From assembly GCA_037481695.1 (NCBI GenBank), contig JBBFLE010000001.1:192989-256988 (forward strand): 64,000 nucleotides of DNA, in the 5' to 3' direction. Origin of the DNA: a bacterium. GTDB taxonomy: Bacteria; Desulfobacterota; Desulfocorpusculales; Desulfocorpusculum. Made by a program: the position numbers and the translations under genes. The notes beneath the pieces are model-generated. The model saw nothing but the letters and a program-made list of their open reading frames with translations, was not told the DNA's origin and did no database searches. Below, piece by piece: positions 1 through 64,000 of the stretch (the stretch's first letter is position 1; each line of letters starts with the position of its first letter).

Positions 1-583
1 TGGACCCCAGAGCCTTCTCCACCAGCCAAACCGCCCTTTTCGTGCGACTTCCCAAAAACCAGACCGTTACAGCAATAAATACTGCCACCACCAAGAAAAG
101 CAAGGCCGCACGGTGGAGTATGCTTCCCAGCTCTGAATCCGGAGCTGGCATGGAATCCAGAAGGTATAAAATGGAAAAAATCAATAGAATGCTCATCAGA
201 TCCAGGAGTCTCTCCAGCACCACACTGCCCAAGGCAGCCGAGACACTCATGTTTTCTCTGGCTGCCAGCAAAGCAGCCCTAACCACTTCTCCTATCCTGG
301 CGGGTAGCACATAGTTGGCCAGAAAGCCTATGAGGGTGACCCTGAAGAGAAGCCCTGTCTTGACCTCCAGAACCGCACCCAAAAGCACCTTCCACCTCTT
401 GGCCCTGACCCAGAGAACCCCATAGGTGAGCACAAAGGCAAAGGGCAAGAACCTGTAATCAGCCTTTCCCAGGGCCCCTGCCACTGCCCTAGGATCCATG
501 TCCCCAAAGGCCAAGTACGCAAAGAAGCTGCTTACGGCCAGGCCAAGCCAGACTCGAGGGTCTCTCAGGCCCTTTCTTTTCAC
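1..583 (-). CDS. UPF0104/lysylphosphatidylglycerol-synthase-TM family membrane protein (3' end cut by window)
   Basis: I translated this minus-strand frame by hand. It starts with GTG at 583, so its start overlaps the ribF stop in a GTGA tetranucleotide, which indicates translational coupling. About 194 residues are visible before the window edge. They are strongly hydrophobic and contain PARIGEVVRA followed by LERLLDLM, the paired signature of the UPF0104/AglD/YbhN family of polytopic inner-membrane proteins. Family members are usually 300-350 residues, so roughly the C-terminal third lies outside. The biochemical role of stand-alone members is not settled; proposed roles are in lipid or glycolipid handling. 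Confidence 0.72.
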   Translation of the reverse strand, partial: MKRKGLRDPRVWLGLAVSSFFAYLAFGDMDPRAVAGALGKADYRFLPFAFVLTYGVLWVRAKRWKVLLGAVLEVKTGLLFRVTLIGFLANYVLPARIGEVVRAALLAARENMSVSAALGSVVLERLLDLMSILLIFSILYLLDSMPAPDSELGSILHRAALLFLVVAVFIAVTVWFLGSRTKRAVWLVEKALGS

Positions 584-1518
584 ACCCGCCTCTTGGCCAG
601 GATTGCTCTGGAGACCTCCTCATCTTTGCTGAGCTGAGCCATCAAGGCTTCCACACTGGGGAAACGTCTCTCCTCCCTGAGCCTTTCCACCAAAGCAGCC
701 TTGAGCCTCTTGCCATAGAGGTCTCCCTGGAAATCAAAGATGTGAACCTCGAAGGAGAGAAGAGTTTCACTGAAGGTCGGGTTGGTACCCAGATTGGCCA
801 TCCCACTCCAACTGAATTCCGAATCTTCTATGCTAACACGAACCGCATATACCCCAGGCTTTGGAAGTAGCTCGTTTTCCAGCCGCAGATTCGCAGTGGG
901 GTACCCCAGGGATTTGCCTCTTTTGTGCCCTTCCACCACCACTCCTTCCAGGCAAAAGGCTCTGCCCATCATGCGGGAGGCAAGGGCCACATCCCCCTGC
1001 TCTTCCACCACGGCTCGGATTCGGCTGCTGCTGACAGCATGGCCGTTGATCATCACCGGAGGCACTATCTCAACCTTGAATCCCAGCTTTTGGCCCAGCT
1101 CCCGCAAAAGCCCTATGTCCCCTTCCCTGTTGCGTCCAAAAGCATAATCGTATCCAACCAGGACCTCCTTGGCGCCTATGGATCCCACCAGAATATGTTC
1201 CACGAACTCCCTTGCTCCCTGGCTTGCGAATCCCCTGTCAAAAGGAGCGCTCACCAGCACATCCACTCCCATTTGTTCCACCAAGGCGGCTCTTTCCCTG
1301 TAAGAAGTTATCAGCGGCATACGACGTTCGGGGTACAAAACCTTTATAGGATGGGGCTCAAAGGTATAAACTACGCTGGTGCCTTCAACTTGCCTGGCCC
1401 TCTCGATGAGAAGTTTGAAGATACGCTGATGGCCCAGATGAACCCCGTCGAAGTTCCCCAGTGTGACCACGGGGTTCTTAAAAGTACCTGTTGGCCGCCA
1501 GTCTCTTATGTGTTCCAT
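580..1518 (-). CDS. ribF: Bifunctional riboflavin kinase / FAD synthetase RibF
   Basis: A 312-residue cytoplasmic enzyme that makes FMN from riboflavin and then FAD. The N-terminal nucleotidyltransferase half carries GNFDGVHLGH near residue 22, which is the HxGH-type adenylyl-transfer motif, and SSSRIR near residue 165. The C-terminal riboflavin kinase half carries GYPTANL near residue 205, as is typical. Length is normal for the family (about 310). The gene is followed with a 4-base overlap by the UPF0104 membrane protein. No FMN riboswitch is visible upstream, and the tRNA-Leu lies on the opposite strand behind it. Confidence 0.95.
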   Translation of the reverse strand: MEHIRDWRPTGTFKNPVVTLGNFDGVHLGHQRIFKLLIERARQVEGTSVVYTFEPHPIKVLYPERRMPLITSYRERAALVEQMGVDVLVSAPFDRGFASQGAREFVEHILVGSIGAKEVLVGYDYAFGRNREGDIGLLRELGQKLGFKVEIVPPVMINGHAVSSSRIRAVVEEQGDVALASRMMGRAFCLEGVVVEGHKRGKSLGYPTANLRLENELLPKPGVYAVRVSIEDSEFSWSGMANLGTNPTFSETLLSFEVHIFDFQGDLYGKRLKAALVERLREERRFPSVEALMAQLSKDEEVSRAILAKRRV

Positions 1519-1635
1519 GGGCTGCTACACACCTCTCTTATCCAGACTACCCCTATATGTCGCCAGGTCAGGGAACTTTTGCCCCAAATGCCCTGTCTGA
1601 AGAAGCTGTGGCTTCTTTGGGCTTGAGGCTGGCCC

Positions 1636-1662
1636 TTGACAAGCAGTTGCCTGTACTATAAA
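1636..1662 (+). promoter_or_regulatory. Probable sigma-70 promoter for tRNA-Leu
   Basis: TTGACA at 1636-1641 and TATAAA at 1657-1662 are separated by 15 bases. Both hexamers are near consensus but the spacer is short. The expected start, near 1669, is about 20 bases before the tRNA. The placement suits a short stable-RNA leader. Confidence 0.5.
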
Positions 1663-1688
1663 AACGAAGCTGGGAGAATGCAAGGCGG

Positions 1689-1772
1689 GCCGAAGTGGCG
1701 GAATTGGTAGACGCGCCAGGTTCAGGGTCTGGTGGGCGTAGGCCTGTCGGGGTTCGAGTCCCCGCTTCGGCA
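1689..1772 (+). tRNA. tRNA-Leu (anticodon CAG)
   Basis: An 84-base class II tRNA. The acceptor strands GCCGAAG and CTTCGGC pair perfectly, with discriminator A at 1772. The D arm region contains GGAATTGGTAGAC as in bacterial leucine tRNAs. The anticodon arm is CCAGG-TTCAGGG-TCTGG, which places CAG at positions 34-36. A long variable arm and a GGTTCGAGTCC T loop follow. The CCA end is not encoded. Confidence 0.96.
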
Positions 1773-1785
1773 TCAGGGTTTTCCT

Positions 1786-1829
1786 GGGGACGGCACTGGC
1801 TAGCTTCAGGTGTCGTCCCCTTGCCTTTC
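1786..1829 (+). terminator. Probable terminator of tRNA-Leu
   Basis: GGGGACGGCAC at 1786-1796 pairs with GTGTCGTCCCC at 1810-1820 (11 pairs, one G-U, 13-base loop). A T-rich but interrupted stretch follows. It sits 14 bases after the tRNA end. Confidence 0.55.
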
Positions 1830-1951
1830 ATGCCTGCGGGTATTGCTGAAGCCTTGATCTGACCCGAGGCCATAGATGATGCCAAACGGCTCATCATGAG
1901 AACTTAGCCAACCCATCTGAGGCCGCGGCCTGCTCTTTCCAGGATGGTTCC

Positions 1952-3757
1952 ATGCCCGGCTCCCGTTTGTTGAACTTCACCCTCTGGAGAACTCTAGGCC
2001 GTCTTAAACCAGAGTCTTTTCTGAAGTGGATTTTCCTGGGCACCTTGGTGGGAGCCATCTCTGGACTGGGAGCCTGCCTCTTTCTTTGGGGGTTAGGCTG
2101 GGCCGAGCATTTCTTCCAGGACTTCTTGGCTGGAAGCCCACCCATTTACCCATCGGGCGAGCACCCTGTGGCCCCCACCACTGGCTCCCCTTTCAATCCC
2201 ATGCTCTTTGTTCTCCTGCCTGCCTTGGGGGGTCTTGTTTCAGGATTTATGACACAGTGGCTGGCCCCTGAAGTGGCCGGGCCTGGCACAGATGCCATGA
2301 TTAAAGCATTTCACAGGGCTTCGGGTCACATAAGGGCCAGAGTGCCCGTGGTAAAAGCCGCGGCATCCATCATTACCCTGGCTACAAACGGCAGCGCAGG
2401 CAGGCAGGGCCCTCTCATCCAGGTGGGAGCTGGATTGGGCTCATGGGTGGGGCAGTTGCTAGGTTTACCCACCAGAGATCTCAGGATACTTCTCTTGGCA
2501 GGGGCCTCAGGAGCGCTTGCGGCTGTTTTCAGAGCCCCCATGGGTAGCGCCATAATAACGGCCGAACTCCTGTATAGAGAAGACATGGAGGGGGAAGCCC
2601 TTATCCCTTGCATAGTCTCGGCCATAGTGGCTCACACCATACACCAGGTGATCTTTGGTCACGAGCCGGTATTTTCCTTGCCTGAGTTTGGATTCATGGA
2701 AAATCTAGGTGGACTGGCATGGTTCGCACTCCTAGGTCTTTTGTTTGTGCCGGTTGGCCGCCTTTACATAGTCGCCTTTTATTCCATGAGGGACAGGTTC
2801 TTCGCGCCCATGAAAATTCCTTTTTTCTTGAAGCCGGCTCTGGGTGGCCTCCTGGTGGGAATCATGGGGCTCATCCTGCCCCAGGTTCTAGGCATAGGAT
2901 ACGGCTGGCTTCAAATGGCCATGAAGGGGGAGCTAGCAATGGAGATAATGGCCGCCGCAGGGCTCCTCAAGATCTTGAGCACGTCTTTGAGCGTGGCTTC
3001 GGGGGGAAGCGGAGGGGTTTTTGCACCGGCCCTATTCATTGGAGGTATGTTGGGAGGCTCCCTGGGCAGCATAGGCCATGCCTGGTTCCCCCAGATGGTC
3101 CATGAGCCGGGGGCCTTTGTGCTGGTGGGCATGGGAGGGTTTTTTGCTGGGGTGGCCAATGCGCCCATCGGCTCAGTGCTCATGGTCTGTGAGATGACAA
3201 GAGGCTACAGCCTGCTTTTGCCGCTTCTTTTGGTGGCCACTATTCACAGCTTGTTCAATCGGAAACGCTCCATTTATGAGAGTCAGGTGGCCAACCGGTT
3301 CCAATCCCCTGCCCATGAGTCAGAGTTGACAATCAATGTATTGAGGCAGATAAGGGTATCCGAAGCAATGCAAAGGGGTGTAAGACCTGTTATTCTGGCT
3401 CGGGACATGAGTTTTCAGGCCGTGCGGGATGTGATTTTGGGATGTGAAGGGACGGACTTCCCTGTGATGGATGAAACCGGGGCCCTAAGGGGCATAGTAC
3501 CCTTTAAGAAGTTGAAACCCATTCTCATGGAGGAATCCCTTGGGGACCTTTTGGTAGCCGAGGAGTTGATGGAAAAGCCCGTCTGGGTAGATCCCCAAGA
3601 GGATCTCCACTCGGCGCTCCTGAAGTTCCTGGAAAGCGGGCACGAGCAGATCCCCATCATGGCCCAAGGGCCTCAAAGCAGGATCCTGGGAATGCTTTCC
3701 CATCAAGACATCATCGTGGCTTATCACACAAAGGTGAGCCAATCCAAGACAGGCTGA
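1952..3757 (+). CDS. ClC-family chloride channel/antiporter with C-terminal CBS pair; Gln at the gating-glutamate position
   Basis: A 601-residue polytopic membrane protein. The ClC core spans about residues 25-440 and two CBS domains span about 455-600. The three ClC signature regions are recognisable: VAGPGTDAMI near 108, GSAGRQGP near 147, and GGVFAPALF in the second half. The middle motif is normally GREGP, whose Glu is the external gate that couples chloride to proton movement. Here it is Gln (codon CAG at 2405-2407). A Glu in TAELLY matches the position of the internal proton glutamate. In characterised ClC exchangers the Glu-to-Gln change uncouples proton transport, so this may be a passive anion channel; that is inference. 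The CBS pair could sense adenine nucleotides. Confidence 0.93.
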   Translation: MPGSRLLNFTLWRTLGRLKPESFLKWIFLGTLVGAISGLGACLFLWGLGWAEHFFQDFLAGSPPIYPSGEHPVAPTTGSPFNPMLFVLLPALGGLVSGFMTQWLAPEVAGPGTDAMIKAFHRASGHIRARVPVVKAAASIITLATNGSAGRQGPLIQVGAGLGSWVGQLLGLPTRDLRILLLAGASGALAAVFRAPMGSAIITAELLYREDMEGEALIPCIVSAIVAHTIHQVIFGHEPVFSLPEFGFMENLGGLAWFALLGLLFVPVGRLYIVAFYSMRDRFFAPMKIPFFLKPALGGLLVGIMGLILPQVLGIGYGWLQMAMKGELAMEIMAAAGLLKILSTSLSVASGGSGGVFAPALFIGGMLGGSLGSIGHAWFPQMVHEPGAFVLVGMGGFFAGVANAPIGSVLMVCEMTRGYSLLLPLLLVATIHSLFNRKRSIYESQVANRFQSPAHESELTINVLRQIRVSEAMQRGVRPVILARDMSFQAVRDVILGCEGTDFPVMDETGALRGIVPFKKLKPILMEESLGDLLVAEELMEKPVWVDPQEDLHSALLKFLESGHEQIPIMAQGPQSRILGMLSHQDIIVAYHTKVSQSKTG

Positions 3758-3778
3758 TTCTCATGGCGGGCAGAAGAT

Positions 3779-4261
3779 TCAATGCCCCTTTGACCCTGAG
3801 ATCTTTGGAATTACTCGGCCCGCATTTTTAATGAGCACTGGATTGCCCAGCCACCTGTGAAGAAAAGGCATGGCCCCAGGGGCGATCCCCCCACTGAACC
3901 TGTTTCCCATGACCAGATCATATCCTTCCCTGAGCTTTTCCAGAAATGGTCCCAGATCTGAGAAATCATAACTGTCGTCTGAATCTCCCATTATTACATA
4001 TTTGCCCCTGGCCTCCTTGATACCTCCCATGAGCACATTACCATAGCCCTTTTGGTCCACCCGGATCACCCTGGCCCCGGCCTTCTCGGCTATCTGTATA
4101 GAGTTGTCCGTGCTGCCGTTGTCAGCCACCAGAACTTCCCCATTCACATGGTTTCTCTCCAGAAAGCCCAGAGCCTTTCCAACGCACACTCCCACGGTCT
4201 GTTCCTCGTTGAGGCAAGGCATCAATATTGTGAGCTCGCACTGGCTGGCCTTTGAATCCAT
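3779..4261 (-). pseudogene. Truncated family 2 glycosyltransferase (dolichol-phosphate-mannosyltransferase type)
   Basis: A 160-residue open frame that starts like a normal GT2 enzyme. LTILMPCLNEEQTV, VLVADNGSTDNS and a Mn-binding-region GDSDDSYDF are all in place, then GNRFSGG and LHRWLGNPVL. Family members continue at this point with a conserved acceptor-side domain and usually C-terminal membrane helices (300 or more residues). Here the sequence leaves the family pattern after NPVL and stops 17 residues later, 21 bases from the end of the convergent ClC gene. I found no convincing continuation in another frame. The most likely reading is a deletion remnant; a short functional enzyme is less likely. 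Confidence 0.7.
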
Positions 4262-4453
4262 TTGTTGCTATACCCCTCTTAGCAATTCACCCATAAAGGC
4301 GTTGGCAAGTATATCATGCTCTGAGGGTTCAATCCCATGGACCGTGTGGCACAAAACCATTATGCTTGAGCAAATTATGAATATTTTAACCGCCCCATGA
4401 TATAAGGGCTTCTCTTTTCTAAAAGCCTCCTCATGGGAAAAGGAGGTCGTGTG

Positions 4454-5683
4454 GTGGCAGCACGCAACTTCCACTGGGCATGGGTCATCCTGGGGGTCTG
4501 CTTCCTGGATCTTTTTGTAAACTATAGCCTCAGGTTGGGCTTTGGAGTCATCTTGCCGGAAATGATAAGTGACTTGCAGCTGACCCGCACCCAGGGAGGC
4601 AGCATATTCAATGCATATCTATTTGCATACCTCTGCATGACCCCCTTTGTGGGAAATCTCACGGATCGCTACGGAGCCAGGAGGATAATAGCTGGTTTTG
4701 GGATCTTCCTGGCCGGTGGTGCCCTGCTCATGAGCACTGCCCAGAGCCTTGTCATGGCATGCATGTACTACGCCATAGTCGGGATAGGGGCATCTGCCAT
4801 GTGGACCCCCGTTCTGGTGGTTGTGCAGAGGTGGTTCGCACCTGGCCGAAGAGGTCTGGCCCTGGGAATCCTTTCCACCGGGTACGGGCTTGGATTTGCT
4901 ACCATAGGATGGATCTTCCCCCATCTGGTGGGTATAGCCTCCTGGAGGGCCACCTGGTCTGTTTTGGGTGGGGCAGCCCTTTGCATGGTCTTGCTCAATG
5001 CCTTATTGCTCAGAAGCAAGCCTGAGGATAGGGGAAACACCCCATGGGGGCTCAAGTCCGAAACAATCATACAGGAAGTGAAGTCATGGGAATCCGGCGG
5101 TAAAGGCCGTTGGAGGGAGCTTTTCAGCTCCCCCCGATTTTGGCTCATAGGGGTTTCTTATTTCCTTGCAGCCTGTTCCCTTTATCTGGTGACCACCTTC
5201 ATGGTGGATTATGCAAAGGCGGAACTGGGCCTTGGGCTACAGAGAGCTTCATTCCTGGCCACTATCCACGGGCTAAGCCAGGTCCTAGGGGTTCTGACCA
5301 TCCCACCTCTTTCAGACAGGCTGGGAAGAAGACGCACTCTCATGGGCTCCAATTTCCTGGTGGGCACCGCAATACTGGGCATAGTACTGTCAGGGGATTG
5401 GATCTTGGGGCTTTACCTCAGCGTGGGGGTCCTGGGCATGCTCTACGGGGTCACCTGGCCCATGTACGGAGCCTGCGGAGGGGATTATTTCCCCAAGGAG
5501 GTAATGGGGACCGTTATCGGGGCCTGGACCCCCTTTTATGGTACAGGAGCCATACTGGCACATTTTCTGGCAGGTGGGATCAGGGATCTGACCGGCTCCT
5601 TCCATTGGGCCTTCTTGCTGGGCTCTGCCTTGGCCCTGGGGGCATGCATGTTGCTTTGGAAAGTGGGAGAGCCTGCAAGATAA
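4454..5683 (+). CDS. MFS transporter (monocarboxylate/oxalate-formate antiporter-like)
   Basis: About 409 residues with 12 predicted membrane helices. The segment GNLTDRYGARR near residue 70 is the MFS motif A (GxxxDRxGRR-like) loop, repeated in the second half as SDRLGRRRT. The charged central loop near residues 190-220 divides two six-helix halves. The substrate cannot be told from sequence; the general look is of the organic-anion MFS branch. An in-frame ATG at 4433 exists, but a strong AAAAGGAGG at 4438-4446 points to GTG 4454 (7-base spacing) or GTG 4451. It is a monocistronic unit between convergent neighbours. Confidence 0.88.
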   Translation: MAARNFHWAWVILGVCFLDLFVNYSLRLGFGVILPEMISDLQLTRTQGGSIFNAYLFAYLCMTPFVGNLTDRYGARRIIAGFGIFLAGGALLMSTAQSLVMACMYYAIVGIGASAMWTPVLVVVQRWFAPGRRGLALGILSTGYGLGFATIGWIFPHLVGIASWRATWSVLGGAALCMVLLNALLLRSKPEDRGNTPWGLKSETIIQEVKSWESGGKGRWRELFSSPRFWLIGVSYFLAACSLYLVTTFMVDYAKAELGLGLQRASFLATIHGLSQVLGVLTIPPLSDRLGRRRTLMGSNFLVGTAILGIVLSGDWILGLYLSVGVLGMLYGVTWPMYGACGGDYFPKEVMGTVIGAWTPFYGTGAILAHFLAGGIRDLTGSFHWAFLLGSALALGACMLLWKVGEPAR

Positions 5684-5685
5684 TC

Positions 5686-5702
5686 TTACCATTGCATGGT
5701 AA
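5686..5702. terminator. Small hairpin between convergent genes
   Basis: TTACCAT at 5686-5692 and ATGGTAA at 5696-5702 form a perfect 7-bp stem with a 3-base loop. A short T run follows on the plus strand. It lies between the MFS gene stop and the DUF6178 gene stop. The stem is AT-rich, so it would be a weak terminator. Confidence 0.4.
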
Positions 5703-5713
5703 AGCTTTTGTAC

Positions 5714-7489
5714 CTAAGCCCGGATCCGGATTAGGCGGCTGAACTTGGCGTTTAGCCCCTCCAGAGGAATTCTCTCATACTCGTCTCTAAATTCCCTCCA
5801 AATAATGCTCATGGTCTGAGAAAGCAGCTCACGGTCTTTTTCTGGAACATGTTCCAGGAAAAATTTGACAAACTCTTTCTCGAAACCAGGCATCTTATAA
5901 GGAGCCCTGCGGTCTTTCGAACGAAGCAGCCTCAAGAACTTCATTGCATCGCCCAGCTCCATGGCAGAGATACTACCCTCCCTGCCCAACATGCACGCCC
6001 CCCAAAGGTTGAAGATAAGCGGATGAAAGGTGGCTTCAGGATGAGCCAACAGCCCTGGCTCCAAGGGATAACGCTCCACTAAACTTTCCAAGAGAGAGTC
6101 CAGGATCCTCAAGCGCTCCAGGATCCTGGAGGCCTCTTCCAGTTCCTCCAGATGTATGAAGTCCCTGAAGTCCTCTGCTTGATCCACCCCGCAAAAGCGT
6201 GCGGGCCTTTTTCTGAGAAGCCCCTCCAAAGAGGAGCCCCAGCTTTCGCCCCAGAACCCCGGCTTCAGACCCATCTTCCTGAACCAGCTGCCTTGGACCC
6301 ATCGGCGAGCCTTCCATCCCAGATTCAAAGCCATTGCGTATCCCACTCTAAAGAGAGAAACCAGTGCCACCTCGGCCACAAGCTCGCCAGCTTTGAAGAG
6401 ATTCCCCAGGCTCAATCGCTCCAGAGCCAGGTTTAAATAGGATGCTGCTCTCCTGCAGGCCCTTCCCATCACTTCCAGATCGTTTACTGGCACTCCTTCG
6501 GCAGAGAGGATCTGATTCACCAGCCCCGCAAACTCAAGGCGAATTCGATCCAGGACAATGGGGTCCTGAATTCCCTCCAGGCTCCTGGCCAGTAATCCCC
6601 CAATGTGTCCCTGCTCCAGGGGAATCATGGGCACCAGATCCCGATCCTCATCTGCCAGAGTAAGGGCCCGGGCAACTTCAGGAGTCTTTTGCATCACCGC
6701 CTCGGGCCCAAGGGGAGCGTATACCTGCTGAGCTTCCTCCCAGGGTAAAAACCCCTTTTCAGCCAGTCTAACGTTTCTCAACCTGTAGAGCTCCTCTTCG
6801 GCCTCAGAGGGTAAGTACTCAAGCATTCCCAGCAACAACCTCTGGTAACCCCCGTAGTCCAACCTTGCCATGTCAGCCATGAGTTCCCGTATCCAGTCTT
6901 CCTGCTGCGGATCCCTGACACGAAGGTAATAGACACCGTCCAGGCTGAAAAAACCATCGGGAACCTCATCTGTGTCGTGGTCCCGCACCGTAACATCCAG
7001 GAGTCTGTTCAGCAAGAAACCAGCCAGCAAATCATCTTTCTGCATGAGCCAAAGGGCCAGTCTCTCCGGATCTGCCCCATGCAATCTCTTGATCCATGAG
7101 TTCATGTCATCCAGATGAATCCTGTCCCTCCTCCAAACCTCCAGATCCACCAAGTGCTGCCATTGCTCGGTGCTGGCCAGCTCCAAAAGGGGAAGGCTGT
7201 CTTCTTCCCCGATCTGCTTCACAAGCCAGAAGAAATCAGTGGGCGCCAGCTCCTGCACCACCTGCCGGGCATTGGGGAGTTCCAGAATCGCTTTGAGCAG
7301 ACCTGTGCCTGAAAGCTCTTGCACTGCCCTGCGAAGAGCAGGCCTTTGGTCAGCAGCATTTACCAAGGCACCCAAGCTTGCTTGCTCTTTCATCTCTTTC
7401 CTTCCAAACCCCTGATCAGCCTTCCTGGCCAGATCTTTCTTCCAATGGATGAGCTTACTAACATGAATTTTGAACTCACGGGTTTTCAC
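5714..7489 (-). CDS. DUF6178 family protein
   Basis: A 591-residue soluble protein rich in Leu, Glu and Arg with predicted all-helical content and no signal peptide. The stretch around residues 85-115 (DFFWLVKQIGEEDSLPLL, then an STEQWQHLVDLE segment) and the SLDGVYYLRV stretch near 185 match what I recall of the DUF6178 family, found mainly in sulfate-reducing and related anaerobes. Function is unknown. Its upstream neighbour on the same strand is the catabolic operon ending at 7702. The 212-base gap suggests a separate promoter, though none stands out. Confidence 0.75.
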   Translation of the reverse strand: MKTREFKIHVSKLIHWKKDLARKADQGFGRKEMKEQASLGALVNAADQRPALRRAVQELSGTGLLKAILELPNARQVVQELAPTDFFWLVKQIGEEDSLPLLELASTEQWQHLVDLEVWRRDRIHLDDMNSWIKRLHGADPERLALWLMQKDDLLAGFLLNRLLDVTVRDHDTDEVPDGFFSLDGVYYLRVRDPQQEDWIRELMADMARLDYGGYQRLLLGMLEYLPSEAEEELYRLRNVRLAEKGFLPWEEAQQVYAPLGPEAVMQKTPEVARALTLADEDRDLVPMIPLEQGHIGGLLARSLEGIQDPIVLDRIRLEFAGLVNQILSAEGVPVNDLEVMGRACRRAASYLNLALERLSLGNLFKAGELVAEVALVSLFRVGYAMALNLGWKARRWVQGSWFRKMGLKPGFWGESWGSSLEGLLRKRPARFCGVDQAEDFRDFIHLEELEEASRILERLRILDSLLESLVERYPLEPGLLAHPEATFHPLIFNLWGACMLGREGSISAMELGDAMKFLRLLRSKDRRAPYKMPGFEKEFVKFFLEHVPEKDRELLSQTMSIIWREFRDEYERIPLEGLNAKFSRLIRIRA

Positions 7490-7701
7490 GCATCAGGCCC
7501 ATTTCAGTATCCATTCCCATTGTCTCATGGCATTGTAATCGTGCGCCCTGATAAGATTATATCCTCAAACTGGTTTGGCCCCAATTTTTGGATCTCCTGG
7601 TTGGAGACCTCACTATCTGAAGGCATTGCAGGGGGATCAAGCCATTTAATGATGCCTGTCCAAGAAAACGTATTGGCTGGATGTCCTCACATGGAAAGGG
7701 G

Positions 7702-8493
7702 CTATCTCCCCTTCCAAAGAGGTTCCCTTTTCTGAAGAAAGGCCGTAACTCCCTCCACCATGTCTTCCAACTGGGTATTGTGGGTAAGCTGGGAGGCCAG
7801 GTATTCCAGTGCCCTCTCCAGAGGAAGATCGGCCATGGCGTAAAACGACCCCTTCCCCAGAGCCATCACCGCAGGGCTGAAAGAAGCCAGTTTTCTTGAG
7901 GTTTCCTCCACCACCTGTTGGAACTGATCACGGCCCACCACCCTGTTCAAGATCCCAAGTCTCTCTGCCTCAAGGGCTCCCATACGTTCTCCGGTCATGC
8001 ACAGTTCCAAAGCTTTCTTGGGTCCCACGTGCCTGATGAGCAAAGCCGTAACCATGTAGGGCCACAAGCCTCGCTTTATCTCAGGGAGGGCGAACTGGGC
8101 ATCCTCTGTGGCTATGGCCAGGTCGCAGGCCAAACAAAGTCCCAGGCCCCCTGCCATACAATATCCCTCCACAGCCCCCAAGATGGGCTTGGGCGTCCTG
8201 AGCATGGCCTGGAGAAGCTCGGCGTACCTAGCTCGAGCCTTGTGGCAGTCCAAGAAAGAAGACTCTCCTGCGCCAAGTCCTGAACCCAGGTCTGCCCCTG
8301 TGCAAAAGGCCTTTCCCCCGACTCCCCTTATGACCACAGCCCCCACCTGGGGATCCTCGGCTGCCTTTTTCAAGGATTCCTCCATTGCTGCCATGACTTG
8401 AGCAGTTAGGGAGTTCATGGCAGCCGGCCGGTTTATGAGTATGAGGGCAACCCTGTCTTTCACCTCGTACAGAAGCTCTTGTTCCTTGCTCAT
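7702..8493 (-). CDS. Enoyl-CoA hydratase/isomerase (crotonase) family protein
   Basis: About 263 residues with a crotonase fold. TGADLGSG near residue 65 is the CoA-pocket/oxyanion segment, and GYCMAGGLGLCLACDLA near 110-126 is the second oxyanion loop. Of the two catalytic glutamates of classical enoyl-CoA hydratases, the second is present (LPEIKRG, E138). The first, normally in GGCEL, is replaced by Gly (G118). The enzyme may therefore be an isomerase, decarboxylase or hydrolase rather than a standard hydratase. I chose ATG 8493 because GGGAG lies 7 bases before it; an in-frame TTG at 8517 is the alternative. It is the last gene of the operon that runs 12681 to 7702. Confidence 0.88.
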   Translation of the reverse strand: MSKEQELLYEVKDRVALILINRPAAMNSLTAQVMAAMEESLKKAAEDPQVGAVVIRGVGGKAFCTGADLGSGLGAGESSFLDCHKARARYAELLQAMLRTPKPILGAVEGYCMAGGLGLCLACDLAIATEDAQFALPEIKRGLWPYMVTALLIRHVGPKKALELCMTGERMGALEAERLGILNRVVGRDQFQQVVEETSRKLASFSPAVMALGKGSFYAMADLPLERALEYLASQLTHNTQLEDMVEGVTAFLQKREPLWKGR

Positions 8494-8521
8494 GAGCCAT
8501 CTCCCTTGAAGTCCCAATGAA

Positions 8522-9394
8522 TCAACGGCCTATGCCCAGGATCTCTCTGGCCTCATCCGGGCTGGCCACCTCTCTTCCGGTCTCCCTCACAAACCTGGCC
8601 ATGGCTTCCACCAGCTCCCCATTACCCCGGGCCTTTTTACCCTCGGGAAGATAGAAGGTGTCCTCCAGGCCGGTGCGAACGTTCCCTCCGAGTTCCAGAG
8701 ACTTCCTCTGAAGCTCCCAGACTTCGCTTCTTCCCACGGCAATGACCTGCCAGTGGGTTCCTGGTTCCATCTCATTGAGCAGCAGAGGAAGCCATTCGGG
8801 CTTGGCAGGCATACCGCTGGCCACGCCCATCACCAGGGAAACATGGGCACAGCCTTGGAACATGCCATTCTTCTTAAAGAGAAAGACGCTTCTGAGAATT
8901 CCGGTGTCAAAGCACTCGAACTCCGGCACCACCTTACATCTGTTCATCACTTCCAGGTAACCCCTTATCTTCTCCACTGGATTGTCGAACAAGATGGGAG
9001 GCCAGGCCCAGGATCCGTCCTCTTTGAGCTTGAGATAATTGAGGGAGCCAGCATTGCAGGCTGCCATCTCGGGTCTGAACTCCTCCAGGCACCTCAGTGG
9101 ACCCGATATGTCAGGACCAGGCACTCCCGTGCTCATGTTGATTATGATCTTTGGAACTCTCTCCCTTATGGCCCTCAGAATCGCCCCCACAGTATCCAGA
9201 TCCCATGTGGGCATATGGCCCTTGCCTGGCTCCTGATTGCGGAAGTGGCAGTGCACAATGGAAGCCCCCGCATCATATGCCTGGGCAGCATGCTCAGCCA
9301 TTTGTTCCGGGGTCACTGGCACTGGATGGATCTTGGGATCAGTGAGAACTCCTGTCAAAGCACAGGTGATTATGGCCTTGTCCTGCAGGCTCAT
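8522..9394 (-). CDS. Beta-keto acid cleavage enzyme (BKACE/DUF849, 3-keto-5-aminohexanoate cleavage enzyme family)
   Basis: A 290-residue TIM-barrel enzyme. The opening ITCALTGV and AGASIVHCHFRN (H48 and H50, the usual metal ligands) are diagnostic for the family, as is the following INMSTG strand. Family members condense a beta-keto acid with acetyl-CoA and split it to acetoacetate plus a new CoA ester; the substrate varies. The best known member works in lysine fermentation, but no kam or kdd neighbours are seen here. It lies between a carboxyltransferase and a crotonase in one operon. It is therefore inferred to release or load a CoA ester in the same pathway. Confidence 0.9.
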   Translation of the reverse strand: MSLQDKAIITCALTGVLTDPKIHPVPVTPEQMAEHAAQAYDAGASIVHCHFRNQEPGKGHMPTWDLDTVGAILRAIRERVPKIIINMSTGVPGPDISGPLRCLEEFRPEMAACNAGSLNYLKLKEDGSWAWPPILFDNPVEKIRGYLEVMNRCKVVPEFECFDTGILRSVFLFKKNGMFQGCAHVSLVMGVASGMPAKPEWLPLLLNEMEPGTHWQVIAVGRSEVWELQRKSLELGGNVRTGLEDTFYLPEGKKARGNGELVEAMARFVRETGREVASPDEAREILGIGR

Positions 9395-9448
9395 GTGGAC
9401 CTCCTTGCCTTTCTTTGAAAATACTCAGTTCATGAGGAATCCTATGGG

Positions 9449-11005
9449 CTAGGTGGGGGAAACCCCGTGGCTTTTTGCCCTAGGGGGCAAGACCTCCCTC
9501 TTGCCTTCTGTTATTCTTAAGGCCTGGATTATCTTTCTCCTGGTCTGAGCGGGCTCTATGATCTCGTCCACCATTTGAGCGCTCCAGGAACGGGCCACAT
9601 CGAAAACATCCACCTTCTCCCTGGAACGTGAAAGGTACTGCCCCAGATCCTCTTCCAGCCCTTTGATCTGCCTAAGCCCACCATGATCTAGCTGGGAGGC
9701 CTCCACGGCAAACCTGGCAATGGGCCATGCAAAGACAAGGTCTGTGCCCATGCTCTTGACACCTCCCATGATCAAACTGCCTGCATCTGCATAGGCCTCT
9801 CTGAAAACCACCGTGATCTTAGGAATGGTGCTGGTAGCATAAAGATCTAGCAGCTTGCCCACATGTCTCAGCAATCCCCTGGCCTCCTCTGCCTCTGCAG
9901 GAACCAAGGGAGGGCTGTCCAGGATGTTTACCATGGGAATTCCGTATGCTTCCAATACCTGGAGGAACCTGTAATACTTGTCACAGGCATTCACCTCCAG
10001 GAGGCTGGCCCTGTGGGCCGGGTTACTAGCCACCAGACCCACCACACGGCCTTCCATCCTGCCAAAACATGTTATCACCTGGGGAGCGTATTCCCCTTTG
10101 ATCTCCAAGATTTCCCCCTCGTCCACCAGGAGCCTTATGACTTGGTGCATGTCATAGGGCATATCGTAATCCTCTGGCACCAGCTTCAAAAGCTCCTTCA
10201 CCTCCCGGTTGGGATCATCTTGGGGAGGCAGCCGTGGAGCTTCCTCCCTGTGGCTGGAGGGAAGGTACCCTAGCAACCTCCTGCAGAGGGATATGGCCTC
10301 TTTGTCGTCTTCCCCCACCAGGTCGCAGGTTCCTGTGAGGCGCATATGGTAGTCCGCGCCGCCTATGCTGCGGTCGATCTGTTCAGAAGTGGCTGCTGCG
10401 GTCTGTCTGGGCCCCCCAAGCCAGAGATTCCCTGACACGCGGCTCATGATCAGAAAGTCGCAAAGCACGGGCAGATAGGCCCCTCCGGCAATACATGGGC
10501 CCATCAAGACCGTAATTTGCGGTATCACTCCGGAGTAAAGCGACTGGAGCCTAAACTGCCAGTCTATGCCGGCCATGGGCACATCTCTGTAGCCCAGTCT
10601 GCCCCCTGAGGAATCCAGCAGGTTGACCATGGGGATTCCCCAGGAGGCAGCCATCTCCAGAGATTTACAGAATTTGAACACCGTCTGAGTGCCCACCGAG
10701 CCTCCCAGCACAGTGAAATCGCTGGCATGCACCATTACAGGCCTTCCATTGATCTCCCCGGTTCCTACCACAGCTCCATCGCACGGTGCATCTACCACCT
10801 TACCGTCCACCCTTACCCCTGTGGTGTTCACGCATGAGCCCAGCTCCTGGAAGGTGCCCGGGTCCACGAGCTCCTGGATACGCTCCCGCGCCGTGAGCTT
10901 TCCCCGATCGTGCTGGCGTTGGATCTGCTCGGGTCCTCCACCCAAGAGATTACGATGCTGGATCTGCCTTAGCCTTTCTAAGGCCTTGTCCATCCTTTCG
11001 CCCAT
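9449..11005 (-). CDS. Acyl-CoA carboxylase carboxyltransferase (PccB/MmdA-like), paralogue A
   Basis: 518 residues comprising both crotonase-like halves of the biotin-dependent carboxyltransferase beta family. The KLTARERI segment near residue 37 is typical. The first oxyanion loop GPCIAGGAY (169-177) is intact. In the second half the usual YGGAYDVM is replaced by YADAGSLIM (405-413), so the second oxyanion loop is abnormal. A strong CAGGAGG lies 8 bases before ATG 11005. It follows the paralogue at 11131-12681 by 125 bases in the same operon. Biotin carrier and biotin carboxylase are encoded divergently next door. Predicted role: transfer of the carboxyl group between carboxybiotin and an unknown acyl-CoA. 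Confidence 0.9.
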   Translation of the reverse strand: MGERMDKALERLRQIQHRNLLGGGPEQIQRQHDRGKLTARERIQELVDPGTFQELGSCVNTTGVRVDGKVVDAPCDGAVVGTGEINGRPVMVHASDFTVLGGSVGTQTVFKFCKSLEMAASWGIPMVNLLDSSGGRLGYRDVPMAGIDWQFRLQSLYSGVIPQITVLMGPCIAGGAYLPVLCDFLIMSRVSGNLWLGGPRQTAAATSEQIDRSIGGADYHMRLTGTCDLVGEDDKEAISLCRRLLGYLPSSHREEAPRLPPQDDPNREVKELLKLVPEDYDMPYDMHQVIRLLVDEGEILEIKGEYAPQVITCFGRMEGRVVGLVASNPAHRASLLEVNACDKYYRFLQVLEAYGIPMVNILDSPPLVPAEAEEARGLLRHVGKLLDLYATSTIPKITVVFREAYADAGSLIMGGVKSMGTDLVFAWPIARFAVEASQLDHGGLRQIKGLEEDLGQYLSRSREKVDVFDVARSWSAQMVDEIIEPAQTRRKIIQALRITEGKREVLPPRAKSHGVSPT

Positions 11006-11130
11006 TGTGTCAGCCTCCTGTGGCTCTAGAAACTGATGTGCTTTGCCCTGGATTGCCAGGCGGTCCGTAAAGTCCCACCAAGGGTCTTTGCTTGGCTGAC
11101 ATTTGAGTCTGTGGACTTGCTCGGCTCATC

Positions 11131-12681
11131 TCACGCTGGCTTGATGTAGCGTCTCTTGGCCGGCAGATATTCTGCTTTTCCCCTGGTGGCCCTCAAGGCC
11201 TGTATTATCCTTGTGCGCGTCTCACGAGGATCTATGACCTCATGTACCGTATACCAGGAAGTGAAGACCTTCCCCATGTTGAGCACGCTGAACATCTCCT
11301 TCAAGATGCCTAGGTACTTCTGGTACACCTCCTGGTAATTGCCTTCCTCCCGGGCCTTGGCCAGCTGCTTGTGGAATACTGCATGCACTATTATTTCCGG
11401 ACCCGTGGGGGCAAACTCCACGGTTGGCCAGCCATAGATAAAATCAGGTCCCATCTTGGAGCAGCCCATTACTATGTTGGAGCCGCCGTACGAGCGCCTT
11501 AGAACTATGGTCACCTTTGGGTTGGTCAGATGGGTGTATCCATGGAGATTTTTGGCCCCGTGGCGGATCACCCCCAGGCGTTCCCATTTGTCCCCAGGTG
11601 GAAAGGCCGTGGTATCCGAGAAGGTGACAAGGGGAATATTAAAGCAATCTAGAAACATGATGAATTTGTCGTACTTGTCCGAAGAATCCGGCTCCATTAT
11701 CCCGCTGAGTTCCTCAGGATTGTTGGCCGCAATACCGGCCACCATGCCATCGAATCTGGCAAAGCCGATAACCATATTTGGAGCAAACTCCTCCTTCAAC
11801 TCGAAGAATTCCCCGTTGTCCACAACCGATTCCAAGATTTCATGAATGTCATAAGTGAACTTGGGATCATCGGGCATCACATCCAACAATGTTTCATCGG
11901 CCCGGTGGGGGTCATCCGTGGGTTCCACGCATGGAGGTGAATCCCAACAATTCTGGGGCAAGAAACCCAGGAGTCTTCGAGTGATCTGAAGCGCTTCCTC
12001 GTCGCTGGAGGCCACAAGATCACACTGCCCGGCCTTGGACATGTGAAATCCTGCGCCCCCTGCATCCTCTGATTCCACAGCTCCTCCGAACCAGAGAAAG
12101 GCTGTTTTGCGGTTCATTATTGTAAAATCCGACAGAGCCACCACCTGCGCCAAGGGCCCCACGCAGGGACCCAAGACCAAGGCTATCCTTGGAATCACGC
12201 CTGAATAAAGGCAATAGTTCTTGATCAACCTCCCCAAACCATGGAGCCCAACCCCACCGTTTTTGAACCCCAACCTGGAGCCCACGGAGTCCAGGATACC
12301 TATGATGGGAATCCTTTGCTGACCTGCCATTTGAACCAGCTCAGCCATTTTCCAGACCCCTTGATCTCCCAAAGAGCCTCCCAGAAGGGTAAAATCCGTG
12401 GCATAAACCATCACATGACGACCTTCCAGCCTTCCCAGCCCCATTACCACGCCATCGCCGGGGGTAGGCTTCCCAGCCAAGTCCAACAGCCCCGAAGGCT
12501 CTCTCACCAGGGAACCCAACTCCTGGAAGCTTCCAGGATCCAGCAACTTCTCTATCCTCTCCCTGGCCGTGAGCTTTCCCAGGGAGTGTTGGATGCGTAT
12601 ACGCTGCTCCCCCCCACCTCTTAGATTCTCTCCTCTTATGGCTTCCAGCCGCTTCAGATAGCTATCCATCCATTTGCCCAT
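11131..12681 (-). CDS. Acyl-CoA carboxylase carboxyltransferase (PccB/MmdA-like), paralogue B
   Basis: 516 residues from ATG 12681, chosen because GGAGGAAG precedes it and family homology begins there; a longer frame opens at 12822. It shares the KLTARERI block and overall plan with paralogue A. The first oxyanion loop is degenerate: GPCVGPLAQ (171-179) lacks the Gly-Gly of GPCAGG. The second loop keeps YGGSN (398-402), close to the normal YGGAY. This is the mirror image of paralogue A, which suggests the two form one heteromeric enzyme with one good site half each. It is the first gene of the operon, facing the biotin carrier gene across 173 bases. Confidence 0.89.
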   Translation of the reverse strand: MGKWMDSYLKRLEAIRGENLRGGGEQRIRIQHSLGKLTARERIEKLLDPGSFQELGSLVREPSGLLDLAGKPTPGDGVVMGLGRLEGRHVMVYATDFTLLGGSLGDQGVWKMAELVQMAGQQRIPIIGILDSVGSRLGFKNGGVGLHGLGRLIKNYCLYSGVIPRIALVLGPCVGPLAQVVALSDFTIMNRKTAFLWFGGAVESEDAGGAGFHMSKAGQCDLVASSDEEALQITRRLLGFLPQNCWDSPPCVEPTDDPHRADETLLDVMPDDPKFTYDIHEILESVVDNGEFFELKEEFAPNMVIGFARFDGMVAGIAANNPEELSGIMEPDSSDKYDKFIMFLDCFNIPLVTFSDTTAFPPGDKWERLGVIRHGAKNLHGYTHLTNPKVTIVLRRSYGGSNIVMGCSKMGPDFIYGWPTVEFAPTGPEIIVHAVFHKQLAKAREEGNYQEVYQKYLGILKEMFSVLNMGKVFTSWYTVHEVIDPRETRTRIIQALRATRGKAEYLPAKRRYIKPA

Positions 12682-12854
12682 GGCGGTTCTTCCTCCGGAA
12701 AGAGTCCACCCAGGATCATCAAACCCGAGCTCACAAAAAGCTTGATTAGAAGAGTTATCTTGTGGATACTTGCAGGCGGTCCAACGGGATCCGAGTCTAG
12801 AGGAACCTCCTGGGACTGTCAAGAACAGGGATCAGAAAAAAATGGAGGAGGGAA

Positions 12855-13118
12855 ATGGATCAGCAGGCTGCCAAACGCGTGGAAGTGAGGGCTCCCATGT
12901 CCGGCATTTTTTACCGAAAACCCGCCCCAGACCAACCACCCTTTGTGGAGGTGGGAGACAAGGTCAAGAAGAAACAGGTCTTGGCACTTCTAGAGACCAT
13001 GAAGGTCTTTCAAAAGGTGAAATCTCCTGCAGACGGTAGAATAGTTGAAATAATTGCACAGAATGAATCACCGGTGAAAGACAACGATCTGATGTTTGTG
13101 ATTCAGCAGGAGGACTAG
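12855..13118 (+). CDS. Stand-alone biotin carboxyl carrier protein
   Basis: An 87-residue biotinyl/lipoyl domain. The biotinylation loop reads ETMKV (residues 52-56) rather than the usual EAMKM; the target Lys is present. EVGDKVKKKQVLALL and VKSPADGRI flank it as expected. ATG 12855 is preceded by GGAGGAGGG. It is encoded immediately upstream of the biotin carboxylase and divergent from the two carboxyltransferases. It most likely carries carboxybiotin between them. Confidence 0.92.
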   Translation: MDQQAAKRVEVRAPMSGIFYRKPAPDQPPFVEVGDKVKKKQVLALLETMKVFQKVKSPADGRIVEIIAQNESPVKDNDLMFVIQQED

Positions 13119-13285
13119 CTTGGGTTCTTGATGAATGTTGTCAGGTTGGAGCTTGCTCCTTGCTATCATAAAAGAAGTCATGAGCATATGGAAAAATAGG
13201 CTTTTTTACATGGCAAAAGGCATCTGGGAATCAACACTTGAAAATCCCAAATAGCCTTTGTTAAGGAAGGATAGGGGCCAGGGAA

Positions 13286-14647
13286 ATGTTTCGTAAGGTG
13301 CTGGTTGCCAATCGTGGAGAAATAGCCCTCAGGGTCATTCGGGCCTGCAGGGAAATGGGGATTCAAAGCGTAGCCGTGTTCTCGGAGGCAGACAAGGAAA
13401 GCCTTCATGTGCGCATGGCTGATCAGGCAGTGTGCATAGGGCCTCCTCCCAGCTCCAAGAGCTACCTAAACCTGGAGGCCATCATGGAGGCAGCCAAGGC
13501 AACAGGGGTTGAGGCCGTGCACCCAGGATACGGGTATCTGGCCGAGGAAGAAGAACTGGCCATGGCTTGTCAAAGGGAAAACCTGGTTTTCATCGGCCCA
13601 ACTCCCGAGAACTTGAGGTTGGCTGGAGACAAGATTCTGGCCAAACAGACCGTGGCCAGGGCAGGAGTGCCTGTTCTGCCCAGCAGCCATGGAGCAATAG
13701 GCTCCCTGGAAGAGGCCTTGTCATGGGCAGATCGCATCGGCTATCCGGTCCTGATCAAGGCGGCCGGGGGCGGGGGAGGACGGGGAATCCGGGTCTGCCA
13801 GAATGAGGAAGATCTCAGGGAAGAATATCCCATAGCCAAGGCAGAGGCCAAGGCAGCCTTCGGAAACGATGAAGTTTACATGGAAAAGAGAATAACCTCT
13901 GCCCGCCATGTGGAGTTCCAAATCCTGGCGGATGTCAGAGGAGAGGTGGTGCATCTGGGCGAAAGAGAGTGCACCATCCAGAGAAGATACCAGAAACTCA
14001 TAGAGGAGTCCCCCTCCCCTTCTTTGAGTCCTGGACTCAGGGACCAGATGGGCCACGCGGCCGTGGCTGCGGCCAGAGCCGTCAATTACCGCAATGCTGG
14101 CACGGTGGAGTTCTTGTTGGACCCAGAAGGGCGTTTCTACTTCATGGAGATCAATGCCAGGATCCAGGTGGAGCACCCCGTGACAGAGCAAGTCACAGGT
14201 CTGGACCTGGTCAAGGAGCAGATCCGAATAGCTTGGGAAGAGCCCTTGATGCCCTTTCTAAAACAGATCAAGCCCAGTGGCTGGGCCCTGGAATGCAGGA
14301 TCAATGCAGAGGATCCTCAAAAGGGTTTCCTGCCCTGCCCGGGCCTGGTTGAGGAGCTCAAAGTTCCTGGTGGCTTCGGGGTTAGAGTGGACACACATCT
14401 GTACCAGGGCTATGAGTTGCCCATGTATTATGACTCACTGGTGGCCAAGCTCATCTCTTATGACAGGACGCGCCAGGGCGCCATCTCGGTCATGAGGCGG
14501 GCGCTCAAGGAGTTCGTCATTCACCCCATACGCACCACCATCCCTCTTCATCTTAGGATCCTTGAGGATCCGGATTTCTTAGCAGGTCGCTTTGACACTG
14601 AGTTTGTCAAGAGGTTTTTTCCCCAGCAGGAGGATGAGCAGGACTGA
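13286..14647 (+). CDS. accC: Biotin carboxylase subunit of acyl-CoA carboxylase
   Basis: 453 residues with the three biotin carboxylase parts. The N-terminal Rossmann-like domain has VLVANRGEIALRVIRA. The ATP-grasp domain has IKAAGGGGGRGIRV near 157-170 and MEINARIQVEHPVTE. The C-terminal barrel has LECRINAEDP. It carboxylates the biotin of the 87-residue carrier encoded 168 bases upstream, using ATP and bicarbonate. Given the neighbouring carboxyltransferases it probably serves a catabolic or assimilatory acyl-CoA carboxylase rather than fatty acid synthesis. Its 3' end overlaps the convergent hydrolase gene by 41 bases. Confidence 0.95.
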   Translation: MFRKVLVANRGEIALRVIRACREMGIQSVAVFSEADKESLHVRMADQAVCIGPPPSSKSYLNLEAIMEAAKATGVEAVHPGYGYLAEEEELAMACQRENLVFIGPTPENLRLAGDKILAKQTVARAGVPVLPSSHGAIGSLEEALSWADRIGYPVLIKAAGGGGGRGIRVCQNEEDLREEYPIAKAEAKAAFGNDEVYMEKRITSARHVEFQILADVRGEVVHLGERECTIQRRYQKLIEESPSPSLSPGLRDQMGHAAVAAARAVNYRNAGTVEFLLDPEGRFYFMEINARIQVEHPVTEQVTGLDLVKEQIRIAWEEPLMPFLKQIKPSGWALECRINAEDPQKGFLPCPGLVEELKVPGGFGVRVDTHLYQGYELPMYYDSLVAKLISYDRTRQGAISVMRRALKEFVIHPIRTTIPLHLRILEDPDFLAGRFDTEFVKRFFPQQEDEQD

Positions 14648-15542
14648 GACTCATCTGCCCAGCCACATGGCGGACCATTTGTTTGAAAACCCCTTGAAAG
14701 ATTTCGGGTGTAAGAAGGTAATCGGGGTTCCGAAAATAGAATCTTCTGGTTAGCTCTCTGGCCGCCTCCTCAATGTCTAGGCTTTGCAAATAGAGTTCCT
14801 CCATCTCTTTTCTCAGCCCTGCAGCAATCTGGCTTGCCCTGGCCATGAACTCCCCGGCCTCTTCTCCACAAACATAGCCATAGTGGTCTGCGCAGACGTA
14901 TTTAACCGGCAAGCCCCTCAAGCGTTCCAGGTTTTTCTGGTATAGGGTGAAGTCAGAATTCCCGGATGTGATGATGGTGTCTTTAAAGGGAATTCCCCCC
15001 GCGTCAGAGGCAAACACAGCTTCCCATCGGGGCACCCACGCAGTTATGGAACAGGAGGAATGCCCTGGGGTCTCCAAGATCTGGATCTCCAGGTCTCCCA
15101 GATCAATGCTATCCCCCTCTCCCACCCTACTGCCCAGGATATCGGTCCGCCATTGCCAGTCGTAATCATCCAACACTCCCAGGCAATCCATTCTGGCTGC
15201 CACAGCCCTGGAGAATGAGTTTATGGTCTCAAGGACCTTGGGGGTCTGCAGAAGCTCCCAGGCTCTCTTGGAAGCCAGCAGCTCCAGGTGTGGCCACTGT
15301 CTTTTCAGATAAGGGGCTATTCCTACATGATCGAAGTGGGCATGCAGGATCAATAGCCTGGAAACTCGGGTAGGATCCAGCCCAAATTCTGTGATCTGTC
15401 TCAGAACATCCGGAACTATGTAAGACATGCCTCCGCTGATCAGCATGGAACTATTCTTGCCCTCCAAGAAATATACGCATGACTCTTCTGTGCCCAATAG
15501 CCACAGCCCTTCACACACTCTACCAGGTTGTCTCACCCTCAT
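14607..15542 (-). CDS. Metallo-beta-lactamase-fold hydrolase
   Basis: 311 residues. HAHFDH (67-72) is the dinuclear-metal HxHxDH motif. ETPGHSS supplies the next histidine, FASDAGG the bridging Asp, and ADHYGY the last His. Family members include glyoxalase II-like thioesterases and many other hydrolases. Next to acyl-CoA genes, a CoA-thioesterase or lactone/ester hydrolase role is plausible but unproven. The stop lies inside the 3' end of the convergent biotin carboxylase gene. It is 20 bases downstream of the cysteine-cluster gene and likely co-transcribed with it. Confidence 0.88.
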   Translation of the reverse strand: MRVRQPGRVCEGLWLLGTEESCVYFLEGKNSSMLISGGMSYIVPDVLRQITEFGLDPTRVSRLLILHAHFDHVGIAPYLKRQWPHLELLASKRAWELLQTPKVLETINSFSRAVAARMDCLGVLDDYDWQWRTDILGSRVGEGDSIDLGDLEIQILETPGHSSCSITAWVPRWEAVFASDAGGIPFKDTIITSGNSDFTLYQKNLERLRGLPVKYVCADHYGYVCGEEAGEFMARASQIAAGLRKEMEELYLQSLDIEEAARELTRRFYFRNPDYLLTPEIFQGVFKQMVRHVAGQMSLSPAHPPAGEKTS

Positions 15543-15561
15543 GGAATTCCCTCCAGATCTC

Positions 15562-16734
15562 TCATGGTTTTCCTGGACAGATGCCCCATTGCCCTTGTGC
15601 CCCTATGGCCATCTTGAAACTTCTCAAGAGCTCGTCCTCAGGAGCGATCCATCTTTTTCTCCTTATCCTGCTGTCCACCGCCTCCCCATTCAAGACTAGA
15701 CTGGTGATATGCCTTCCCTGGGGGCTGAACACATGGGCCCTTTGGCGTGGCCCCAAAACCACTATTGTCTTTTTTCTGGCATCCCAAAGGATTCGCTCTG
15801 GCGGCGCTGCAGCTGCATCCTCCAGGGCCTTGTAAGTGGGACGCAGATCCCCTCGCCTCATCTCCGCGTGAAGGGTGCGGCGTGAAGCCTGGCGTCCTAT
15901 TTTTTCAAGCCCCCTGGCCAAACCCTTTAGAACCCTCTCGGAGCCTGCCCCAGATGATCCCTTCCCTCCTTTTTGGGAAGAGCCCTGCAATGAGTCTTTG
16001 CCCAAAAGCTGGATCTTTCTTCTGGCCTTGAGCAACAGGTCCCTGACTCTTCCGTGGTATGAGCACTCTATGGCCTCCCAGACACCATCATTTCCCGGGA
16101 TCCGTCCCAAGAGGTTTAGCTCCATCCTGCACAAGTTGTTAAGACCTCTGACCTGCACCGCCTGAGCCGTTAGAGCCACACGTTCATCTCCCATTGCCAA
16201 GAGCCCGAAGACCACCTGACCAAAGATATCATAAACTCTGGACATGCGACCAAAGACCTCCAGCTGGGCTCTCTTGAGGCTAGGCCCGTCAAAATACACA
16301 GCCAGAAGCTCTTTTCCGTTGCCATCAAAGAGTTCTTCCAGCCTGGGATGACGCACATCCAGAAGCAGCTGGTGGAAATCCACCCATCTTGGAAGCCCGG
16401 TGGGACTGTAGCCTCCAAAGACGCTGGCAAAGGCAGGTGGCATGCTGTGTTGGCAGCAGGAACTCTCGCAGCGGTAGCAGTAAACATGTCCTTGTTGGAA
16501 CGGATCTGATTTGAGCGCAGTATCCCTTAGAGCATCTCTTATCTGCTCTTCCAGCTCCATGGAGGAGCTGATTTTCCATGGATTCCCGGGCTCCAAGATA
16601 CACTTGAGTTCCAGCGCAAAGGGCTCCTTGACATTCTTTTCTGATCCAAGGGTTTCCCAGGCAGCCTCCCTGGCTGCCAGGAGCAAGGCCCTCTCTAGCT
16701 CCATGACCCTTTGTCTGAGCCCTATGTGCCGCAT
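15562..16734 (-). CDS. Unrecognised cysteine-cluster protein
   Basis: I do not recognise this protein. From ATG 16734 it has 390 residues, with GGAGG 6 bases upstream; a longer frame reaches 16926 but would run into the divergent dehydratase gene. A cluster C-x2-C-x3-CC-x-H lies at residues 86-96 (CYRCESSCCQH) and could bind a metal or Fe-S centre. A basic, Ser/Gly-rich linker lies at about 250-275 and the C-terminal third is Arg-rich. No signal peptide or membrane helix is seen. Its position, divergent from the 2-hydroxyacyl-CoA dehydratase subunits and in front of the MBL hydrolase, suggests a role in that pathway, for example assembly or electron transfer. This is inference only. Confidence 0.7.
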   Translation of the reverse strand: MRHIGLRQRVMELERALLLAAREAAWETLGSEKNVKEPFALELKCILEPGNPWKISSSMELEEQIRDALRDTALKSDPFQQGHVYCYRCESSCCQHSMPPAFASVFGGYSPTGLPRWVDFHQLLLDVRHPRLEELFDGNGKELLAVYFDGPSLKRAQLEVFGRMSRVYDIFGQVVFGLLAMGDERVALTAQAVQVRGLNNLCRMELNLLGRIPGNDGVWEAIECSYHGRVRDLLLKARRKIQLLGKDSLQGSSQKGGKGSSGAGSERVLKGLARGLEKIGRQASRRTLHAEMRRGDLRPTYKALEDAAAAPPERILWDARKKTIVVLGPRQRAHVFSPQGRHITSLVLNGEAVDSRIRRKRWIAPEDELLRSFKMAIGAQGQWGICPGKP

Positions 16735-16910
16735 GGCCCACCTCCACACGGGTCTGATTCTCAGCCCCAAAGAGCCCTGCCAGAAGGCTCTTGTCCAGGA
16801 TAACTGCTTTGAGGCTTGCTTCAAACAAGGCCCGGGATTGCGCAGAGCTTTGACACATAGTAATCTTGCCTCGGAGCCTTGTGCAGGGTAAAGAGCTTTT
16901 GGAGGCTGCG

Positions 16911-18149
16911 ATGCAAGATGCGTCAACCACCCCCCCTGATCTGAAGTCCATGGTGAAAAAACTCAGTGCAGGAGCCTCTTACCGCAGGATGCTTGCGGCC
17001 AGCGAACAGGGAAGGCCCATTTGTGTGGCCAGTGCCGCCGTGCCGGTGGAGGTGCTCTATGCCATGGATGTATACCCAGTCTTTCCAGAAAGCCTTGCTG
17101 CCATAGCAGCAGGAATAAGGAAGGCCGATGAGTTCTTTGAGGCTGCGAGGGAGAGGGGCTTTTCCAACTCAGTCTGCTCTTACACCAGGTGCGGACTTGG
17201 GATCGCCTGGACCCAGAAGTCAGCTTTTGGTCCCATACCCGAGCCTGACCTTTTCATCACCGATGTAAGCGTTTGCTGTTTGCATGTCACCTGGTGGGCT
17301 TATCTGGAAGAGCATTTCAAGAAGCCCACCTTTTACATGGACATGCCGGCCACAGATGATCCTTGGGATCCCGAATATGTGGCTTACTATGAAGAGCAGA
17401 TCAGGGCCATGGTTGGATTCATAGAGGAGCATACTGGCTGCAGGTTACACATGGACAGACTCAAGGAGGCGGTGAGCAACTCGGATCTGGCCGGGCTTTA
17501 CTGGAAAAAAATCCTGGAGCTTCGGCGCCATAAGCCTTCACCGGTGAGCTTCAGAAATCTGGCAGGGGAGATCTTGCCCTTGGTCACTGCTTTGGGAGAG
17601 AAGGATTGTGCGGATTTTTACTGGGCCCTTTATGAGGCATACAAGCAACAGGCTGCTCAAGGCTACAGCCCAGCCCAAGGAGGGGAGCGCTTCCGCCTCA
17701 TCTGGAACGGAATTCCCATTTGGCATCACCTGCAAGTCATAAACTACTTCGAGGAAAAAGGTGCCAATTTCGTCTGGGAACCTTACACAGCATTGAGCTG
17801 GGGGAACAAAACCCCTACGGGGAGGCTTGACCCAGAAGAGCCTTTTCGTACCCTTGCCCAGAAATACACCAACATCCTGACCAACATGCCCCTGCACAGG
17901 CGATTTCAATATTTTGATCAGGCCATAAGGGACTACCAGGTGGACGGACTGGTCATGTTCTCCAACAGGAGCTGTCGGCCTCAATCCATTGGCCAGGACG
18001 AGGTGGTGGAGATGGTGCGGGAAATTCACGGCCTGCCAGTGCTCATATTCGAGGGAGACCAGGCCGATGCAGAGGGGTTCAGCCTGCAGGAGGCCAAGAC
18101 CAGAATCGATGGCTTCTTGGAGATACTTCAAAGCAGCAAGAGGGGTTAA
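16911..18149 (+). CDS. 2-hydroxyacyl-CoA dehydratase / benzoyl-CoA reductase family subunit (first)
   Basis: 412 residues from ATG 16911, which has GGAGG 7 bases upstream. Family blocks are clear. VCSYTRCGLG near residue 88 and DVSVCCLHVTWW near 120 supply cysteines. MFSNRSCRPQSIGQ near 360 is the conserved SNRSCKPxSxGQ region, and the C-terminal PVLIFEGDQAD is followed by an AKTRIDGFLE block. These proteins hold [4Fe-4S] clusters and perform radical dehydration of 2-hydroxyacyl-CoA, or ring reduction in the BcrB/BcrC branch. The partner subunit follows after 4 bases, and two activases are encoded nearby on the other strand. The substrate is not evident. Confidence 0.9.
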   Translation: MQDASTTPPDLKSMVKKLSAGASYRRMLAASEQGRPICVASAAVPVEVLYAMDVYPVFPESLAAIAAGIRKADEFFEAARERGFSNSVCSYTRCGLGIAWTQKSAFGPIPEPDLFITDVSVCCLHVTWWAYLEEHFKKPTFYMDMPATDDPWDPEYVAYYEEQIRAMVGFIEEHTGCRLHMDRLKEAVSNSDLAGLYWKKILELRRHKPSPVSFRNLAGEILPLVTALGEKDCADFYWALYEAYKQQAAQGYSPAQGGERFRLIWNGIPIWHHLQVINYFEEKGANFVWEPYTALSWGNKTPTGRLDPEEPFRTLAQKYTNILTNMPLHRRFQYFDQAIRDYQVDGLVMFSNRSCRPQSIGQDEVVEMVREIHGLPVLIFEGDQADAEGFSLQEAKTRIDGFLEILQSSKRG

Positions 18150-18153
18150 GCCT

Positions 18154-19278
18154 ATGGATTCCGAGATTCAAGGTCAGATCATGGAGAAATTCAGGCAGGG
18201 TTTCCTGGCTCGCCACCAGGCCTGCAGGCAGTGGAAGAAAAGTGGGCGAGGAGTCATGGGATGCTTTTATGGGCTGGTGCCCAGGGAAGTAGTCCACGCA
18301 GCAGGATTCTTGCCTGTGCAGTTGCTGGAGGAAAGAGACGCTCGTCTGGAGGATAAGGCAAGGCTGCTTCCCTTTTTGTGCGGCATGAGCAAGAACATCA
18401 CTGGTCAGATCTATGAGGGCCGTTACGAGTACCTTGACGGTATCTTGGTTGGGACCGTTTGTGACACCAACCGCCATGTCCTGGATATTTGGGCTCACAG
18501 GAAGGTGGTCCCCTACCTGAGGCTCCTTAGAACACCTTCCAAGGCCGACCATGCGGCGTGGAAATTCTACGCTGCTGACTTGAGACGCCTTGCCCGAGAG
18601 CTGGAGCAGATGGGTGGTCAGGAAGTAACAGAGAAGAGGCTTTGGGAATCCATAGAGCTTTACAACCAAAACAGAATCCTCATGGAAAGGTTTCGAAGTT
18701 CAAGGAATACCCTTGGGATCTCTGCACAAGACGCCCTCTATGTTTTGGCCTCATCCTTGGTGATGCCTGTGGAGAACCATAATGAGCTTTTGCGATCCCT
18801 CTTGCAAACCCCTGCTCGGGCTTGGGATAAGAAGTCCACGGGCCCGGGGATTCTTATTTGTGCCATGAACCTTAACATGGCCTGGGACATCATAAGGCTG
18901 GTGGAGGAATATGGGGGAAGGGTTGTGGCCGATGACTTCACCATCAATGCCAGGTATGGAATCTCCCTGGTGCCAAGGCAGGAGGATCCTTTCCTGGCCT
19001 TGGCCATAGGCTATCTACGAAGGGTGCCTGCTCCAGGCTTATACAGTTTTCAAGAAAGGGCTGAAAGCCTGGCCCAACAGATGAATTCAAGCGGTGCCCA
19101 AGGCCTCATCTATCTGGTGCAATTATATTGCGATGCCTATGCAATGGAGTACGCTGTCTTGAAAGAGAAGTTCGATCTTTGGGGAATCCCTCACATGAGG
19201 CTGGAAGCCGAGGATAATTCAGCCTCCATTCAGCAACTAAACGTAAGGGTACAGTCCTTTCTGGAGTCACTGATCTGA
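18154..19278 (+). CDS. 2-hydroxyacyl-CoA dehydratase / benzoyl-CoA reductase family subunit (second)
   Basis: 374 residues from ATG 18154, immediately after the first subunit; a longer in-frame extension overlaps that gene and is unlikely. Conserved blocks include GCFYGLVPREVVHAAGFLPV near 27-46, an RLLPFLCGMSK segment, LVGTVCDTNRHVLD, and a C-terminal LYCDAYAMEYAVLK block with WGIPHMRLEAEDN. It forms the heterodimer partner of the first subunit. The late GQ(L/I)RTR block of many relatives is changed to QQLNVRV here. The pair order and sizes resemble HgdAB/BcrBC-type enzymes. Confidence 0.9.
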   Translation: MDSEIQGQIMEKFRQGFLARHQACRQWKKSGRGVMGCFYGLVPREVVHAAGFLPVQLLEERDARLEDKARLLPFLCGMSKNITGQIYEGRYEYLDGILVGTVCDTNRHVLDIWAHRKVVPYLRLLRTPSKADHAAWKFYAADLRRLARELEQMGGQEVTEKRLWESIELYNQNRILMERFRSSRNTLGISAQDALYVLASSLVMPVENHNELLRSLLQTPARAWDKKSTGPGILICAMNLNMAWDIIRLVEEYGGRVVADDFTINARYGISLVPRQEDPFLALAIGYLRRVPAPGLYSFQERAESLAQQMNSSGAQGLIYLVQLYCDAYAMEYAVLKEKFDLWGIPHMRLEAEDNSASIQQLNVRVQSFLESLI

Positions 19279-19355
19279 CATGAGGCAAGCCCCTGATGAA
19301 GAATTTCTGGGAAACCAGGCCATTTTTTCTGCTCTCCAAAAACTTGCTTGAAACA

Positions 19356-19398
19356 GGCTCCTTGGCTCATGACCCTGTCAGATGCGAAGCCAGGAGCC
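19356..19398. terminator. Inverted repeat between convergent dehydratase and activase genes
   Basis: GGCTCC-T-TGGCT (19356-19367) pairs with AGCCA-GGAGCC (19388-19398). This gives 11 bp with one bulged T and a 20-base loop. It lies in the 291-base gap between the dehydratase stop and the activase stop. No U-tract follows, so it may be a transcript-end stabiliser rather than a simple terminator. The rest of the gap shows nothing I recognise. Confidence 0.4.
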
Positions 19399-19569
19399 TT
19401 CAGGCCCTGTACATGGACAAGTAGTTCCCAAGCACATATGAGGCCAATGAGCCAAATACCCCAAGATTAACCAACTAGTCTTGGCCCAGGAACCTTCTTT
19501 TCGTGAGTCTACCCCTCTGCGTGAGCTCTTGTTTACTGTCCTTTCCTTTGGGATAAAACAAGGGCCAGT

Positions 19570-20355
19570 TCAAGCAGGTTTTTGTGCTAGTTCTTGGGCA
19601 AAAAGGGCCGCCCCAATGGCTCCTATGATCTGGGGCTCGGGGGGGATGAGTGCCCTGAGGCCCAGCTTTTGCTCTATTCTTTCCACCACCCCCTTATTCT
19701 TGGCTATCCCTCCTGTGATAACAAAGTCCTCTTGGAGTTGGACCCTTTTTATGAGATCGCAGGCCCTTTCGGCTATGCCTGTGCAAAGAGCCGCCAGAAG
19801 GGCCTCCACCGAGACCCCCTCTCTCATGAGGGAAAGGATCTCGCTTTTGGCAAAAAGAAGGCAATTGTTGCTTATTTTGGGTGGCTCTTCCATGGAGCTC
19901 AATGAAAGTCTGCCGACTTCTTCCAGATCTACCTCCAAGAGGGAGGCTATCACCTCCACCGCCCTTCCAGTGCCGGCAGCGCATTTGTCATTCATCAGAA
20001 ATCTTACGAGCCTGCCCTTTTCGTCGCACCTGATGGCCTTGCAGTCCTGTCCTCCCATGTCCAAAATGGTTCTGGCCGAAGGGAAGATGAAATTAGCTCC
20101 GCGGGCATGGCAGGAGATCTCCGAGATGTTTCTTTGGGCGAACGGGACTATGACCCGCCCATAACCTGTGGCTACGGTGTAATCTATCTGATCAAAGGAC
20201 AATCCGGTGCGATTCAACACCTCATCCAGCGCTTGTCTTGCGGTGCCAACACTGTCGTGGCTTGTGCGCACGATGCTGTAGCCCACCAGTTGATTTCCCT
20301 GCATCAGCACGGCTTCCCCGGAAAGAGAGCCCACATCTATGCCACAAAGGATCAT
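19570..20355 (-). CDS. BadF/BadG/HgdC-type activase (ATP-dependent reductase component), copy 1
   Basis: 261 residues of the ASKHA ATPase fold. CGIDVGSLSGEAVL is the phosphate-1 loop, and ILDMGGQDCKAI the second. NDKCAAGTGR (Cys) and NNCLLFAKSE (Cys) are the two cysteines that bridge a [4Fe-4S] cluster between monomers, and TGGIAKNKGVV is the adenosine motif. The protein hydrolyses ATP to push one electron into the dehydratase/reductase. It overlaps the upstream paralogue by 4 bases (ATGA), so the two are probably made in equal amounts. Its short C-terminus ends at EPQIIGAIGAALFA. Confidence 0.93.
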   Translation of the reverse strand: MILCGIDVGSLSGEAVLMQGNQLVGYSIVRTSHDSVGTARQALDEVLNRTGLSFDQIDYTVATGYGRVIVPFAQRNISEISCHARGANFIFPSARTILDMGGQDCKAIRCDEKGRLVRFLMNDKCAAGTGRAVEVIASLLEVDLEEVGRLSLSSMEEPPKISNNCLLFAKSEILSLMREGVSVEALLAALCTGIAERACDLIKRVQLQEDFVITGGIAKNKGVVERIEQKLGLRALIPPEPQIIGAIGAALFAQELAQKPA

Positions 20356-21137
20356 TTCCCATTCACCTCCAGGGATTCTGCGGCCAATAAAGCGGCTCCA
20401 AGGGCCCCGATCATCTCCGGCTCATGCACGACAAATATGGGAAACCCAAGATGTCGCTCCAAGGCCTTTATCAGACATTTGTTTCGAGCCACGCCTCCTG
20501 TGGCCATCACCTCAGGTTCAGGATTGATCTTTTGCACAAGTCCTGCCACTCTGGCACCAAGGGAATCATGAACAGCCCAGATGATGTCCTGGCGGGATGC
20601 TCCATTGTGCACCTGGCCCACGATCTCTGACTCAGCAAAGACCGCGCAGGTACTCGTGAGTCTTACTCCTGGGGAACCCTTCTGCCCCAGAAGGCTCATC
20701 TCCGAAACCGAGATTCCCATCATTTGCGCAACGGTTTCCAGAAAGACTCCGGTGCCTGCTGCGCAACGGTCATTGATGGCAAAATTGATCAATCTGCCCT
20801 CATCATCGCATCTGCTGGCTCTGACACCCTCGGCCCCGATGTCGATCACTGTTCTCACCGATGGAATCCAGTGGTGAGCGCCACGAACATGGCTGGCCAT
20901 CTCCGTGGGATTCCCCTCACCCCAGCCACACTTGTCCTGCCTGATCCCTGTCACAAAGGTCTTGGGAGGAGGGGCATCTTGCAAATCCACGAGCTCCCTC
21001 ATCTTCTCCCAGGCCTCCATGGCAGCCCTCTGAACACTTGCTGTTGACCTAAGCTGAAGCTTTCCTATCACCCATCCATCCTGCAGCAACACGGCCTTGG
21101 TGCTGAAGTGCCCTACGTCGATCCCAAGAGTCAACAA
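20352..21137 (-). CDS. BadF/BadG/HgdC-type activase, copy 2
   Basis: 261 residues, homologous to but distinct from the overlapping copy 1. Motifs: LGIDVGHFSTKAVLL, TVIDIGAEGVRAS (Glu where copy 1 has the usual Gln), NDRCAAGTG, STCAVFAESE and TGGVARNKCLI. Both bridging cysteines are present. Homodimeric activases serve HgdAB-type dehydratases, while class I benzoyl-CoA reductases use two different ATPase subunits. Two equal-length paralogues in one operon therefore suggest a heterodimer, which is inference. It is the first gene of the two-gene minus-strand operon. Confidence 0.92.
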   Translation of the reverse strand: MLTLGIDVGHFSTKAVLLQDGWVIGKLQLRSTASVQRAAMEAWEKMRELVDLQDAPPPKTFVTGIRQDKCGWGEGNPTEMASHVRGAHHWIPSVRTVIDIGAEGVRASRCDDEGRLINFAINDRCAAGTGVFLETVAQMMGISVSEMSLLGQKGSPGVRLTSTCAVFAESEIVGQVHNGASRQDIIWAVHDSLGARVAGLVQKINPEPEVMATGGVARNKCLIKALERHLGFPIFVVHEPEMIGALGAALLAAESLEVNGK

Positions 21138-21231
21138 CCCTTGCCTCCTTGCTCATGGAGTTGCCTTTGAAAACCGCCCCAGCCATTGGGCCAGCCTAGG
21201 CCAGGATGGCCTGCAAGCCCCGATTCCATCT

Positions 21232-21260
21232 TTGACAACGATCGGGACACGTTCTATATT
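21232..21260 (+). promoter_or_regulatory. Sigma-70 promoter of the small exported protein
   Basis: TTGACA (21232-21237) and TATATT (21255-21260) have the optimal 17-base spacer. The expected start is near 21267, 44 bases before ATG 21311. This is one of the closest matches to consensus in the window. Confidence 0.65.
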
Positions 21261-21310
21261 AGCATTCCACCGCCTACAGCGGGGGCTATTCTCTTTAGGG
21301 AGGTGCTGGG

Positions 21311-21727
21311 ATGAAGCACAGGACAAGAGGCGCCATGCTTGGGGCTATCTTGGTGGTCCTCATGGTTGGAGTGGTTTGGGCCCAAACAGATGCCCCCGTG
21401 ATCAAAGAGAGAGCTCAGGGAGAGGTAAAATACCTGGTGGGTGGCGTAGGTCTGGAAGAGAGGGAATACATGACCTCTGTTTCAGGAAATTACAATCTCA
21501 AGCTGGTCTTCGCCATGGCGTCTAGAGAGTATCTGGCAGAAGTCAGGGTGGTCATCCTGGATCCCAAAGGCAAGACCTATGTCACGACCACGGCCGACGG
21601 CCCTTGGATGATGGTGAAGCTACCCCAGGGTTCCTACCTGGTTCAGGCCACTGCTGGAGGCCAGACCCTGGCTCAGAAATGCAATGTTGGCAAAGCATTG
21701 CAGGTTTTGAACTTCCATTGGAAATAG
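21311..21727 (+). CDS. Small exported protein of unknown function
   Basis: 138 residues. The N-terminus has Lys/Arg, then a hydrophobic core (about 9-22) and a VWAQ signal-peptidase I site near residue 25, so the mature protein should be periplasmic. The mature part looks all-beta, with alternating hydrophobics, and has the shape of a small beta-sandwich (carboxypeptidase-regulatory or PEGA-like): KLPQGSYLVQATAGGQT is typical of such folds. No catalytic motif is visible. GGGAGG lies before ATG 21311 and a strong promoter precedes it; it is monocistronic. Confidence 0.75.
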   Translation: MKHRTRGAMLGAILVVLMVGVVWAQTDAPVIKERAQGEVKYLVGGVGLEEREYMTSVSGNYNLKLVFAMASREYLAEVRVVILDPKGKTYVTTTADGPWMMVKLPQGSYLVQATAGGQTLAQKCNVGKALQVLNFHWK

Positions 21728-21812
21728 TAGAACAAACCTGCCTTAACCCAGGCCAGGGAAGTGGATCTCCAAAGGGCCATCCGCTTCCCTGGAGCCCTTT
21801 ATGCAGTCAGTC

Positions 21813-22031
21813 TTACTTGCAGGTAGAACAGGAGTGTGAGGAACAACCAGAGCAGCCTCCCGATGAAGCGGTGCTAACAAAATTTCCGTTGCACTTGAAG
21901 GCAGCGGCCGACATGAGGCGCTTGACATCCTTGCCCTTGCAAGAAGGACATTGCACCTCGCTGTCAGCTCCGAAGACTATCTGTTCGAATTCGGTTTCAC
22001 AGGCTGTACATCTGTACTCGTAGATGGGCAT
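21813..22031 (-). CDS. FmdB-family zinc ribbon protein
   Basis: 72 residues beginning MPIYEYRCTAC, with CPSC about 25 residues later, the two CxxC pairs of the FmdB-type regulatory zinc ribbon. The C-terminus is Ser/Gly/Cys-rich (GGCSGCSSHSC). Members are small, widespread in anaerobes and of unsettled role. Confidence 0.9.
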   Translation of the reverse strand: MPIYEYRCTACETEFEQIVFGADSEVQCPSCKGKDVKRLMSAAAFKCNGNFVSTASSGGCSGCSSHSCSTCK

Positions 22032-22368
22032 CCTTCCATCACCTCTTGCGTGTTTTAATTAATTTTATTTCTTCCCTTCTCCTTAGTCCAGCCCGGACAC
22101 TTGGCAAGCACTGAGAAAGGCAGGCCAAGGCAAGGATCTGAGGCATCCTATCCACTCTTTTCCCGGCGTTTACGCTTTTAATGCTTAGGGCCTTATTTCC
22201 CGAAGCCTTTTTCCTGGGGAATGATCCAGACTTGATGATCTCTTTTAGAGGCAAGCCGCTTATCTTAGTAATATACCCAACTCCACAGCTGGTGGCACGC
22301 CCGAGGGGTCCTCTTGGGGCCCCCAACCCCCATGGGCCAATAGAAAAACCTGGATCCTTTTCCTTGAA
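22032..22368. other. 337-base gap without a recognised gene
   Basis: This lies between the FmdB zinc ribbon start and the PilZ gene stop. A 95-codon minus-strand open frame exists but has no family features and no convincing start. An AT-rich stretch near 22058-22070 could be promoter material for the zinc ribbon gene. Nothing else is recognisable. Confidence 0.5.
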
Positions 22369-22827
22369 TCATATGTCCAGCTCGATGGCCTTAACGGTTC
22401 TTTTGATGGACACCAGATAATCCCTCAAGGCGCTCCTGTCTTCTGGGCTCATCTCCTTGAAGGTTACCCCCACGTGGTAAAAGGGATCCTTGCTCACGAG
22501 GGAGCGCTCATACCACGACACCTCTCCTATGGCTGTTACCTTCCGTTTACTGGGAAGATCTATTTCCATGGTGATCTTGTTGCGAAGGATGGGAGACTCA
22601 TCATAAGAGAGATGTAGGTCGTCTACTCTCATGGTAGGGGTCTGGAACACCAGGCCCGACATGGAGAGATCCTCCACCTTGGCATCCAGGCTTCTGGATA
22701 TCTTCATCTCGTCCTTACCGCTGATGACCAGATACTTCATGTGCAGGCCCATGCCAGCCCTGGGCCTGATCTCACCTTCAGGGGTCTGTTTGCCCTGAGG
22801 GCTTCTTCTTTTCTGATCCTTGGCCAT
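22369..22827 (-). CDS. PilZ domain protein
   Basis: 152 residues from ATG 22827, which has a GGGAGG ribosome site; a frame open to 22872 lacks one. VEDLSMSGLVF is the (D/N)xSxxG half of the cyclic-di-GMP binding signature. The basic half is less clear: several Lys/Arg lie 10-15 residues before it. It may link cyclic-di-GMP to motility or surface behaviour, but no direct link to the pilus locus at 39-55 kb is visible. The preceding gene on the strand ends 55 bases upstream. Confidence 0.8.
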   Translation of the reverse strand: MAKDQKRRSPQGKQTPEGEIRPRAGMGLHMKYLVISGKDEMKISRSLDAKVEDLSMSGLVFQTPTMRVDDLHLSYDESPILRNKITMEIDLPSKRKVTAIGEVSWYERSLVSKDPFYHVGVTFKEMSPEDRSALRDYLVSIKRTVKAIELDI

Positions 22828-22881
22828 CGCCTCCCTCCCGGCATCGAGCAACCCCAAAAACGGAGCCTGCATGCCAGAGCC

Positions 22882-23856
22882 TCAAGCTGCTCCTTGGGCC
22901 ATGGGTTGAACCCCTTGTTCTAGCGCCTTCTCTTTGATCGCCGCCGCCAGCAAGGGAACCATTATCTCGTGATGCCCTGTTAGGGCAAAGCCCCTACCGC
23001 CGCTGCCCGTGGGTCTGCGCACAACATTGGTCAGGGGCCTGTAGTGCTGGATGAAATCCATGTTCACAGTAGTCAGTTCCCTAAGAGCGTACCCCAGGTT
23101 GCGCACAAGGCTGACCGCCTTTAGAAAAACCTCTGGTAGCAACACGGCCGAGCCCAGGTTGATATGCACCCCGCCTTCCAAAGCAGCCACCCTCTCGCAG
23201 AAGGTCAAGAAATCCCTGTAACTGCCGGTACCTAGAAAGGAGCCCTCTGCCTCGGGATGAATGTGGTTGACGTCCGTGCCTATGGCCACGTGCACCGTAG
23301 CCGGGCTCTCCAGGGAAACACAGCAAGCCAAGATACTCTGGCCAGCAAAGGGGGCCGAGTGCTTCAGAATCCCTGTCCCCACCGCCTCACCCAGACCCTG
23401 GCCTCTCTCCACCCCCTCCTTGGCCAGCTTGTTGAGGATTTTCCCTGTTTCCTCGGCCATTCCGAACTCCCCGCTCCCCAGGCTCTCCTCCACCTGCTCT
23501 GAGGTATGTCCGGCCCAGGCTATCTCGAAATCATGCACCATGCCTGCGCCATTGGTGGCTACAGCCGTGATCCAGCCTTCTTTTAGAAGATCTATCACTA
23601 TGCTGGAAAGCCCCACCTTGATCACATGCGCCCCCATGGCCAAAAGCACACCCTTGCCTCTTGCTCTGGCCTCAACGATTGCACAGGCCACGCTAAGAAG
23701 GTCCCTGGCACCCAGGTAAGCAGGCAGGTTTTCCAAGAATCGGGCCACACTCTCGCCCGGCCTGTGCGGTGTTGCAAAGCCCTCCACAGCCACTTTGCTC
23801 TTGCGTTCACTTAGCTTGTAGGTTCGCAAACGATTACGATCCAATGAAACTCTCAA
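22882..23856 (-). CDS. Deoxyhypusine-synthase-like conserved protein
   Basis: 324 residues, cytoplasmic. The segment GAHVIKVGLSSIVIDLL, then AVATNGAGMVHDFEIAWAG, resembles the NAD-binding half of deoxyhypusine synthase-type proteins. Eukaryotic/archaeal eIF5A targets are not expected in this cell, so the true substrate is unknown. The late TGSGGRGFALTGHHEIM is conserved-looking and glycine-rich. It sits 17 bases after gmhA on the same strand, so a sugar or nucleotide-sugar role is possible. Family naming is from memory of similar proteins and is moderate at best. Confidence 0.6.
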   Translation of the reverse strand: MRVSLDRNRLRTYKLSERKSKVAVEGFATPHRPGESVARFLENLPAYLGARDLLSVACAIVEARARGKGVLLAMGAHVIKVGLSSIVIDLLKEGWITAVATNGAGMVHDFEIAWAGHTSEQVEESLGSGEFGMAEETGKILNKLAKEGVERGQGLGEAVGTGILKHSAPFAGQSILACCVSLESPATVHVAIGTDVNHIHPEAEGSFLGTGSYRDFLTFCERVAALEGGVHINLGSAVLLPEVFLKAVSLVRNLGYALRELTTVNMDFIQHYRPLTNVVRRPTGSGGRGFALTGHHEIMVPLLAAAIKEKALEQGVQPMAQGAA

Positions 23857-23873
23857 TGATTCTGGTCCTCCTG

Positions 23874-24455
23874 CTAATCGGCCAGTTGATCTTCGACCAG
23901 CTCACACAGAATGTGTCCCACTGTTATGTGCACCTCTTGAATCCTTGGGGTGGCTGCGCAGCCAACCCAAATCCAGTGGTCCAACAAATCCTTGAGCTGG
24001 GAGCCATCTCCTCCTGTGAGCCCCACAGTAACAAGACCACACCTTCGGGCCTCTTCCAAGCCCCTCAGAACATTGAGGGATCTACCACTGGTGGTTATAC
24101 CCAAGGCCACATCTCCGGGCCTGCCCAAGGCTCTTATCTGCCTGGCAAAGATCTCCTTGAAATCATTGTCATTGGCTATGCTGGTCAAAACCGAAGTGTC
24201 TGTAGTGAGGGCTACAGCCGCCAGGGCGTCCCTGGGCCTCATGAACTTGTTTACGAATTCGGCTGCCAGGTGTTGAGCATCAGCTGCGCTACCCCCATTG
24301 CCGAATATCAGCAGCTTCCCCCCTTGTCTCAAGCACCTTGCTATGGCGTCAGCAGCGTTCAGCACAGGCTCCAAAGGCCCTTTCAAGAAGGCCTGTTTGG
24401 CATCTATGCTCTGTTGAACAGCAGACTTTATCCTGTTGAACCGTTCATCCATCAT
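23874..24455 (-). CDS. gmhA: Phosphoheptose isomerase (SIS domain)
   Basis: 193 residues, normal for sedoheptulose-7-phosphate isomerase, the first step of ADP-heptose synthesis for LPS core. The SIS domain shows FGNGGSAADAQHLAAEF near 50-66, TTDTSVLTSIANDNDF, and GITTSGRSLNVLR for phosphate binding. QEVHITVGHILCELVED at the C-terminus carries the conserved catalytic/metal region. It lies upstream of the deoxyhypusine-synthase-like gene and 44 bases downstream of the CNNM/CBS pair, and is probably in that operon. Confidence 0.93.
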   Translation of the reverse strand: MMDERFNRIKSAVQQSIDAKQAFLKGPLEPVLNAADAIARCLRQGGKLLIFGNGGSAADAQHLAAEFVNKFMRPRDALAAVALTTDTSVLTSIANDNDFKEIFARQIRALGRPGDVALGITTSGRSLNVLRGLEEARRCGLVTVGLTGGDGSQLKDLLDHWIWVGCAATPRIQEVHITVGHILCELVEDQLAD

Positions 24456-24498
24456 TCACCCTCACTGGAGCGCATAATATGAGCACAGAAATGCCTCG

Positions 24499-25764
24499 TC
24501 AAGGCGTAGAGCCTCCTTGTGATCTTTCAGGGTGGTGAGGCCTGGGGAGAACTATGAGAACTTCATCCACAGACCGCTCCGTGGCTTTCTTTACAATGAA
24601 GCGCGTTGCGTTGACCACCAGAGAGTCCCCCTGCCCAGGAATCCTCCGAAAGGCCTTCAAGAGCATTCCAGCCAGGGTCTCGTAGTCTTCTTTGGGCAGT
24701 CCCAATCCCAGCTTTTCATTGAGCTCATCCAATTCTGCCCGGCCTGAGACCAGGACCTGGTGTGGAGATATCCATCGCAACAAGGGCTCTTCTACATCAT
24801 ACTCATCTTGGATCTCTCCCACGATTTCCTCCAAGAGGTCTTCCATGGTCACTATGCCCACTGCACCCCCGTATTCGTCCACTATCACGGCCAGATGTTG
24901 TCCATCTCTTTGGAGTTTTACCATGAGCTCATCCACAGGCATGAACTCTGGCACAAAAGAAACTGCTCTAACATAGTTGGATATGGGGCTCTTTATGTCT
25001 TCGGCTACCAGCAAATCTTTTCCGCGTACAAGGCCCACCACCTTGTCCACTCGCTCCCGGTACACAGGAACTCTGGAATAACCCTCCCGACATATCAACC
25101 TTATGGCCTCCTCCACAGAGGCCTTTTCCTCCACCATGGATACATCAATGAGAGGAATCATCACCTCCTTGATGCTGGCCTTGGAGAATTTGAGCACCCT
25201 GTTTATCATCCTACGCTCTTCCTGGAGAAAGGGCTCCTGCTCTGGCGAAGCCTTCAGCCTCCAGGCCAGCTCACCCCTGCTGGTGGAAAAGCCCGGGGCT
25301 TTTTCTTTTCTGCCAAGAGCCTCTCCACTTGTTTCCAATGCCCTGTGCATCCAAAACCAAGGCTGCATCACCACCTTGCCAGCCCAAAGCACCCAGGCCA
25401 TGAAAGGAGCCCATTGGGGGGCCCTGGCTTTTCCCAGATTCTCTGCCACGAGTTCTCCAAAAAGGAGAAACCCAAGCAGGTATGACAAAAGCAATATCAG
25501 CAGGGTCCAAATCTCCCATGGACTCATCCAACAAAGGAAGGATGCTCCTGCCAAAAAGATCAACTCCTTTGGCAATCCCTCTGTCAGACTCACCACATGA
25601 GGTGTGTTCAAAAGCAACAGCGCCTTGGATGCCCAGGGGCGTGCTTTGTCCGATTCCGCCTTCAAGTATTCAGGATCTGTGGAAAGCAAACAGCCCAAGG
25701 CAGAACCAAAGAGCCCACCCAAGATCACGGTGAAAAAAATCAGCAACAGAGCCTCTATCATCAC
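24499..25764 (-). CDS. CNNM/CBS/CorC transporter-associated-domain protein (hemolysin family), copy 2
   Basis: 421 residues. The N-terminal membrane part (helices near 3-25, 70-115 and 120-145) belongs to the CNNM/DUF21 type. A CBS pair at about 195-315 includes MIPLIDVSMVEE and YGGAVGIVTMEDLLEEIVGEI. A C-terminal CorC_HlyC domain follows. Relatives act in magnesium/cobalt efflux or ion homeostasis; the name hemolysin is historical. It overlaps copy 1 by 4 bases. Confidence 0.9.
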   Translation of the reverse strand: MMIEALLLIFFTVILGGLFGSALGCLLSTDPEYLKAESDKARPWASKALLLLNTPHVVSLTEGLPKELIFLAGASFLCWMSPWEIWTLLILLLSYLLGFLLFGELVAENLGKARAPQWAPFMAWVLWAGKVVMQPWFWMHRALETSGEALGRKEKAPGFSTSRGELAWRLKASPEQEPFLQEERRMINRVLKFSKASIKEVMIPLIDVSMVEEKASVEEAIRLICREGYSRVPVYRERVDKVVGLVRGKDLLVAEDIKSPISNYVRAVSFVPEFMPVDELMVKLQRDGQHLAVIVDEYGGAVGIVTMEDLLEEIVGEIQDEYDVEEPLLRWISPHQVLVSGRAELDELNEKLGLGLPKEDYETLAGMLLKAFRRIPGQGDSLVVNATRFIVKKATERSVDEVLIVLPRPHHPERSQGGSTP

Positions 25765-27017
25765 TCTTTCTGCTCGCGTACCTGGACATGGACTGCCAGG
25801 ATTCTCGTGGGACTTACCTTCTCCACCCTGAAACTGAGCTCCCCTAGCTCTACCTGCTCCCCTTGTGCTGGAAAACGCCCCAGTTTCTTAAGCACAAGCC
25901 CTGCCACAGTATTGCAACCCTCTTCTTGGATCCTGATGCCCAGGAGCGTTTCCAGTTCATGGAGTCCCAACTTGCCTGAAACCACGAAATTGCCCTCCCC
26001 CATCTTCTCCCAGCGGCGTATCTCCAGATCGTATTCGTCGTAGATTTCCCCGAAGAGCTCTTCCAGTATGTCCTCCATGGTCACAAGGCCGCAAAGTGCC
26101 CCGTACTCATCCACACAAAGGGCCATATGCAGCTTTCTCTCCTTGAGTTGCTCCAGCAAATCCCCCAATTCCATGTTCACAGGCACGAAGAAAGCCGGCC
26201 TGAGCAGATCCGAGAGAGTCTTGGGAGTGTTTCCCTCTTGGGGAAGTTTCAGCCTAAGCAGATCCTTGGCAAACAATATACCCACCACATCGTCCTTGTT
26301 GTTTCTATATACTGGAACCCTGGAATAGCCTGCCTCTCTGACGGCTGTGGAAGCCTCATTGAGGCTCATGTCCACGGGCAGGCAAAAGATGTCGGTTCTG
26401 GGGGTCATGACCCTGGAGGCCTGGCGATCCTTGAATCCAATTACCCTGTGAATCATCCTATGTTCCAAGCTTTCCAGTGCTCCCTCATGGCAGCCACGTT
26501 CCACAAGCCCAAGTAACTCTTGCTTTGTCAGATCTTCCTTTGCTGCTTCTGGTTTCCTCTTCAGCAAGAACCTGCTGAGGGCCTTGCCGCAGCCCTCCAG
26601 TGTTTCGCCACAGGGCCCCAAGATGCGATCTGCCAGCCACGAGAATCTTGAAAGAGTGTAAAAAAAAGCATAGGGAGTGCCAGAGAATCTTCTAGGATTA
26701 AAGAAACTCCTTCCCAACAAGGCCACAGAAGACAAGCCCACCAAAGCGTACAAGGCCCCATCCGTACCTTGCCAGGAAAGGCTTCTTTCCAGGGCCAGTA
26801 CCATGCTAAGCAGGGATAACCTCTGAGCCATCCATAGTGAAAGAGAAAGCCTCCTTGGTCTCTTCAAGAGTTCCAGAACAAAGGGCACCAACTGACTGGG
26901 CCAAGTACTGCGAAGATGCTCTTCTGGTATTGAGAAAAGGGCCCTGCGTGCTTGAAAGGCGAAACAGTAGACAAAAAAAGAGAGCACCAGGAGAATCATA
27001 GCGGCTGTGGGCTTCAA
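25761..27017 (-). CDS. CNNM/CBS/CorC transporter-associated-domain protein (hemolysin family), copy 1
   Basis: 418 residues with the same architecture as the gene that follows it. The hydrophobic N-terminus is followed by a link at MIHRVIGFKDRQASRVMTPR, typical of the entry into the CBS pair. YGALCGLVTMEDILEELFGEI ends the second CBS, and a CorC_HlyC domain closes the protein. The tandem with a 4-base overlap suggests a heteromeric transporter or recent duplication, though the sequences differ widely. It heads the minus-strand run towards gmhA. Confidence 0.9.
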   Translation of the reverse strand: MKPTAAMILLVLSFFVYCFAFQARRALFSIPEEHLRSTWPSQLVPFVLELLKRPRRLSLSLWMAQRLSLLSMVLALERSLSWQGTDGALYALVGLSSVALLGRSFFNPRRFSGTPYAFFYTLSRFSWLADRILGPCGETLEGCGKALSRFLLKRKPEAAKEDLTKQELLGLVERGCHEGALESLEHRMIHRVIGFKDRQASRVMTPRTDIFCLPVDMSLNEASTAVREAGYSRVPVYRNNKDDVVGILFAKDLLRLKLPQEGNTPKTLSDLLRPAFFVPVNMELGDLLEQLKERKLHMALCVDEYGALCGLVTMEDILEELFGEIYDEYDLEIRRWEKMGEGNFVVSGKLGLHELETLLGIRIQEEGCNTVAGLVLKKLGRFPAQGEQVELGELSFRVEKVSPTRILAVHVQVREQKE

Positions 27018-27241
27018 TGCCAGGGCTCTCCGATTGCTAAAACCCAGTTGTGAAAAGCGACCTCATGAGGCAGGAACTCACCCCAAAATGATGCCAACCG
27101 ACTCATGGCCAGGTCACTGAAGACCCTTGTCTTATCCTGAAGTTACCAATCGCTTTCTTGGGAAAGGGAGCTGGGCTTCAGAGGACTCATCTCTCCCAAC
27201 TCCCTGGCTCTTGGCATCCTTTTATTCAACACCTTGTCGGT

Positions 27242-29683
27242 TCAGGCGGGGGGGACAGCAGCCGGAGGAGCCGGGCGTGCTCCTGAACGTCTCTGGCCTG
27301 AAGGCCCACCCGCTGGTATCTCCTTGCGGACTTTGCGGCCGTCCACCAAAGCCAACTCAAGGATCTCGTCCATGTGCTTCGCGTAAACAAAATGCAATTT
27401 CTTCCGAATATGCTTGGGGATCTCCTCCAGGTCTTTCCTGTTTCTTTCGGGTATGATCACGGTTTGGATCTTGGCCCTCAGGGCGGCAAGGGCCTTCTCC
27501 TTGAGGCCACCCACAGGAAGGACCCTCCCCCTGAGAGTGATCTCACCGGTCATGGCCACATCCTTTCTCACAGGCATTCCTGTGAGAGCCGACACTATGG
27601 CTGTGGTCATGGTAACCCCTGCCGAGGGACCATCCTTGGGGATGGCTCCCGCAGGAACGTGAACATGAACATCGTTTTCAGCGTAGAAGTTTTCATCAAT
27701 GCCCAGCCTTGAAGCCCTGGAGCGCGCATAGCTGAGCGCCGCATGGGCCGACTCCTTCATCACGTCGCCCAAATGCCCTGTTATGGTGAGATTCCCTTTG
27801 CCTTTCATGGTGGTGGCCTCCACGTAAAGTACTTCTCCTCCGTGGGGAGTCCAAGCCAGACCCGTTGCCACCCCCACCTCATTCTCCTCCTGTTCTTGCT
27901 CCGGTAGGTATTTGGGCACACCCAGAAATCTATGCAGATTGGCACGAGTCACATGGGTCAAACCGCGGTGGCCTTCGGCTTTCTTGCGAGCCACCTTACG
28001 GCAGATTGCCGCTATCTCACGCTCCAGGTTGCGCACCCCAGATTCCCTGGTGTAATGGGAAATCACCTGAAGCAGCGCTTCCTCGGATATGACCAAATCC
28101 TTGGAAGAAATCCCGTTTTCCTTCAGTTGGCGAGGGATGAGAAATTGCTCGGCAATGCGCAACTTCTCTTCATTGGAGTAACCGGGAATCTCTATTATCT
28201 CCATCCTGTCTTTGAGAGCGGGCAGAATGGGATCAATGAGGTTGGCTGTGGTTATGAACATGACCTTTGAGAGGTCAAAAGGCACATTCAGGTAATGATC
28301 GCTGAAGGCGAAGTTCTGTTCAGGATCCAACACCTCCAGCAATGCTGCCGAGGGATCTCCCCGAAAGTCTGTGCCCACCTTGTCTATTTCGTCCAGCATG
28401 AACACCGGGTTGTTGGATCCGGCCTGTTTGATTCCCTGAATGATCCTGCCAGGCAAGGCTCCGATGTAAGTTCGCCTGTGGCCCCTGATCTCTGCCTCAT
28501 CCCTCATGCCGCCCAGGGACACCCTGGTGAATTTCCTGCCAAGAGCCCTGGCAATGGAACGGCCCAGGGAAGTCTTGCCCACCCCTGGTGGGCCCACAAA
28601 GCAAAGAATGGGCCCCTTCATGTGCCTCTTTATCTTTCTAACGCCCAGGTACTCCAGAATTCGATCCTTTACCTTCTCCAAATTGTAATGATCTTGATCC
28701 AGAACCTTTTTCACCTTGGCTATGTTTAGCCTATCCCTGGTGCTTAAACTCCAAGGAAGATCCACCATCCAATCCAGATAGGTTCTGAGTATGGAGGCTT
28801 CTGCTGCATCTGGATGCATCATCTCCAAGCGACTTAATTGCTTCAGGGCCTCCTTTTCCACATCTGGTGGCATTTTGGCCTTGGCGATCTTTTCCCTGAG
28901 TTCGTTTATCTCCTCTGTTCTTTCGTCGGTCTCCCCCAATTCATGTTTTATGGCTCTGAGCTGCTCTCTCAGAAAATAATCTCTTTGGGTCTTGGACATC
29001 TCCTCCTTGGCCTGGGATTGAATCTTGGCCTGCATGGTGGAGACCTCCAGCTCCCGATGAAGCAACTCGTTGACCCTGCGGAGCCTTTCTAGGGGATCAA
29101 AGATCTCCAGGATTTCTTGGGCTTCTTCTATGCGCAGTTTCATGTTGGAAGCCACAAGATCCGCCAGCCTTCCGGGATCTGTCACAGCGTCCAATATGGC
29201 CATAACATCAGGGGAGGCCATACCCTTCAGGTTGAGTATCTTCTCGCTGTTCTCCTTGACAGTGCGCATCAAGGCTTCCACCTCGACGCTCACCTCTCCA
29301 ACCTCTGGATCAGCCACCTTCTCGATTCGGACCCTGTAACCAGCTCCAGCCCTTATGAACTCCCTGATCACCCCTTTGGCCAGCCCTTGCACCAAAATCT
29401 TGACTCGCCCATCCGGCAGCCTGAGGGTCTTCATGATCATGGCCACTGTGCCAACGCGATAGATGTCCTCAACCGAAGGATCCTCGTCACTGGCCCTCTT
29501 CTGGGTGGCCAGGAAAATCATTCTGCTCGAAGACATGGCTTCGTTGACAGCCTGCAAGGATCCTTCACGCCCCACAAACAAAGGCAAGATCATATAAGAG
29601 AAGACCACTATGTCCCTTACAGGCAGTAAGGGGAGAATTTCCGGGATCGCTACTTGCTCCTTTTGGAGCTGTTCCTGTGCCAT
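27242..29683 (-). CDS. lon: ATP-dependent protease Lon
   Basis: 813 residues from ATG 29683 (GGAGG 4 bases upstream; another ATG at 29698 is in frame). The N-terminal substrate-binding domain begins [16 protein letters not shown]. The AAA+ domain has the Walker A motif GPPGVGKTS and the Walker B region FMLDEIDKV. The C-terminal serine-lysine protease domain has [11 protein letters not shown] with the catalytic Ser and [12 protein letters not shown] with the catalytic Lys. It degrades damaged and regulatory proteins. It is divergent from grpE-dnaK across 356 bases, so the two heat-shock units share an upstream region. Confidence 0.97.
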
Positions 29684-29741
29684 GACGCCTCCGGCCAAGG
29701 CTTTGAAATCATATTCTCAAAGCCACTAATTCAGATCAATA

Positions 29742-29769
29742 AAGCAGGTCCCTTTGCTTTAACCTGCTT
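29742..29769. repeat. Inverted repeat in the lon-grpE intergenic region
   Basis: AAGCAGGT (29742-29749) and ACCTGCTT (29762-29769) form a perfect 8-bp stem with a 12-base loop in the untranslated leader of lon, 59 bases before its ATG. It could be an operator, a leader hairpin or an attenuator. It is not a CIRCE element. Confidence 0.4.
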
Positions 29770-29955
29770 GATTATTCCACAATTCCTGAAAAGCTCTTCC
29801 TTACCGCCCAGGCATTATATTACCTGGATCCGCATCGTCTTTGACTCAAAAAATTACCCACTCAAAAGATCATTAGATCAACTTTCTGTTGCTCCTTGAA
29901 TCCATAATAGGAACCGCATCTTTCAAAGTCAAGGAACCCTGGGCTTTGGCGCTCC

Positions 29956-29984
29956 TTGACAAGCCTCAGGGGGGTGGTTATGTT
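29956..29984 (+). promoter_or_regulatory. Sigma-70 promoter of grpE-dnaK
   Basis: TTGACA (29956-29961) and TATGTT (29979-29984) have a 17-base spacer. The expected start is near 29991, about 49 bases before the grpE start. No CIRCE repeat and no clear sigma-32 element were found, so heat control would have to come from elsewhere. Confidence 0.55.
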
Positions 29985-30039
29985 CTTACAAGCCTAAAGG
30001 CCCTAAAAAAAAGGCAACTTGCTATAACTAAAAGAAGTT

Positions 30040-30663
30040 TTGCCGATTCGGGGAACTGAAGCTGTGGACGAAAACAAAGTGCAGGAAGCTCCTGAGCAGG
30101 AGCAAGAGGAAAAAGAACAGCATAAATCAGCTGCTACATCTGTGGCGGCTAGGGACGGGCGTAAGAAGCACGAGAGGCTCAAGCAGGAGATGGAAGCACT
30201 GCGCAGGGATCTTCAAGAGGCAAAAAGCCAGATGGAGCAGCTCAAAGACAAGTGGATGAGGGCAGTAGCAGAGCTGGACAACTTCAAGAAACGCTCGGCT
30301 AGGGATCAGGAGGAGTTGCTGAGACATGCTCAGGAGAAGGTTTTTAGGGAATTCCTGCCCATATTGGATAACCTTCAGAGAGCCTTGCTGCACGCCAACA
30401 ATACACAGAGCAAAGAAGGGCTCTTGGAAGGAATCCAGATGATAGAAAGGCAGTTCATCTCTGCCCTGGAGAGGCTGGGGGTGACCCCCATGGAGGTGCT
30501 GCATCAGGCCTTTGATCCTGCAAGACACGAGGCATTGATGCAGGTGGAATCCGAGGAGCACGAACCCAACACAGTGGTCCAGGAGTTGGAAAAGGGCTAT
30601 CTGTGGAAGGAACGGCTCCTTAGACCAGCAAAAGTTGCTGTTTCCAAAAGAAAGCCGGTTTGA
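30040..30663 (+). CDS. grpE: Nucleotide exchange factor GrpE
   Basis: 207 residues. A charged Glu-rich N-terminus and long coiled coil (about 45-90, many Lys/Glu/Gln) lead into the GrpE core with WMRAVAELDNFKKRSARDQ. The C-terminal beta domain has PMEVLHQAFDPARHEAL and TVVQELEKGYLW. It releases ADP from DnaK, which is encoded 50 bases downstream. The start is TTG at 30040; GTG at 30064 is an alternative and neither has a strong ribosome site. Confidence 0.94.
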   Translation: MPIRGTEAVDENKVQEAPEQEQEEKEQHKSAATSVAARDGRKKHERLKQEMEALRRDLQEAKSQMEQLKDKWMRAVAELDNFKKRSARDQEELLRHAQEKVFREFLPILDNLQRALLHANNTQSKEGLLEGIQMIERQFISALERLGVTPMEVLHQAFDPARHEALMQVESEEHEPNTVVQELEKGYLWKERLLRPAKVAVSKRKPV

Positions 30664-30713
30664 TCCCTCTAAGCCCAGCGGTATGAGCAGGGGATCAACC
30701 CAAGGAGGATGTG

Positions 30714-32642
30714 ATGAAAAGGGCAATCGGTATAGATCTTGGAACTACTAATTCCTGTGTTGCCATAATGGAGGGAGGGGAGCCCAAGGTCATTCCCAAT
30801 TCCGAGGGGGGGCGAACCACGCCTTCTGTGGTGGCTTTCACAGAGAGCGGGGAACGCTTGGTGGGGCAAATTGCCAAGAGACAGGCCATAACCAACCCGG
30901 AGAACACACTCTATGCAGTGAAGCGTCTCATAGGCCGGAGATACTCTGATCCGGAAGTACAGAGAGACATAAAGATACTTCCGTACAAGATCGTCCAGGC
31001 TCCCAACGGAGACGCCCATATCCAGGTAAGGGGCAAGACTTACTCACCTCCTGAGATCTCGGCCATGGTGTTGCAGAAGATGAAGCAAACGGCCGAGGAT
31101 TACCTGGGAGAGAAGGTCACCGAGGCCGTGATCACGGTGCCCGCCTATTTTAACGACAGCCAGCGCCAGGCCACCAAGGACGCTGGACGCATAGCAGGGC
31201 TCAACGTACTGCGCATAATAAACGAACCCACGGCAGCTTCCCTTGCTTACGGGATGGATAAGCACAAAGACCAGAAGATAGCGGTCTTTGACTTGGGTGG
31301 AGGAACCTACGACATCTCCATCTTGGACATCATGGATGTAGACGGTGAGAAATCCATAGAGGTGAAGGCCACCAATGGAGATACCCATTTGGGCGGAGAA
31401 GATTTCGACCAGAGGATAATAGATTACCTGGCCGATGAGTTCAAGAAGGATCAAGGCATAGACCTGCGCAAGGACCGCATGGCATTGCAAAGGCTCAAAG
31501 AGGCTGCAGAAAAGGCCAAGATGGAGCTTTCCTCATCCATGGAGACCGAGGTCAACTTGCCTTTTATCACAGCTGATGCCTCGGGTCCCAAGCACCTCAA
31601 CATGAAACTGACTCGAGCCAAGGTGGAATCTCTTGTGGAAGACTTGATCCTGAAGCTGGAAGGACCCTGCCGTCAGGCTCTCAGAGATGCGGGACTGAAG
31701 CCCTCGGATGTAAATGAGGTCATCCTGGTGGGAGGCATGACCAGGATGCCCAGGGTTCAGCAGAAGGTGAAGGAGATCTTTGGGCGTGAGCCCAACAAGA
31801 GCGTCAACCCGGATGAGGTGGTGGCTGTGGGGGCAGCCATACAGGCAGGTGTGCTAAAAGGAGAGGTCAAAGATGTGCTCTTGCTGGATGTAACACCCTT
31901 GTCTTTGGGCATCGAGACCTTGGGTGGGGTCTTCACAAAGCTCATAGAGCGCAATACCACCATCCCAACACGCAAGAGCCAGATCTTCTCCACAGCAGCC
32001 GACAATCAAACCGAGGTCAGCATTCATGTTCTTCAAGGCGAACGAGAGATGGCCGCAGACAACAAGACCCTCGGGAGGTTTAACCTCACCGGCATTCCAC
32101 CAGCCCCAAGGGGTATACCTCAGATAGAGGTCACCTTCGACATAGACGCCAACGGCATAGTCCATGTGTCTGCCAAGGATCTGGCAACAGGCCGTGAGCA
32201 ATCTATCAAGATCACCGCTTCCTCGGGATTGAGCGAGGAGGAAATCCAGAGGATGATCAAGGAAAGCGAGATCCACGCAGAGGAGGATCGCCGCAAGAGG
32301 CAACTGGTGGAGGCCAGGAACAACGCCGACAACCTGATTTACCAGACAGAGAAGAATCTCAAGGAATATGCTGACAAGATAGAGGCATCAGATCGTCAAG
32401 CAATAGAGGGGGCCATCTCCAGACTGAGGCAGGTGATGGATGGAACAGATCTCGAGGCCATTCGTAGGGCCTCGGAGGAACTGCAGAGCGCCTCTCACAG
32501 GTTGGCCGAGGCCATGTATGCCAAGGCGTCCCAACAGGCCCAGGCAGCCGGGGGCTCACAGGCAGGGGCAGCCGGAGCAGAAGCTGGGCGCTCCCGCGGG
32601 GGAGAGGACGTGGTGGATGCTGACTTTGAGGAAGTGAAATGA
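30714..32642 (+). CDS. dnaK: Chaperone DnaK (Hsp70)
   Basis: 642 residues. The ATPase domain opens with [19 protein letters not shown] and includes [13 protein letters not shown] and [10 protein letters not shown]. The substrate domain carries [18 protein letters not shown]. The C-terminal lid ends in [11 protein letters not shown], close to the usual EEVK terminus. AAGGAGG lies 5 bases before ATG 30714; the GTG at 30711 is too close to it. It is in an operon with grpE; dnaJ is not adjacent. A terminator follows at once. Confidence 0.98.
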
Positions 32643-32666
32643 GCCCCCTTTTGCCATGGAAGAAGA

Positions 32667-32692
32667 CGAGGACCTCGGAGTCCTCGTTTTCT
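32667..32692 (+). terminator. Rho-independent terminator after dnaK
   Basis: CGAGGAC (32667-32673) and GTCCTCG (32680-32686) form a perfect 7-bp stem with a 6-base loop, then TTTTCTTT. It starts 25 bases after the dnaK stop. Confidence 0.85.
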
Positions 32693-32743
32693 TTGCCCAT
32701 TTCTTTGGACAGGCGGAGCAAGCAGAGGGCTTTTGGGGCAAAA

Positions 32744-33304
32744 ATGGGTTTGTGGGCCTCTTTGGCCTTGGTTCAGTTTCTTGTTACGCCCTGGGCCTTC
32801 TGTTCGACCCCCTGCCCCCCATCTTTGGTCCAAGTCCTGGAGGATGATCGCTTTCTGCCTTCTGTTTTGTCCAGCGTGCAAAAGGCCAGTAAAGAAATCT
32901 GGGTGGCCACTTATCACTTCAAAGCAGGCATTCATCCAAGAAGCGCTCCAGACAGGTTGGCACAGGAACTCATAAAGGCTGCCAAGAGGGGGGTACAGGT
33001 TCAGGTGCTCTTGGAAAAACCCGAAGACCCCCTTTCTGAACAGGCAAGAGAACACCAGAAGACAGCCTCTTTACTCCAGCGAGGGGGTGTGAGGGTTTAT
33101 TGGGACACCCCCCAAAGACGATCTCACATGAAGGTGGTGGTTGTGGATGGTCGATTTGCTTTTGTTGGAAGTCACAACCTTACACGAGGAGGTCTCAGGG
33201 ACAATCACGAACTTTCGCTGAGCGTGGATTCTCCTTGTGTAGCCGAGAAAGTAATAGCTTATCTGAAACGCATAGCCAAAGAAGGAGGAAACCGGGTGCC
33301 ATAG
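32744..33304 (+). CDS. Exported phospholipase D-like (single HKD) protein
   Basis: 186 residues if read from ATG 32744, giving a hydrophobic signal-like N-terminus (WASLALVQFLVTPWAFCS) with cleavage near residue 20. A longer frame starts at 32639 inside the dnaK stop but would run through the terminator. One HKD motif is present: SHMKVVVVDGRFAFVGSHN, followed by the usual LT. VQVLLE and a DRLAQELI helix match the Nuc-type endonuclease/phospholipase fold, which works as a dimer of single HKD subunits. Its likely role is periplasmic nuclease or phosphodiesterase. Confidence 0.82.
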   Translation: MGLWASLALVQFLVTPWAFCSTPCPPSLVQVLEDDRFLPSVLSSVQKASKEIWVATYHFKAGIHPRSAPDRLAQELIKAAKRGVQVQVLLEKPEDPLSEQAREHQKTASLLQRGGVRVYWDTPQRRSHMKVVVVDGRFAFVGSHNLTRGGLRDNHELSLSVDSPCVAEKVIAYLKRIAKEGGNRVP

Positions 33305-33436
33305 GCTCATTTGCCAAAACAGGCCCCTTGGTGCCCCAAAGCTTTTTCTATGCGCAATTCATAGCCCCAGGGTACATGGCCTGGCAAATGATCTGGGTTT
33401 GGATAGCCCCGGAGGAGCCATGCTGAGTCATGCTGG

Positions 33437-35665
33437 CTAAAGCCATTGCAGTGGGGCTTGTTCCGCAAGAAACCTTTTTTCTCCGACTCCGGGGAAATGC
33501 ACCAGCAGCCGGCTGCCTCCACCTTCAACTGCTATCACGGTTCCCACTCCAAAAACCGCATGTCTTACCCAACGCCCCTTGAGAGGGGAACCTTGCTCTG
33601 CCAGAGGGGATCTCCCTTCTGTGGGCCATCCTGGTTCTGGCATCAGGGCTTCCAGGTTTTCCCTTGGCAGCTCCCATAGAAATCTGGAAACCGCCAAGCT
33701 TTGGAAAACGCCCCACACCCTCCTTTTCTTGGCACAGCAAAGATACAACTTTTTTCTGGCTCTAGTCATCCCCACATAGCAAAGCCTTCTTTCCTCCTCC
33801 AAGGCTTCAGGATCCTTTAGAGAAGATCTGTGAGGTAGGATTCCCTCCTCCAGACCCACCAGAAAGACTACCGGAAATTCAAGACCCTTGGCCGAATGCA
33901 GGGTCATCAGTGAAACCTTGTCTTCCCCAGGATCTTTGAGATCCAGGTCTGTGAACAGGGCTACCCTTTCTAGAAAACCCACCGGATCCCCGCCTTCTTC
34001 GGCCTCGTACTCGGCGGCAATATTCAACAATTCCTCCAGATTTTCTTCTCTTTGTCCTGAGGTGGGATCTGAACTCCTTTGCAGTTCATAAAGATACCCG
34101 GTCTCCTCTAAAATTCCCCGCAGTGCGCCTGCCACTCCTTGTTCTTGTAATTTCTCCTTGAGGTTCTCCATGAGGTTCAGGAATTCCCTCAAGTTAAGCC
34201 CTGCCTTCTTGGGAAGCTCATGGGCTGCAAGCTCCAGGGCTTTGCTCAATGGGATTTCTTCTCTTGCTGCCAAAGCCTCTGCAGCCTTCAGGGTCTTGGG
34301 GCCAATGCCCCTTTTGGGAACATTGAGTATTCTCTTCCAGCTTAGGTCATCATGTGGGTATACCAGGGCCCGCAGGTAGGCCAAAACATCCTTGATTTCC
34401 CTTCTTTCGTAGAAACCCACGGCTCCGTATATGGCAAAGAGAATCCGTGAGTCCAAGAACTCTTCTTCCAGGGCACGGGATTGGGCATGAGTCCTGTAGA
34501 ACACGGCAAAGTCCGATGGCCTGAAGCCTTCTCTGAGGACCAGGTGCCTTATTTCAGCAGCTACGAATCTTGCCTCTTCCCTTTCATCCTCGGCCATGTA
34601 TATGCACACCGGATCCCCTGGCTCGTTGGCTGTCCACAGTTCTTTGCCGCGGCGCATGAGATTTTGCCTTATGAGGCTTGAGGCCGCATCAATTATGTTG
34701 CTTGTAGATCGGTAATTCTGCTCCAGGCGAATCACCTTCACCTCGGGGAAATCCTCGTCAAATCTAAGGATGTTCTTGGGATCTGCACCCCTCCAGCTGT
34801 AGATGGACTGATCGTCATCCCCCACCGCACAGATCTGTCTGTGCTTCTCTGCCAAGGCCTTGACGATCCTGTATTGGATTTGGTTGGTGTCCTGGAACTC
34901 GTCCACCAGCACATGAGTCCACCTTCCGCGGTAAAAATCCAGAACCTGCGGATGTTCCAGAAAGAGGGTAAGCACCCAAAAGAGCAGATCGTCAAAATCC
35001 ATGGCTGAGGCCTTTTTCAGCCTCTGCTGGTATTTCTCATAAAGACCTGCCACCTTTTCCTTAAAGTAATCCCCCTCCCAAGAAGCCCGATACTGTTGCG
35101 GGGACAAGAAGGCTTGTTTGGCATTGCTGATGTGCTGGAGAAGTAACCCCACTGGAAATCTTTCTGTGTCCAGGTTCATTTCCCTGCAACATTCCCTGGC
35201 CAGGCTCTGCTGGTCCCCTTGGTCCAAGATGGAGAACTCCCTGGGATAATTCACAAGGTGGGCATGCCCCCTCAAGATCCTGGCACACATAGAGTGGAAA
35301 GTGCTGACCCAGAGTTCTGGCTCACTTCTTCCCAGCAGAGTCCAGACTCTCTCTTTCATCTCCCTGGCTGCCTTGTTGGTGAAAGTCACAGCCAGGATGT
35401 TCCAGGGTTTGGCTTCACCGCATGCCAGTAGATGAGCGATGCGGTAAGTGACCACCCGAGTCTTGCCGCTGCCAGCCCCGGCCAGCACCAGAAGCGGTCC
35501 ACCCCTGTACTGCACTGCCTCTCTTTGAGCTGCGTTGAGCTCTTTCAAGAGGACCGGCACAGACAGTTGGCCTGTCTTGTCCGGAGCAGGGGATGCTCCT
35601 TGAGGAAAATCCTTTTTCAGTCCCTGGGGGCTTCTGTGTTTAGAATTTCTTGGGGGTACGTCCAT
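33437..35665 (-). CDS. UvrD/PcrA/Rep-type superfamily 1 DNA helicase
   Basis: 742 residues. Helicase motifs in order: QREAVQYRGGPLLVLAGAGSGKTRVV (Q motif to Walker A; quoted in part from residues 47-68), VTFTNKAAREMKERV (Ia), LVDEFQDTNQIQY (II), VGDDDQSIYSWRGA (III), LEQNYRST (IV), MTLHSAKGLEFPVVF (V) and EERRLCYVGMTRARKKLYL (VI). It is a 3'-5' helicase for repair and replication-fork restart. The C-terminus ends in a short tudor-like domain with VRHAVFGVGTVIAVEG, as in PcrA. It ends 132 bases from the convergent PLD-like gene. Confidence 0.95.
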   Translation of the reverse strand: MDVPPRNSKHRSPQGLKKDFPQGASPAPDKTGQLSVPVLLKELNAAQREAVQYRGGPLLVLAGAGSGKTRVVTYRIAHLLACGEAKPWNILAVTFTNKAAREMKERVWTLLGRSEPELWVSTFHSMCARILRGHAHLVNYPREFSILDQGDQQSLARECCREMNLDTERFPVGLLLQHISNAKQAFLSPQQYRASWEGDYFKEKVAGLYEKYQQRLKKASAMDFDDLLFWVLTLFLEHPQVLDFYRGRWTHVLVDEFQDTNQIQYRIVKALAEKHRQICAVGDDDQSIYSWRGADPKNILRFDEDFPEVKVIRLEQNYRSTSNIIDAASSLIRQNLMRRGKELWTANEPGDPVCIYMAEDEREEARFVAAEIRHLVLREGFRPSDFAVFYRTHAQSRALEEEFLDSRILFAIYGAVGFYERREIKDVLAYLRALVYPHDDLSWKRILNVPKRGIGPKTLKAAEALAAREEIPLSKALELAAHELPKKAGLNLREFLNLMENLKEKLQEQGVAGALRGILEETGYLYELQRSSDPTSGQREENLEELLNIAAEYEAEEGGDPVGFLERVALFTDLDLKDPGEDKVSLMTLHSAKGLEFPVVFLVGLEEGILPHRSSLKDPEALEEERRLCYVGMTRARKKLYLCCAKKRRVWGVFQSLAVSRFLWELPRENLEALMPEPGWPTEGRSPLAEQGSPLKGRWVRHAVFGVGTVIAVEGGGSRLLVHFPGVGEKRFLAEQAPLQWL

Positions 35666-35843
35666 CTGGAATGCCTTGGTTTGACTTCTGAAGGGGCACT
35701 ATCGGTCCGCACACTTAGCAAGATTGGCCGTGCCATGTACACCTATTTCATCATGACCTCTTCTTTCCAAAAAACCGGCCTAAGAGGGAGTTACCATCCC
35801 TGAGGTGATCTTCCCGGCCAACAACCCGGATTCTTTGTGGGTC

Positions 35844-37670
35844 TCACTCCACCGTCACACTCTTGGCCAAATTCCTGGGCTGGTCTACATCTGTGCCTTT
35901 TAGAACAGCCATGTGATAGGCCAAGAGCTGGAGAGGAATGGTCAGAAGCACAGGAGTAAGATACTCGTTGCTTTCAGGAACCTGAATCACATGATTCACT
36001 CTATGTTCCAACTCCTGGGTGGGCATGGAGCTCACCGCTATGACTATGCCCTTTCTGGCCTTCACCTCTTCTATGTTTCCCAGCATCTTCTCATAGGTCT
36101 TGTCCCGGCTGAGCAGCACCACCACGGGAAGGAACTCGTCTATCAAGGCTATGGGACCATGCTTCATCTCTCCCGCTGGATAACCTTCGGCATGTACATA
36201 GGAGATCTCTTTCAACTTCAAGGCCCCTTCCAGGGCCACCGGGTAATTGATCCCCCTTCCCAAGTATAGGAAATCAGTGGCGTTCATGAAGCGGCTGGCC
36301 ACATCCTGGATCCTTTCATCGGATTCCAGGGCCTTCTCTGCAAGACCAGGCAACCGGATCAAATCCTCGGATAAGCTCCTTACCGCCCTTGCATCCAGAC
36401 GGCCTTTGGCTACACCCAACTCCATGGCAAGAAGGTAAAGCACCACAAGCTGGGTGGTGAAGGCCTTGGTGGATGCCACCCCTATCTCAGGCCCGGCCTG
36501 AGTATAGGCCACGGCATCGCAAATCCTCACCAAAGAAGACCCCACCACATTACAAACAGCCAGGGTCTTGGCACCCTTGGCACCTGCAGCCTTCAGCGCT
36601 GCTATGGTGTCCGCCGTCTCTCCTGATTGGCTGATGGCAACAACGAGAGTGTTTTGATCCACTATGGGATCGCGGAAACGGAACTCCGAAGCCAATTCCA
36701 CCTCAACCGGAATCCTGGCCAGGGACTCTATCATGAACCTCCCCACCAAGGCAGCATGGTAAGAGGTGCCACAGGCTACCATTACTACCCTCTCCACACA
36801 GCACAAGACCTCCTTGGGCAGGCACTGTCTCCCAAGATCCACCTCTCCCCGCTCTGGGAACACCCTGCCTCTGAAGCTGTCTACAATTGCTCGCGGCTGC
36901 TCGAAGATCTCCTTGAGCATGAAGTGGCGGTAGCCCCCCTTCTCCGCCATCACAGGACTCCAGCTTATCTGGTGGATGGTCTTTTTTACAGGCGTCCCGT
37001 CCAGACGCTCGACTCTTGCCGAGCCTCTCTCCAACACAGCCATCTCCCCATCCTCCAGGAATATCATTCTCCTGGTGTGATGCAGGATGGCTGGTATGTC
37101 AGAAGCCACAAAGTTTTCACCTTCTCCCAAACCTATGACCAGCGGACTCTCCTTGCGCGCTGCCACTAGGTGTTGCGGTTCTCTGCTCCAAAGAATGACC
37201 AACCCGTATGAGCCCTTTAATCTCAAGAGGGATTTTCTTACAGCCTCTTGGAAGCCCATTCCCGCTGAAAGGGCAGATCTTATCAGGTGACATATGACCT
37301 CGGTGTCCGTCTCTGACCTGAACACACAGCCCTGGGCAAGCAGCTCCTGTTTTAGGGACAGGTAGTTCTCTATGATCCCGTTGTGAACCACCACAACCCC
37401 GTCGGCCTCATGGGGGTGGGCGTTTTCCTCGGTGGGGCTGCCATGGGTGGCCCACCTGGTATGGCCAACACCCACGGTGCCGCTCAGGGGCTCTTCTATG
37501 CTGGCCTCCAGGACGCTCAATTTCCCCACAGCCCTTTGTATTCGGAGTTTCTCGCCGTCCAAAACCGCTATACCGCTTGAATCATAGCCCCTATATTCCA
37601 ACCGCTTCAGCCCGTCCAGAATTATCTCTTGGGCCGATCTTGTTCCCACGTAGCCTATGATGCCGCACAT
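35844..37670 (-). CDS. glmS: Glutamine-fructose-6-phosphate aminotransferase (isomerizing)
   Basis: 608 residues. MCGIIGYVG gives the N-terminal nucleophile Cys of the glutaminase domain. Two SIS domains follow, with [27 protein letters not shown] and [14 protein letters not shown]. The C-terminus AKSVTVE matches the usual end. It makes glucosamine-6-phosphate for peptidoglycan and LPS. The gene starts 2 bases after glmU, so the amino-sugar pathway is encoded as a glmU-glmS operon. I see no glmS ribozyme in the leader, as expected outside Gram-positives. Confidence 0.97.
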
Positions 37671-37672
37671 CT

Positions 37673-39049
37673 CTACGGATTCCTCTTCTTTCTACGGATG
37701 GTTCTGCCTGGAAGGTTCACCTGCCTTGCCCTGGCCAAAGCCAGTGCCCCTGGTGGGACGTCTTCGGTTATGGTGGATCCGGCCCCCAACACGGCCCCCT
37801 TCCCCACCCTAACTGGGGCCACAAGCTGTGTGTCGCTTCCCACAAAGACCCGGTCTTCTATTATTGTCCTGTGCTTAGCCACTCCATCATAATTGCAGGT
37901 TATGGTGCCGGCTCCGATGTTCACCTCTTCCCCAATTTCTGCATCTCCAATATAGCTCAAGTGTGAGGCCTTGCTTCCCTTGCCCAGTTTTGAGTTCTTT
38001 ATTTCCACAAAATTACCCACCCGGGCCTCAGGGCCGATCTCGGATCCTGGACGCAGATGGGCAAAAGGACCCACGACTGCCCCGGGGCTAATGTGGCTCT
38101 TGGTGATCACACAATGGGGCCTGATCACAACTCCATCGCCCAGAAATGAATCTTCTATGTGGGATCCGGTTCCTATCCGACAGCTTTCTCCCACGAAGGT
38201 CCGACCTTGGAGGACAACCTGTGGCTCCACAATGGTGTCCATCCCCAGTCTCACCTCAACACCCATGAACACACTCTCAGGATCCAGGAAGGTCACCCCT
38301 TGCTTCATCCAGAGACTACGAAGCCTATGCTGAAGCACCCTTTCTGCCTGAGCCAGATCAGCCCTGTCATTGACACCTAGGAGCTCCTCCTCTTCCCTTA
38401 CCCTGTAACCCAACACCCCCCGGGGGGAGAGGAGCTGGACCACATCTGTTAGATAGTACTCGGCCTGCGCATTGTCGCACCGCAGTGACTCCAAGGCCTG
38501 GAACAAATCTTCAGATCTAGCGCAATAGGTTCCTGAATTGACCTCCCTTATGAGCCGCTCTTGGGTCGTGGCGTCCTTTTCTTCCACTATTTTCAGAATC
38601 TCTCCTTCTGCCCCCCTGACCACCCGGCCATAACCAGAGGGATCTCTCATCTCCCCCACCAGCACTGTCAGTGCTGCCCCTCTTTCCTTGTGAGAACTCA
38701 CCAGCCCCTCCACAGTCTGGCCTTTCAAAAGAGGCATATCCCCACAGAGAATAAGCAGATCCCCCCTGTAGCCTCCAAGCACCTCCCTGGCGAAAAACAG
38801 TGCATGTCCTGTGCCCAACTGGGGCTCCTGAATTACAAATCTTAGATCCTCCCCTTCCAAGTGCTCCTTCACCATCTGGGCTTGGTGGCCCAAGACCACT
38901 ACCACGGGCTTTGCCTGCACCTGGCGGGCAAGCTGGATGGGGTATGATATCAAGGGGAGGCCGGCGAGGGTGTGCAACACCTTGGGAAGCCTGGATTTCA
39001 TTCTGGTGCCTTTGCCAGCCGCCAAGATTACAGCCGCCAAATCAGCCAA
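37673..39049 (-). CDS. glmU: Bifunctional GlmU (N-acetylglucosamine-1-phosphate uridyltransferase / glucosamine-1-phosphate acetyltransferase)
   Basis: About 458 residues. The uridyltransferase domain opens with [16 protein letters not shown] and continues with [10 protein letters not shown] and GTGHAL. The left-handed beta-helix acetyltransferase carries hexapeptide repeats ([34 protein letters not shown]) and ends Arg/Lys-rich. The frame opens with GTG at 39070, but GGGAGG 5 bases before TTG 39049 and the family N-terminus favour TTG 39049. It supplies UDP-GlcNAc together with glmS downstream. Confidence 0.95.
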
Positions 39050-39212
39050 TTTTCCCTCCCAGATCTGCACATTTTTTCTTCAAACACCAAAACTCCCTCA
39101 TACAAGTTCTTTTGAGCATATAACGGCCCTCTGGAAGGGGTCAAGGCAACCTCTGGTATGTGTCATGTAAACGGATTTATGGATCTGGGCAAAGCAAGCA
39201 TGAAGGCAAGAC

Positions 39213-39241
39213 TTGCAAGGATTCCAAGGCCTTGGTATAAA
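39213..39241 (+). promoter_or_regulatory. Promoter of the pilus locus upstream of mshE
   Basis: TTGCAA (39213-39218) and TATAAA (39236-39241) have a 17-base spacer. The expected start is near 39248, 34 bases before ATG 39282. It is divergent from glmU. Confidence 0.5.
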
Positions 39242-39281
39242 CCCATGCATGGAATGACACCACCTGGAAGGGGTTCCTCTC

Positions 39282-40973
39282 ATGCCAGAACCGGCAGCTC
39301 CTCCTAAGAGGCTGGGAGAGAGGCTTGTGGAGCAGGGGCTTATCACCCCAGAGCAGCTTCGCATAGCCTTGGAACTACAGAAAAGGACTTCTCGTTTGCT
39401 AGGAGAAATCCTTCTGGACATGGGTTTTGTGGAAGAGGCCGCTGTGTCTTCTTTGTTTTCCCGGGACATGGGAGCAGCCTATATGGCTTCTCTGGAGGGG
39501 GTCTCCGTGGATCCAGAGGCCTTGCATATGGTGCCCAAAAACTGGGCTTCGGAACATAAGGTGTTGCCCCTTTCTCTGGAAGAACAGGAGATCACAGTAG
39601 CCATAGCCGATCCCTTTGATGTGGTGGCTGTGGACGAGTTGCGACGACTCACAGGCAAGAGGGTGCGCACCGTAGGGGCCGGCGAGACGGACATCCTGCG
39701 AGCCATAGAGTTCTGGTATGCAGGGGAGATGGAAACCGTCAGCGAGATTCTGCGCCAGGCCCTGGAGGCGGCGCGGGGAGGAGAGGGGGCTCTGGGACCC
39801 GAGGAGGCCCCTCTCATTCGTCTGGTGAACCATATGATCACCATGGCAGTGAAAGATTCAGCCACGGACATTCATATAGAGCCGGAACGCAATGCAGTTC
39901 TGGTGCGATTCAGGGTTGACGGCATCCTGAGGGTTTGGGAAATCCTCCCCAAGGAACTTGAAAGACCTATGGTCTCGCGGTTCAAGGTCATGGCTAACCT
40001 AGACATATCCGAGAGTCGGCTGCCTCAGGACGGAAGAGCCGAGTTCCGCTTCGGCAGCCGGGTACTGGACATGCGTGTCTCGGTGTATCCCACTTCACAA
40101 GGGGAGAATGTGGTAGCCAGACTTCTGGACAGAAGCAAGCTGGTCACACGCATAGACGAGCTGGGTTTTGAGGAGGATTTCAGGGAAATCTTCCGCAGGA
40201 TGCTCAGGCGTCACCAAGGCATTATACTGGTCACAGGTCCCACAGGCTCAGGCAAGACTACCACCCTTTACGCATCCCTGCTGGAGATAACCTCTCCTCA
40301 GATCAATGTCATGACCATAGAAGACCCCATAGAGTACGACCTGCCTTTCATAAGACAGAGCCAGATCAACCCAAGGGCGCAGTTCACCTTTGCCAAGGGT
40401 CTGCGCTCCATTTTGAGGCAGGACCCTGATGTGATTTTGGTTGGAGAAATCAGGGACCAGGAGACCCTCGAGATATCCATGCAGGCGGCTCTTACCGGCC
40501 ACCTTGTGCTGTCGACCCTGCACACCAACTCGGCCCTGGGAGCCATCCCCAGATTGCTCCACATGGGAGCCCCTCCCCACATCCTGGCATCATCTCTCAT
40601 AGGCATAGTGTCCCAGCGTCTGCTTCGTCGAGTCTGTCCTGAATGTTCCTACCAGCAACATGCCTCTGCTCAGGAATTGGCTCTCTTGTCCCAGGAGGTT
40701 CCGGAACTACTTCCGCCAGAGACATCCATGCTGCAACTTCCCAAAGAAAAAGGCTGTTCCCATTGCCGGGGAGAAGGATACATAGGCCGTTTTGCCGTAG
40801 GGGAAATAGTGGAAATGGATCGCACCCTCCAACAGATGATCCATTCCAGAGCCACAGAGGAGAGCATGACGCAGTCATTGAAAGAGAGGGGATACAGGAC
40901 CATTTTGCAAGATGCCCTCAAGAGGGTGTTGCAGGGACGCACCACCCTTGCAGAGGTCCATAGGGTGCTCTGA
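39282..40973 (+). CDS. mshE: Type IV pilus (MSHA-type) assembly ATPase MshE/PilB family
   Basis: 563 residues. The N-terminal MshEN/GSPII_E_N domain (RLGERLVEQGLITPEQL, residues 10-150) is of the kind that binds cyclic-di-GMP in MshE. The ATPase core has the Walker A motif GPTGSGKTT, the Asp box LRSILRQDPDVILVGEIRD and a HLVLSTLHTN His box. The C-terminus has a zinc-binding pair, CPECSY and CSHCRGEGYIGR. It powers pilus extension from the cytoplasmic side. It is followed after one base by the platform protein gene. Confidence 0.93.
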   Translation: MPEPAAPPKRLGERLVEQGLITPEQLRIALELQKRTSRLLGEILLDMGFVEEAAVSSLFSRDMGAAYMASLEGVSVDPEALHMVPKNWASEHKVLPLSLEEQEITVAIADPFDVVAVDELRRLTGKRVRTVGAGETDILRAIEFWYAGEMETVSEILRQALEAARGGEGALGPEEAPLIRLVNHMITMAVKDSATDIHIEPERNAVLVRFRVDGILRVWEILPKELERPMVSRFKVMANLDISESRLPQDGRAEFRFGSRVLDMRVSVYPTSQGENVVARLLDRSKLVTRIDELGFEEDFREIFRRMLRRHQGIILVTGPTGSGKTTTLYASLLEITSPQINVMTIEDPIEYDLPFIRQSQINPRAQFTFAKGLRSILRQDPDVILVGEIRDQETLEISMQAALTGHLVLSTLHTNSALGAIPRLLHMGAPPHILASSLIGIVSQRLLRRVCPECSYQQHASAQELALLSQEVPELLPPETSMLQLPKEKGCSHCRGEGYIGRFAVGEIVEMDRTLQQMIHSRATEESMTQSLKERGYRTILQDALKRVLQGRTTLAEVHRVL

Positions 40974-40974
40974 G

Positions 40975-42168
40975 ATGCCTCTTTACAGATACCAAGCCTG
41001 GGACGAGAGGGGAAGGCTGCTCAAAGGGATCGTGGAAGCAGACAGCCAGCAGGATCTTTTCGGTCAACTGAGAGCTCAGGGACTGTTGTTAAAGAAGGCC
41101 TCAGGGGTCAAGAGAAGAGCCTGGAGAGAGAGCAGAATCCCCCTTGAGGTCCTGGCGGAATTCTCTCACCAAATGGCTTTTATCATGCGCTCAGGAGTCT
41201 CCATGGTAAACGGCATGGGAGATCTGAAACGCCAGCTGGGAGGGGAGGCTTTTTCCCAGGTCCTGGACGGACTCATCAGGGAGGTCACAGCCGGGTCCAC
41301 CTTGAGCCAGGCCATGGCCAGGCAGCCCATGGCGTTTCCCTCATACTATGTGGCTGTCATCCACGCCGGGGAGACCGCGGGCAGCCTGGAAGAGTCTTTC
41401 CGGGACATGGCCCTTTATCTGGAATGGCTGGTGCAGCTAAGGCGCCAGGTAAAGCAGGCCCTCACCTACCCAGTTATAGTGATGCTGCTCATAAGCATTG
41501 CCATAGCAATCTTCGTCACGGTGGTGGTGCCCAGGCTGGTCAGCTTCATCAAGGAGCTAAACCGCCCCATGCCTGTTCCAACCCAGGTGCTGGTTTGGAT
41601 CAATGAGTTAGTGGCTGAAAACTGGTACATTCTTCTTGGATTGGCCGGGATCAGTATCCTAGGAAGCATGGTGGCATGGCGATTCCCATCCGTTCGCTTT
41701 TTCTGGGACCGGCACAAGCTCCACCTGCCGGTACTGGGTCAGCTCATGCTGGAGATGGTACTGTTGCGTTTCGTCAAGTACTTGAGGGTGTTGTACAGGG
41801 CGGGCATTCAGATTCATCATTCTTTCAATATACTACAAGAGGTGGTGCCCAACCGGTATTACCGAAGCGTCATGTCCCACATAAGGGATAGAATCATGGA
41901 GGGAGAATCCCTGGCAGATGCCATGGAAAGCTCTGGTGCGTTTCCCCCGCAGATACAACGCAACATCCGGGTGGGAGAACAAACAGGTACCCTGGAAGAG
42001 GCCCTGGAACAACTGGGCATACATCTAGGGCGTATGATAGAGGTAAGAATCAAGCGCCTGGTCTCCCTAATAGAGCCAATGCTCCTCATGCTGGTGGGAG
42101 GAATCCTGATCCTGGTCATAGTGAGCGTGCTTTGGCCCATATATACCATCTTGGGGGAACTGGGCTGA
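40975..42168 (+). CDS. mshG: Type IV pilus / type II secretion inner-membrane platform protein (MshG/GspF)
   Basis: 397 residues beginning MPLYRYQAWDERGRLLKGIVEA, the typical GspF/PilC opening. Two T2SSF domains (about 65-190 and 265-390) are each followed by membrane helices; hallmarks are IHAGETAGSLEESF and IRVGEQTGTLEEAL. It is the inner-membrane platform contacted by the MshE ATPase. The last helix ends before a gap of about 300 bases holding the promoter for the next pilus genes. Confidence 0.94.
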   Translation: MPLYRYQAWDERGRLLKGIVEADSQQDLFGQLRAQGLLLKKASGVKRRAWRESRIPLEVLAEFSHQMAFIMRSGVSMVNGMGDLKRQLGGEAFSQVLDGLIREVTAGSTLSQAMARQPMAFPSYYVAVIHAGETAGSLEESFRDMALYLEWLVQLRRQVKQALTYPVIVMLLISIAIAIFVTVVVPRLVSFIKELNRPMPVPTQVLVWINELVAENWYILLGLAGISILGSMVAWRFPSVRFFWDRHKLHLPVLGQLMLEMVLLRFVKYLRVLYRAGIQIHHSFNILQEVVPNRYYRSVMSHIRDRIMEGESLADAMESSGAFPPQIQRNIRVGEQTGTLEEALEQLGIHLGRMIEVRIKRLVSLIEPMLLMLVGGILILVIVSVLWPIYTILGELG

Positions 42169-42277
42169 TCCAAGTGAAGTATCCTGGTGGGCCTGTAAGC
42201 CTCCAGAGCTTGCCCCTTAATGTAAACCATATATTGTGCCCCTTTTATTTTCTTCCACAACAGGTTGAAGATTTTTC

Positions 42278-42305
42278 TTTACAAGATTTCCAGGACTGGT
42301 ATAAT
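42278..42305 (+). promoter_or_regulatory. Sigma-70 promoter inside the 305-base mshG-mshI gap
   Basis: TTTACA (42278-42283) and a perfect TATAAT (42300-42305) with a 16-base spacer give an expected start near 42312. The resulting leader is about 160 bases. The gap also contains AAGGGGGG followed by ATG 42449, which opens a 25-codon frame (ends 42526) overlapping the next gene in another frame. Nothing else is recognised in the gap. Confidence 0.55.
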
Positions 42306-42473
42306 CCCACCGGGTTTGTTGTTGGTGTTTGCGCTTTCTCAGGAGCTTTTGCATAAACACGCGATTTCTAGGATTCAGGCTCCCCAGGCATTGGATTCTA
42401 CAGGCTATCCCAGACGGGCTTTCTTGAAAAACCAATAAGGGGGGCCAAATGCACCTGTTTAGCTTTGGACGCC

Positions 42474-43979
42474 ATGGTGTTGGCCCACATCACCCAGTTT
42501 TTGGCCAGGATGTGGGCTGGCACTGAGCCGGCTCTTGAGCAGGGAGACAGGGGTTTGCGCAGGGCTCTATCCAAAGGAGTAATAATATATCTCAGGCAGG
42601 ATCGCCTTCTGGGAGTTTCCTGGCGAAGAGGGCGTTTCAGAAAGGTGATGGATTGCAGTGTGCAGGCCCCCTTCCTGCTCCAGAGGGCCAAAGCATCGGC
42701 CACCTTGCTCATCCACAGAGATTCCATGGAACATAAACTGGTATTGCTTCCCTCAGGCCCTCGCATTCCCTTTGCACAGGTGATGGCTCATGAGGCTGCC
42801 GGACTTCTTGGAATTGCCGCGGAGGATACTGCCTTTGGATGGCGTCTCCTAGGCAAGATGCAGGAAGATGGCATGCTGCGACAGACTCACCTCCTGGCTG
42901 CATGTAACAGGAAAGAAATACAAGGCCTGGCAGCCAGCATCCGTAGGGCGGGCCTTGAGGTAATAGACGTATTGAGCGCAGTTGATCTCTTGGTGGAGTA
43001 CGGCGTCCGTTCCATGGGATCCAGGCCTGGCCTTCTGGTGGTATTCGACCAAGAGTTGGTCCACGTCATATTTTTCAGAGATGGGGTGTATGGATTCCAC
43101 AGAGTTTTTCAGGCTGATCAGGAAAGTTTTCAGGAGGAGCTACTCCAGGAATTCCAGCGTTCGGCATATTATGCCAAGCAAAGGTACAAGGTCACTGTGG
43201 AACAGATTCGTGTAGCCCTGGCGCCTTCCTGGTTCGTTCAAGAAACAGCCTCCATGTTGGAATCCTCATTGCAGATCCCTTGTGTGCTTGTACCCCCGCC
43301 AGAGAGCCTGGCCCAGTGGCCTGAGCTGGGTTTGTTGAACCTGCTGGCCCAAGATGCATCTTTGATGAAGCCTCTTTTTTCTATGATTCCACCAGAGGTG
43401 AGGAGAAGAAGGCACCTGAGACGTTTGGCTGCCTTGAGCGTCTCTGTGGAGCTCCTCCTCACAGGGCTGATGGGGGTGGCCATAAGCATCCTTCATACGG
43501 CCAATGAGAACGACAAAGAGGTCTTACTAACTTATGCCAGGACTCTGCAGGTCATGCAAAACACCTTGGGCTCCCGCAGATCCGATCTGCAAGAGATGGA
43601 AAGACTTCGCGAGACGGTGCTGACTGCCAAGAAGATCTTAAGCAGCAGACCCCAGCTGCATCTGCGCCTGGAAGAGCTTTGCTACCTGGTACCCGAGGGG
43701 ATTCGACTGGAATCCGTCAAGTGGGTGCAGCCCTTGGAGGATTCGCCAAGAGGGGCTGGAAGATCGGGTGTTGGACCGGGAGGCGGGAAGAAGGCGGTCT
43801 TGGAGATAGAAGGCACTGTCCAGGGCCGGGGGCCGCAAGTTCGATATGAGGATTTCATCCAATGGCTGGAGATGTTGAAAGAGGCTTTCCCCGAAAAGGA
43901 TTTGGTGGTTCAAGGCGGGGAACTTCTCCAGAAGGGTAAGTTCAGCGTGGCGATTCCTTTGTCCTGGGAGGCACCTTGA
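42474..43979 (+). CDS. MshI/PilM-PilN-like pilus assembly protein (fused actin-like and transmembrane parts)
   Basis: 501 residues from ATG 42474; TTG 42465 is an alternative and neither has a strong ribosome site. The N-terminal 290 residues look like a degenerate actin-like (PilM/GspL cytoplasmic) domain: GVIIYLRQDRLLGVSW and ADQESFQEELLQEF followed by SAYYAKQRYKV. A membrane helix near 325-345 (ALSVSVELLLTGLMGVAIS) is followed by a coiled coil and a PilN-like periplasmic domain (LEELCYLVPEGIRLESVKW). This matches GspL or MshI rather than separate PilM and PilN. Its C-terminus overlaps the next gene by 4 bases. Confidence 0.75.
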   Translation: MVLAHITQFLARMWAGTEPALEQGDRGLRRALSKGVIIYLRQDRLLGVSWRRGRFRKVMDCSVQAPFLLQRAKASATLLIHRDSMEHKLVLLPSGPRIPFAQVMAHEAAGLLGIAAEDTAFGWRLLGKMQEDGMLRQTHLLAACNRKEIQGLAASIRRAGLEVIDVLSAVDLLVEYGVRSMGSRPGLLVVFDQELVHVIFFRDGVYGFHRVFQADQESFQEELLQEFQRSAYYAKQRYKVTVEQIRVALAPSWFVQETASMLESSLQIPCVLVPPPESLAQWPELGLLNLLAQDASLMKPLFSMIPPEVRRRRHLRRLAALSVSVELLLTGLMGVAISILHTANENDKEVLLTYARTLQVMQNTLGSRRSDLQEMERLRETVLTAKKILSSRPQLHLRLEELCYLVPEGIRLESVKWVQPLEDSPRGAGRSGVGPGGGKKAVLEIEGTVQGRGPQVRYEDFIQWLEMLKEAFPEKDLVVQGGELLQKGKFSVAIPLSWEAP

Positions 43980-44536
43980 AAAAGGAGCGTAAAGACCCTT
44001 TGGGAGGAATTCATCCCATGCTGTTTTCGGGCATCATGGCTCTGATCCTTCTGGGGACAGTAACCTATTATCTTTTTTTGAACCATCAAAACAGAACTCT
44101 GCTTAAAGAGATCAGGGCCCTGGAGGCCAGCCTGGAGAAAGCCCGGGGCAGTCTTCTTGCTCTGGAGGAGTGGGAACGTGTCCAAGACTCGAGTTTGTTC
44201 AGGAACATGGCCCAATGGGTGCCACTTTTCGCAGACACCTTGGAGGCAAGGCTCAGGCTAGAGGGCAGGCTTCTGGATGTTTTCAGGGAAGTCAAGGCAA
44301 CAGAGATGTATGTGGAGTGGAAAAATCCCGTTGAAGAAAAGGGAATTGCTCAGGCCCGGCTCACAACCCGGGGGCTTTTCCCATCATTTGAGGCCCTTCT
44401 GAAGTGGCTCGGGGAACTGGAGGAGGGGGCACCCCCCATGCTTCCCACCTCCTTTGAGATACGCAAAGAGGGAACCCGTTTGAGGGTTTCGGCCAGTTTG
44501 ATCGCTTACTTCAGGGTGGACCGTGGGACGCTTTGA
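43976..44536 (+). CDS. PilO/MshJ-like pilus assembly protein
   Basis: 186 residues starting with TTG that overlaps the previous stop (TTGA). One N-terminal membrane helix (LFSGIMALILLGTVTYYLFL) is followed by a coiled coil (about 40-70) and a small alpha/beta periplasmic domain. This is the PilO/GspM pattern. The order after an MshI-like and before an MshK-like gene supports MshJ. It forms the inner-membrane alignment complex with its neighbours. Sequence identity to the family is low. Confidence 0.7.
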   Translation: MKKERKDPLGGIHPMLFSGIMALILLGTVTYYLFLNHQNRTLLKEIRALEASLEKARGSLLALEEWERVQDSSLFRNMAQWVPLFADTLEARLRLEGRLLDVFREVKATEMYVEWKNPVEEKGIAQARLTTRGLFPSFEALLKWLGELEEGAPPMLPTSFEIRKEGTRLRVSASLIAYFRVDRGTL

Positions 44537-45020
44537 AGAGACAGCAGAGAGATGGTTGTGGTTGGCCATGGGTATCATGATCCTAGGGGTAGCGACCCTG
44601 CTCATAGTCTGGTTCCCTTTTGGAAGAGAAACACAGGAGCCTCATTTGTCCCGACACAGACCCCAGCACAGGGCAGAGTTTGAGGATTTGTTCCAGGCTG
44701 CCACCCAAGAAAATCTCAATTCCTCCAAAGCTCGCTTGGAATCCCTTAAGGCCTCCAGACAAAGAAGGGATCCCTTCTTGAACCGGGCGGAGTCTGAATG
44801 GGTGAGGTTCGTGGAAGCGGTTTCTTTGAATCCCCCAAGGCCTGAGGGAGTTCTGGAGAGGGAAGGAGAACGTTATGTCATGATCAAGGGCAAACTCTTG
44901 GGGGTTGGGGATGCCATAGAGGGGTTCCTGGTGGAGGAGATCGGGGAGGACTACGTGGAGTTCCACAAGGAAGGAAGGCCTCTGCGTGTGAAGCTGTATC
45001 TAGGTCGAGGAAGGCCATGA
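44523..45020 (+). CDS. PilP/MshK-like pilus assembly protein
   Basis: 165 residues from GTG 44523, inside the end of the preceding gene. A single N-terminal helix (WLWLAMGIMILGVATLLIVW), a linker with RRDPFLN, then a small beta domain: YVMIKGKLLGVGDAIEGFLV, VEFHKEGRPLRVKL. This is the PilP/GspC homology-region layout that contacts the secretin. Its stop overlaps the mshL start by 4 bases. Confidence 0.7.
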   Translation: MGRFEETAERWLWLAMGIMILGVATLLIVWFPFGRETQEPHLSRHRPQHRAEFEDLFQAATQENLNSSKARLESLKASRQRRDPFLNRAESEWVRFVEAVSLNPPRPEGVLEREGERYVMIKGKLLGVGDAIEGFLVEEIGEDYVEFHKEGRPLRVKLYLGRGRP

Positions 45021-47035
45021 TTAGGGAGAAAAAGCACCTCTGGCCTTGGCTGGGAGTGCTCCTGCTGGCAGGATGTTCAACGGGCAACACCACTGGGCAG
45101 GTTCCAAGCAAATCAGAACCACCGCCAGTTCTCTCTGGCATGCCTCCTGCCCCGGCTCCTGTCAGACCCGAGCGAAGTGCTCCTGCTCCCCTTCTGCCCC
45201 TGAAAACGCCTACAGACAAGGCCGGGTTGGATGCCATGGTCTCCATTTCCCTGGTGGATGGCGGTCTGAAGGAGCTTATCCACGCCTTGGTCAAGCAAGC
45301 AGGAGTTAACGTGATCATAGACCCAGATGTGGAGGACGCCAAAGTCAGCTTGAATCTGCAAAGCATTCCCTTATGGCAGGCATTGGATGCAGTGCTGACC
45401 TCCCATGGGCTTTTCTTCTCTTCCCATCCAGGATATGTCCGCGTCTCCAAGATGATGACCCGGGTCTTTCATCTGGATTACGTGATGAGCATCCGCTCTG
45501 GATCCAGCACGACCCAGGTCTCCCTTTCCTCAGGAACCGCCTCAACGGCCTCAGGCACAGCAGCGGGCTCCTCCCCTGTCAGCACTGCATCATCACCCGC
45601 AGCAGGCTCCATGAGTCCGGGTCAGCTCTCCACCAGCGCTTCCATGGGAGACATCTCCATCCAAACCCAGGAGACTGTGGATTTCTGGAAGCAGCTGGAG
45701 GCTCGGCTGAAGGAGATCATGAGGGATCCCCGTTACCAGATGCTTCGGGCCGAGTTTCAGCACCAGGATCTGAGAAGGCAGATGGAATTGATTCCCTACG
45801 AGACCCAGTATGACAAGGAACTCTTGAAACACCAGCTGGAGATGTTCCAGTTGGAGCGAGAGGTGACAAGGAAGAAGCTGGAGACCGGTCTCTGGGAGGG
45901 GCAGCCCACATCCGGAGCACCGGGGGGTGCCCAGGCCAGAAGTTCCAGAGAGACCTCTTCCCGTGGTACAGAGGCCACTTCCACAGATACTGCCCAGGCT
46001 CCTTTGGTGGGCACGTATGCATTGGATCCGCAGACAGGCACCCTCATCGTGACCACCAGCCCGGCTGTCATGGAGAGGGTGGAGAGCTTTCTGGCCCAGG
46101 TGAAGGAAAATCTCCTAAGACAGGTGCACATAGATGTTCAGATCCTGGAAGTGTCTCTCAACAATGATCAACAACTGGGAGTGGATTGGAATGGTTTCCC
46201 GGGCCTTCTGCAATTTTTCCGAATGCCTAGGCTAAGGGAGGTGATCCGGGGACAGATGGAAAGCCAGGCCACCGGAGGCGGAGGCGGGGGGGGAGGAACC
46301 AGCACCAGCGGTACAGGCGTGGTTTCTCCTCTTCCTGTGTCCCCTTTTGCGGCCTCCCCCTTAAGTGCTTTCCAAATGGGTCTGCTTTTTGCCCCTACTG
46401 CTGATCTGGGAATTCAGTACACCCTTAACAATGTGATCTCTTTTCTGAAGACTCAAGGAGATGTGAAGGCAGTTTCCAGGCCTCAAATAACGACTCTCAA
46501 CAATCAGCCTGCTGTCATCTCAGTGGGGGTGAATGACTTTTTCGTGACCTTTGAACAACTCACCACAGCTGCTGCTGCTGGAGGAATAGCAACCTCTCAG
46601 GTCACAAGCCGAGTGAACCCCCTCTTCATCGGGGTCACCCTACACATAACTCCCCAAATAAGCCCGCAAGGGGAGATACTTCTGAAGGTCGTCCCGGCGG
46701 TGAATCAAAGGGTTGGCGAAAAACTAGTGCCAACGGGCATTCCATCGGCCCCCACCCAGGCCATTCCCTTGCTGGAGACCCGCCAGACCAGCACCGTGGT
46801 GCGAATGCGTGACGGTCAAACCCTCTTGATCTCTGGACTGATACAGGAACGCGAACAGGAGATCTCCAAGTCAGTTCCATACTTGGCAGAAGTTCCCCTC
46901 ATGGGATCTCTCTTCCGTCACACCAGCAAAGAGAAGCGCAGATCTGAGCTGATCTTGCTTCTGACTCCCAGACTCGTGGACATAGATCAGCCAGAGCTGG
47001 GAACAGGAATCTGGAGGCAAGAGAGGGGAAGTTGA
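45017..47035 (+). CDS. mshL: Outer-membrane secretin MshL (lipoprotein)
   Basis: 672 residues. VLLLAGCST near residue 20 is a lipobox, so the protein is a lipoprotein. An STN-type domain (LVKQAGVNVIIDPDVEDAKVS) and N domains follow. There are Ser/Thr/Ala/Gly-rich linkers near 175-210, and a run of nine Gly near 417. The secretin core has QGDVKAVSRPQITTLNNQPA and a late VPLMGSLFR, the secretin VPLLGxLF signature. The protein forms the channel through which the pilus passes. A coiled, charged insert near 215-290 is unusual but seen in MshL relatives. Confidence 0.93.
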   Translation: MIREKKHLWPWLGVLLLAGCSTGNTTGQVPSKSEPPPVLSGMPPAPAPVRPERSAPAPLLPLKTPTDKAGLDAMVSISLVDGGLKELIHALVKQAGVNVIIDPDVEDAKVSLNLQSIPLWQALDAVLTSHGLFFSSHPGYVRVSKMMTRVFHLDYVMSIRSGSSTTQVSLSSGTASTASGTAAGSSPVSTASSPAAGSMSPGQLSTSASMGDISIQTQETVDFWKQLEARLKEIMRDPRYQMLRAEFQHQDLRRQMELIPYETQYDKELLKHQLEMFQLEREVTRKKLETGLWEGQPTSGAPGGAQARSSRETSSRGTEATSTDTAQAPLVGTYALDPQTGTLIVTTSPAVMERVESFLAQVKENLLRQVHIDVQILEVSLNNDQQLGVDWNGFPGLLQFFRMPRLREVIRGQMESQATGGGGGGGGTSTSGTGVVSPLPVSPFAASPLSAFQMGLLFAPTADLGIQYTLNNVISFLKTQGDVKAVSRPQITTLNNQPAVISVGVNDFFVTFEQLTTAAAAGGIATSQVTSRVNPLFIGVTLHITPQISPQGEILLKVVPAVNQRVGEKLVPTGIPSAPTQAIPLLETRQTSTVVRMRDGQTLLISGLIQEREQEISKSVPYLAEVPLMGSLFRHTSKEKRRSELILLLTPRLVDIDQPELGTGIWRQERGS

Positions 47036-47857
47036 ATGTACAAGACATTCTTCAGCCTCCAAGAATTACCCTTTCAGCTTCTGCCGGATCCCAAGTTCTT
47101 TCTTTTCTCAGAAAAGGCTCGTTCAGCCTTCGACCAGCTGCTCTACGGGATCCAAACCGGGGTGGGCTTCATGATGTTGACAGGACAGGTGGGAGTGGGC
47201 AAGACCACCTTGCTGCGCACCCTGCTGCAGCACCTGGACCACGGCGTAGAGAGGGCCCTGGTGCTGAATCCCATGTTGGAAACCAGCCAGGAACTCATCA
47301 AGACCATCTTGTTGGATTGGGGGGTGCGCAGACGTTTTCAGAGGCCCTTGGACAAAGTTGACCTGCTGTGCATGCTCCAGGGGTTCTTGCTTCGCAGTCA
47401 TAGGCTGGGCCGAAAGGTTCTCTTGATAATAGACGACGCCCAGACCTTGTCTGATGGGCTTCTTGAGGAGGTGCGGCTTTTGTCCAATCTGGAGACCAAC
47501 GAGTGCAAACTCTTGCAGATCCTGCTTGTGGGTCAGCCAGAGCTGAAGGAACGCATAGACAGCCCCAGATTCAGCCAGCTCCACCAGCGTATCGCCATCA
47601 AGGCAACCCTTGCGCCCCTTGCCAGGAACGAGGTAGGGCCTTACCTTCACCACAGGCTCACGGTGGCAGGCTGTAAGGAGAATCTCTTTTCACCCAGAGC
47701 AGTCAAGGCCATAGCCAAGGCCAGCCGTGGTATCCCAAGGCTCATCAACTTGATCTCTGAGCGCTGCCTTCTGGCCGGTTACGTGAACTCCAGCCGACGC
47801 ATCGGCAAGAAGGAAGTGAAGATGGCCCTCAAGGATCTGGAGATGAGGTGGACATGA
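47036..47857 (+). CDS. mshM: AAA ATPase MshM/ExeA-like
   Basis: 273 residues. Opening YKTFFSLQELPFQLLPDPKF is typical of the MshM/ExeA/GspA family. Walker A LTGQVGVGKTTLLR near 43 and Walker B LLIIDDAQTL near 125 are present, along with LVGQPELKE and a GIPRLINLISERCLLAGY sensor region. Relatives act in secretin assembly and peptidoglycan positioning. This copy lacks the C-terminal periplasmic peptidoglycan-binding part, like MshM. It overlaps the TPR gene by 4 bases. Confidence 0.92.
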   Translation: MYKTFFSLQELPFQLLPDPKFFLFSEKARSAFDQLLYGIQTGVGFMMLTGQVGVGKTTLLRTLLQHLDHGVERALVLNPMLETSQELIKTILLDWGVRRRFQRPLDKVDLLCMLQGFLLRSHRLGRKVLLIIDDAQTLSDGLLEEVRLLSNLETNECKLLQILLVGQPELKERIDSPRFSQLHQRIAIKATLAPLARNEVGPYLHHRLTVAGCKENLFSPRAVKAIAKASRGIPRLINLISERCLLAGYVNSSRRIGKKEVKMALKDLEMRWT

Positions 47858-49011
47858 GTCTCATAGAAAAGGCCCTTACCAAGAAGCAATCAACTGATTA
47901 TCCCCAGGGCGTGGAAGCCCCGCCGCATGGGCCAGATCCTGCAAATCTCTTGGGGCAGCCCCGCAGGCTTCCCAGGATCGGCCTGATGGCACTGCTGGGG
48001 CTGCTGATGGGACTTGCAGTGGTGGGAGGCTGGGCCCTCATGGTATATCTGCCCCAAGACCCTTCCCCTGGAGAAAAAAGCTTTTCCAAAAAAGAGCTTC
48101 CAGCAAACTCGGGTAACCCTCTTGTGGCCACAGAGGACTCTTCTGGAAAGGCCTTTCACACAGGGCCCCAAGACAATGAATTACAGGAGCGGGTTTCCCA
48201 TTCCAGCGCCTCTGCAATTTCAGAGAAGGCCCCTGGGGCTCTGCAACAGGTGCAGGCAGCTCCCCCAGGATCACAACCAGGGGCTGACAAAGAGACCCAT
48301 CACCCCTCGGCCTCTAAGCCCCCGAAACTGGCAGGAAGCGATTCCTTGGCTCAAGGCTCGCAGGGAGCTTCTCTCAAGAGCGAATCCCCAAAACAGGCCC
48401 CAAAACCCAGGCCTGTCCATTCCTCTCACCCAAGAGAGGAGCAAACATCCAGGATAGACGAAAAACAACGTCTATTGCTTGGAAAGGCTTACATCAAGGC
48501 CCAGGCGGGGCATCTTCAGGAGGCCCTTGAGATTTACAATCAGGTGCTGGCTCGTTACCCAAATGAGCCAGAGGCCCTTGTGAACCGTGGTGTGCTTAGG
48601 ATGCGCATGGGGGATCTTTCAGGAGCCAAGAGGGATCTTCTGCAAGCAAAAGTATTGCAGCCTCAAGATTCCACCCTCTTGAACGCCTTGGGTGTTCTTT
48701 GTTTGGAGACCGGAGAGCTGGATGAGGCGGCCCATTACTTCCGATCATCTACTGAGCCAGCAGCTCTCATCAATCTGGCCCTTCTTTACTGGAGGAAGCA
48801 AAATCAAGACAGGGCCCTGGAACTTCTGACAGAGGCCCAGGCACGAATCCCACAGGAGCCTTGGCTGGCCTATTACCGCGCACTACTGCTCAGGGAAATG
48901 GGAAGAAGCAAGGAGGCCCAGGAGGAGTTGGAGAGGGCCCGTGGGCTGGCCCGCAAGAAAGGAGACATGGAACTCATGCAAAAGCTGGAGGCCACCAGAG
49001 GTGCGCCTTGA
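47854..49011 (+). CDS. Membrane-anchored TPR protein (MshN-like)
   Basis: 385 residues from ATG 47854, overlapping the mshM stop. MSLIEKALTKK opens as in MshN/ExeB relatives. There is one membrane helix (LMALLGLLMGLAVVGGWALM), then a long low-complexity Pro/Ser/Lys linker (about 70-200). At least four TPR units follow from about 205 to the end (AYIKAQAGHLQEALEIYNQV, LVNRGVLRMRMGDLSGAKRD). It is probably a periplasm-facing scaffold of the pilus machine. Confidence 0.8.
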   Translation: MSLIEKALTKKQSTDYPQGVEAPPHGPDPANLLGQPRRLPRIGLMALLGLLMGLAVVGGWALMVYLPQDPSPGEKSFSKKELPANSGNPLVATEDSSGKAFHTGPQDNELQERVSHSSASAISEKAPGALQQVQAAPPGSQPGADKETHHPSASKPPKLAGSDSLAQGSQGASLKSESPKQAPKPRPVHSSHPREEQTSRIDEKQRLLLGKAYIKAQAGHLQEALEIYNQVLARYPNEPEALVNRGVLRMRMGDLSGAKRDLLQAKVLQPQDSTLLNALGVLCLETGELDEAAHYFRSSTEPAALINLALLYWRKQNQDRALELLTEAQARIPQEPWLAYYRALLLREMGRSKEAQEELERARGLARKKGDMELMQKLEATRGAP

Positions 49012-49020
49012 GGCTTTACC

Positions 49021-50943
49021 ATGATCTCTTTGGGGCTGGCAGGGCTGGGCTTTTCAGCCCTTGTTCTGATCCTGATTGTTCTGGCCCGAGGTCTGCGGGC
49101 TGACAGGGCACTCTTCTCGGTGTATGTGGCTTTGATAGCAGCTGCCGGGCTTGCTGGGCTTATCTGGCCTGCCCATAGAGGTTTTCATTGGCGTTTGGAT
49201 CTGGTCATGGCAGCCCTTCCGGTCTTGGGTGGGTTCTTGTGCCGGGACCAAAGGGGTTGGGTTCAAAGCCCCCTGCTCAAGAAAATGTCATTTTCCCTGC
49301 CTTTGGTGTTGGCTGCCACCTCAATACTTTTCATCGGGGCTTTTGGACCAGAGTTCATGGAGGGGGACTTCTTCATACCCCAGAGCTCCTGGGCTCCTTT
49401 GTTGCTGTTGGGATTCGTGGCCAGCATGACCTCTCTCACCATGTGCTGGGAAAGTTGGGCCCGCACCACCGGGGCTGTGGGTTGGGACAGGTTCTTCAGA
49501 CTGGGTATGGTGCTTTGGTGGCTTGTGGTGTTGTTCTTTTTGTCACGCCTGGTCTTCAGCGGAGACAAGGCCCCCACCAAGCTCTTGGACATCTTCTTGA
49601 TTTTTCATCTACTGTGGATCCTGACGGCCTATTCTCTCATCCTCAAGAGGGGATTCCTGGAGGTCCGTGCCAGACCCTCTGCTCAACTTGTGGGCAAGGC
49701 CACGCAATCCCTAGCCGTGCTGGGCATCATGGGAGTTTTCTTGTGGGCAGAGGCCTTGGTTGCAGCATGGGGGGTTTCCAGACCGGTTGTGGAGCTTGCA
49801 GCCATAGGTTTCCTGGTGGCCATTCTGGCCCTGCCCCTTGTTCCTCTGGGGCCCACCGCAGCTCTCAGAAGATATCTCAAAGAGCACCTTTATCTGCCAG
49901 AAAGGGATTTTGCCCAGGAAGTGTCCCTATATCTCAGGGTCATAAGCGGAAAAGAGCAGCTGGAAGGGGTGCTGGAACACCTGAGGGATTGCCTGGAGGC
50001 CAGGGGGTTATGCTTGTACAAGCTGGATCGCAAGGGTGATCTCTCTGTTCAGTCCAGGGTCGGGACAGGGTCTGGGGATTCCACATGCCAGCAAGGCTTG
50101 GAAACCTGGACTTTGGACCTGCGGGTGGAAGGGGATCTGGTAGGCAAGCTCTTACTGCTAGGACCGCCCGGTAAGCTCTCCTGGGAGCAGGAGAGCTTAC
50201 TGGGCTTTTGGTCGGCCACCCTCGGGGTGCTGCTCAGGGAGTTGGAATGGAAAGAAAAGGAAGAGGAGAATCGCAAACTTGCCCTGTATTCTCAGGCCAC
50301 CTCCTTTCTACTGCATGATGCCAAGAACCTGGCTCAGCTTCTGGAGCTCATACTGCGAAACTACAGTCGCCTTCATAACTCTGAGAAAGGGGAATTCCTG
50401 GAAAAGGCTCTCCCGGGATTGGAGCAGGCCAGTTTCAGGGCCAGGAGGATCTTGGAGAGGTTGGAGACCTTCCATCCTTCAGAGACCTTAATCAGGGAAC
50501 AGGTAGACCTAAACCTTGTGTTGAGGGATTGGATCCGCCAAGCCCGAATGGTTTCATCAGAACTCTCCTTGGGTTTCCAAAGCCAGGCTTCGGAGGCGAA
50601 ATGGGTTGGGGATCCTCAAATGCTCTGCAAGGCTCTGGACAACTTGTTGACCAACGCTTTGCAGGCCACCGGGGGCAAGGGACCTGTGGAGGTTCACCTT
50701 CGTAGAGAGAAAGGCGGTTATCTCATAGAGGTTGCGGACCAGGGTCCTGGAGTTCCAGTAGAAGAACAGACCCGACTTTTTGAACCTCTTTTCACAACAA
50801 AACCAGGCGGTACTGGTCTGGGCCTTTACCAGAGCAGGGTCCTTGTGAGCCGCCTGGGGGGGCAGATAGGTTTTCGGCCCAATAATCCGCGAGGGAGCAT
50901 ATTCTATGTCAGGCTGGATTCGGGTGCTGGTAGTAGAGGATGA
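49021..50943 (+). CDS. Membrane sensor histidine kinase (PrsK-like)
   Basis: 640 residues. About eight membrane helices (residues 1-280) are followed by a GAF-like stretch (about 300-415), a HisKA-like helix and an HATPase_c domain. The phospho-acceptor is His432 in LLHDAKNLAQLL, an HDxKN motif like that of the PEP-CTERM-associated kinases (PrsK). The ATP lid region has LTNALQAT (N box), VADQGPGVP (G1) and GGTGLGLYQS (G2). It is probably the partner of the sigma-54 response regulator whose start overlaps its end by 38 bases. No exosortase gene is in the window. Confidence 0.85.
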   Translation: MISLGLAGLGFSALVLILIVLARGLRADRALFSVYVALIAAAGLAGLIWPAHRGFHWRLDLVMAALPVLGGFLCRDQRGWVQSPLLKKMSFSLPLVLAATSILFIGAFGPEFMEGDFFIPQSSWAPLLLLGFVASMTSLTMCWESWARTTGAVGWDRFFRLGMVLWWLVVLFFLSRLVFSGDKAPTKLLDIFLIFHLLWILTAYSLILKRGFLEVRARPSAQLVGKATQSLAVLGIMGVFLWAEALVAAWGVSRPVVELAAIGFLVAILALPLVPLGPTAALRRYLKEHLYLPERDFAQEVSLYLRVISGKEQLEGVLEHLRDCLEARGLCLYKLDRKGDLSVQSRVGTGSGDSTCQQGLETWTLDLRVEGDLVGKLLLLGPPGKLSWEQESLLGFWSATLGVLLRELEWKEKEEENRKLALYSQATSFLLHDAKNLAQLLELILRNYSRLHNSEKGEFLEKALPGLEQASFRARRILERLETFHPSETLIREQVDLNLVLRDWIRQARMVSSELSLGFQSQASEAKWVGDPQMLCKALDNLLTNALQATGGKGPVEVHLRREKGGYLIEVADQGPGVPVEEQTRLFEPLFTTKPGGTGLGLYQSRVLVSRLGGQIGFRPNNPRGSIFYVRLDSGAGSRG

Positions 50944-52297
50944 CAGATCCCTGGCAATTCAGCTTCAATGGCTCCTGCGTCAGGATCAGGAGGTCTTCCT
51001 GGCATGTACTACTCAAGAAGCCTCAGACATACTGGAAAAAGAAAGACCCCATGTCATGCTCCTGGATCTGGGACTACCCCCCCACCCAGAGGATCCATCC
51101 ACGGGGCTTGCTTTCTTGCAAGAAACCCTGGGAAGGGATCCCTTGTTGAAAGTCATAGTGATGACAGCCCACGGTGACCAGGCCACTGCCAGAGAGGCAT
51201 TGTCCAGGGGTGCGTATGATTTCCTGGTAAAGCCCGTCAGAGAAGAACTCCTGGTTACCCTCATCAAACGGGCCTTTTTTCGCAGGGAGTTGGAAGAGCA
51301 CTTTGTGGAGACACGCAACGAAGACTTGCCTTTGCCCATGGTTGTAAGTTCAGAGGCCATGAAGGAGGTGATCCATCAGGTCAAGGCAGTAGCACCTCTG
51401 CCCGTGAGCTGCCTTATCTATGGAGAAACCGGAACCGGCAAAGAGCTTTTGGCCAGGCTTCTTCATCACTGGAGCGGGAGGAGTAAGAATCCACTGGTGG
51501 TGGTGGACTGCACATCCATACCAGTGTCCATCGCTGAATCAGAGCTCTTCGGGGCAGAGAAAGGAGCCTACACAGGGGCATCAGCCCGCAGGGAAGGAAG
51601 AATAGCCCAGGCTCAAAGGGGCACCATCTTGTTGGACGAAGTAGGTGAACTCTCCCTGGAGCTTCAGTCAAAACTCCTTCGCTTCCTGGAGACTCATGAG
51701 TTCACCCCTGTGGGGGGGAAAACCACAAAGGCAGATGTGAGGGTTTTGGCAGCCACCAACAGGGACCTGAGAGAGGAAGTCAAAAGAGGCAGATTCCGGC
51801 TGGATCTGTTTCACCGGCTCTGCCAGGTGGAGATTCGGGTGCCTCCCTTGAGGGAAAGGCCCCAGGAGATCCCGGCTCTGGCACGCCACATCATGGCAAC
51901 CCTGGGTCATGAATTCAGGGTAAAGCTCCCGGAGATCACCCCCGAAGCCATCCAGGCCTTGCTCAACTATACCTTCCCGGGTAATGTGCGAGAACTCAGG
52001 AATATGCTCTCCAGGGCCTTGGTACTAAGCCGAGGAAGGCCCATCACCCCTTCAGATCTGGGCCTCAGTGACCCCTTTGAGGCACCCATGGAAACAAAGA
52101 ATGCCTCACGTTTTCCGGTGGCGCCGGGATATGATCTTCCACGCGCGCGATCATTTCTGGAAGAGACCTGGCTGCGCAGCGCCTTGCAACGCCACCAGGG
52201 CAAGGTGGCCGCTGCAGCCCAGGACTTGGGGGTGCCCCGCACCAGCCTTTATGATCTCATGCGAAGACATGGCATGAAAGTAGAAGAGACAAGCTAG
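50906..52297 (+). CDS. Sigma-54-dependent response regulator (PrsR/NtrC-like)
   Basis: 463 residues. The receiver domain has acidic EDD at 11-13, phospho-acceptor Asp54 (MLLDLGL) and Lys109 (LVKPV). The AAA+ domain has Walker A GETGTGKE (173-180) and GAYTGA (220-225), the sigma-54 contact loop, in the tolerated Tyr form of GAFTGA; Walker B is TILLDEVGEL. The C-terminal Fis-type HTH is at about 425-460 (KVAAAAQDLGVPRTSLYDLM). The likely target is the -24/-12 promoter at 52445, which drives the pilin genes directly downstream. Confidence 0.93.
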   Translation: MSGWIRVLVVEDDRSLAIQLQWLLRQDQEVFLACTTQEASDILEKERPHVMLLDLGLPPHPEDPSTGLAFLQETLGRDPLLKVIVMTAHGDQATAREALSRGAYDFLVKPVREELLVTLIKRAFFRRELEEHFVETRNEDLPLPMVVSSEAMKEVIHQVKAVAPLPVSCLIYGETGTGKELLARLLHHWSGRSKNPLVVVDCTSIPVSIAESELFGAEKGAYTGASARREGRIAQAQRGTILLDEVGELSLELQSKLLRFLETHEFTPVGGKTTKADVRVLAATNRDLREEVKRGRFRLDLFHRLCQVEIRVPPLRERPQEIPALARHIMATLGHEFRVKLPEITPEAIQALLNYTFPGNVRELRNMLSRALVLSRGRPITPSDLGLSDPFEAPMETKNASRFPVAPGYDLPRARSFLEETWLRSALQRHQGKVAAAAQDLGVPRTSLYDLMRRHGMKVEETS

Positions 52298-52322
52298 ATC
52301 CACGTCGCGGCATCGACGGGGA

Positions 52323-52342
52323 GATGTCGGCAATCCGACATC
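52323..52342. promoter_or_regulatory. Perfect 8-bp dyad, candidate activator site or hairpin
   Basis: GATGTCGG and CCGACATC are separated by CAAT. The centre (about 52332) lies near -140 relative to the expected sigma-54 start at about 52472, the usual distance for an enhancer-type activator site. A shorter dyad, CGTCG/CGACG, lies just before it at 52303-52318. Alternatively it is a transcript-end hairpin of the regulator gene; no T run follows. Confidence 0.45.
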
Positions 52343-52444
52343 CTGAAACCTGATTTGCCCGGTTTTGACTGGCTTCATCACTCAAATCCTCGCCATTTAT
52401 CTCTTGAAACAGCAGTAGGAACCCCTTTTTTGAATAAGGATTTG

Positions 52445-52460
52445 TGGCACAAGTCTTGCT
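52445..52460 (+). promoter_or_regulatory. Sigma-54 (-24/-12) promoter of the pilin genes
   Basis: TGGCAC at 52445-52450 and TTGCT at 52456-52460 match the consensus TGGCAC-N5-TTGCW exactly. GG (52446-47) and GC (52458-59) are 10 bases apart. The start is expected near 52472, 50 bases before the first prepilin ATG. The adjacent upstream gene encodes a sigma-54 activator. Confidence 0.85.
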
Positions 52461-52521
52461 TGGGCTAAGATCAGAACAAATTGAAGGATATGAGCAAAGA
52501 AGGAGCAAAGGAGGACAGGAA

Positions 52522-53079
52522 ATGCGATTGAGTAGAGACGAGAAGGGCTTTACGCTTGTTGAGATCGCAATAGTGTTGGTGATCATTGGGCTTCTGCTTG
52601 GGGCCATCCTGAAAGGACAGGAAATGATCAAGTCTGCCAAGATCAAACGGGTTGTTAAGCAGACCGACGAGCTCAGGGCAGCCTCCTACACTTATCAGGA
52701 TCTATACAAGTATCTTCCCGGAGATGATCCTGGTGCCACGGCTCGATGGAGTGGAGCTGCTGGGAACGGAAACGCCAATGGACTGGTTGCCGGAGGGGAA
52801 ACTTTCCTGCTTTTCAACCATCTTCAGTTGGCAGGCCTCATATCCGGTTCTTACAACGGCACCAGCGATTATCCAACCCACGCCTTCGGGGGGAACATCT
52901 GGCTTGTCTGGATGGCGGCTCAGGGCAAGACCAGCCACTGGTTCAACCTGGAGAATATCCCAGGGGAAATAGCTCAGATAATAGACACAACCTATGATGA
53001 CGGGATCTTTAACAATGGAGCCATCAGAGCCAGTGCGGCCTACACCACTGCAACTGTGACTCTTTATGTGGAGTTCTAA
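52522..53079 (+). CDS. Type IV prepilin 1 (probable major pilin)
   Basis: 185 residues. A 9-residue leader MRLSRDEKG is followed by FTLVEIAIVLVIIGLLLGAI, the prepilin peptidase site with conserved Glu5 and hydrophobic spine. An AAAGGAGG ribosome site lies 7 bases before ATG 52522; longer in-frame starts would spoil the leader. The globular part includes YLPGDDPGATARW, shared in outline with the next two pilins. There is no C-terminal disulfide pair. It is the first gene behind the sigma-54 promoter, which fits a major subunit. Confidence 0.88.
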   Translation: MRLSRDEKGFTLVEIAIVLVIIGLLLGAILKGQEMIKSAKIKRVVKQTDELRAASYTYQDLYKYLPGDDPGATARWSGAAGNGNANGLVAGGETFLLFNHLQLAGLISGSYNGTSDYPTHAFGGNIWLVWMAAQGKTSHWFNLENIPGEIAQIIDTTYDDGIFNNGAIRASAAYTTATVTLYVEF

Positions 53080-53354
53080 GAAAGATGGTTTGCAACCAGG
53101 CATTTTCATGAGGGTGTCTTGATGCAACAGGAAAAAAGCTCTTCACAAGAAAGCATTGAGACACCCTCTTTTCCAAGAATGCCCCCCAGGACCGAGGCCT
53201 TGAAACATTCCAGGCAGGGGCTGCAGCCAGATCCAGGAAGGACTCATCCAAGGCTTTGCTACAGATGCGGGGAAGGCCGGCTGGCCGACCGTGCCTTGCC
53301 TTTGGGTATGAAGTAAAAAGTTGTGCTATCCATAGTTTTTCACAGGAGAGATCC

Positions 53355-53870
53355 ATGCGGTCCCAGCACGGTTTCACCTTGATCGAGATAGCCATAGTGA
53401 TGGTCATCATCGGGATACTCATGGGGGCTATCCTTCGCGGCCAGGAGATGATAAAGAACGCCAAGGAGAAGAACTTTTACACCAAGACAAGGTTTGTAGC
53501 CTCGGCTCAGTTCACCTATCTGGACCGTGTGGGAAGATATGCTGGAGATACCACATCTCCACCGGATGGGATAATAGACAACAACACCACAGCATGGACC
53601 GAATTGCAGAACCAGCAGATACTGCAGAGTTCCGACCAGCAGCATGTCTTTAACGGCACCTTCACTTTCGGTGGGGGAGTGGCTCCTCACGCCAACTACA
53701 ACTATCTGTTGGCCACCAGGGTGCCCATGTGGGTTGCCCAGTCCTTTGACACCAAGGTAGACGACGGGGTGGGCAACACAGGAAATGTGCGCTGGCAGAC
53801 CACCGGTGGAGTTGCGTATTCGGGAGATCCCAACAATGCCAGCAACCTTTACTGGTGGTTCGATAGATGA
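53355..53870 (+). CDS. Type IV prepilin 2
   Basis: 171 residues. Short leader MRSQHG, then FTLIEIAIVMVIIGILMGAI with Glu5. The LMGAILRGQEMIKNAKEKN segment closely parallels prepilin 1, indicating tandem duplication. The globular domain has RVGRYAGDTTSPPDGIIDNN and no cysteine pair. The 275-base gap before it shows no clear promoter or -24/-12 element, so it is probably read from the promoter at 52445. Its stop overlaps the next start (ATGA). Confidence 0.85.
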   Translation: MRSQHGFTLIEIAIVMVIIGILMGAILRGQEMIKNAKEKNFYTKTRFVASAQFTYLDRVGRYAGDTTSPPDGIIDNNTTAWTELQNQQILQSSDQQHVFNGTFTFGGGVAPHANYNYLLATRVPMWVAQSFDTKVDDGVGNTGNVRWQTTGGVAYSGDPNNASNLYWWFDR

Positions 53871-54400
53871 GAGGGCATAAGGGATTTTCCCTGCTGGAGC
53901 TGGCCATTGTTCTGGTGGTGATAGGCTTCCTCTTGGGGGCCATCCTTCAAGGCCAAAGCATGATTTACAACGCCAGGCTCCAAAAAATAGCGGCAGACAT
54001 GAGGCAATATGCCCAGGCCTTGGTGCTCTACTACGACCGCTACGGAATGTATCCAGGAGACGAAAATGATCCTGCCTTCCCCCCAGGGGACTCTTTCGAG
54101 GGCGATCACAACGGCCTTGTGGACACGGCCCAGGAATCCTCCAATGCATGGCAGGACATGGCAAGTACCCTGGGTGTTGTGCAAAGGGGCTCTCCGGTGC
54201 GGGGAGGTGCTTACCAATTCGGGGCAATGGATTTCGGATCAGGCACCAGAAACTATGTTTCGGTCAGCAACCTTCCCAACCGCATGGCAGAGGCAATAGA
54301 TGCCAGGCATGACGACGGGCTATGGAACGCTGGTAACATCCGATGCAGCTCCTCCTATGACGGCAGTGACAACCTGGTGACACTTTACTGGGGGATATGA
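53867..54400 (+). CDS. Type IV prepilin 3
   Basis: 177 residues. Leader MRGHKG, then FSLLELAIVLVVIGFLLGAI with Glu5. LLGAILQGQSMIYNARLQKI matches the corresponding region of the two preceding pilins. YYDRYGMYPGDENDPAFPPG is shared in type with them. The GTRNYVSVSNLPNRMAEAID segment and C-terminal strand pattern resemble prepilin 1. It could be a minor pilin or alternative major subunit. Confidence 0.85.
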   Translation: MRGHKGFSLLELAIVLVVIGFLLGAILQGQSMIYNARLQKIAADMRQYAQALVLYYDRYGMYPGDENDPAFPPGDSFEGDHNGLVDTAQESSNAWQDMASTLGVVQRGSPVRGGAYQFGAMDFGSGTRNYVSVSNLPNRMAEAIDARHDDGLWNAGNIRCSSSYDGSDNLVTLYWGI

Positions 54401-54506
54401 GAAAAGAAATAGCTTGGGTTGGCAGGTTTTAAGACCTGACCCTTCCTCGTAAGATAGTTGACTAGCCCCTGGGGCGTTGGGTAGGCAAAAAAAACGGGAG
54501 GCTCTG

Positions 54507-55617
54507 GTGCTAATAACCTCTGGGCCACACACCCCTCAGCGCAAAAAAGAAGACCACCAAGTGGGTCTGACCCTCTTGGAGATGGCCATTGTGCTTGTGG
54601 TGTTGGGGCTCATCATGGGAATGACCCTCCCTTTGCTTTCAGAGATCTCCAAACATCGCCATTTCCGTGTTACCAACAGGGACCTTGAGGAAATACGCGA
54701 TGGGCTGGCCGGCTATGCGGGAATCCATGGCAGGCTTCCATGGGCGGATATAAACGGGGACGGGAGGGAAGATTCAGGGCAGGCCACAGGCACGCTGCCA
54801 TTTCTAGAGCTGGGGGTAAAGCCTGTGGACAGCTGGAGAAACCAGTTTCTATATGATGTGAATGAGAACCTGGCCAGCACCAACTCGGTTTCAGCTCTAT
54901 GCTCTGTCCTCTCCTCCTTGGGTTCTGGAAGCCTTCCACAGTTGAGCTTCTCCTCGGGTGGGCCATCCTCGGTTCAGGCTTTGGTGGTCATATCCAAAGG
55001 AGAGAACTCCAGGTTGGATGGAGGCAACTTTGACGCAGACAGAATCTACGAAGCCCACACTCCCACCCAAGACTTTGACGATCTGGTCCTAGGAATCAAC
55101 CCCAACACCCTTTACGCCAGACTCTCCTGTTCTGCCTCAGCTACCAGCGGCCCGAGTGCCTCTTATAGCATTGTAAACAGAAGACCCATAGATGTGTACG
55201 TGCAGGGAGGTAGATACCCTCCTTGCACCCAAGTGTCCGGAAGAAGGGGGGGGAAGCTTCCTGGTGGGCTCTGGGCAAATCCTATCCGTATTTGCAAATC
55301 TCAATACTTGCCAGAACAACACAAACCCATCCACAGTGAGCTATTCTCAATGCGTATCGGCAGACAACGATACGGATTGTCTGTTACGTTGGACAAACAC
55401 CGGTCTTGCAGACGAATGATTTGTCTTCAATAAGTACATGGAAATCATCCTCAAGCGTCTTGGCAACCTGAGTTCTTTCCAACGCACCTGGTCATTAACA
55501 ATGGTGCCCAACACAGGCCAAATGTCAGATGGGACTCGGGTGCTGGGAAAGCCTTTTGATTTACTTCAGGCTATGATTCATGAGGAGTTCTTTTGGCATG
55601 GAGTAAAAGCTGCCTAG
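54507..55617 (+). pseudogene. Interrupted pilin-like gene (frameshift at G8 and in-frame TGA)
   Basis: From GTG 54507 (GGGAGG upstream) the frame encodes a prepilin: leader ending HQVG, then LTLLEMAIVLVVLGLIMGM with Glu at position 5, then a domain of about 220 residues with LPWADINGDGRED and LVVISKGENSRLDG. At G8 (55246-55253) the coding pattern moves to the +1 frame. One G fewer would join GRRGG to SFLVGSGQILSVFANLNTC and reach LADE, then TGA at 55417. The same frame stays open for 65 further codons to TAG 55615, with FVFNKYMEIILKRLGNL directly after the TGA. The zero frame instead runs to 55433 with an unlikely Arg-rich tail. It may be a decayed gene, a phase-variable one, or contain a sequencing error at the G run. 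Confidence 0.65.
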
Positions 55618-55661
55618 ACTCCCTAGCAGGTACATTTGGATGGAGGAGCGAGGGCCTGGGA

Positions 55662-56150
55662 ATGCCTCGAGACTGGAGAAGGAAGCTTGTGGAAAATGGC
55701 CTGGAGGTGGGATCCTGGGTTAGGTTTTCCCGTACCTTTACCTGGCAGGATGTGGAGGCCTTCGGTAGGATCACGCGCGACTACAATCCCGTGCACTATG
55801 AACCCAGGTTCGCCCAGGAGAAAGGCTTCAGGGGGCTCATATGCCATGGTCTTCTGGTGGGGAGCATGATCTGCGAGCCGGGAGGTCAATGGGCATGGCT
55901 GGCCTCGGGGATGAGTTTTCGCTTCCTGAGGCCAGTGTATGTGGGGGACACGGTGACCTGTTACATGGAGATTCTGGAGGTGGATCGCAAGGGGAGAGCC
56001 AAGGCTCGGGCTAGCTTCACCAACCAGCACGGGGAGCTGGTCATGGAGGCAGAACTGAGAGGTTTTCTTCCCTCCCAAGCTGAGCGAGCTCTGTTGGAAA
56101 GGATGCTGGAAGAAGGTGACCCCACCAATCCTCTTTCCATGGAAGAGTGA
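55662..56150 (+). CDS. MaoC-like (R)-specific enoyl-CoA hydratase family protein
   Basis: 162 residues from ATG 55662; a TTG at 55593 extends the frame but lies in the end of the broken pilin gene. A hot-dog fold with the hydratase 2 motif: ITRDYNPVHYEPRFA (catalytic Asp and His), then FRGLICHGLLVGSM. Members hydrate enoyl-CoA or act on acyl thioesters in fatty acid or PHA metabolism. The C-terminal 25 residues are charged. It is not obviously linked to the pilus genes before it. Confidence 0.85.
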   Translation: MPRDWRRKLVENGLEVGSWVRFSRTFTWQDVEAFGRITRDYNPVHYEPRFAQEKGFRGLICHGLLVGSMICEPGGQWAWLASGMSFRFLRPVYVGDTVTCYMEILEVDRKGRAKARASFTNQHGELVMEAELRGFLPSQAERALLERMLEEGDPTNPLSMEE

Positions 56151-56480
56151 AGGGATGTTAATGGATTCGGCTTTAGTTCCTGCTTGGTCCACATCATTGA
56201 CCATGAGCCAAGATGCGGGCTAAAATATTGATATTATATCATAAACTGGGCCTGCTAAAATACACTTTGTTTTTTACCCACGGGTTCTCTTTTGGTTCTC
56301 ACTTGAGAACAGCTCACTGCATTGGGGGGCTTGGAGATCAAGCCCCCAATGCCACAGGCCTTGGCCAATAATCTGGGTTAGTTGAATACTTTCCTGCCCC
56401 TTTGATACCATAGGCGCAAGGACGAGAGAGAATATACGGTTCAGGAAGATCATCTTCCAAAGAGCAGAAAGGAGGCTCTG
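56151..56480. other. 330-base gap with AT-rich stretch and dyads
   Basis: No coding frame is convincing here. An AT-rich stretch lies at 56223-56245 and could hold a promoter. A perfect GTTCTC-ACTT-GAGAAC dyad lies at 56295-56310. A long hairpin follows at 56319-56352 (listed separately). The last 20 bases hold AAAGGAGG for the next gene. Confidence 0.6.
56319..56352. repeat. Long GC-rich hairpin
   Basis: GCATTGGGGGGCTTG and CAAGCCCCCAATGC pair over 14 bp with one bulged G and a 5-base loop. No T run follows on either side, so it is not a standard terminator. It could be a leader structure for the gene at 56481 or a transcript-end stabiliser for the MaoC gene. Confidence 0.5.
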
Positions 56481-57290
56481 ATGTCCATAGTGATCATATC
56501 CAGGGGCTCTTACAGCCACGGCAAGGAGGTAGCGGAGAAGGTGGCCCAGAAGCTGGGATATCGCTGTATAGCTAGGGAAGTCCTCTTGGAAGCCTCCGAG
56601 CATTACAACGTGCCCGAAGCCAAACTCCAGGAGGCCATACAGAACGCTCCTTCCATCTTGGACCGTTTTGTGTATGGAAAAGAAAAATATATAGCCTACA
56701 TCCAGGCAGCACTCCTTAGACATTTCAAAGAGGACAATGTCGTGTACCACGGAATGGCCGGCCATTTCTTCGTACGGGGGATTGCCCATGTGCTCAAGGT
56801 GCGCATCATAGCCGATCTGGAGGAAAGAGTTCGTATAGTGATGGACAGGGAGAAGATTCCCCGGGAAAAAGCTCTCAAATATATCGAGCAACTGGACGAA
56901 GAACGCAGGAATTGGAGCCGACGCCTCTATGGCATAGACACGCGGGATCCCAGCCTGTACGATCTTGTGCTGCATATACGTAAACTCTCGGTGGAGGATG
57001 CGGCGGAAATCATTTGCCACACCTTGAAGATGGAGCATTTCAAGACCACCCCTGAGTCACAGCGGGCCATGGAGGACTTGGCTCTGGCCGCTGAGGTAAG
57101 GGCGATCCTCACACCCCTGAGGCCAGATGTGGAGGTTTCCTCAACAGATGGGGTCGTCCTGATACAGGTGCGGGCCAATGAAGCTCAGGAAGCCGTGATC
57201 GTCCAGGAGATGGCCGAGGCGCTGCGCGCGGTCCCAGGAATTAAGGAACTCAAGGTAAAGGTAATGCCCATAACACTGTTCGAGATGTGA
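56481..57290 (+). CDS. Cytidylate kinase-like family protein
   Basis: 269 residues. MSIVIISRGSYSHGKEVAEK replaces the usual P-loop (GxxxxGK) with SRGSYSHGK, as in the cytidylate-kinase-like family found in anaerobes. LEASEHYNVPEAKL and YHGMAGHFFVRG follow, and REKIPREKALKYIEQLDEER lies at the lid. The last 70 residues look like a separate small alpha/beta (BON-like) domain: VEVSSTDGVVLIQVRAN and VPGIKELKVKV. It is followed with overlap by emrA-like and emrB-like genes. Kinase activity and substrate are unproven. A strong ribosome site precedes ATG 56481. Confidence 0.8.
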   Translation: MSIVIISRGSYSHGKEVAEKVAQKLGYRCIAREVLLEASEHYNVPEAKLQEAIQNAPSILDRFVYGKEKYIAYIQAALLRHFKEDNVVYHGMAGHFFVRGIAHVLKVRIIADLEERVRIVMDREKIPREKALKYIEQLDEERRNWSRRLYGIDTRDPSLYDLVLHIRKLSVEDAAEIICHTLKMEHFKTTPESQRAMEDLALAAEVRAILTPLRPDVEVSSTDGVVLIQVRANEAQEAVIVQEMAEALRAVPGIKELKVKVMPITLFEM

Positions 57291-58558
57291 ACTCAATGCA
57301 AGGAGGTTGCACACGCTCTGAAACAAGTTCCAGGGGCATGATGGGACATCTGGGAAAAGCGGCCCTTTGGGGCATGGTGTTGCTCTTGTTGCTCATAGGA
57401 GGGAGTATAGCAGCCTACTGGTGGTTTTTCCTCAAGGAAAGAGTAAGCACGGACAATGCCTATGTTATGGCCGATATTGCGCGGGTTAGCGCCAGAGTGC
57501 CAGGCAGGGTCCAAAGAGTGATGGTGGAAAACGACCAGCCTGTTCACCAGGGTCAGCCCTTAGTGGAGCTAGATCCCACAGACTACCGCGTTGCCCTGGA
57601 AAAGGCAGAGGCAATCCTGGCCAAGACCGAAGCTGACATCTCTGCAGCCGAGGCTCTTTTGAATCTCACGGACAGGCAAACAGCAGCCCAGGTGGATGCA
57701 GCCCGAACAGTTCCTTGGGAGACCAGAGACAGGAGGTCAGAGCTGCTTCATAGGCTGCAGGAACTGGAGAAGAAAAAAGAGGCTGCCTTGGCCGATTTTC
57801 AGGAGGCCCAACGTGAGAAAAAGAGGTTTGAAAGCCTCTATGAAGCCCAGGTGATTCCCAAACGCCAGAGGGACCAAGTTCTGACAGCATTTGAGAAGGC
57901 CCGTGCTCAGTTGGAGGCAGTGGATGCAGAGATGGCGGCATTGCGGTCCTCTGTACAGGCACTGGAGAAGACCTGGAGTAGGGCTAGGGCACAATTGGAG
58001 GCAGCCCAGAGCGACCGCTTCCAGCTGCAGGTTCAGGAGCACCGCCTGGCATCTCTAAAAGCCCAGAGAAAAGAAGCCAAGGCGGTTGTGGAGGCCTCAA
58101 GGCTGAATCTATCTTACTGTTTGGTGACAGCTCCCATTTCAGGCTATGTGGCCCAGAAAAACGTCACTGTGGGAGAGCAGATTCAGGCCGGCCAGCCCCT
58201 GATGGCCATCGTGCCTCTTGGAGAGGTCTATGTGGAAGCCAACTTCAAGGAAACCCAGCTCAGGGATGTCAGATTGGGCCAGCCCGCGGAAATAAGGGCT
58301 GACATGTACCCCGGATATCTGTTTCGAGGCAGAGTAGTGGGGATCCGTTCAGGCACAGGAGCTGCCTTCTCGCTTCTACCCCCTGAGAACGCCACTGGCA
58401 ATTGGATCAAAGTTGTGCAAAGGATTCCGGTAAAGATCATGCTGGATTCTCCCCCACCGTTGGATAGACCGCTGCGGGTGGGCACTTCTCTGAAGGTAAC
58501 CATCCAAACCCATGACAAGAGCGGGGGGCTCTTGGTGGGATCCTTTCAAGGCTCATGA
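57287..58558 (+). CDS. HlyD/EmrA-type membrane fusion protein
   Basis: 423 residues from GTG 57287, which overlaps the kinase-like stop; ATG 57296 or 57338 could be used instead. One N-terminal helix (MVLLLLLIGGSIAAYWWFFL) is followed by biotinyl-lipoyl-like halves (VSARVPGRVQRVMVENDQPV; later APISGYVAQKNVTVGEQIQ) flanking a long coiled-coil hairpin (about 100-265). It links the inner-membrane pump, encoded next, to an outer-membrane channel that is not in the window. Confidence 0.92.
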   Translation: MNSMQGGCTRSETSSRGMMGHLGKAALWGMVLLLLLIGGSIAAYWWFFLKERVSTDNAYVMADIARVSARVPGRVQRVMVENDQPVHQGQPLVELDPTDYRVALEKAEAILAKTEADISAAEALLNLTDRQTAAQVDAARTVPWETRDRRSELLHRLQELEKKKEAALADFQEAQREKKRFESLYEAQVIPKRQRDQVLTAFEKARAQLEAVDAEMAALRSSVQALEKTWSRARAQLEAAQSDRFQLQVQEHRLASLKAQRKEAKAVVEASRLNLSYCLVTAPISGYVAQKNVTVGEQIQAGQPLMAIVPLGEVYVEANFKETQLRDVRLGQPAEIRADMYPGYLFRGRVVGIRSGTGAAFSLLPPENATGNWIKVVQRIPVKIMLDSPPPLDRPLRVGTSLKVTIQTHDKSGGLLVGSFQGS

Positions 58559-60141
58559 ACACATCGGAGCCGTCCAACCAGATGGCTTCCACTCCAAGAG
58601 CTGGGGGACCCTCCAATAAATGGCTGGTGGCCTCAACTGTGATGCTACCTGTTTTCATAGAGGTCATGGACGCCAGCGTGGTGAATGTGTCCCTGCCCCA
58701 TATTCAGGGAAGCCTCAATGCTGGCTTGGATGAGGTGACATGGGTTCTCACTTCATATCTGGTCTCCAACGCCATAGTTATCCCCACCACCGGGTGGCTG
58801 GCAAGCATATTCGGTAGAAAACGATATCTGATATTTTCTCTGGTCATGTTCAGCTTCGCCTCGCTCATGTGTGGGGCCGCCCCCAGCCTTGAAGTCCTCA
58901 TATTTGCCCGTGTGATTCAAGGACTGGCCGGAGGCGCCTTGCAACCTCTTTCCCAGGCAATCCTACTGGAAACATTCCCAGCCGCAGAACATGGCATGGC
59001 CATGGCCGTCTTCGGAATGGGGGTGGTCATGGCGCCCATAGCTGGTCCTGTGGTAGGGGGCTGGATCACGGACCATTGGAGCTGGAGAGAGATCTTCTAC
59101 ATCAACCTTCCCGTGGGGGCAGTGGCTGTGGCAATGGCTTTGCTGGTCATCCACGACCCACCTTATTTGAAACGTTCAAAGCTACACGTGGACAAATGGG
59201 GATTGCTGCTGCTTTGTGTGGGACTGGGCTGTCTTCAAATAGTGCTGGACAAAGGGGAAAGGGAAGATTGGTTCGAGTCTTCCTGGATTGTGGGGATGAG
59301 CATTGTGGCAGCTTTGGCCTTGATGCTGTTCGTGATAGTGGAGCTTAAGGCCCAGCATCCTGTGGTGAATCTGAAGGTATTCACGGACAGAAGTTTCAGC
59401 GTGGGCAACCTCATCATGTTCCTGGGTTTCTTTTCCTTGTTCGGAACTTTGGTTCTTCTGCCTCTGTACCTCCAAAAACTCATGGGTTATACAGCACTTT
59501 GGGCCGGGCTTGTCTTGGGTCCAGGTGGAATTGCCAGTTTCATGGTGATGCCTGTGATAGGGACCCTGATGCGGCGGGGGGCCCCGCCGAGACTCTTTCT
59601 GGGACTGGGTCTGTGCATATGCGCCCTGGCCATCAGACTCATGTCGGAGTTCAACCTGCAGGCAGGGTTTTGGGAACTCTCGTGGCCTAGGGTCTTGTTG
59701 GGTCTGGGAATGGGGATGTTCTTTGTGCCTTTGACCACGGCCACTTTTGCCCACATACCTAAACCCCAAATGGGAAACGCCACTGGGATCTTCAATCTGC
59801 TTAGAAACCTGGGAGGCAGTTTCGGGGTGGCTTTTGCCACAACCATCTTGACCCAGAGGGCCCAGGTGCATCAGAGCTTCCTTGTGGAACATGTGACCCC
59901 ATTCGATCCGGAGTTCCAGACCAGATCAGCCCAAGTGGTTGAGTGGCTTAGGCTGCATCGTCCGGAATTGTCGGATCCTGTTGGTGTACTTGCCCTCATA
60001 TATCAGGAAGTCTTGCGCCAGGCCAACATGCTGGCCTTCAATGATGCCTTTTGGATGCTGTCCTGGGTGGCATGGGGGCTTGTACCCTTTGTCCTAGTCT
60101 TTAGGGCTCTCAAGAAACAGGAACCCGAGCATGGACCTTGA
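58555..60141 (+). CDS. EmrB/QacA-type MFS multidrug efflux permease (DHA2)
   Basis: 528 residues with 14 predicted helices. MEVMDASVVNVSLP-type opening (residues 37-49) is typical of DHA2 drug exporters. GWLASIFGRKRYL is the motif A loop, and GPVVGGWITDHWSWREIFYINLP covers the motif C region and the loop after it (quoted from residues about 163-182). It overlaps the EmrA-type gene by 4 bases. Drug or fatty-acid-like substrates are likely; specificity is unknown. Confidence 0.92.
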   Translation: MNTSEPSNQMASTPRAGGPSNKWLVASTVMLPVFIEVMDASVVNVSLPHIQGSLNAGLDEVTWVLTSYLVSNAIVIPTTGWLASIFGRKRYLIFSLVMFSFASLMCGAAPSLEVLIFARVIQGLAGGALQPLSQAILLETFPAAEHGMAMAVFGMGVVMAPIAGPVVGGWITDHWSWREIFYINLPVGAVAVAMALLVIHDPPYLKRSKLHVDKWGLLLLCVGLGCLQIVLDKGEREDWFESSWIVGMSIVAALALMLFVIVELKAQHPVVNLKVFTDRSFSVGNLIMFLGFFSLFGTLVLLPLYLQKLMGYTALWAGLVLGPGGIASFMVMPVIGTLMRRGAPPRLFLGLGLCICALAIRLMSEFNLQAGFWELSWPRVLLGLGMGMFFVPLTTATFAHIPKPQMGNATGIFNLLRNLGGSFGVAFATTILTQRAQVHQSFLVEHVTPFDPEFQTRSAQVVEWLRLHRPELSDPVGVLALIYQEVLRQANMLAFNDAFWMLSWVAWGLVPFVLVFRALKKQEPEHGP

Positions 60142-61015
60142 GCCATCATGGGATAAGGGCGCCTTAGGAAAAAAGATCATAAGAAAAAAGCTCATTTCCT
60201 GGACTCGTTTGATCTTTAAGGCCGGCTCCTTGGCATGGGCTATTGCCGTTGTTTGGAATTTGACTCGCCCTGAGGTCTTCCTGGAGCAGACCTTGGTCAT
60301 AATGATCCTTGGTGGAGGATTTCTTTTCTTTATGGGGAAGTGTCTTCACAGATGGGAGAAGGCAGCCCGCAGAGAATGCCGCAGAATAGCCAAAGATATG
60401 ATGATCGCCTGCCAGGCCCAGGAGTCTTTCTTTAATGCCAGCTCTGTGGTGTCTTGCATTGTGGAGCAGGATCTCAAGTATCTCAAAAACTCAAGATTTC
60501 GCAAGAGATTGGAGGATTTTCTGGAGAGATTTGTAATTATCTTGGCTCAAAGGGGCAAGGATAGGACCACATGGCTTAAGGCCATCTCTGCTTCCCTCTG
60601 GAGCCTGGAGCTGGCCAGAGGGCATTGGGGACCCAAGCAATTGAAGGAAGAGGGCCTGGAAGAAAAATCAAAGGGCCTTTTCTTTGGCTTCAGGGACGAG
60701 GAGATCCTGGAGCTGCTTCTGGCCTCCATCTTGGCGGTTTCTGCTCTTTTCCGTCTTCACCTCTTGATTTGGGGCATGCCTGCTGGGGGCCTGCACCGCC
60801 AAAACATCTCGAGACTTCGTACAAGCTGGCTGCCTTTTTGCGCCATGGAGCCCACAGAGGTCATGTTCCCGCCTTCTTTGCCCCAGCAGTTGAAAAAAGA
60901 CCTGCTAACAAACCCATCCCTCTGGGAAGGCAAAGAAATCAGTGCCTTATGGCTCACCTGGTTGGGCCATGGTTCGGGCTTGGACAAGCTACTTTGCCAG
61001 ATCTCCTCAAGGTGA
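60131..61015 (+). CDS. Unrecognised protein with two N-terminal membrane helices
   Basis: 294 residues, family not recognised. Two adjacent hydrophobic segments (about 25-45 and 55-73: IFKAGSLAWAIAVVW; LVIMILGGGFLFFMG) are followed by a basic Cys-containing segment (REC and SCIVEQ) and a helical cytoplasmic part. A further hydrophobic stretch lies near 195-215 (ILELLLASILAVSALFRL). It overlaps the EmrB-type gene by 11 bases and is probably the last gene of the efflux operon. Its end overlaps the convergent peptidase gene by 9 bases. Confidence 0.65.
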   Translation: MDLEPSWDKGALGKKIIRKKLISWTRLIFKAGSLAWAIAVVWNLTRPEVFLEQTLVIMILGGGFLFFMGKCLHRWEKAARRECRRIAKDMMIACQAQESFFNASSVVSCIVEQDLKYLKNSRFRKRLEDFLERFVIILAQRGKDRTTWLKAISASLWSLELARGHWGPKQLKEEGLEEKSKGLFFGFRDEEILELLLASILAVSALFRLHLLIWGMPAGGLHRQNISRLRTSWLPFCAMEPTEVMFPPSLPQQLKKDLLTNPSLWEGKEISALWLTWLGHGSGLDKLLCQISSR

Positions 61016-62521
61016 GGGTACAACTGTGAATTCTTTAGCGGCTTCTCCTATGGAGTTGTTAAGCTCCAGCACATAGGCCCCTTCTGGGACACGGGGAATT
61101 TTGCACTGTACCAGGCTGCTTCCTGTGACGGGATCCATGAAATGCGATAGGATCTTGCATCTTTTCTGCCTCCCTCCTGACACAGGAGTCAGCCGGACTA
61201 TGGGCTTCCTTTTTCCAAAAAACGCTCCCCTTATCTCCACCGTAGAAGCAGCAGTGCCCTGCTCGGGCATGAGTGATTCTATTTCAGGCTCTTTCACTAG
61301 AAACCTCCCCACCTCCACGGGTGAGCCTCCCTGCCCTGATCCTGACTGCACCATAACAGGGTAGCTTCCGGGAGGTAGTTTGGCAGTCCAAAGTGCCTCA
61401 ATGGCAGTGGGGCTGTAATATTCTAATACCAGATCTTTACGACGCCACTCTCCTGTCTTGGGATCCTGAAACTGGGTGTATACCTTGGGGGAACGATCCC
61501 CGAACTCAGAGCCCAGAACCGTGATTTGGGTGCCCATAGTACCCTGCGGGGGGCTCACGGTGTACTGTACCAACTGAGCATAGTTGGCCGCATAACCCAC
61601 CTGAGAGGTGTTGTACTTGATGAGCATGTAGCCCCCCTTACCCCATCCCGATCCCCAACTGTTTCTCAAAATCCATACCCCGTGGGTGGAACCGTTCCAG
61701 TAATACTGATCATCCCATCCCACCAATACGATGGCATGATTGACGCCCACAGAGGATTCGTCCTTGTCGAAAACACCATCTCTGTATGCCTGAAATGCAG
61801 GGCCTACTGCTACAGCGGCTGCCACAGGCCCATGGGTGTATATGGCCTGTTTTATCTCCTCCACCGTAGGAACATTCCACCATGCCCCCACATACCTCCA
61901 TTCGGCCAGCCTATAGGCGTGGGCGTGAGGGGCTCCGCAAGGCAGGTTTCTGGCAGCATAGGGAAAGTTGGTCTCCAGCACTGCACCAGCAGTTGGCTCG
62001 CCCGGGGGAGTCAAGTCCTCATGGTAATCATGGGCAAACCATCCCCCTGAACAACTCCAGCCGTGGATATTGCAAGAAACCAGGTACTGCTCGGAAATAT
62101 CCTCCAGCAGATCCATTCGGATCTTGAGCAGGCTCTCTAGCACCCCCACGGTGGCAAATGCCCAACAGGAGCCGCAATTTGCCTGGTTTTTCACAGGTGG
62201 CAATGCTGCGTGCTCCCGCCAGTCAAACCGGCTTGGGAGAGAGAGCTTGGGCATGGGGCCTGAAAACCTGGCCTTTTCTTTCCAGTTCGCTGGCTCCACA
62301 AGCCCACAGAGCTGCTCCAGGGGATAGTCCATGGCAGGATTGTATCCCACCAGGAAATTAAATCCCTTCTCGGAAACCTCTTCCTGGAGCCATTGAAGTT
62401 TGGCTTTCACATCCAGACTCTCGGCCTGAGCCTGGGCCCCAAACCCCTGTCCCGAAAAAGTGAAAAACAATCCCAGCAACAAAAGTCTTGTGCCCGCACT
62501 CATGAAATTTCGCCACAACAT
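61007..62521 (-). CDS. Exported papain-family (C1) cysteine peptidase with IPT/TIG domains
   Basis: 504 residues from ATG 62521, which has GGGGAG 8 bases upstream. A signal peptide (LLLLGLFFTFSGQGFGAQAQA) predicts export. The catalytic domain has all papain landmarks: NQANCGSCWAF (Cys119), VNHAIVLVGWDD (His262) and ILRNSWGSGWG (Asn287). A propeptide-like segment precedes it (about 30-90). From about 325 two beta domains resemble IPT/TIG repeats (SPPQGTMGTQITVLGSEFG; MPEQGTAASTVEIRGAFFG). Papain-like exported enzymes are uncommon in bacteria. Its job, whether nutrition or surface processing, is unknown. Confidence 0.9.
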   Translation of the reverse strand: MLWRNFMSAGTRLLLLGLFFTFSGQGFGAQAQAESLDVKAKLQWLQEEVSEKGFNFLVGYNPAMDYPLEQLCGLVEPANWKEKARFSGPMPKLSLPSRFDWREHAALPPVKNQANCGSCWAFATVGVLESLLKIRMDLLEDISEQYLVSCNIHGWSCSGGWFAHDYHEDLTPPGEPTAGAVLETNFPYAARNLPCGAPHAHAYRLAEWRYVGAWWNVPTVEEIKQAIYTHGPVAAAVAVGPAFQAYRDGVFDKDESSVGVNHAIVLVGWDDQYYWNGSTHGVWILRNSWGSGWGKGGYMLIKYNTSQVGYAANYAQLVQYTVSPPQGTMGTQITVLGSEFGDRSPKVYTQFQDPKTGEWRRKDLVLEYYSPTAIEALWTAKLPPGSYPVMVQSGSGQGGSPVEVGRFLVKEPEIESLMPEQGTAASTVEIRGAFFGKRKPIVRLTPVSGGRQKRCKILSHFMDPVTGSSLVQCKIPRVPEGAYVLELNNSIGEAAKEFTVVPSP

Positions 62522-62928
62522 CTTCCGGCTCCCCACTCTTGTTACTGTTTGGTAATGCAATGTTACCTTTTGGAATCCAAGGCAAACCTCCTCGCAACCC
62601 GAAGTCCCCAGCAACATCAACGCATCACTGTGCTGGCCCCAGGCTCAGCTGCCCTGTATTAAAGGCTCAAAGCAAGGAGCATGCCTCCATGGTCCGGATG
62701 GGAGTCAGAGGTCCCAGATCACTGAGTTGTTCACATCTGGGATCATTCTTGAGGACAGGTACTCACAGAGGCTGTTCCTTGGGGATCCTTCAGCATCAAG
62801 AGATTTTTTGAGCCTGGAATCATGGCTTGAGCCCAAGACAGGAATCGAGGCCTTTGGGCTCCAGAGGAGTCCTTGCAGGCACAGGGCCTGATGCCCTATG
62901 ATGGGTTCATTTCTTGAGGAGGGTTCTC
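62522..62928. other. 407-base intergenic region with an 8-bp dyad
   Basis: This separates the divergent peptidase and DUF6125 genes. TCCCAGAT (62712-62719) and ATCTGGGA (62735-62742) form a perfect inverted repeat with a 15-base loop. It could be an operator or a leader hairpin. GAGGAGG at 62915-62921 is the ribosome site of the next gene. No other feature is recognised. Confidence 0.5.
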
Positions 62929-63444
62929 ATGCGCAGGAATCCCTTGGATGGAATGACTCGGGAGGAGCTTAGGAGCTATCTGGACTTCCTTCTTTGGCAT
63001 TACAGGGTGGTAGATGCCTTCTGGTTCCTGTACGTGGAGGAAAAATACGGCAGAGCAGAGGCCGAGTCCTTGAATGAGCGGGTCTGGGCCAGGGTGGCTG
63101 GGATGGCAGCTAGAAAGCTCAAGGAGCTCTTTGACATTCCTGGGAATGCTCTGGAGAGATTCGTTAATGCTTTGGAGCTTTTCCCATGGTGCATCCTGAT
63201 CGGTTACCAGATCAGCACATCCCCAGATCAGGTGGAACTGACTGTGCCTTCCTGTGCCAGTCAGGAGGCCCGAATTCGCAGGGGTCTCGGAGAATACAAT
63301 TGCAAGGAGATGCACAGGGGGGAGTTTGTGCAATTTGCAAAGGAAATTGATCCACGGATTCAGGTGGAATGTGTCTTCGCCCCACCAGATTCTCACCCTG
63401 CAGATATGTTTTGTAAGTGGAGATTTTACTTGATGGCAGAATAG
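62929..63444 (+). CDS. DUF6125 family protein
   Basis: 171 residues from ATG 62929, placed 7 bases after GAGGAGG. MTREELRSYLDFLLWHYRVV, GRAEAESLNERVW and LGEYNCKEMHRGEFVQFAKE are characteristic of DUF6125, a family of small soluble proteins in sulfate reducers and syntrophs. The C-terminal ECVFAPPDSHPADMFCKWRF carries two cysteines and resembles the L-2-amino-thiazoline-4-carboxylic-acid-hydrolase-like end seen in related families. Function is unknown. Confidence 0.8.
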   Translation: MRRNPLDGMTREELRSYLDFLLWHYRVVDAFWFLYVEEKYGRAEAESLNERVWARVAGMAARKLKELFDIPGNALERFVNALELFPWCILIGYQISTSPDQVELTVPSCASQEARIRRGLGEYNCKEMHRGEFVQFAKEIDPRIQVECVFAPPDSHPADMFCKWRFYLMAE

Positions 63445-63466
63445 AGCTCCTGGGCTGGGAAAGCTC

Positions 63467-63507
63467 CCCCGTACCTGACATGATCCCATAATAGCTCCCG
63501 TACGGGG
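63467..63507. terminator. Inverted repeat between convergent DUF6125 and zinc ribbon genes
   Basis: CCCCGTAC (63467-63474) and GTACGGGG (63500-63507) are perfectly complementary with a 25-base loop. The repeat lies just after the DUF6125 stop. No U tract follows, so a terminator role is only possible. Confidence 0.35.
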
Positions 63508-63575
63508 TGCCGGATGGGTATTCACAGCAAATCTATGGTCCTGTCTTAAGAAAGGGCAGTGGCTTTTCTTGAGGT

Positions 63576-63911
63576 TCACACATCGTAACCGGCCTTCTTA
63601 TAGTTCTCCATGGCCCTTTCCTTGAGGTGGGCTTTCTCAGGCTTTTCACTGACTTTGTCGGCCAGCTCTGCCGCATGACTCCACATCCCTTTCCTTTCAT
63701 AGTCAGCTATTTGACGTTCTACTCGGTCTTTGCCAGCTGCAGTGCCAGGGATGGAAACCCTAAACACAGAAAATTTTCTTCTCACAGGCCCCCCGCAGTT
63801 GGGACATCGGCTCAGGGGTTCCTCTTTGAGAGACTGGACGAGTTCGAAAGACCTACAGCAAAGGCTGCACCCTTTGGCGGGCTCCAGGGCTTCGTACTCG
63901 AAAATGGGCAT
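63576..63911 (-). CDS. FmdB-type zinc ribbon protein, extended
   Basis: 111 residues. MPIFEYEALEPAKGCSLCC and CPNCGG supply two CxxC-type pairs of the FmdB ribbon. The C-terminal half (about 55-111) is helical and charged (RQIADYERKGMWSHAAELAD). The first pair has an insertion (YEALEPAKGCSLC) compared with the 72-residue relative at 21813. GGAGG precedes ATG 63911. The 89 bases beyond it to the window end show no certain gene. Confidence 0.85.
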   Translation of the reverse strand: MPIFEYEALEPAKGCSLCCRSFELVQSLKEEPLSRCPNCGGPVRRKFSVFRVSIPGTAAGKDRVERQIADYERKGMWSHAAELADKVSEKPEKAHLKERAMENYKKAGYDV

Positions 63912-64000
63912 ATCTTGGACCTCCTACAATCATCCCCATGCAAGAGTCTGCTGGCACACATGAAGCTTTGCCACTGGACAACAGATGGCCGCTGCTTCGG

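Follow-up and report, generated by a model that had tools for sequence, protein, structure and literature searches.

Two adjacent genes in the analysed window (the whole stretch of 64,000 nucleotides) code for carboxyltransferase paralogues, hereafter A and B, whose oxyanion loops are altered in a reciprocal manner. The best explanation of their sequences is that A and B are the halves of one heteromeric carboxyltransferase, in which the N domain of A and the C domain of B probably form a composite active site, N(A)/C(B). The putative enzyme would be an ATP-dependent biotin carboxylase consisting of four distinct polypeptides, namely a biotin carboxylase (BC), a biotin carboxyl carrier protein (BCCP), A and B, the last two originating from the duplication of one PCC-like beta subunit. 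No description of the A/B pair was found in the open-access literature searched.

The two paralogues and their oxyanion loops

Paralogue A (9449..11005, minus strand, 518 residues) and paralogue B (11131..12681, minus strand, 516 residues) are adjacent and their frames are intact. By homology both are full-length two-domain members of the Carboxyl_trans family (PF01039), the profile match spanning 480 residues in each of them (E 7e-104 for A and 7e-120 for B), and they share 40% identity. The ATG start of B at position 12681 agrees with the N-termini of its orthologues (MGxWMDGYL). The nearest solved structure for both proteins is 1vrg, the Thermotoga PCC beta subunit. The AlphaFold model of the A monomer matches PCC and 12S folds with a TM-score of about 0.85 (0.85 to 1vrg); the monomer predictions are of moderate confidence (pLDDT 70 for B), too weak for judging the loops. 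Both proteins miss the NCBIfam cut-off for the alpha subunit of methylmalonyl-CoA decarboxylase, mmdA (TIGR01117), with 436 and 450 bits versus 998.8. The source genome encodes further carboxyltransferases, one of them ordinary and PCC-like.

Orthologues were collected from named genome contigs, which yielded a set of 80 loci consisting of orthologous loci at an identity of at least 48% (L023-L084) and of distant MCC-like relatives (L085-L102); homologues were additionally collected from whole genomes. The hole residues were assigned from a published residue list and by counting along the 3u9r chain, the residues of the second hole being given as Phe380 and Gly421 (PMC5991677). The loop motifs quoted for A and B in the earlier note proved to be present and correctly placed in an alignment to solved structures.

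The N-domain loop of A, GPCIAGGAY (residues 169-177; 10475..10501, minus strand), places Gly174 at the hole position, and this Gly is found in 61/61 full-length orthologues. In the structure-anchored alignment Gly174 corresponds to the second Gly of GPCAGG, the canonical hole Gly of PCC, and to the hole Gly of MCC, which is the first Gly of AGG in GSCTAGGAY. In the equivalent loop of B, GPCVGPLAQ (residues 171-179; 12145..12171, minus strand), the canonical Gly column is occupied by Pro176. Gly is found at this position in none of the 55 full-length B orthologues, which carry Pro (32), Leu (11), Val (8), Thr (2), Ser (1) or Met (1). Chance is excluded as the source of these N-loop states, given that neither set of full-length orthologues (61 A and 55 B) departs from its own state. 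The C-domain loop of B, YGGSN (residues 398-402; 11476..11490, minus strand), is canonical, its YGG-S being aligned with YGG-A in the structure-anchored alignment, and YGG[SAG]N is present in 55/55 orthologues. B therefore lacks the canonical first loop and keeps the second, as had been claimed.

The C-domain loop of A, YADAGS (residues 405-410; 9776..9793, minus strand), is two residues longer than the canonical loop and is not a simple substitution of it. All 61 full-length orthologues have this expanded form, x-D-[AST]-G, with Asp407 and Gly409 invariant. When residues are counted back from the next Met, D-A-G409 of A lies over G-A-G421 of MCC (loop F-G-A-G-N-Y-G-M), and in this MCC register Gly409 may still be at the second hole position. 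The proposal that A has kept its first loop is borne out, and the second loop is altered as proposed, except that the alteration is an expansion in which Gly409 may hold the hole. Neither A nor B contains both hole loops in canonical form within one polypeptide.

Beyond the loops, A keeps 33/45 of the canonical invariants of the N domain and 26/40 of those of the C domain, the corresponding figures for B being 29/45 and 28/40 (alignment tally). This overall tally is only weakly complementary and was dropped as a main argument. Among the canonical invariant positions, the N-loop Gly, a Tyr and a Pro are kept by A and absent in B; several C-domain glycines are kept by B and absent in A.

Pairing, ancestry and divergence of A and B

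The phylum was sampled with 395 genomes: 19 carry A and 18 carry B, all 18 being within the 19, and no genome of this sample carried B without A. One apparent case of A without B (G002) was rejected: the last 43 residues of B lie beside A at a contig end, in a genome that is 80% complete. Among some 60 named loci, B is directly upstream of A in nearly all those with a contig of sufficient length. The exception is locus L058 (7806-9554): upstream of an intact A, all that is left of B is its C-terminal 40 residues, attached to an unrelated, truncated gene. The assembly containing this locus also has an intact A/B pair (L053), and the data fit a deletion and a chimeric contig alike. The co-occurrence survey suggested in the earlier note, covering the 395 genomes and some 60 loci, finds the pair near-invariably together and with the same reciprocal loop states.

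The A/B module is present in Desulfobacterota, in Bacillota (Desulfallas, Desulfotruncus) and in genomes from metagenomes that are placed in other lineages. Two other phyla, sampled with 349 and 399 genomes, yielded no additional genome carrying A. Among the plasmid matches listed there were relatives only, the best being about 38% identical and none reaching 60%.

In a careful tree A and B form sister clades with all other sampled carboxyltransferases outside (support 100/99), and this sister grouping is recovered with a support of 99 in a broader quick tree. The same subgroups recur inside the A clade and inside the B clade with matching branching. Sister clades with matching subgroups point to a single duplication, after which the pair was inherited or transferred as a unit, also into Bacillota. 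The mirror-tree correlation between A and B is 0.89, a value that shared descent alone would yield. Two subfamilies were observed among 55 A/B pairs: in subfamily 1 the loop of A has GG and B has GP with mostly Ser135, and in subfamily 2 A has GQ and B has GL or GV with mostly Glu135. Covariation of the A N loop (GG/GQ) with the B loop (P or L/V) was considered as a line of evidence and rejected, the strong association corresponding to a single independent event on the tree.

The two halves of the proteins have diverged differently. The C-core/N-core divergence ratio is 0.95 for A and 0.65 for B, versus 0.91 for ordinary PCCs (n=10), with disjoint bootstrap intervals of 0.87-0.97 for A and 0.63-0.66 for B. 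Either the N half of B is relaxed or its C half is unusually constrained; the C core of B reaches an identity of 0.76, and nothing else in the two proteins is as conserved. The C half of A is not relaxed and its constraint equals that of the A N half. The "complementary decay" of the two paralogues, claimed in the earlier note, is thus only partly upheld. The reciprocal fixed loop states, the constant pairing, the sister-clade origin and the relaxed N half of B agree with it, but the C half of A does not, given its C/N ratio of 0.95 and the invariance of Asp407 and Gly409.

Gene neighbourhood and probable substrate

The BCCP gene (12855..13118, plus strand, 87 residues, PF00364) is divergent from B and encodes E-T-M-K-V-F-Q around the biotin lysine; E[TS]MK[VI][FY]Q is found in 41/41 module BCCPs. 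A different motif, EAMKM, is carried by another BCCP-like gene (L184) of this genome. The BC is a separate polypeptide of 453 residues (13286..14647, plus strand), above the NCBIfam cut-offs of TIGR00514 and PRK08591. BC and BCCP genes recur around the A/B pair in an order that varies between loci, with one BC gene and one BCCP gene per pair.

Downstream of A are two accessory genes on the minus strand, coding for a beta-keto acid cleavage enzyme (BKACE; 8522..9394, PF05853) and, further downstream, for an enoyl-CoA hydratase family protein (7702..8517, PF00378). Across the A/B loci, the variable neighbours include BKACE (15 loci), acyl-CoA dehydrogenases (16), TIGR03084-type proteins (8), AtuA (3), enoyl-CoA hydratases and AMP-binding ligases. 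Since acyl-CoA dehydrogenases, hydratases, BKACE and AtuA are among these neighbours, a catabolic acyl- or enoyl-CoA is the probable substrate. With low confidence, it might be a branched or unsaturated acid that would be carboxylated, then hydrated and cleaved.

Two other features were observed at and beyond the end of the BC gene. A metallo-beta-lactamase-fold gene (14607-15542) on the opposite strand overlaps the end of the BC gene, its product reaching the cut-off of none of the listed resistance families. Two adjacent genes resembling 2-hydroxyglutaryl-CoA dehydratase D components (PF06050) are located beyond the BC gene at 16866-19278 on the plus strand.

A putative composite site, its rivals and known systems

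In carboxyltransferases of this family, carboxybiotin enters from the side of the partner C domain. The active site is located at the head-to-tail N/C dimer interface, between the N domain of one subunit, to which acyl-CoA binds, and the C domain of its neighbour (PMC11735997). If A is opposite B in the dimer, both loops of the N(A)/C(B) pocket would be canonical, and this pocket would be the expected working site. The opposite pocket, N(B)/C(A), from which the CoA-side hole Gly is gone and in which the C loop is remodelled, would probably not be a working site, leaving one such site per A-B pair instead of two. We infer the A-B contact, the identity of the working site and the stoichiometry from sequence.

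Carboxyltransferases devoid of the N-loop Gly also occur alone in the same genomes (L149/L178, L162/L179, L156/L180, L157/L181), the hole Gly being replaced by Ile, Tyr or Asn. Their N loops read GxCxGISVYSP, GRCAGYAVYG and GPCAGNAAYGP, and they keep the canonical YGG C loop. They form a clade of their own, away from B, and no second carboxyltransferase is found beside them. Because of these solitary carboxyltransferases, the loss of the N-loop Gly is no proof of a dead site in B. Another divergent carboxyltransferase was observed in the source genome (G000:C4, L022:5418-9360) and at L176 and L177, with GECYGMPTW as its N loop and KSYGMAFWNM as its C loop. It is on a long branch, and its neighbours are an SDR and a protein of the HpaB family that may be 4-hydroxybutyryl-CoA dehydratase-like.

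The composite site agrees with the presence of a single BC and a single BCCP for the two carboxyltransferases. Counting against it are the constraint on the A C loop, as A alone might work if Gly409 forms the hole, and the presence of the solitary carboxyltransferases in the same genomes. These last two observations, together with the ordinary constraint on the C half of A, would be in keeping with two homomeric enzymes, A6 and B6, that act side by side on different substrates or in successive steps through modified, working sites. Such an arrangement is rather unlikely, for it would leave one BC gene and one BCCP gene to both enzymes, and A and B stay together in all 19 sampled genomes and in nearly every locus whose contig is long enough. 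The relaxation of the N half of B versus its C half would also be unexpected if B6 used both, and several residues of the B N site are altered, including the Pro at the hole in 32/55 orthologues.

The same relaxation would suit B as a pseudo-enzyme partner (scaffold, BCCP dock or regulator) of an A that is catalytic through N(A)/C(A), its N loop being canonical and its C loop invariant and possibly functional with Gly409 in the MCC register. It is nevertheless the C half of B that is most conserved and that has the canonical YGG, RHGAK and GPE glycines lost in A, which suggests that the C domain of B is catalytic and makes a purely auxiliary B improbable. An artefact (misplaced motifs, frameshifts or assembly error) would find some room in the length change, which leaves the register of the A C loop ambiguous, but the frames are open, and about 60 loci spread over several phyla show the same states. 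For the N loops and the B C loop this origin is ruled out by the structure-anchored alignment and about 60 orthologues, and for the motif differences as a whole it is hardly credible.

A reading that goes beyond the composite N(A)/C(B) site is put forward tentatively, as possible rather than probable. The pair may represent an undescribed, obligately heteromeric class with half-sites split between sister paralogues, in which N(B)/C(A), with its Asp407-x-Gly409, would be kept for BCCP docking or regulation. If the proposed A/B heteromer is real, it would be a clean natural case of duplication and reciprocal half-site loss turning a homomer into an obligate heteromer. It would also give a name to a carboxylase now seen as two generic carboxyl transferases in anaerobes degrading unusual acids, and would call for caution in annotation, neither A nor B alone being a complete enzyme.

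The closest known systems are PccB, the beta subunit of propionyl-CoA carboxylase (1vrg, 3n6r), and the 12S subunit of methylmalonyl-CoA transcarboxylase, which share with A and B the family, the fold, the length, roughly 35-42% identity and the lack of an MCC-type N-terminal extension. PccB is encoded by a single gene and each of its subunits has both loops canonical, whereas A and B seem to divide the work. The N loop of A has the MCC-type spelling xAGGAY. The beta subunits of 3-methylcrotonyl-CoA carboxylase (MCC) and geranyl-CoA carboxylase (GCC) have an extended N-terminal helix of roughly 30 residues (PMC4673880). A and B are devoid of this helix, have a PCC-like N-terminal length and are placed with PCC in the tree.

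Mixed carboxyltransferase hexamers are already known from AccD4/AccD5 of the mycobacterial long-chain acyl-CoA carboxylase (9yx1, 9t97), for which interaction data are available (PMC4347857) and whose chains are present at 2:4 per PDB entry (chain counts). As proposed for A and B from their sequences, two paralogues there belong to one complex. Unlike A and B, the AccD4 chain keeps both loops, GKCAGGAVYSP and KAYGGGYAVM (letters from the matched PDB chain), and in the broader tree AccD4 falls together with PccB of Streptomyces and not within the A/B clade.

The AccA/AccD system (with AccB and AccC) resembles the A/B module in having four proteins and two carboxyltransferase subunits that supply N-type and C-type halves. 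AccA and AccD are single-domain split halves, derived in a published scenario by the splitting of one ancestral subunit (PMC3199775), whereas A and B both have the complete two-domain architecture. Both fail the accD cut-off (36-40 bits versus 317), and accA is matched by B only, at 27 bits versus 319. The A/B pair would thus combine full-length duplication with divided half-sites and, if the proposal is true, would be an independent counterpart of the AccA/AccD arrangement in ordinary bacterial acetyl-CoA carboxylase.
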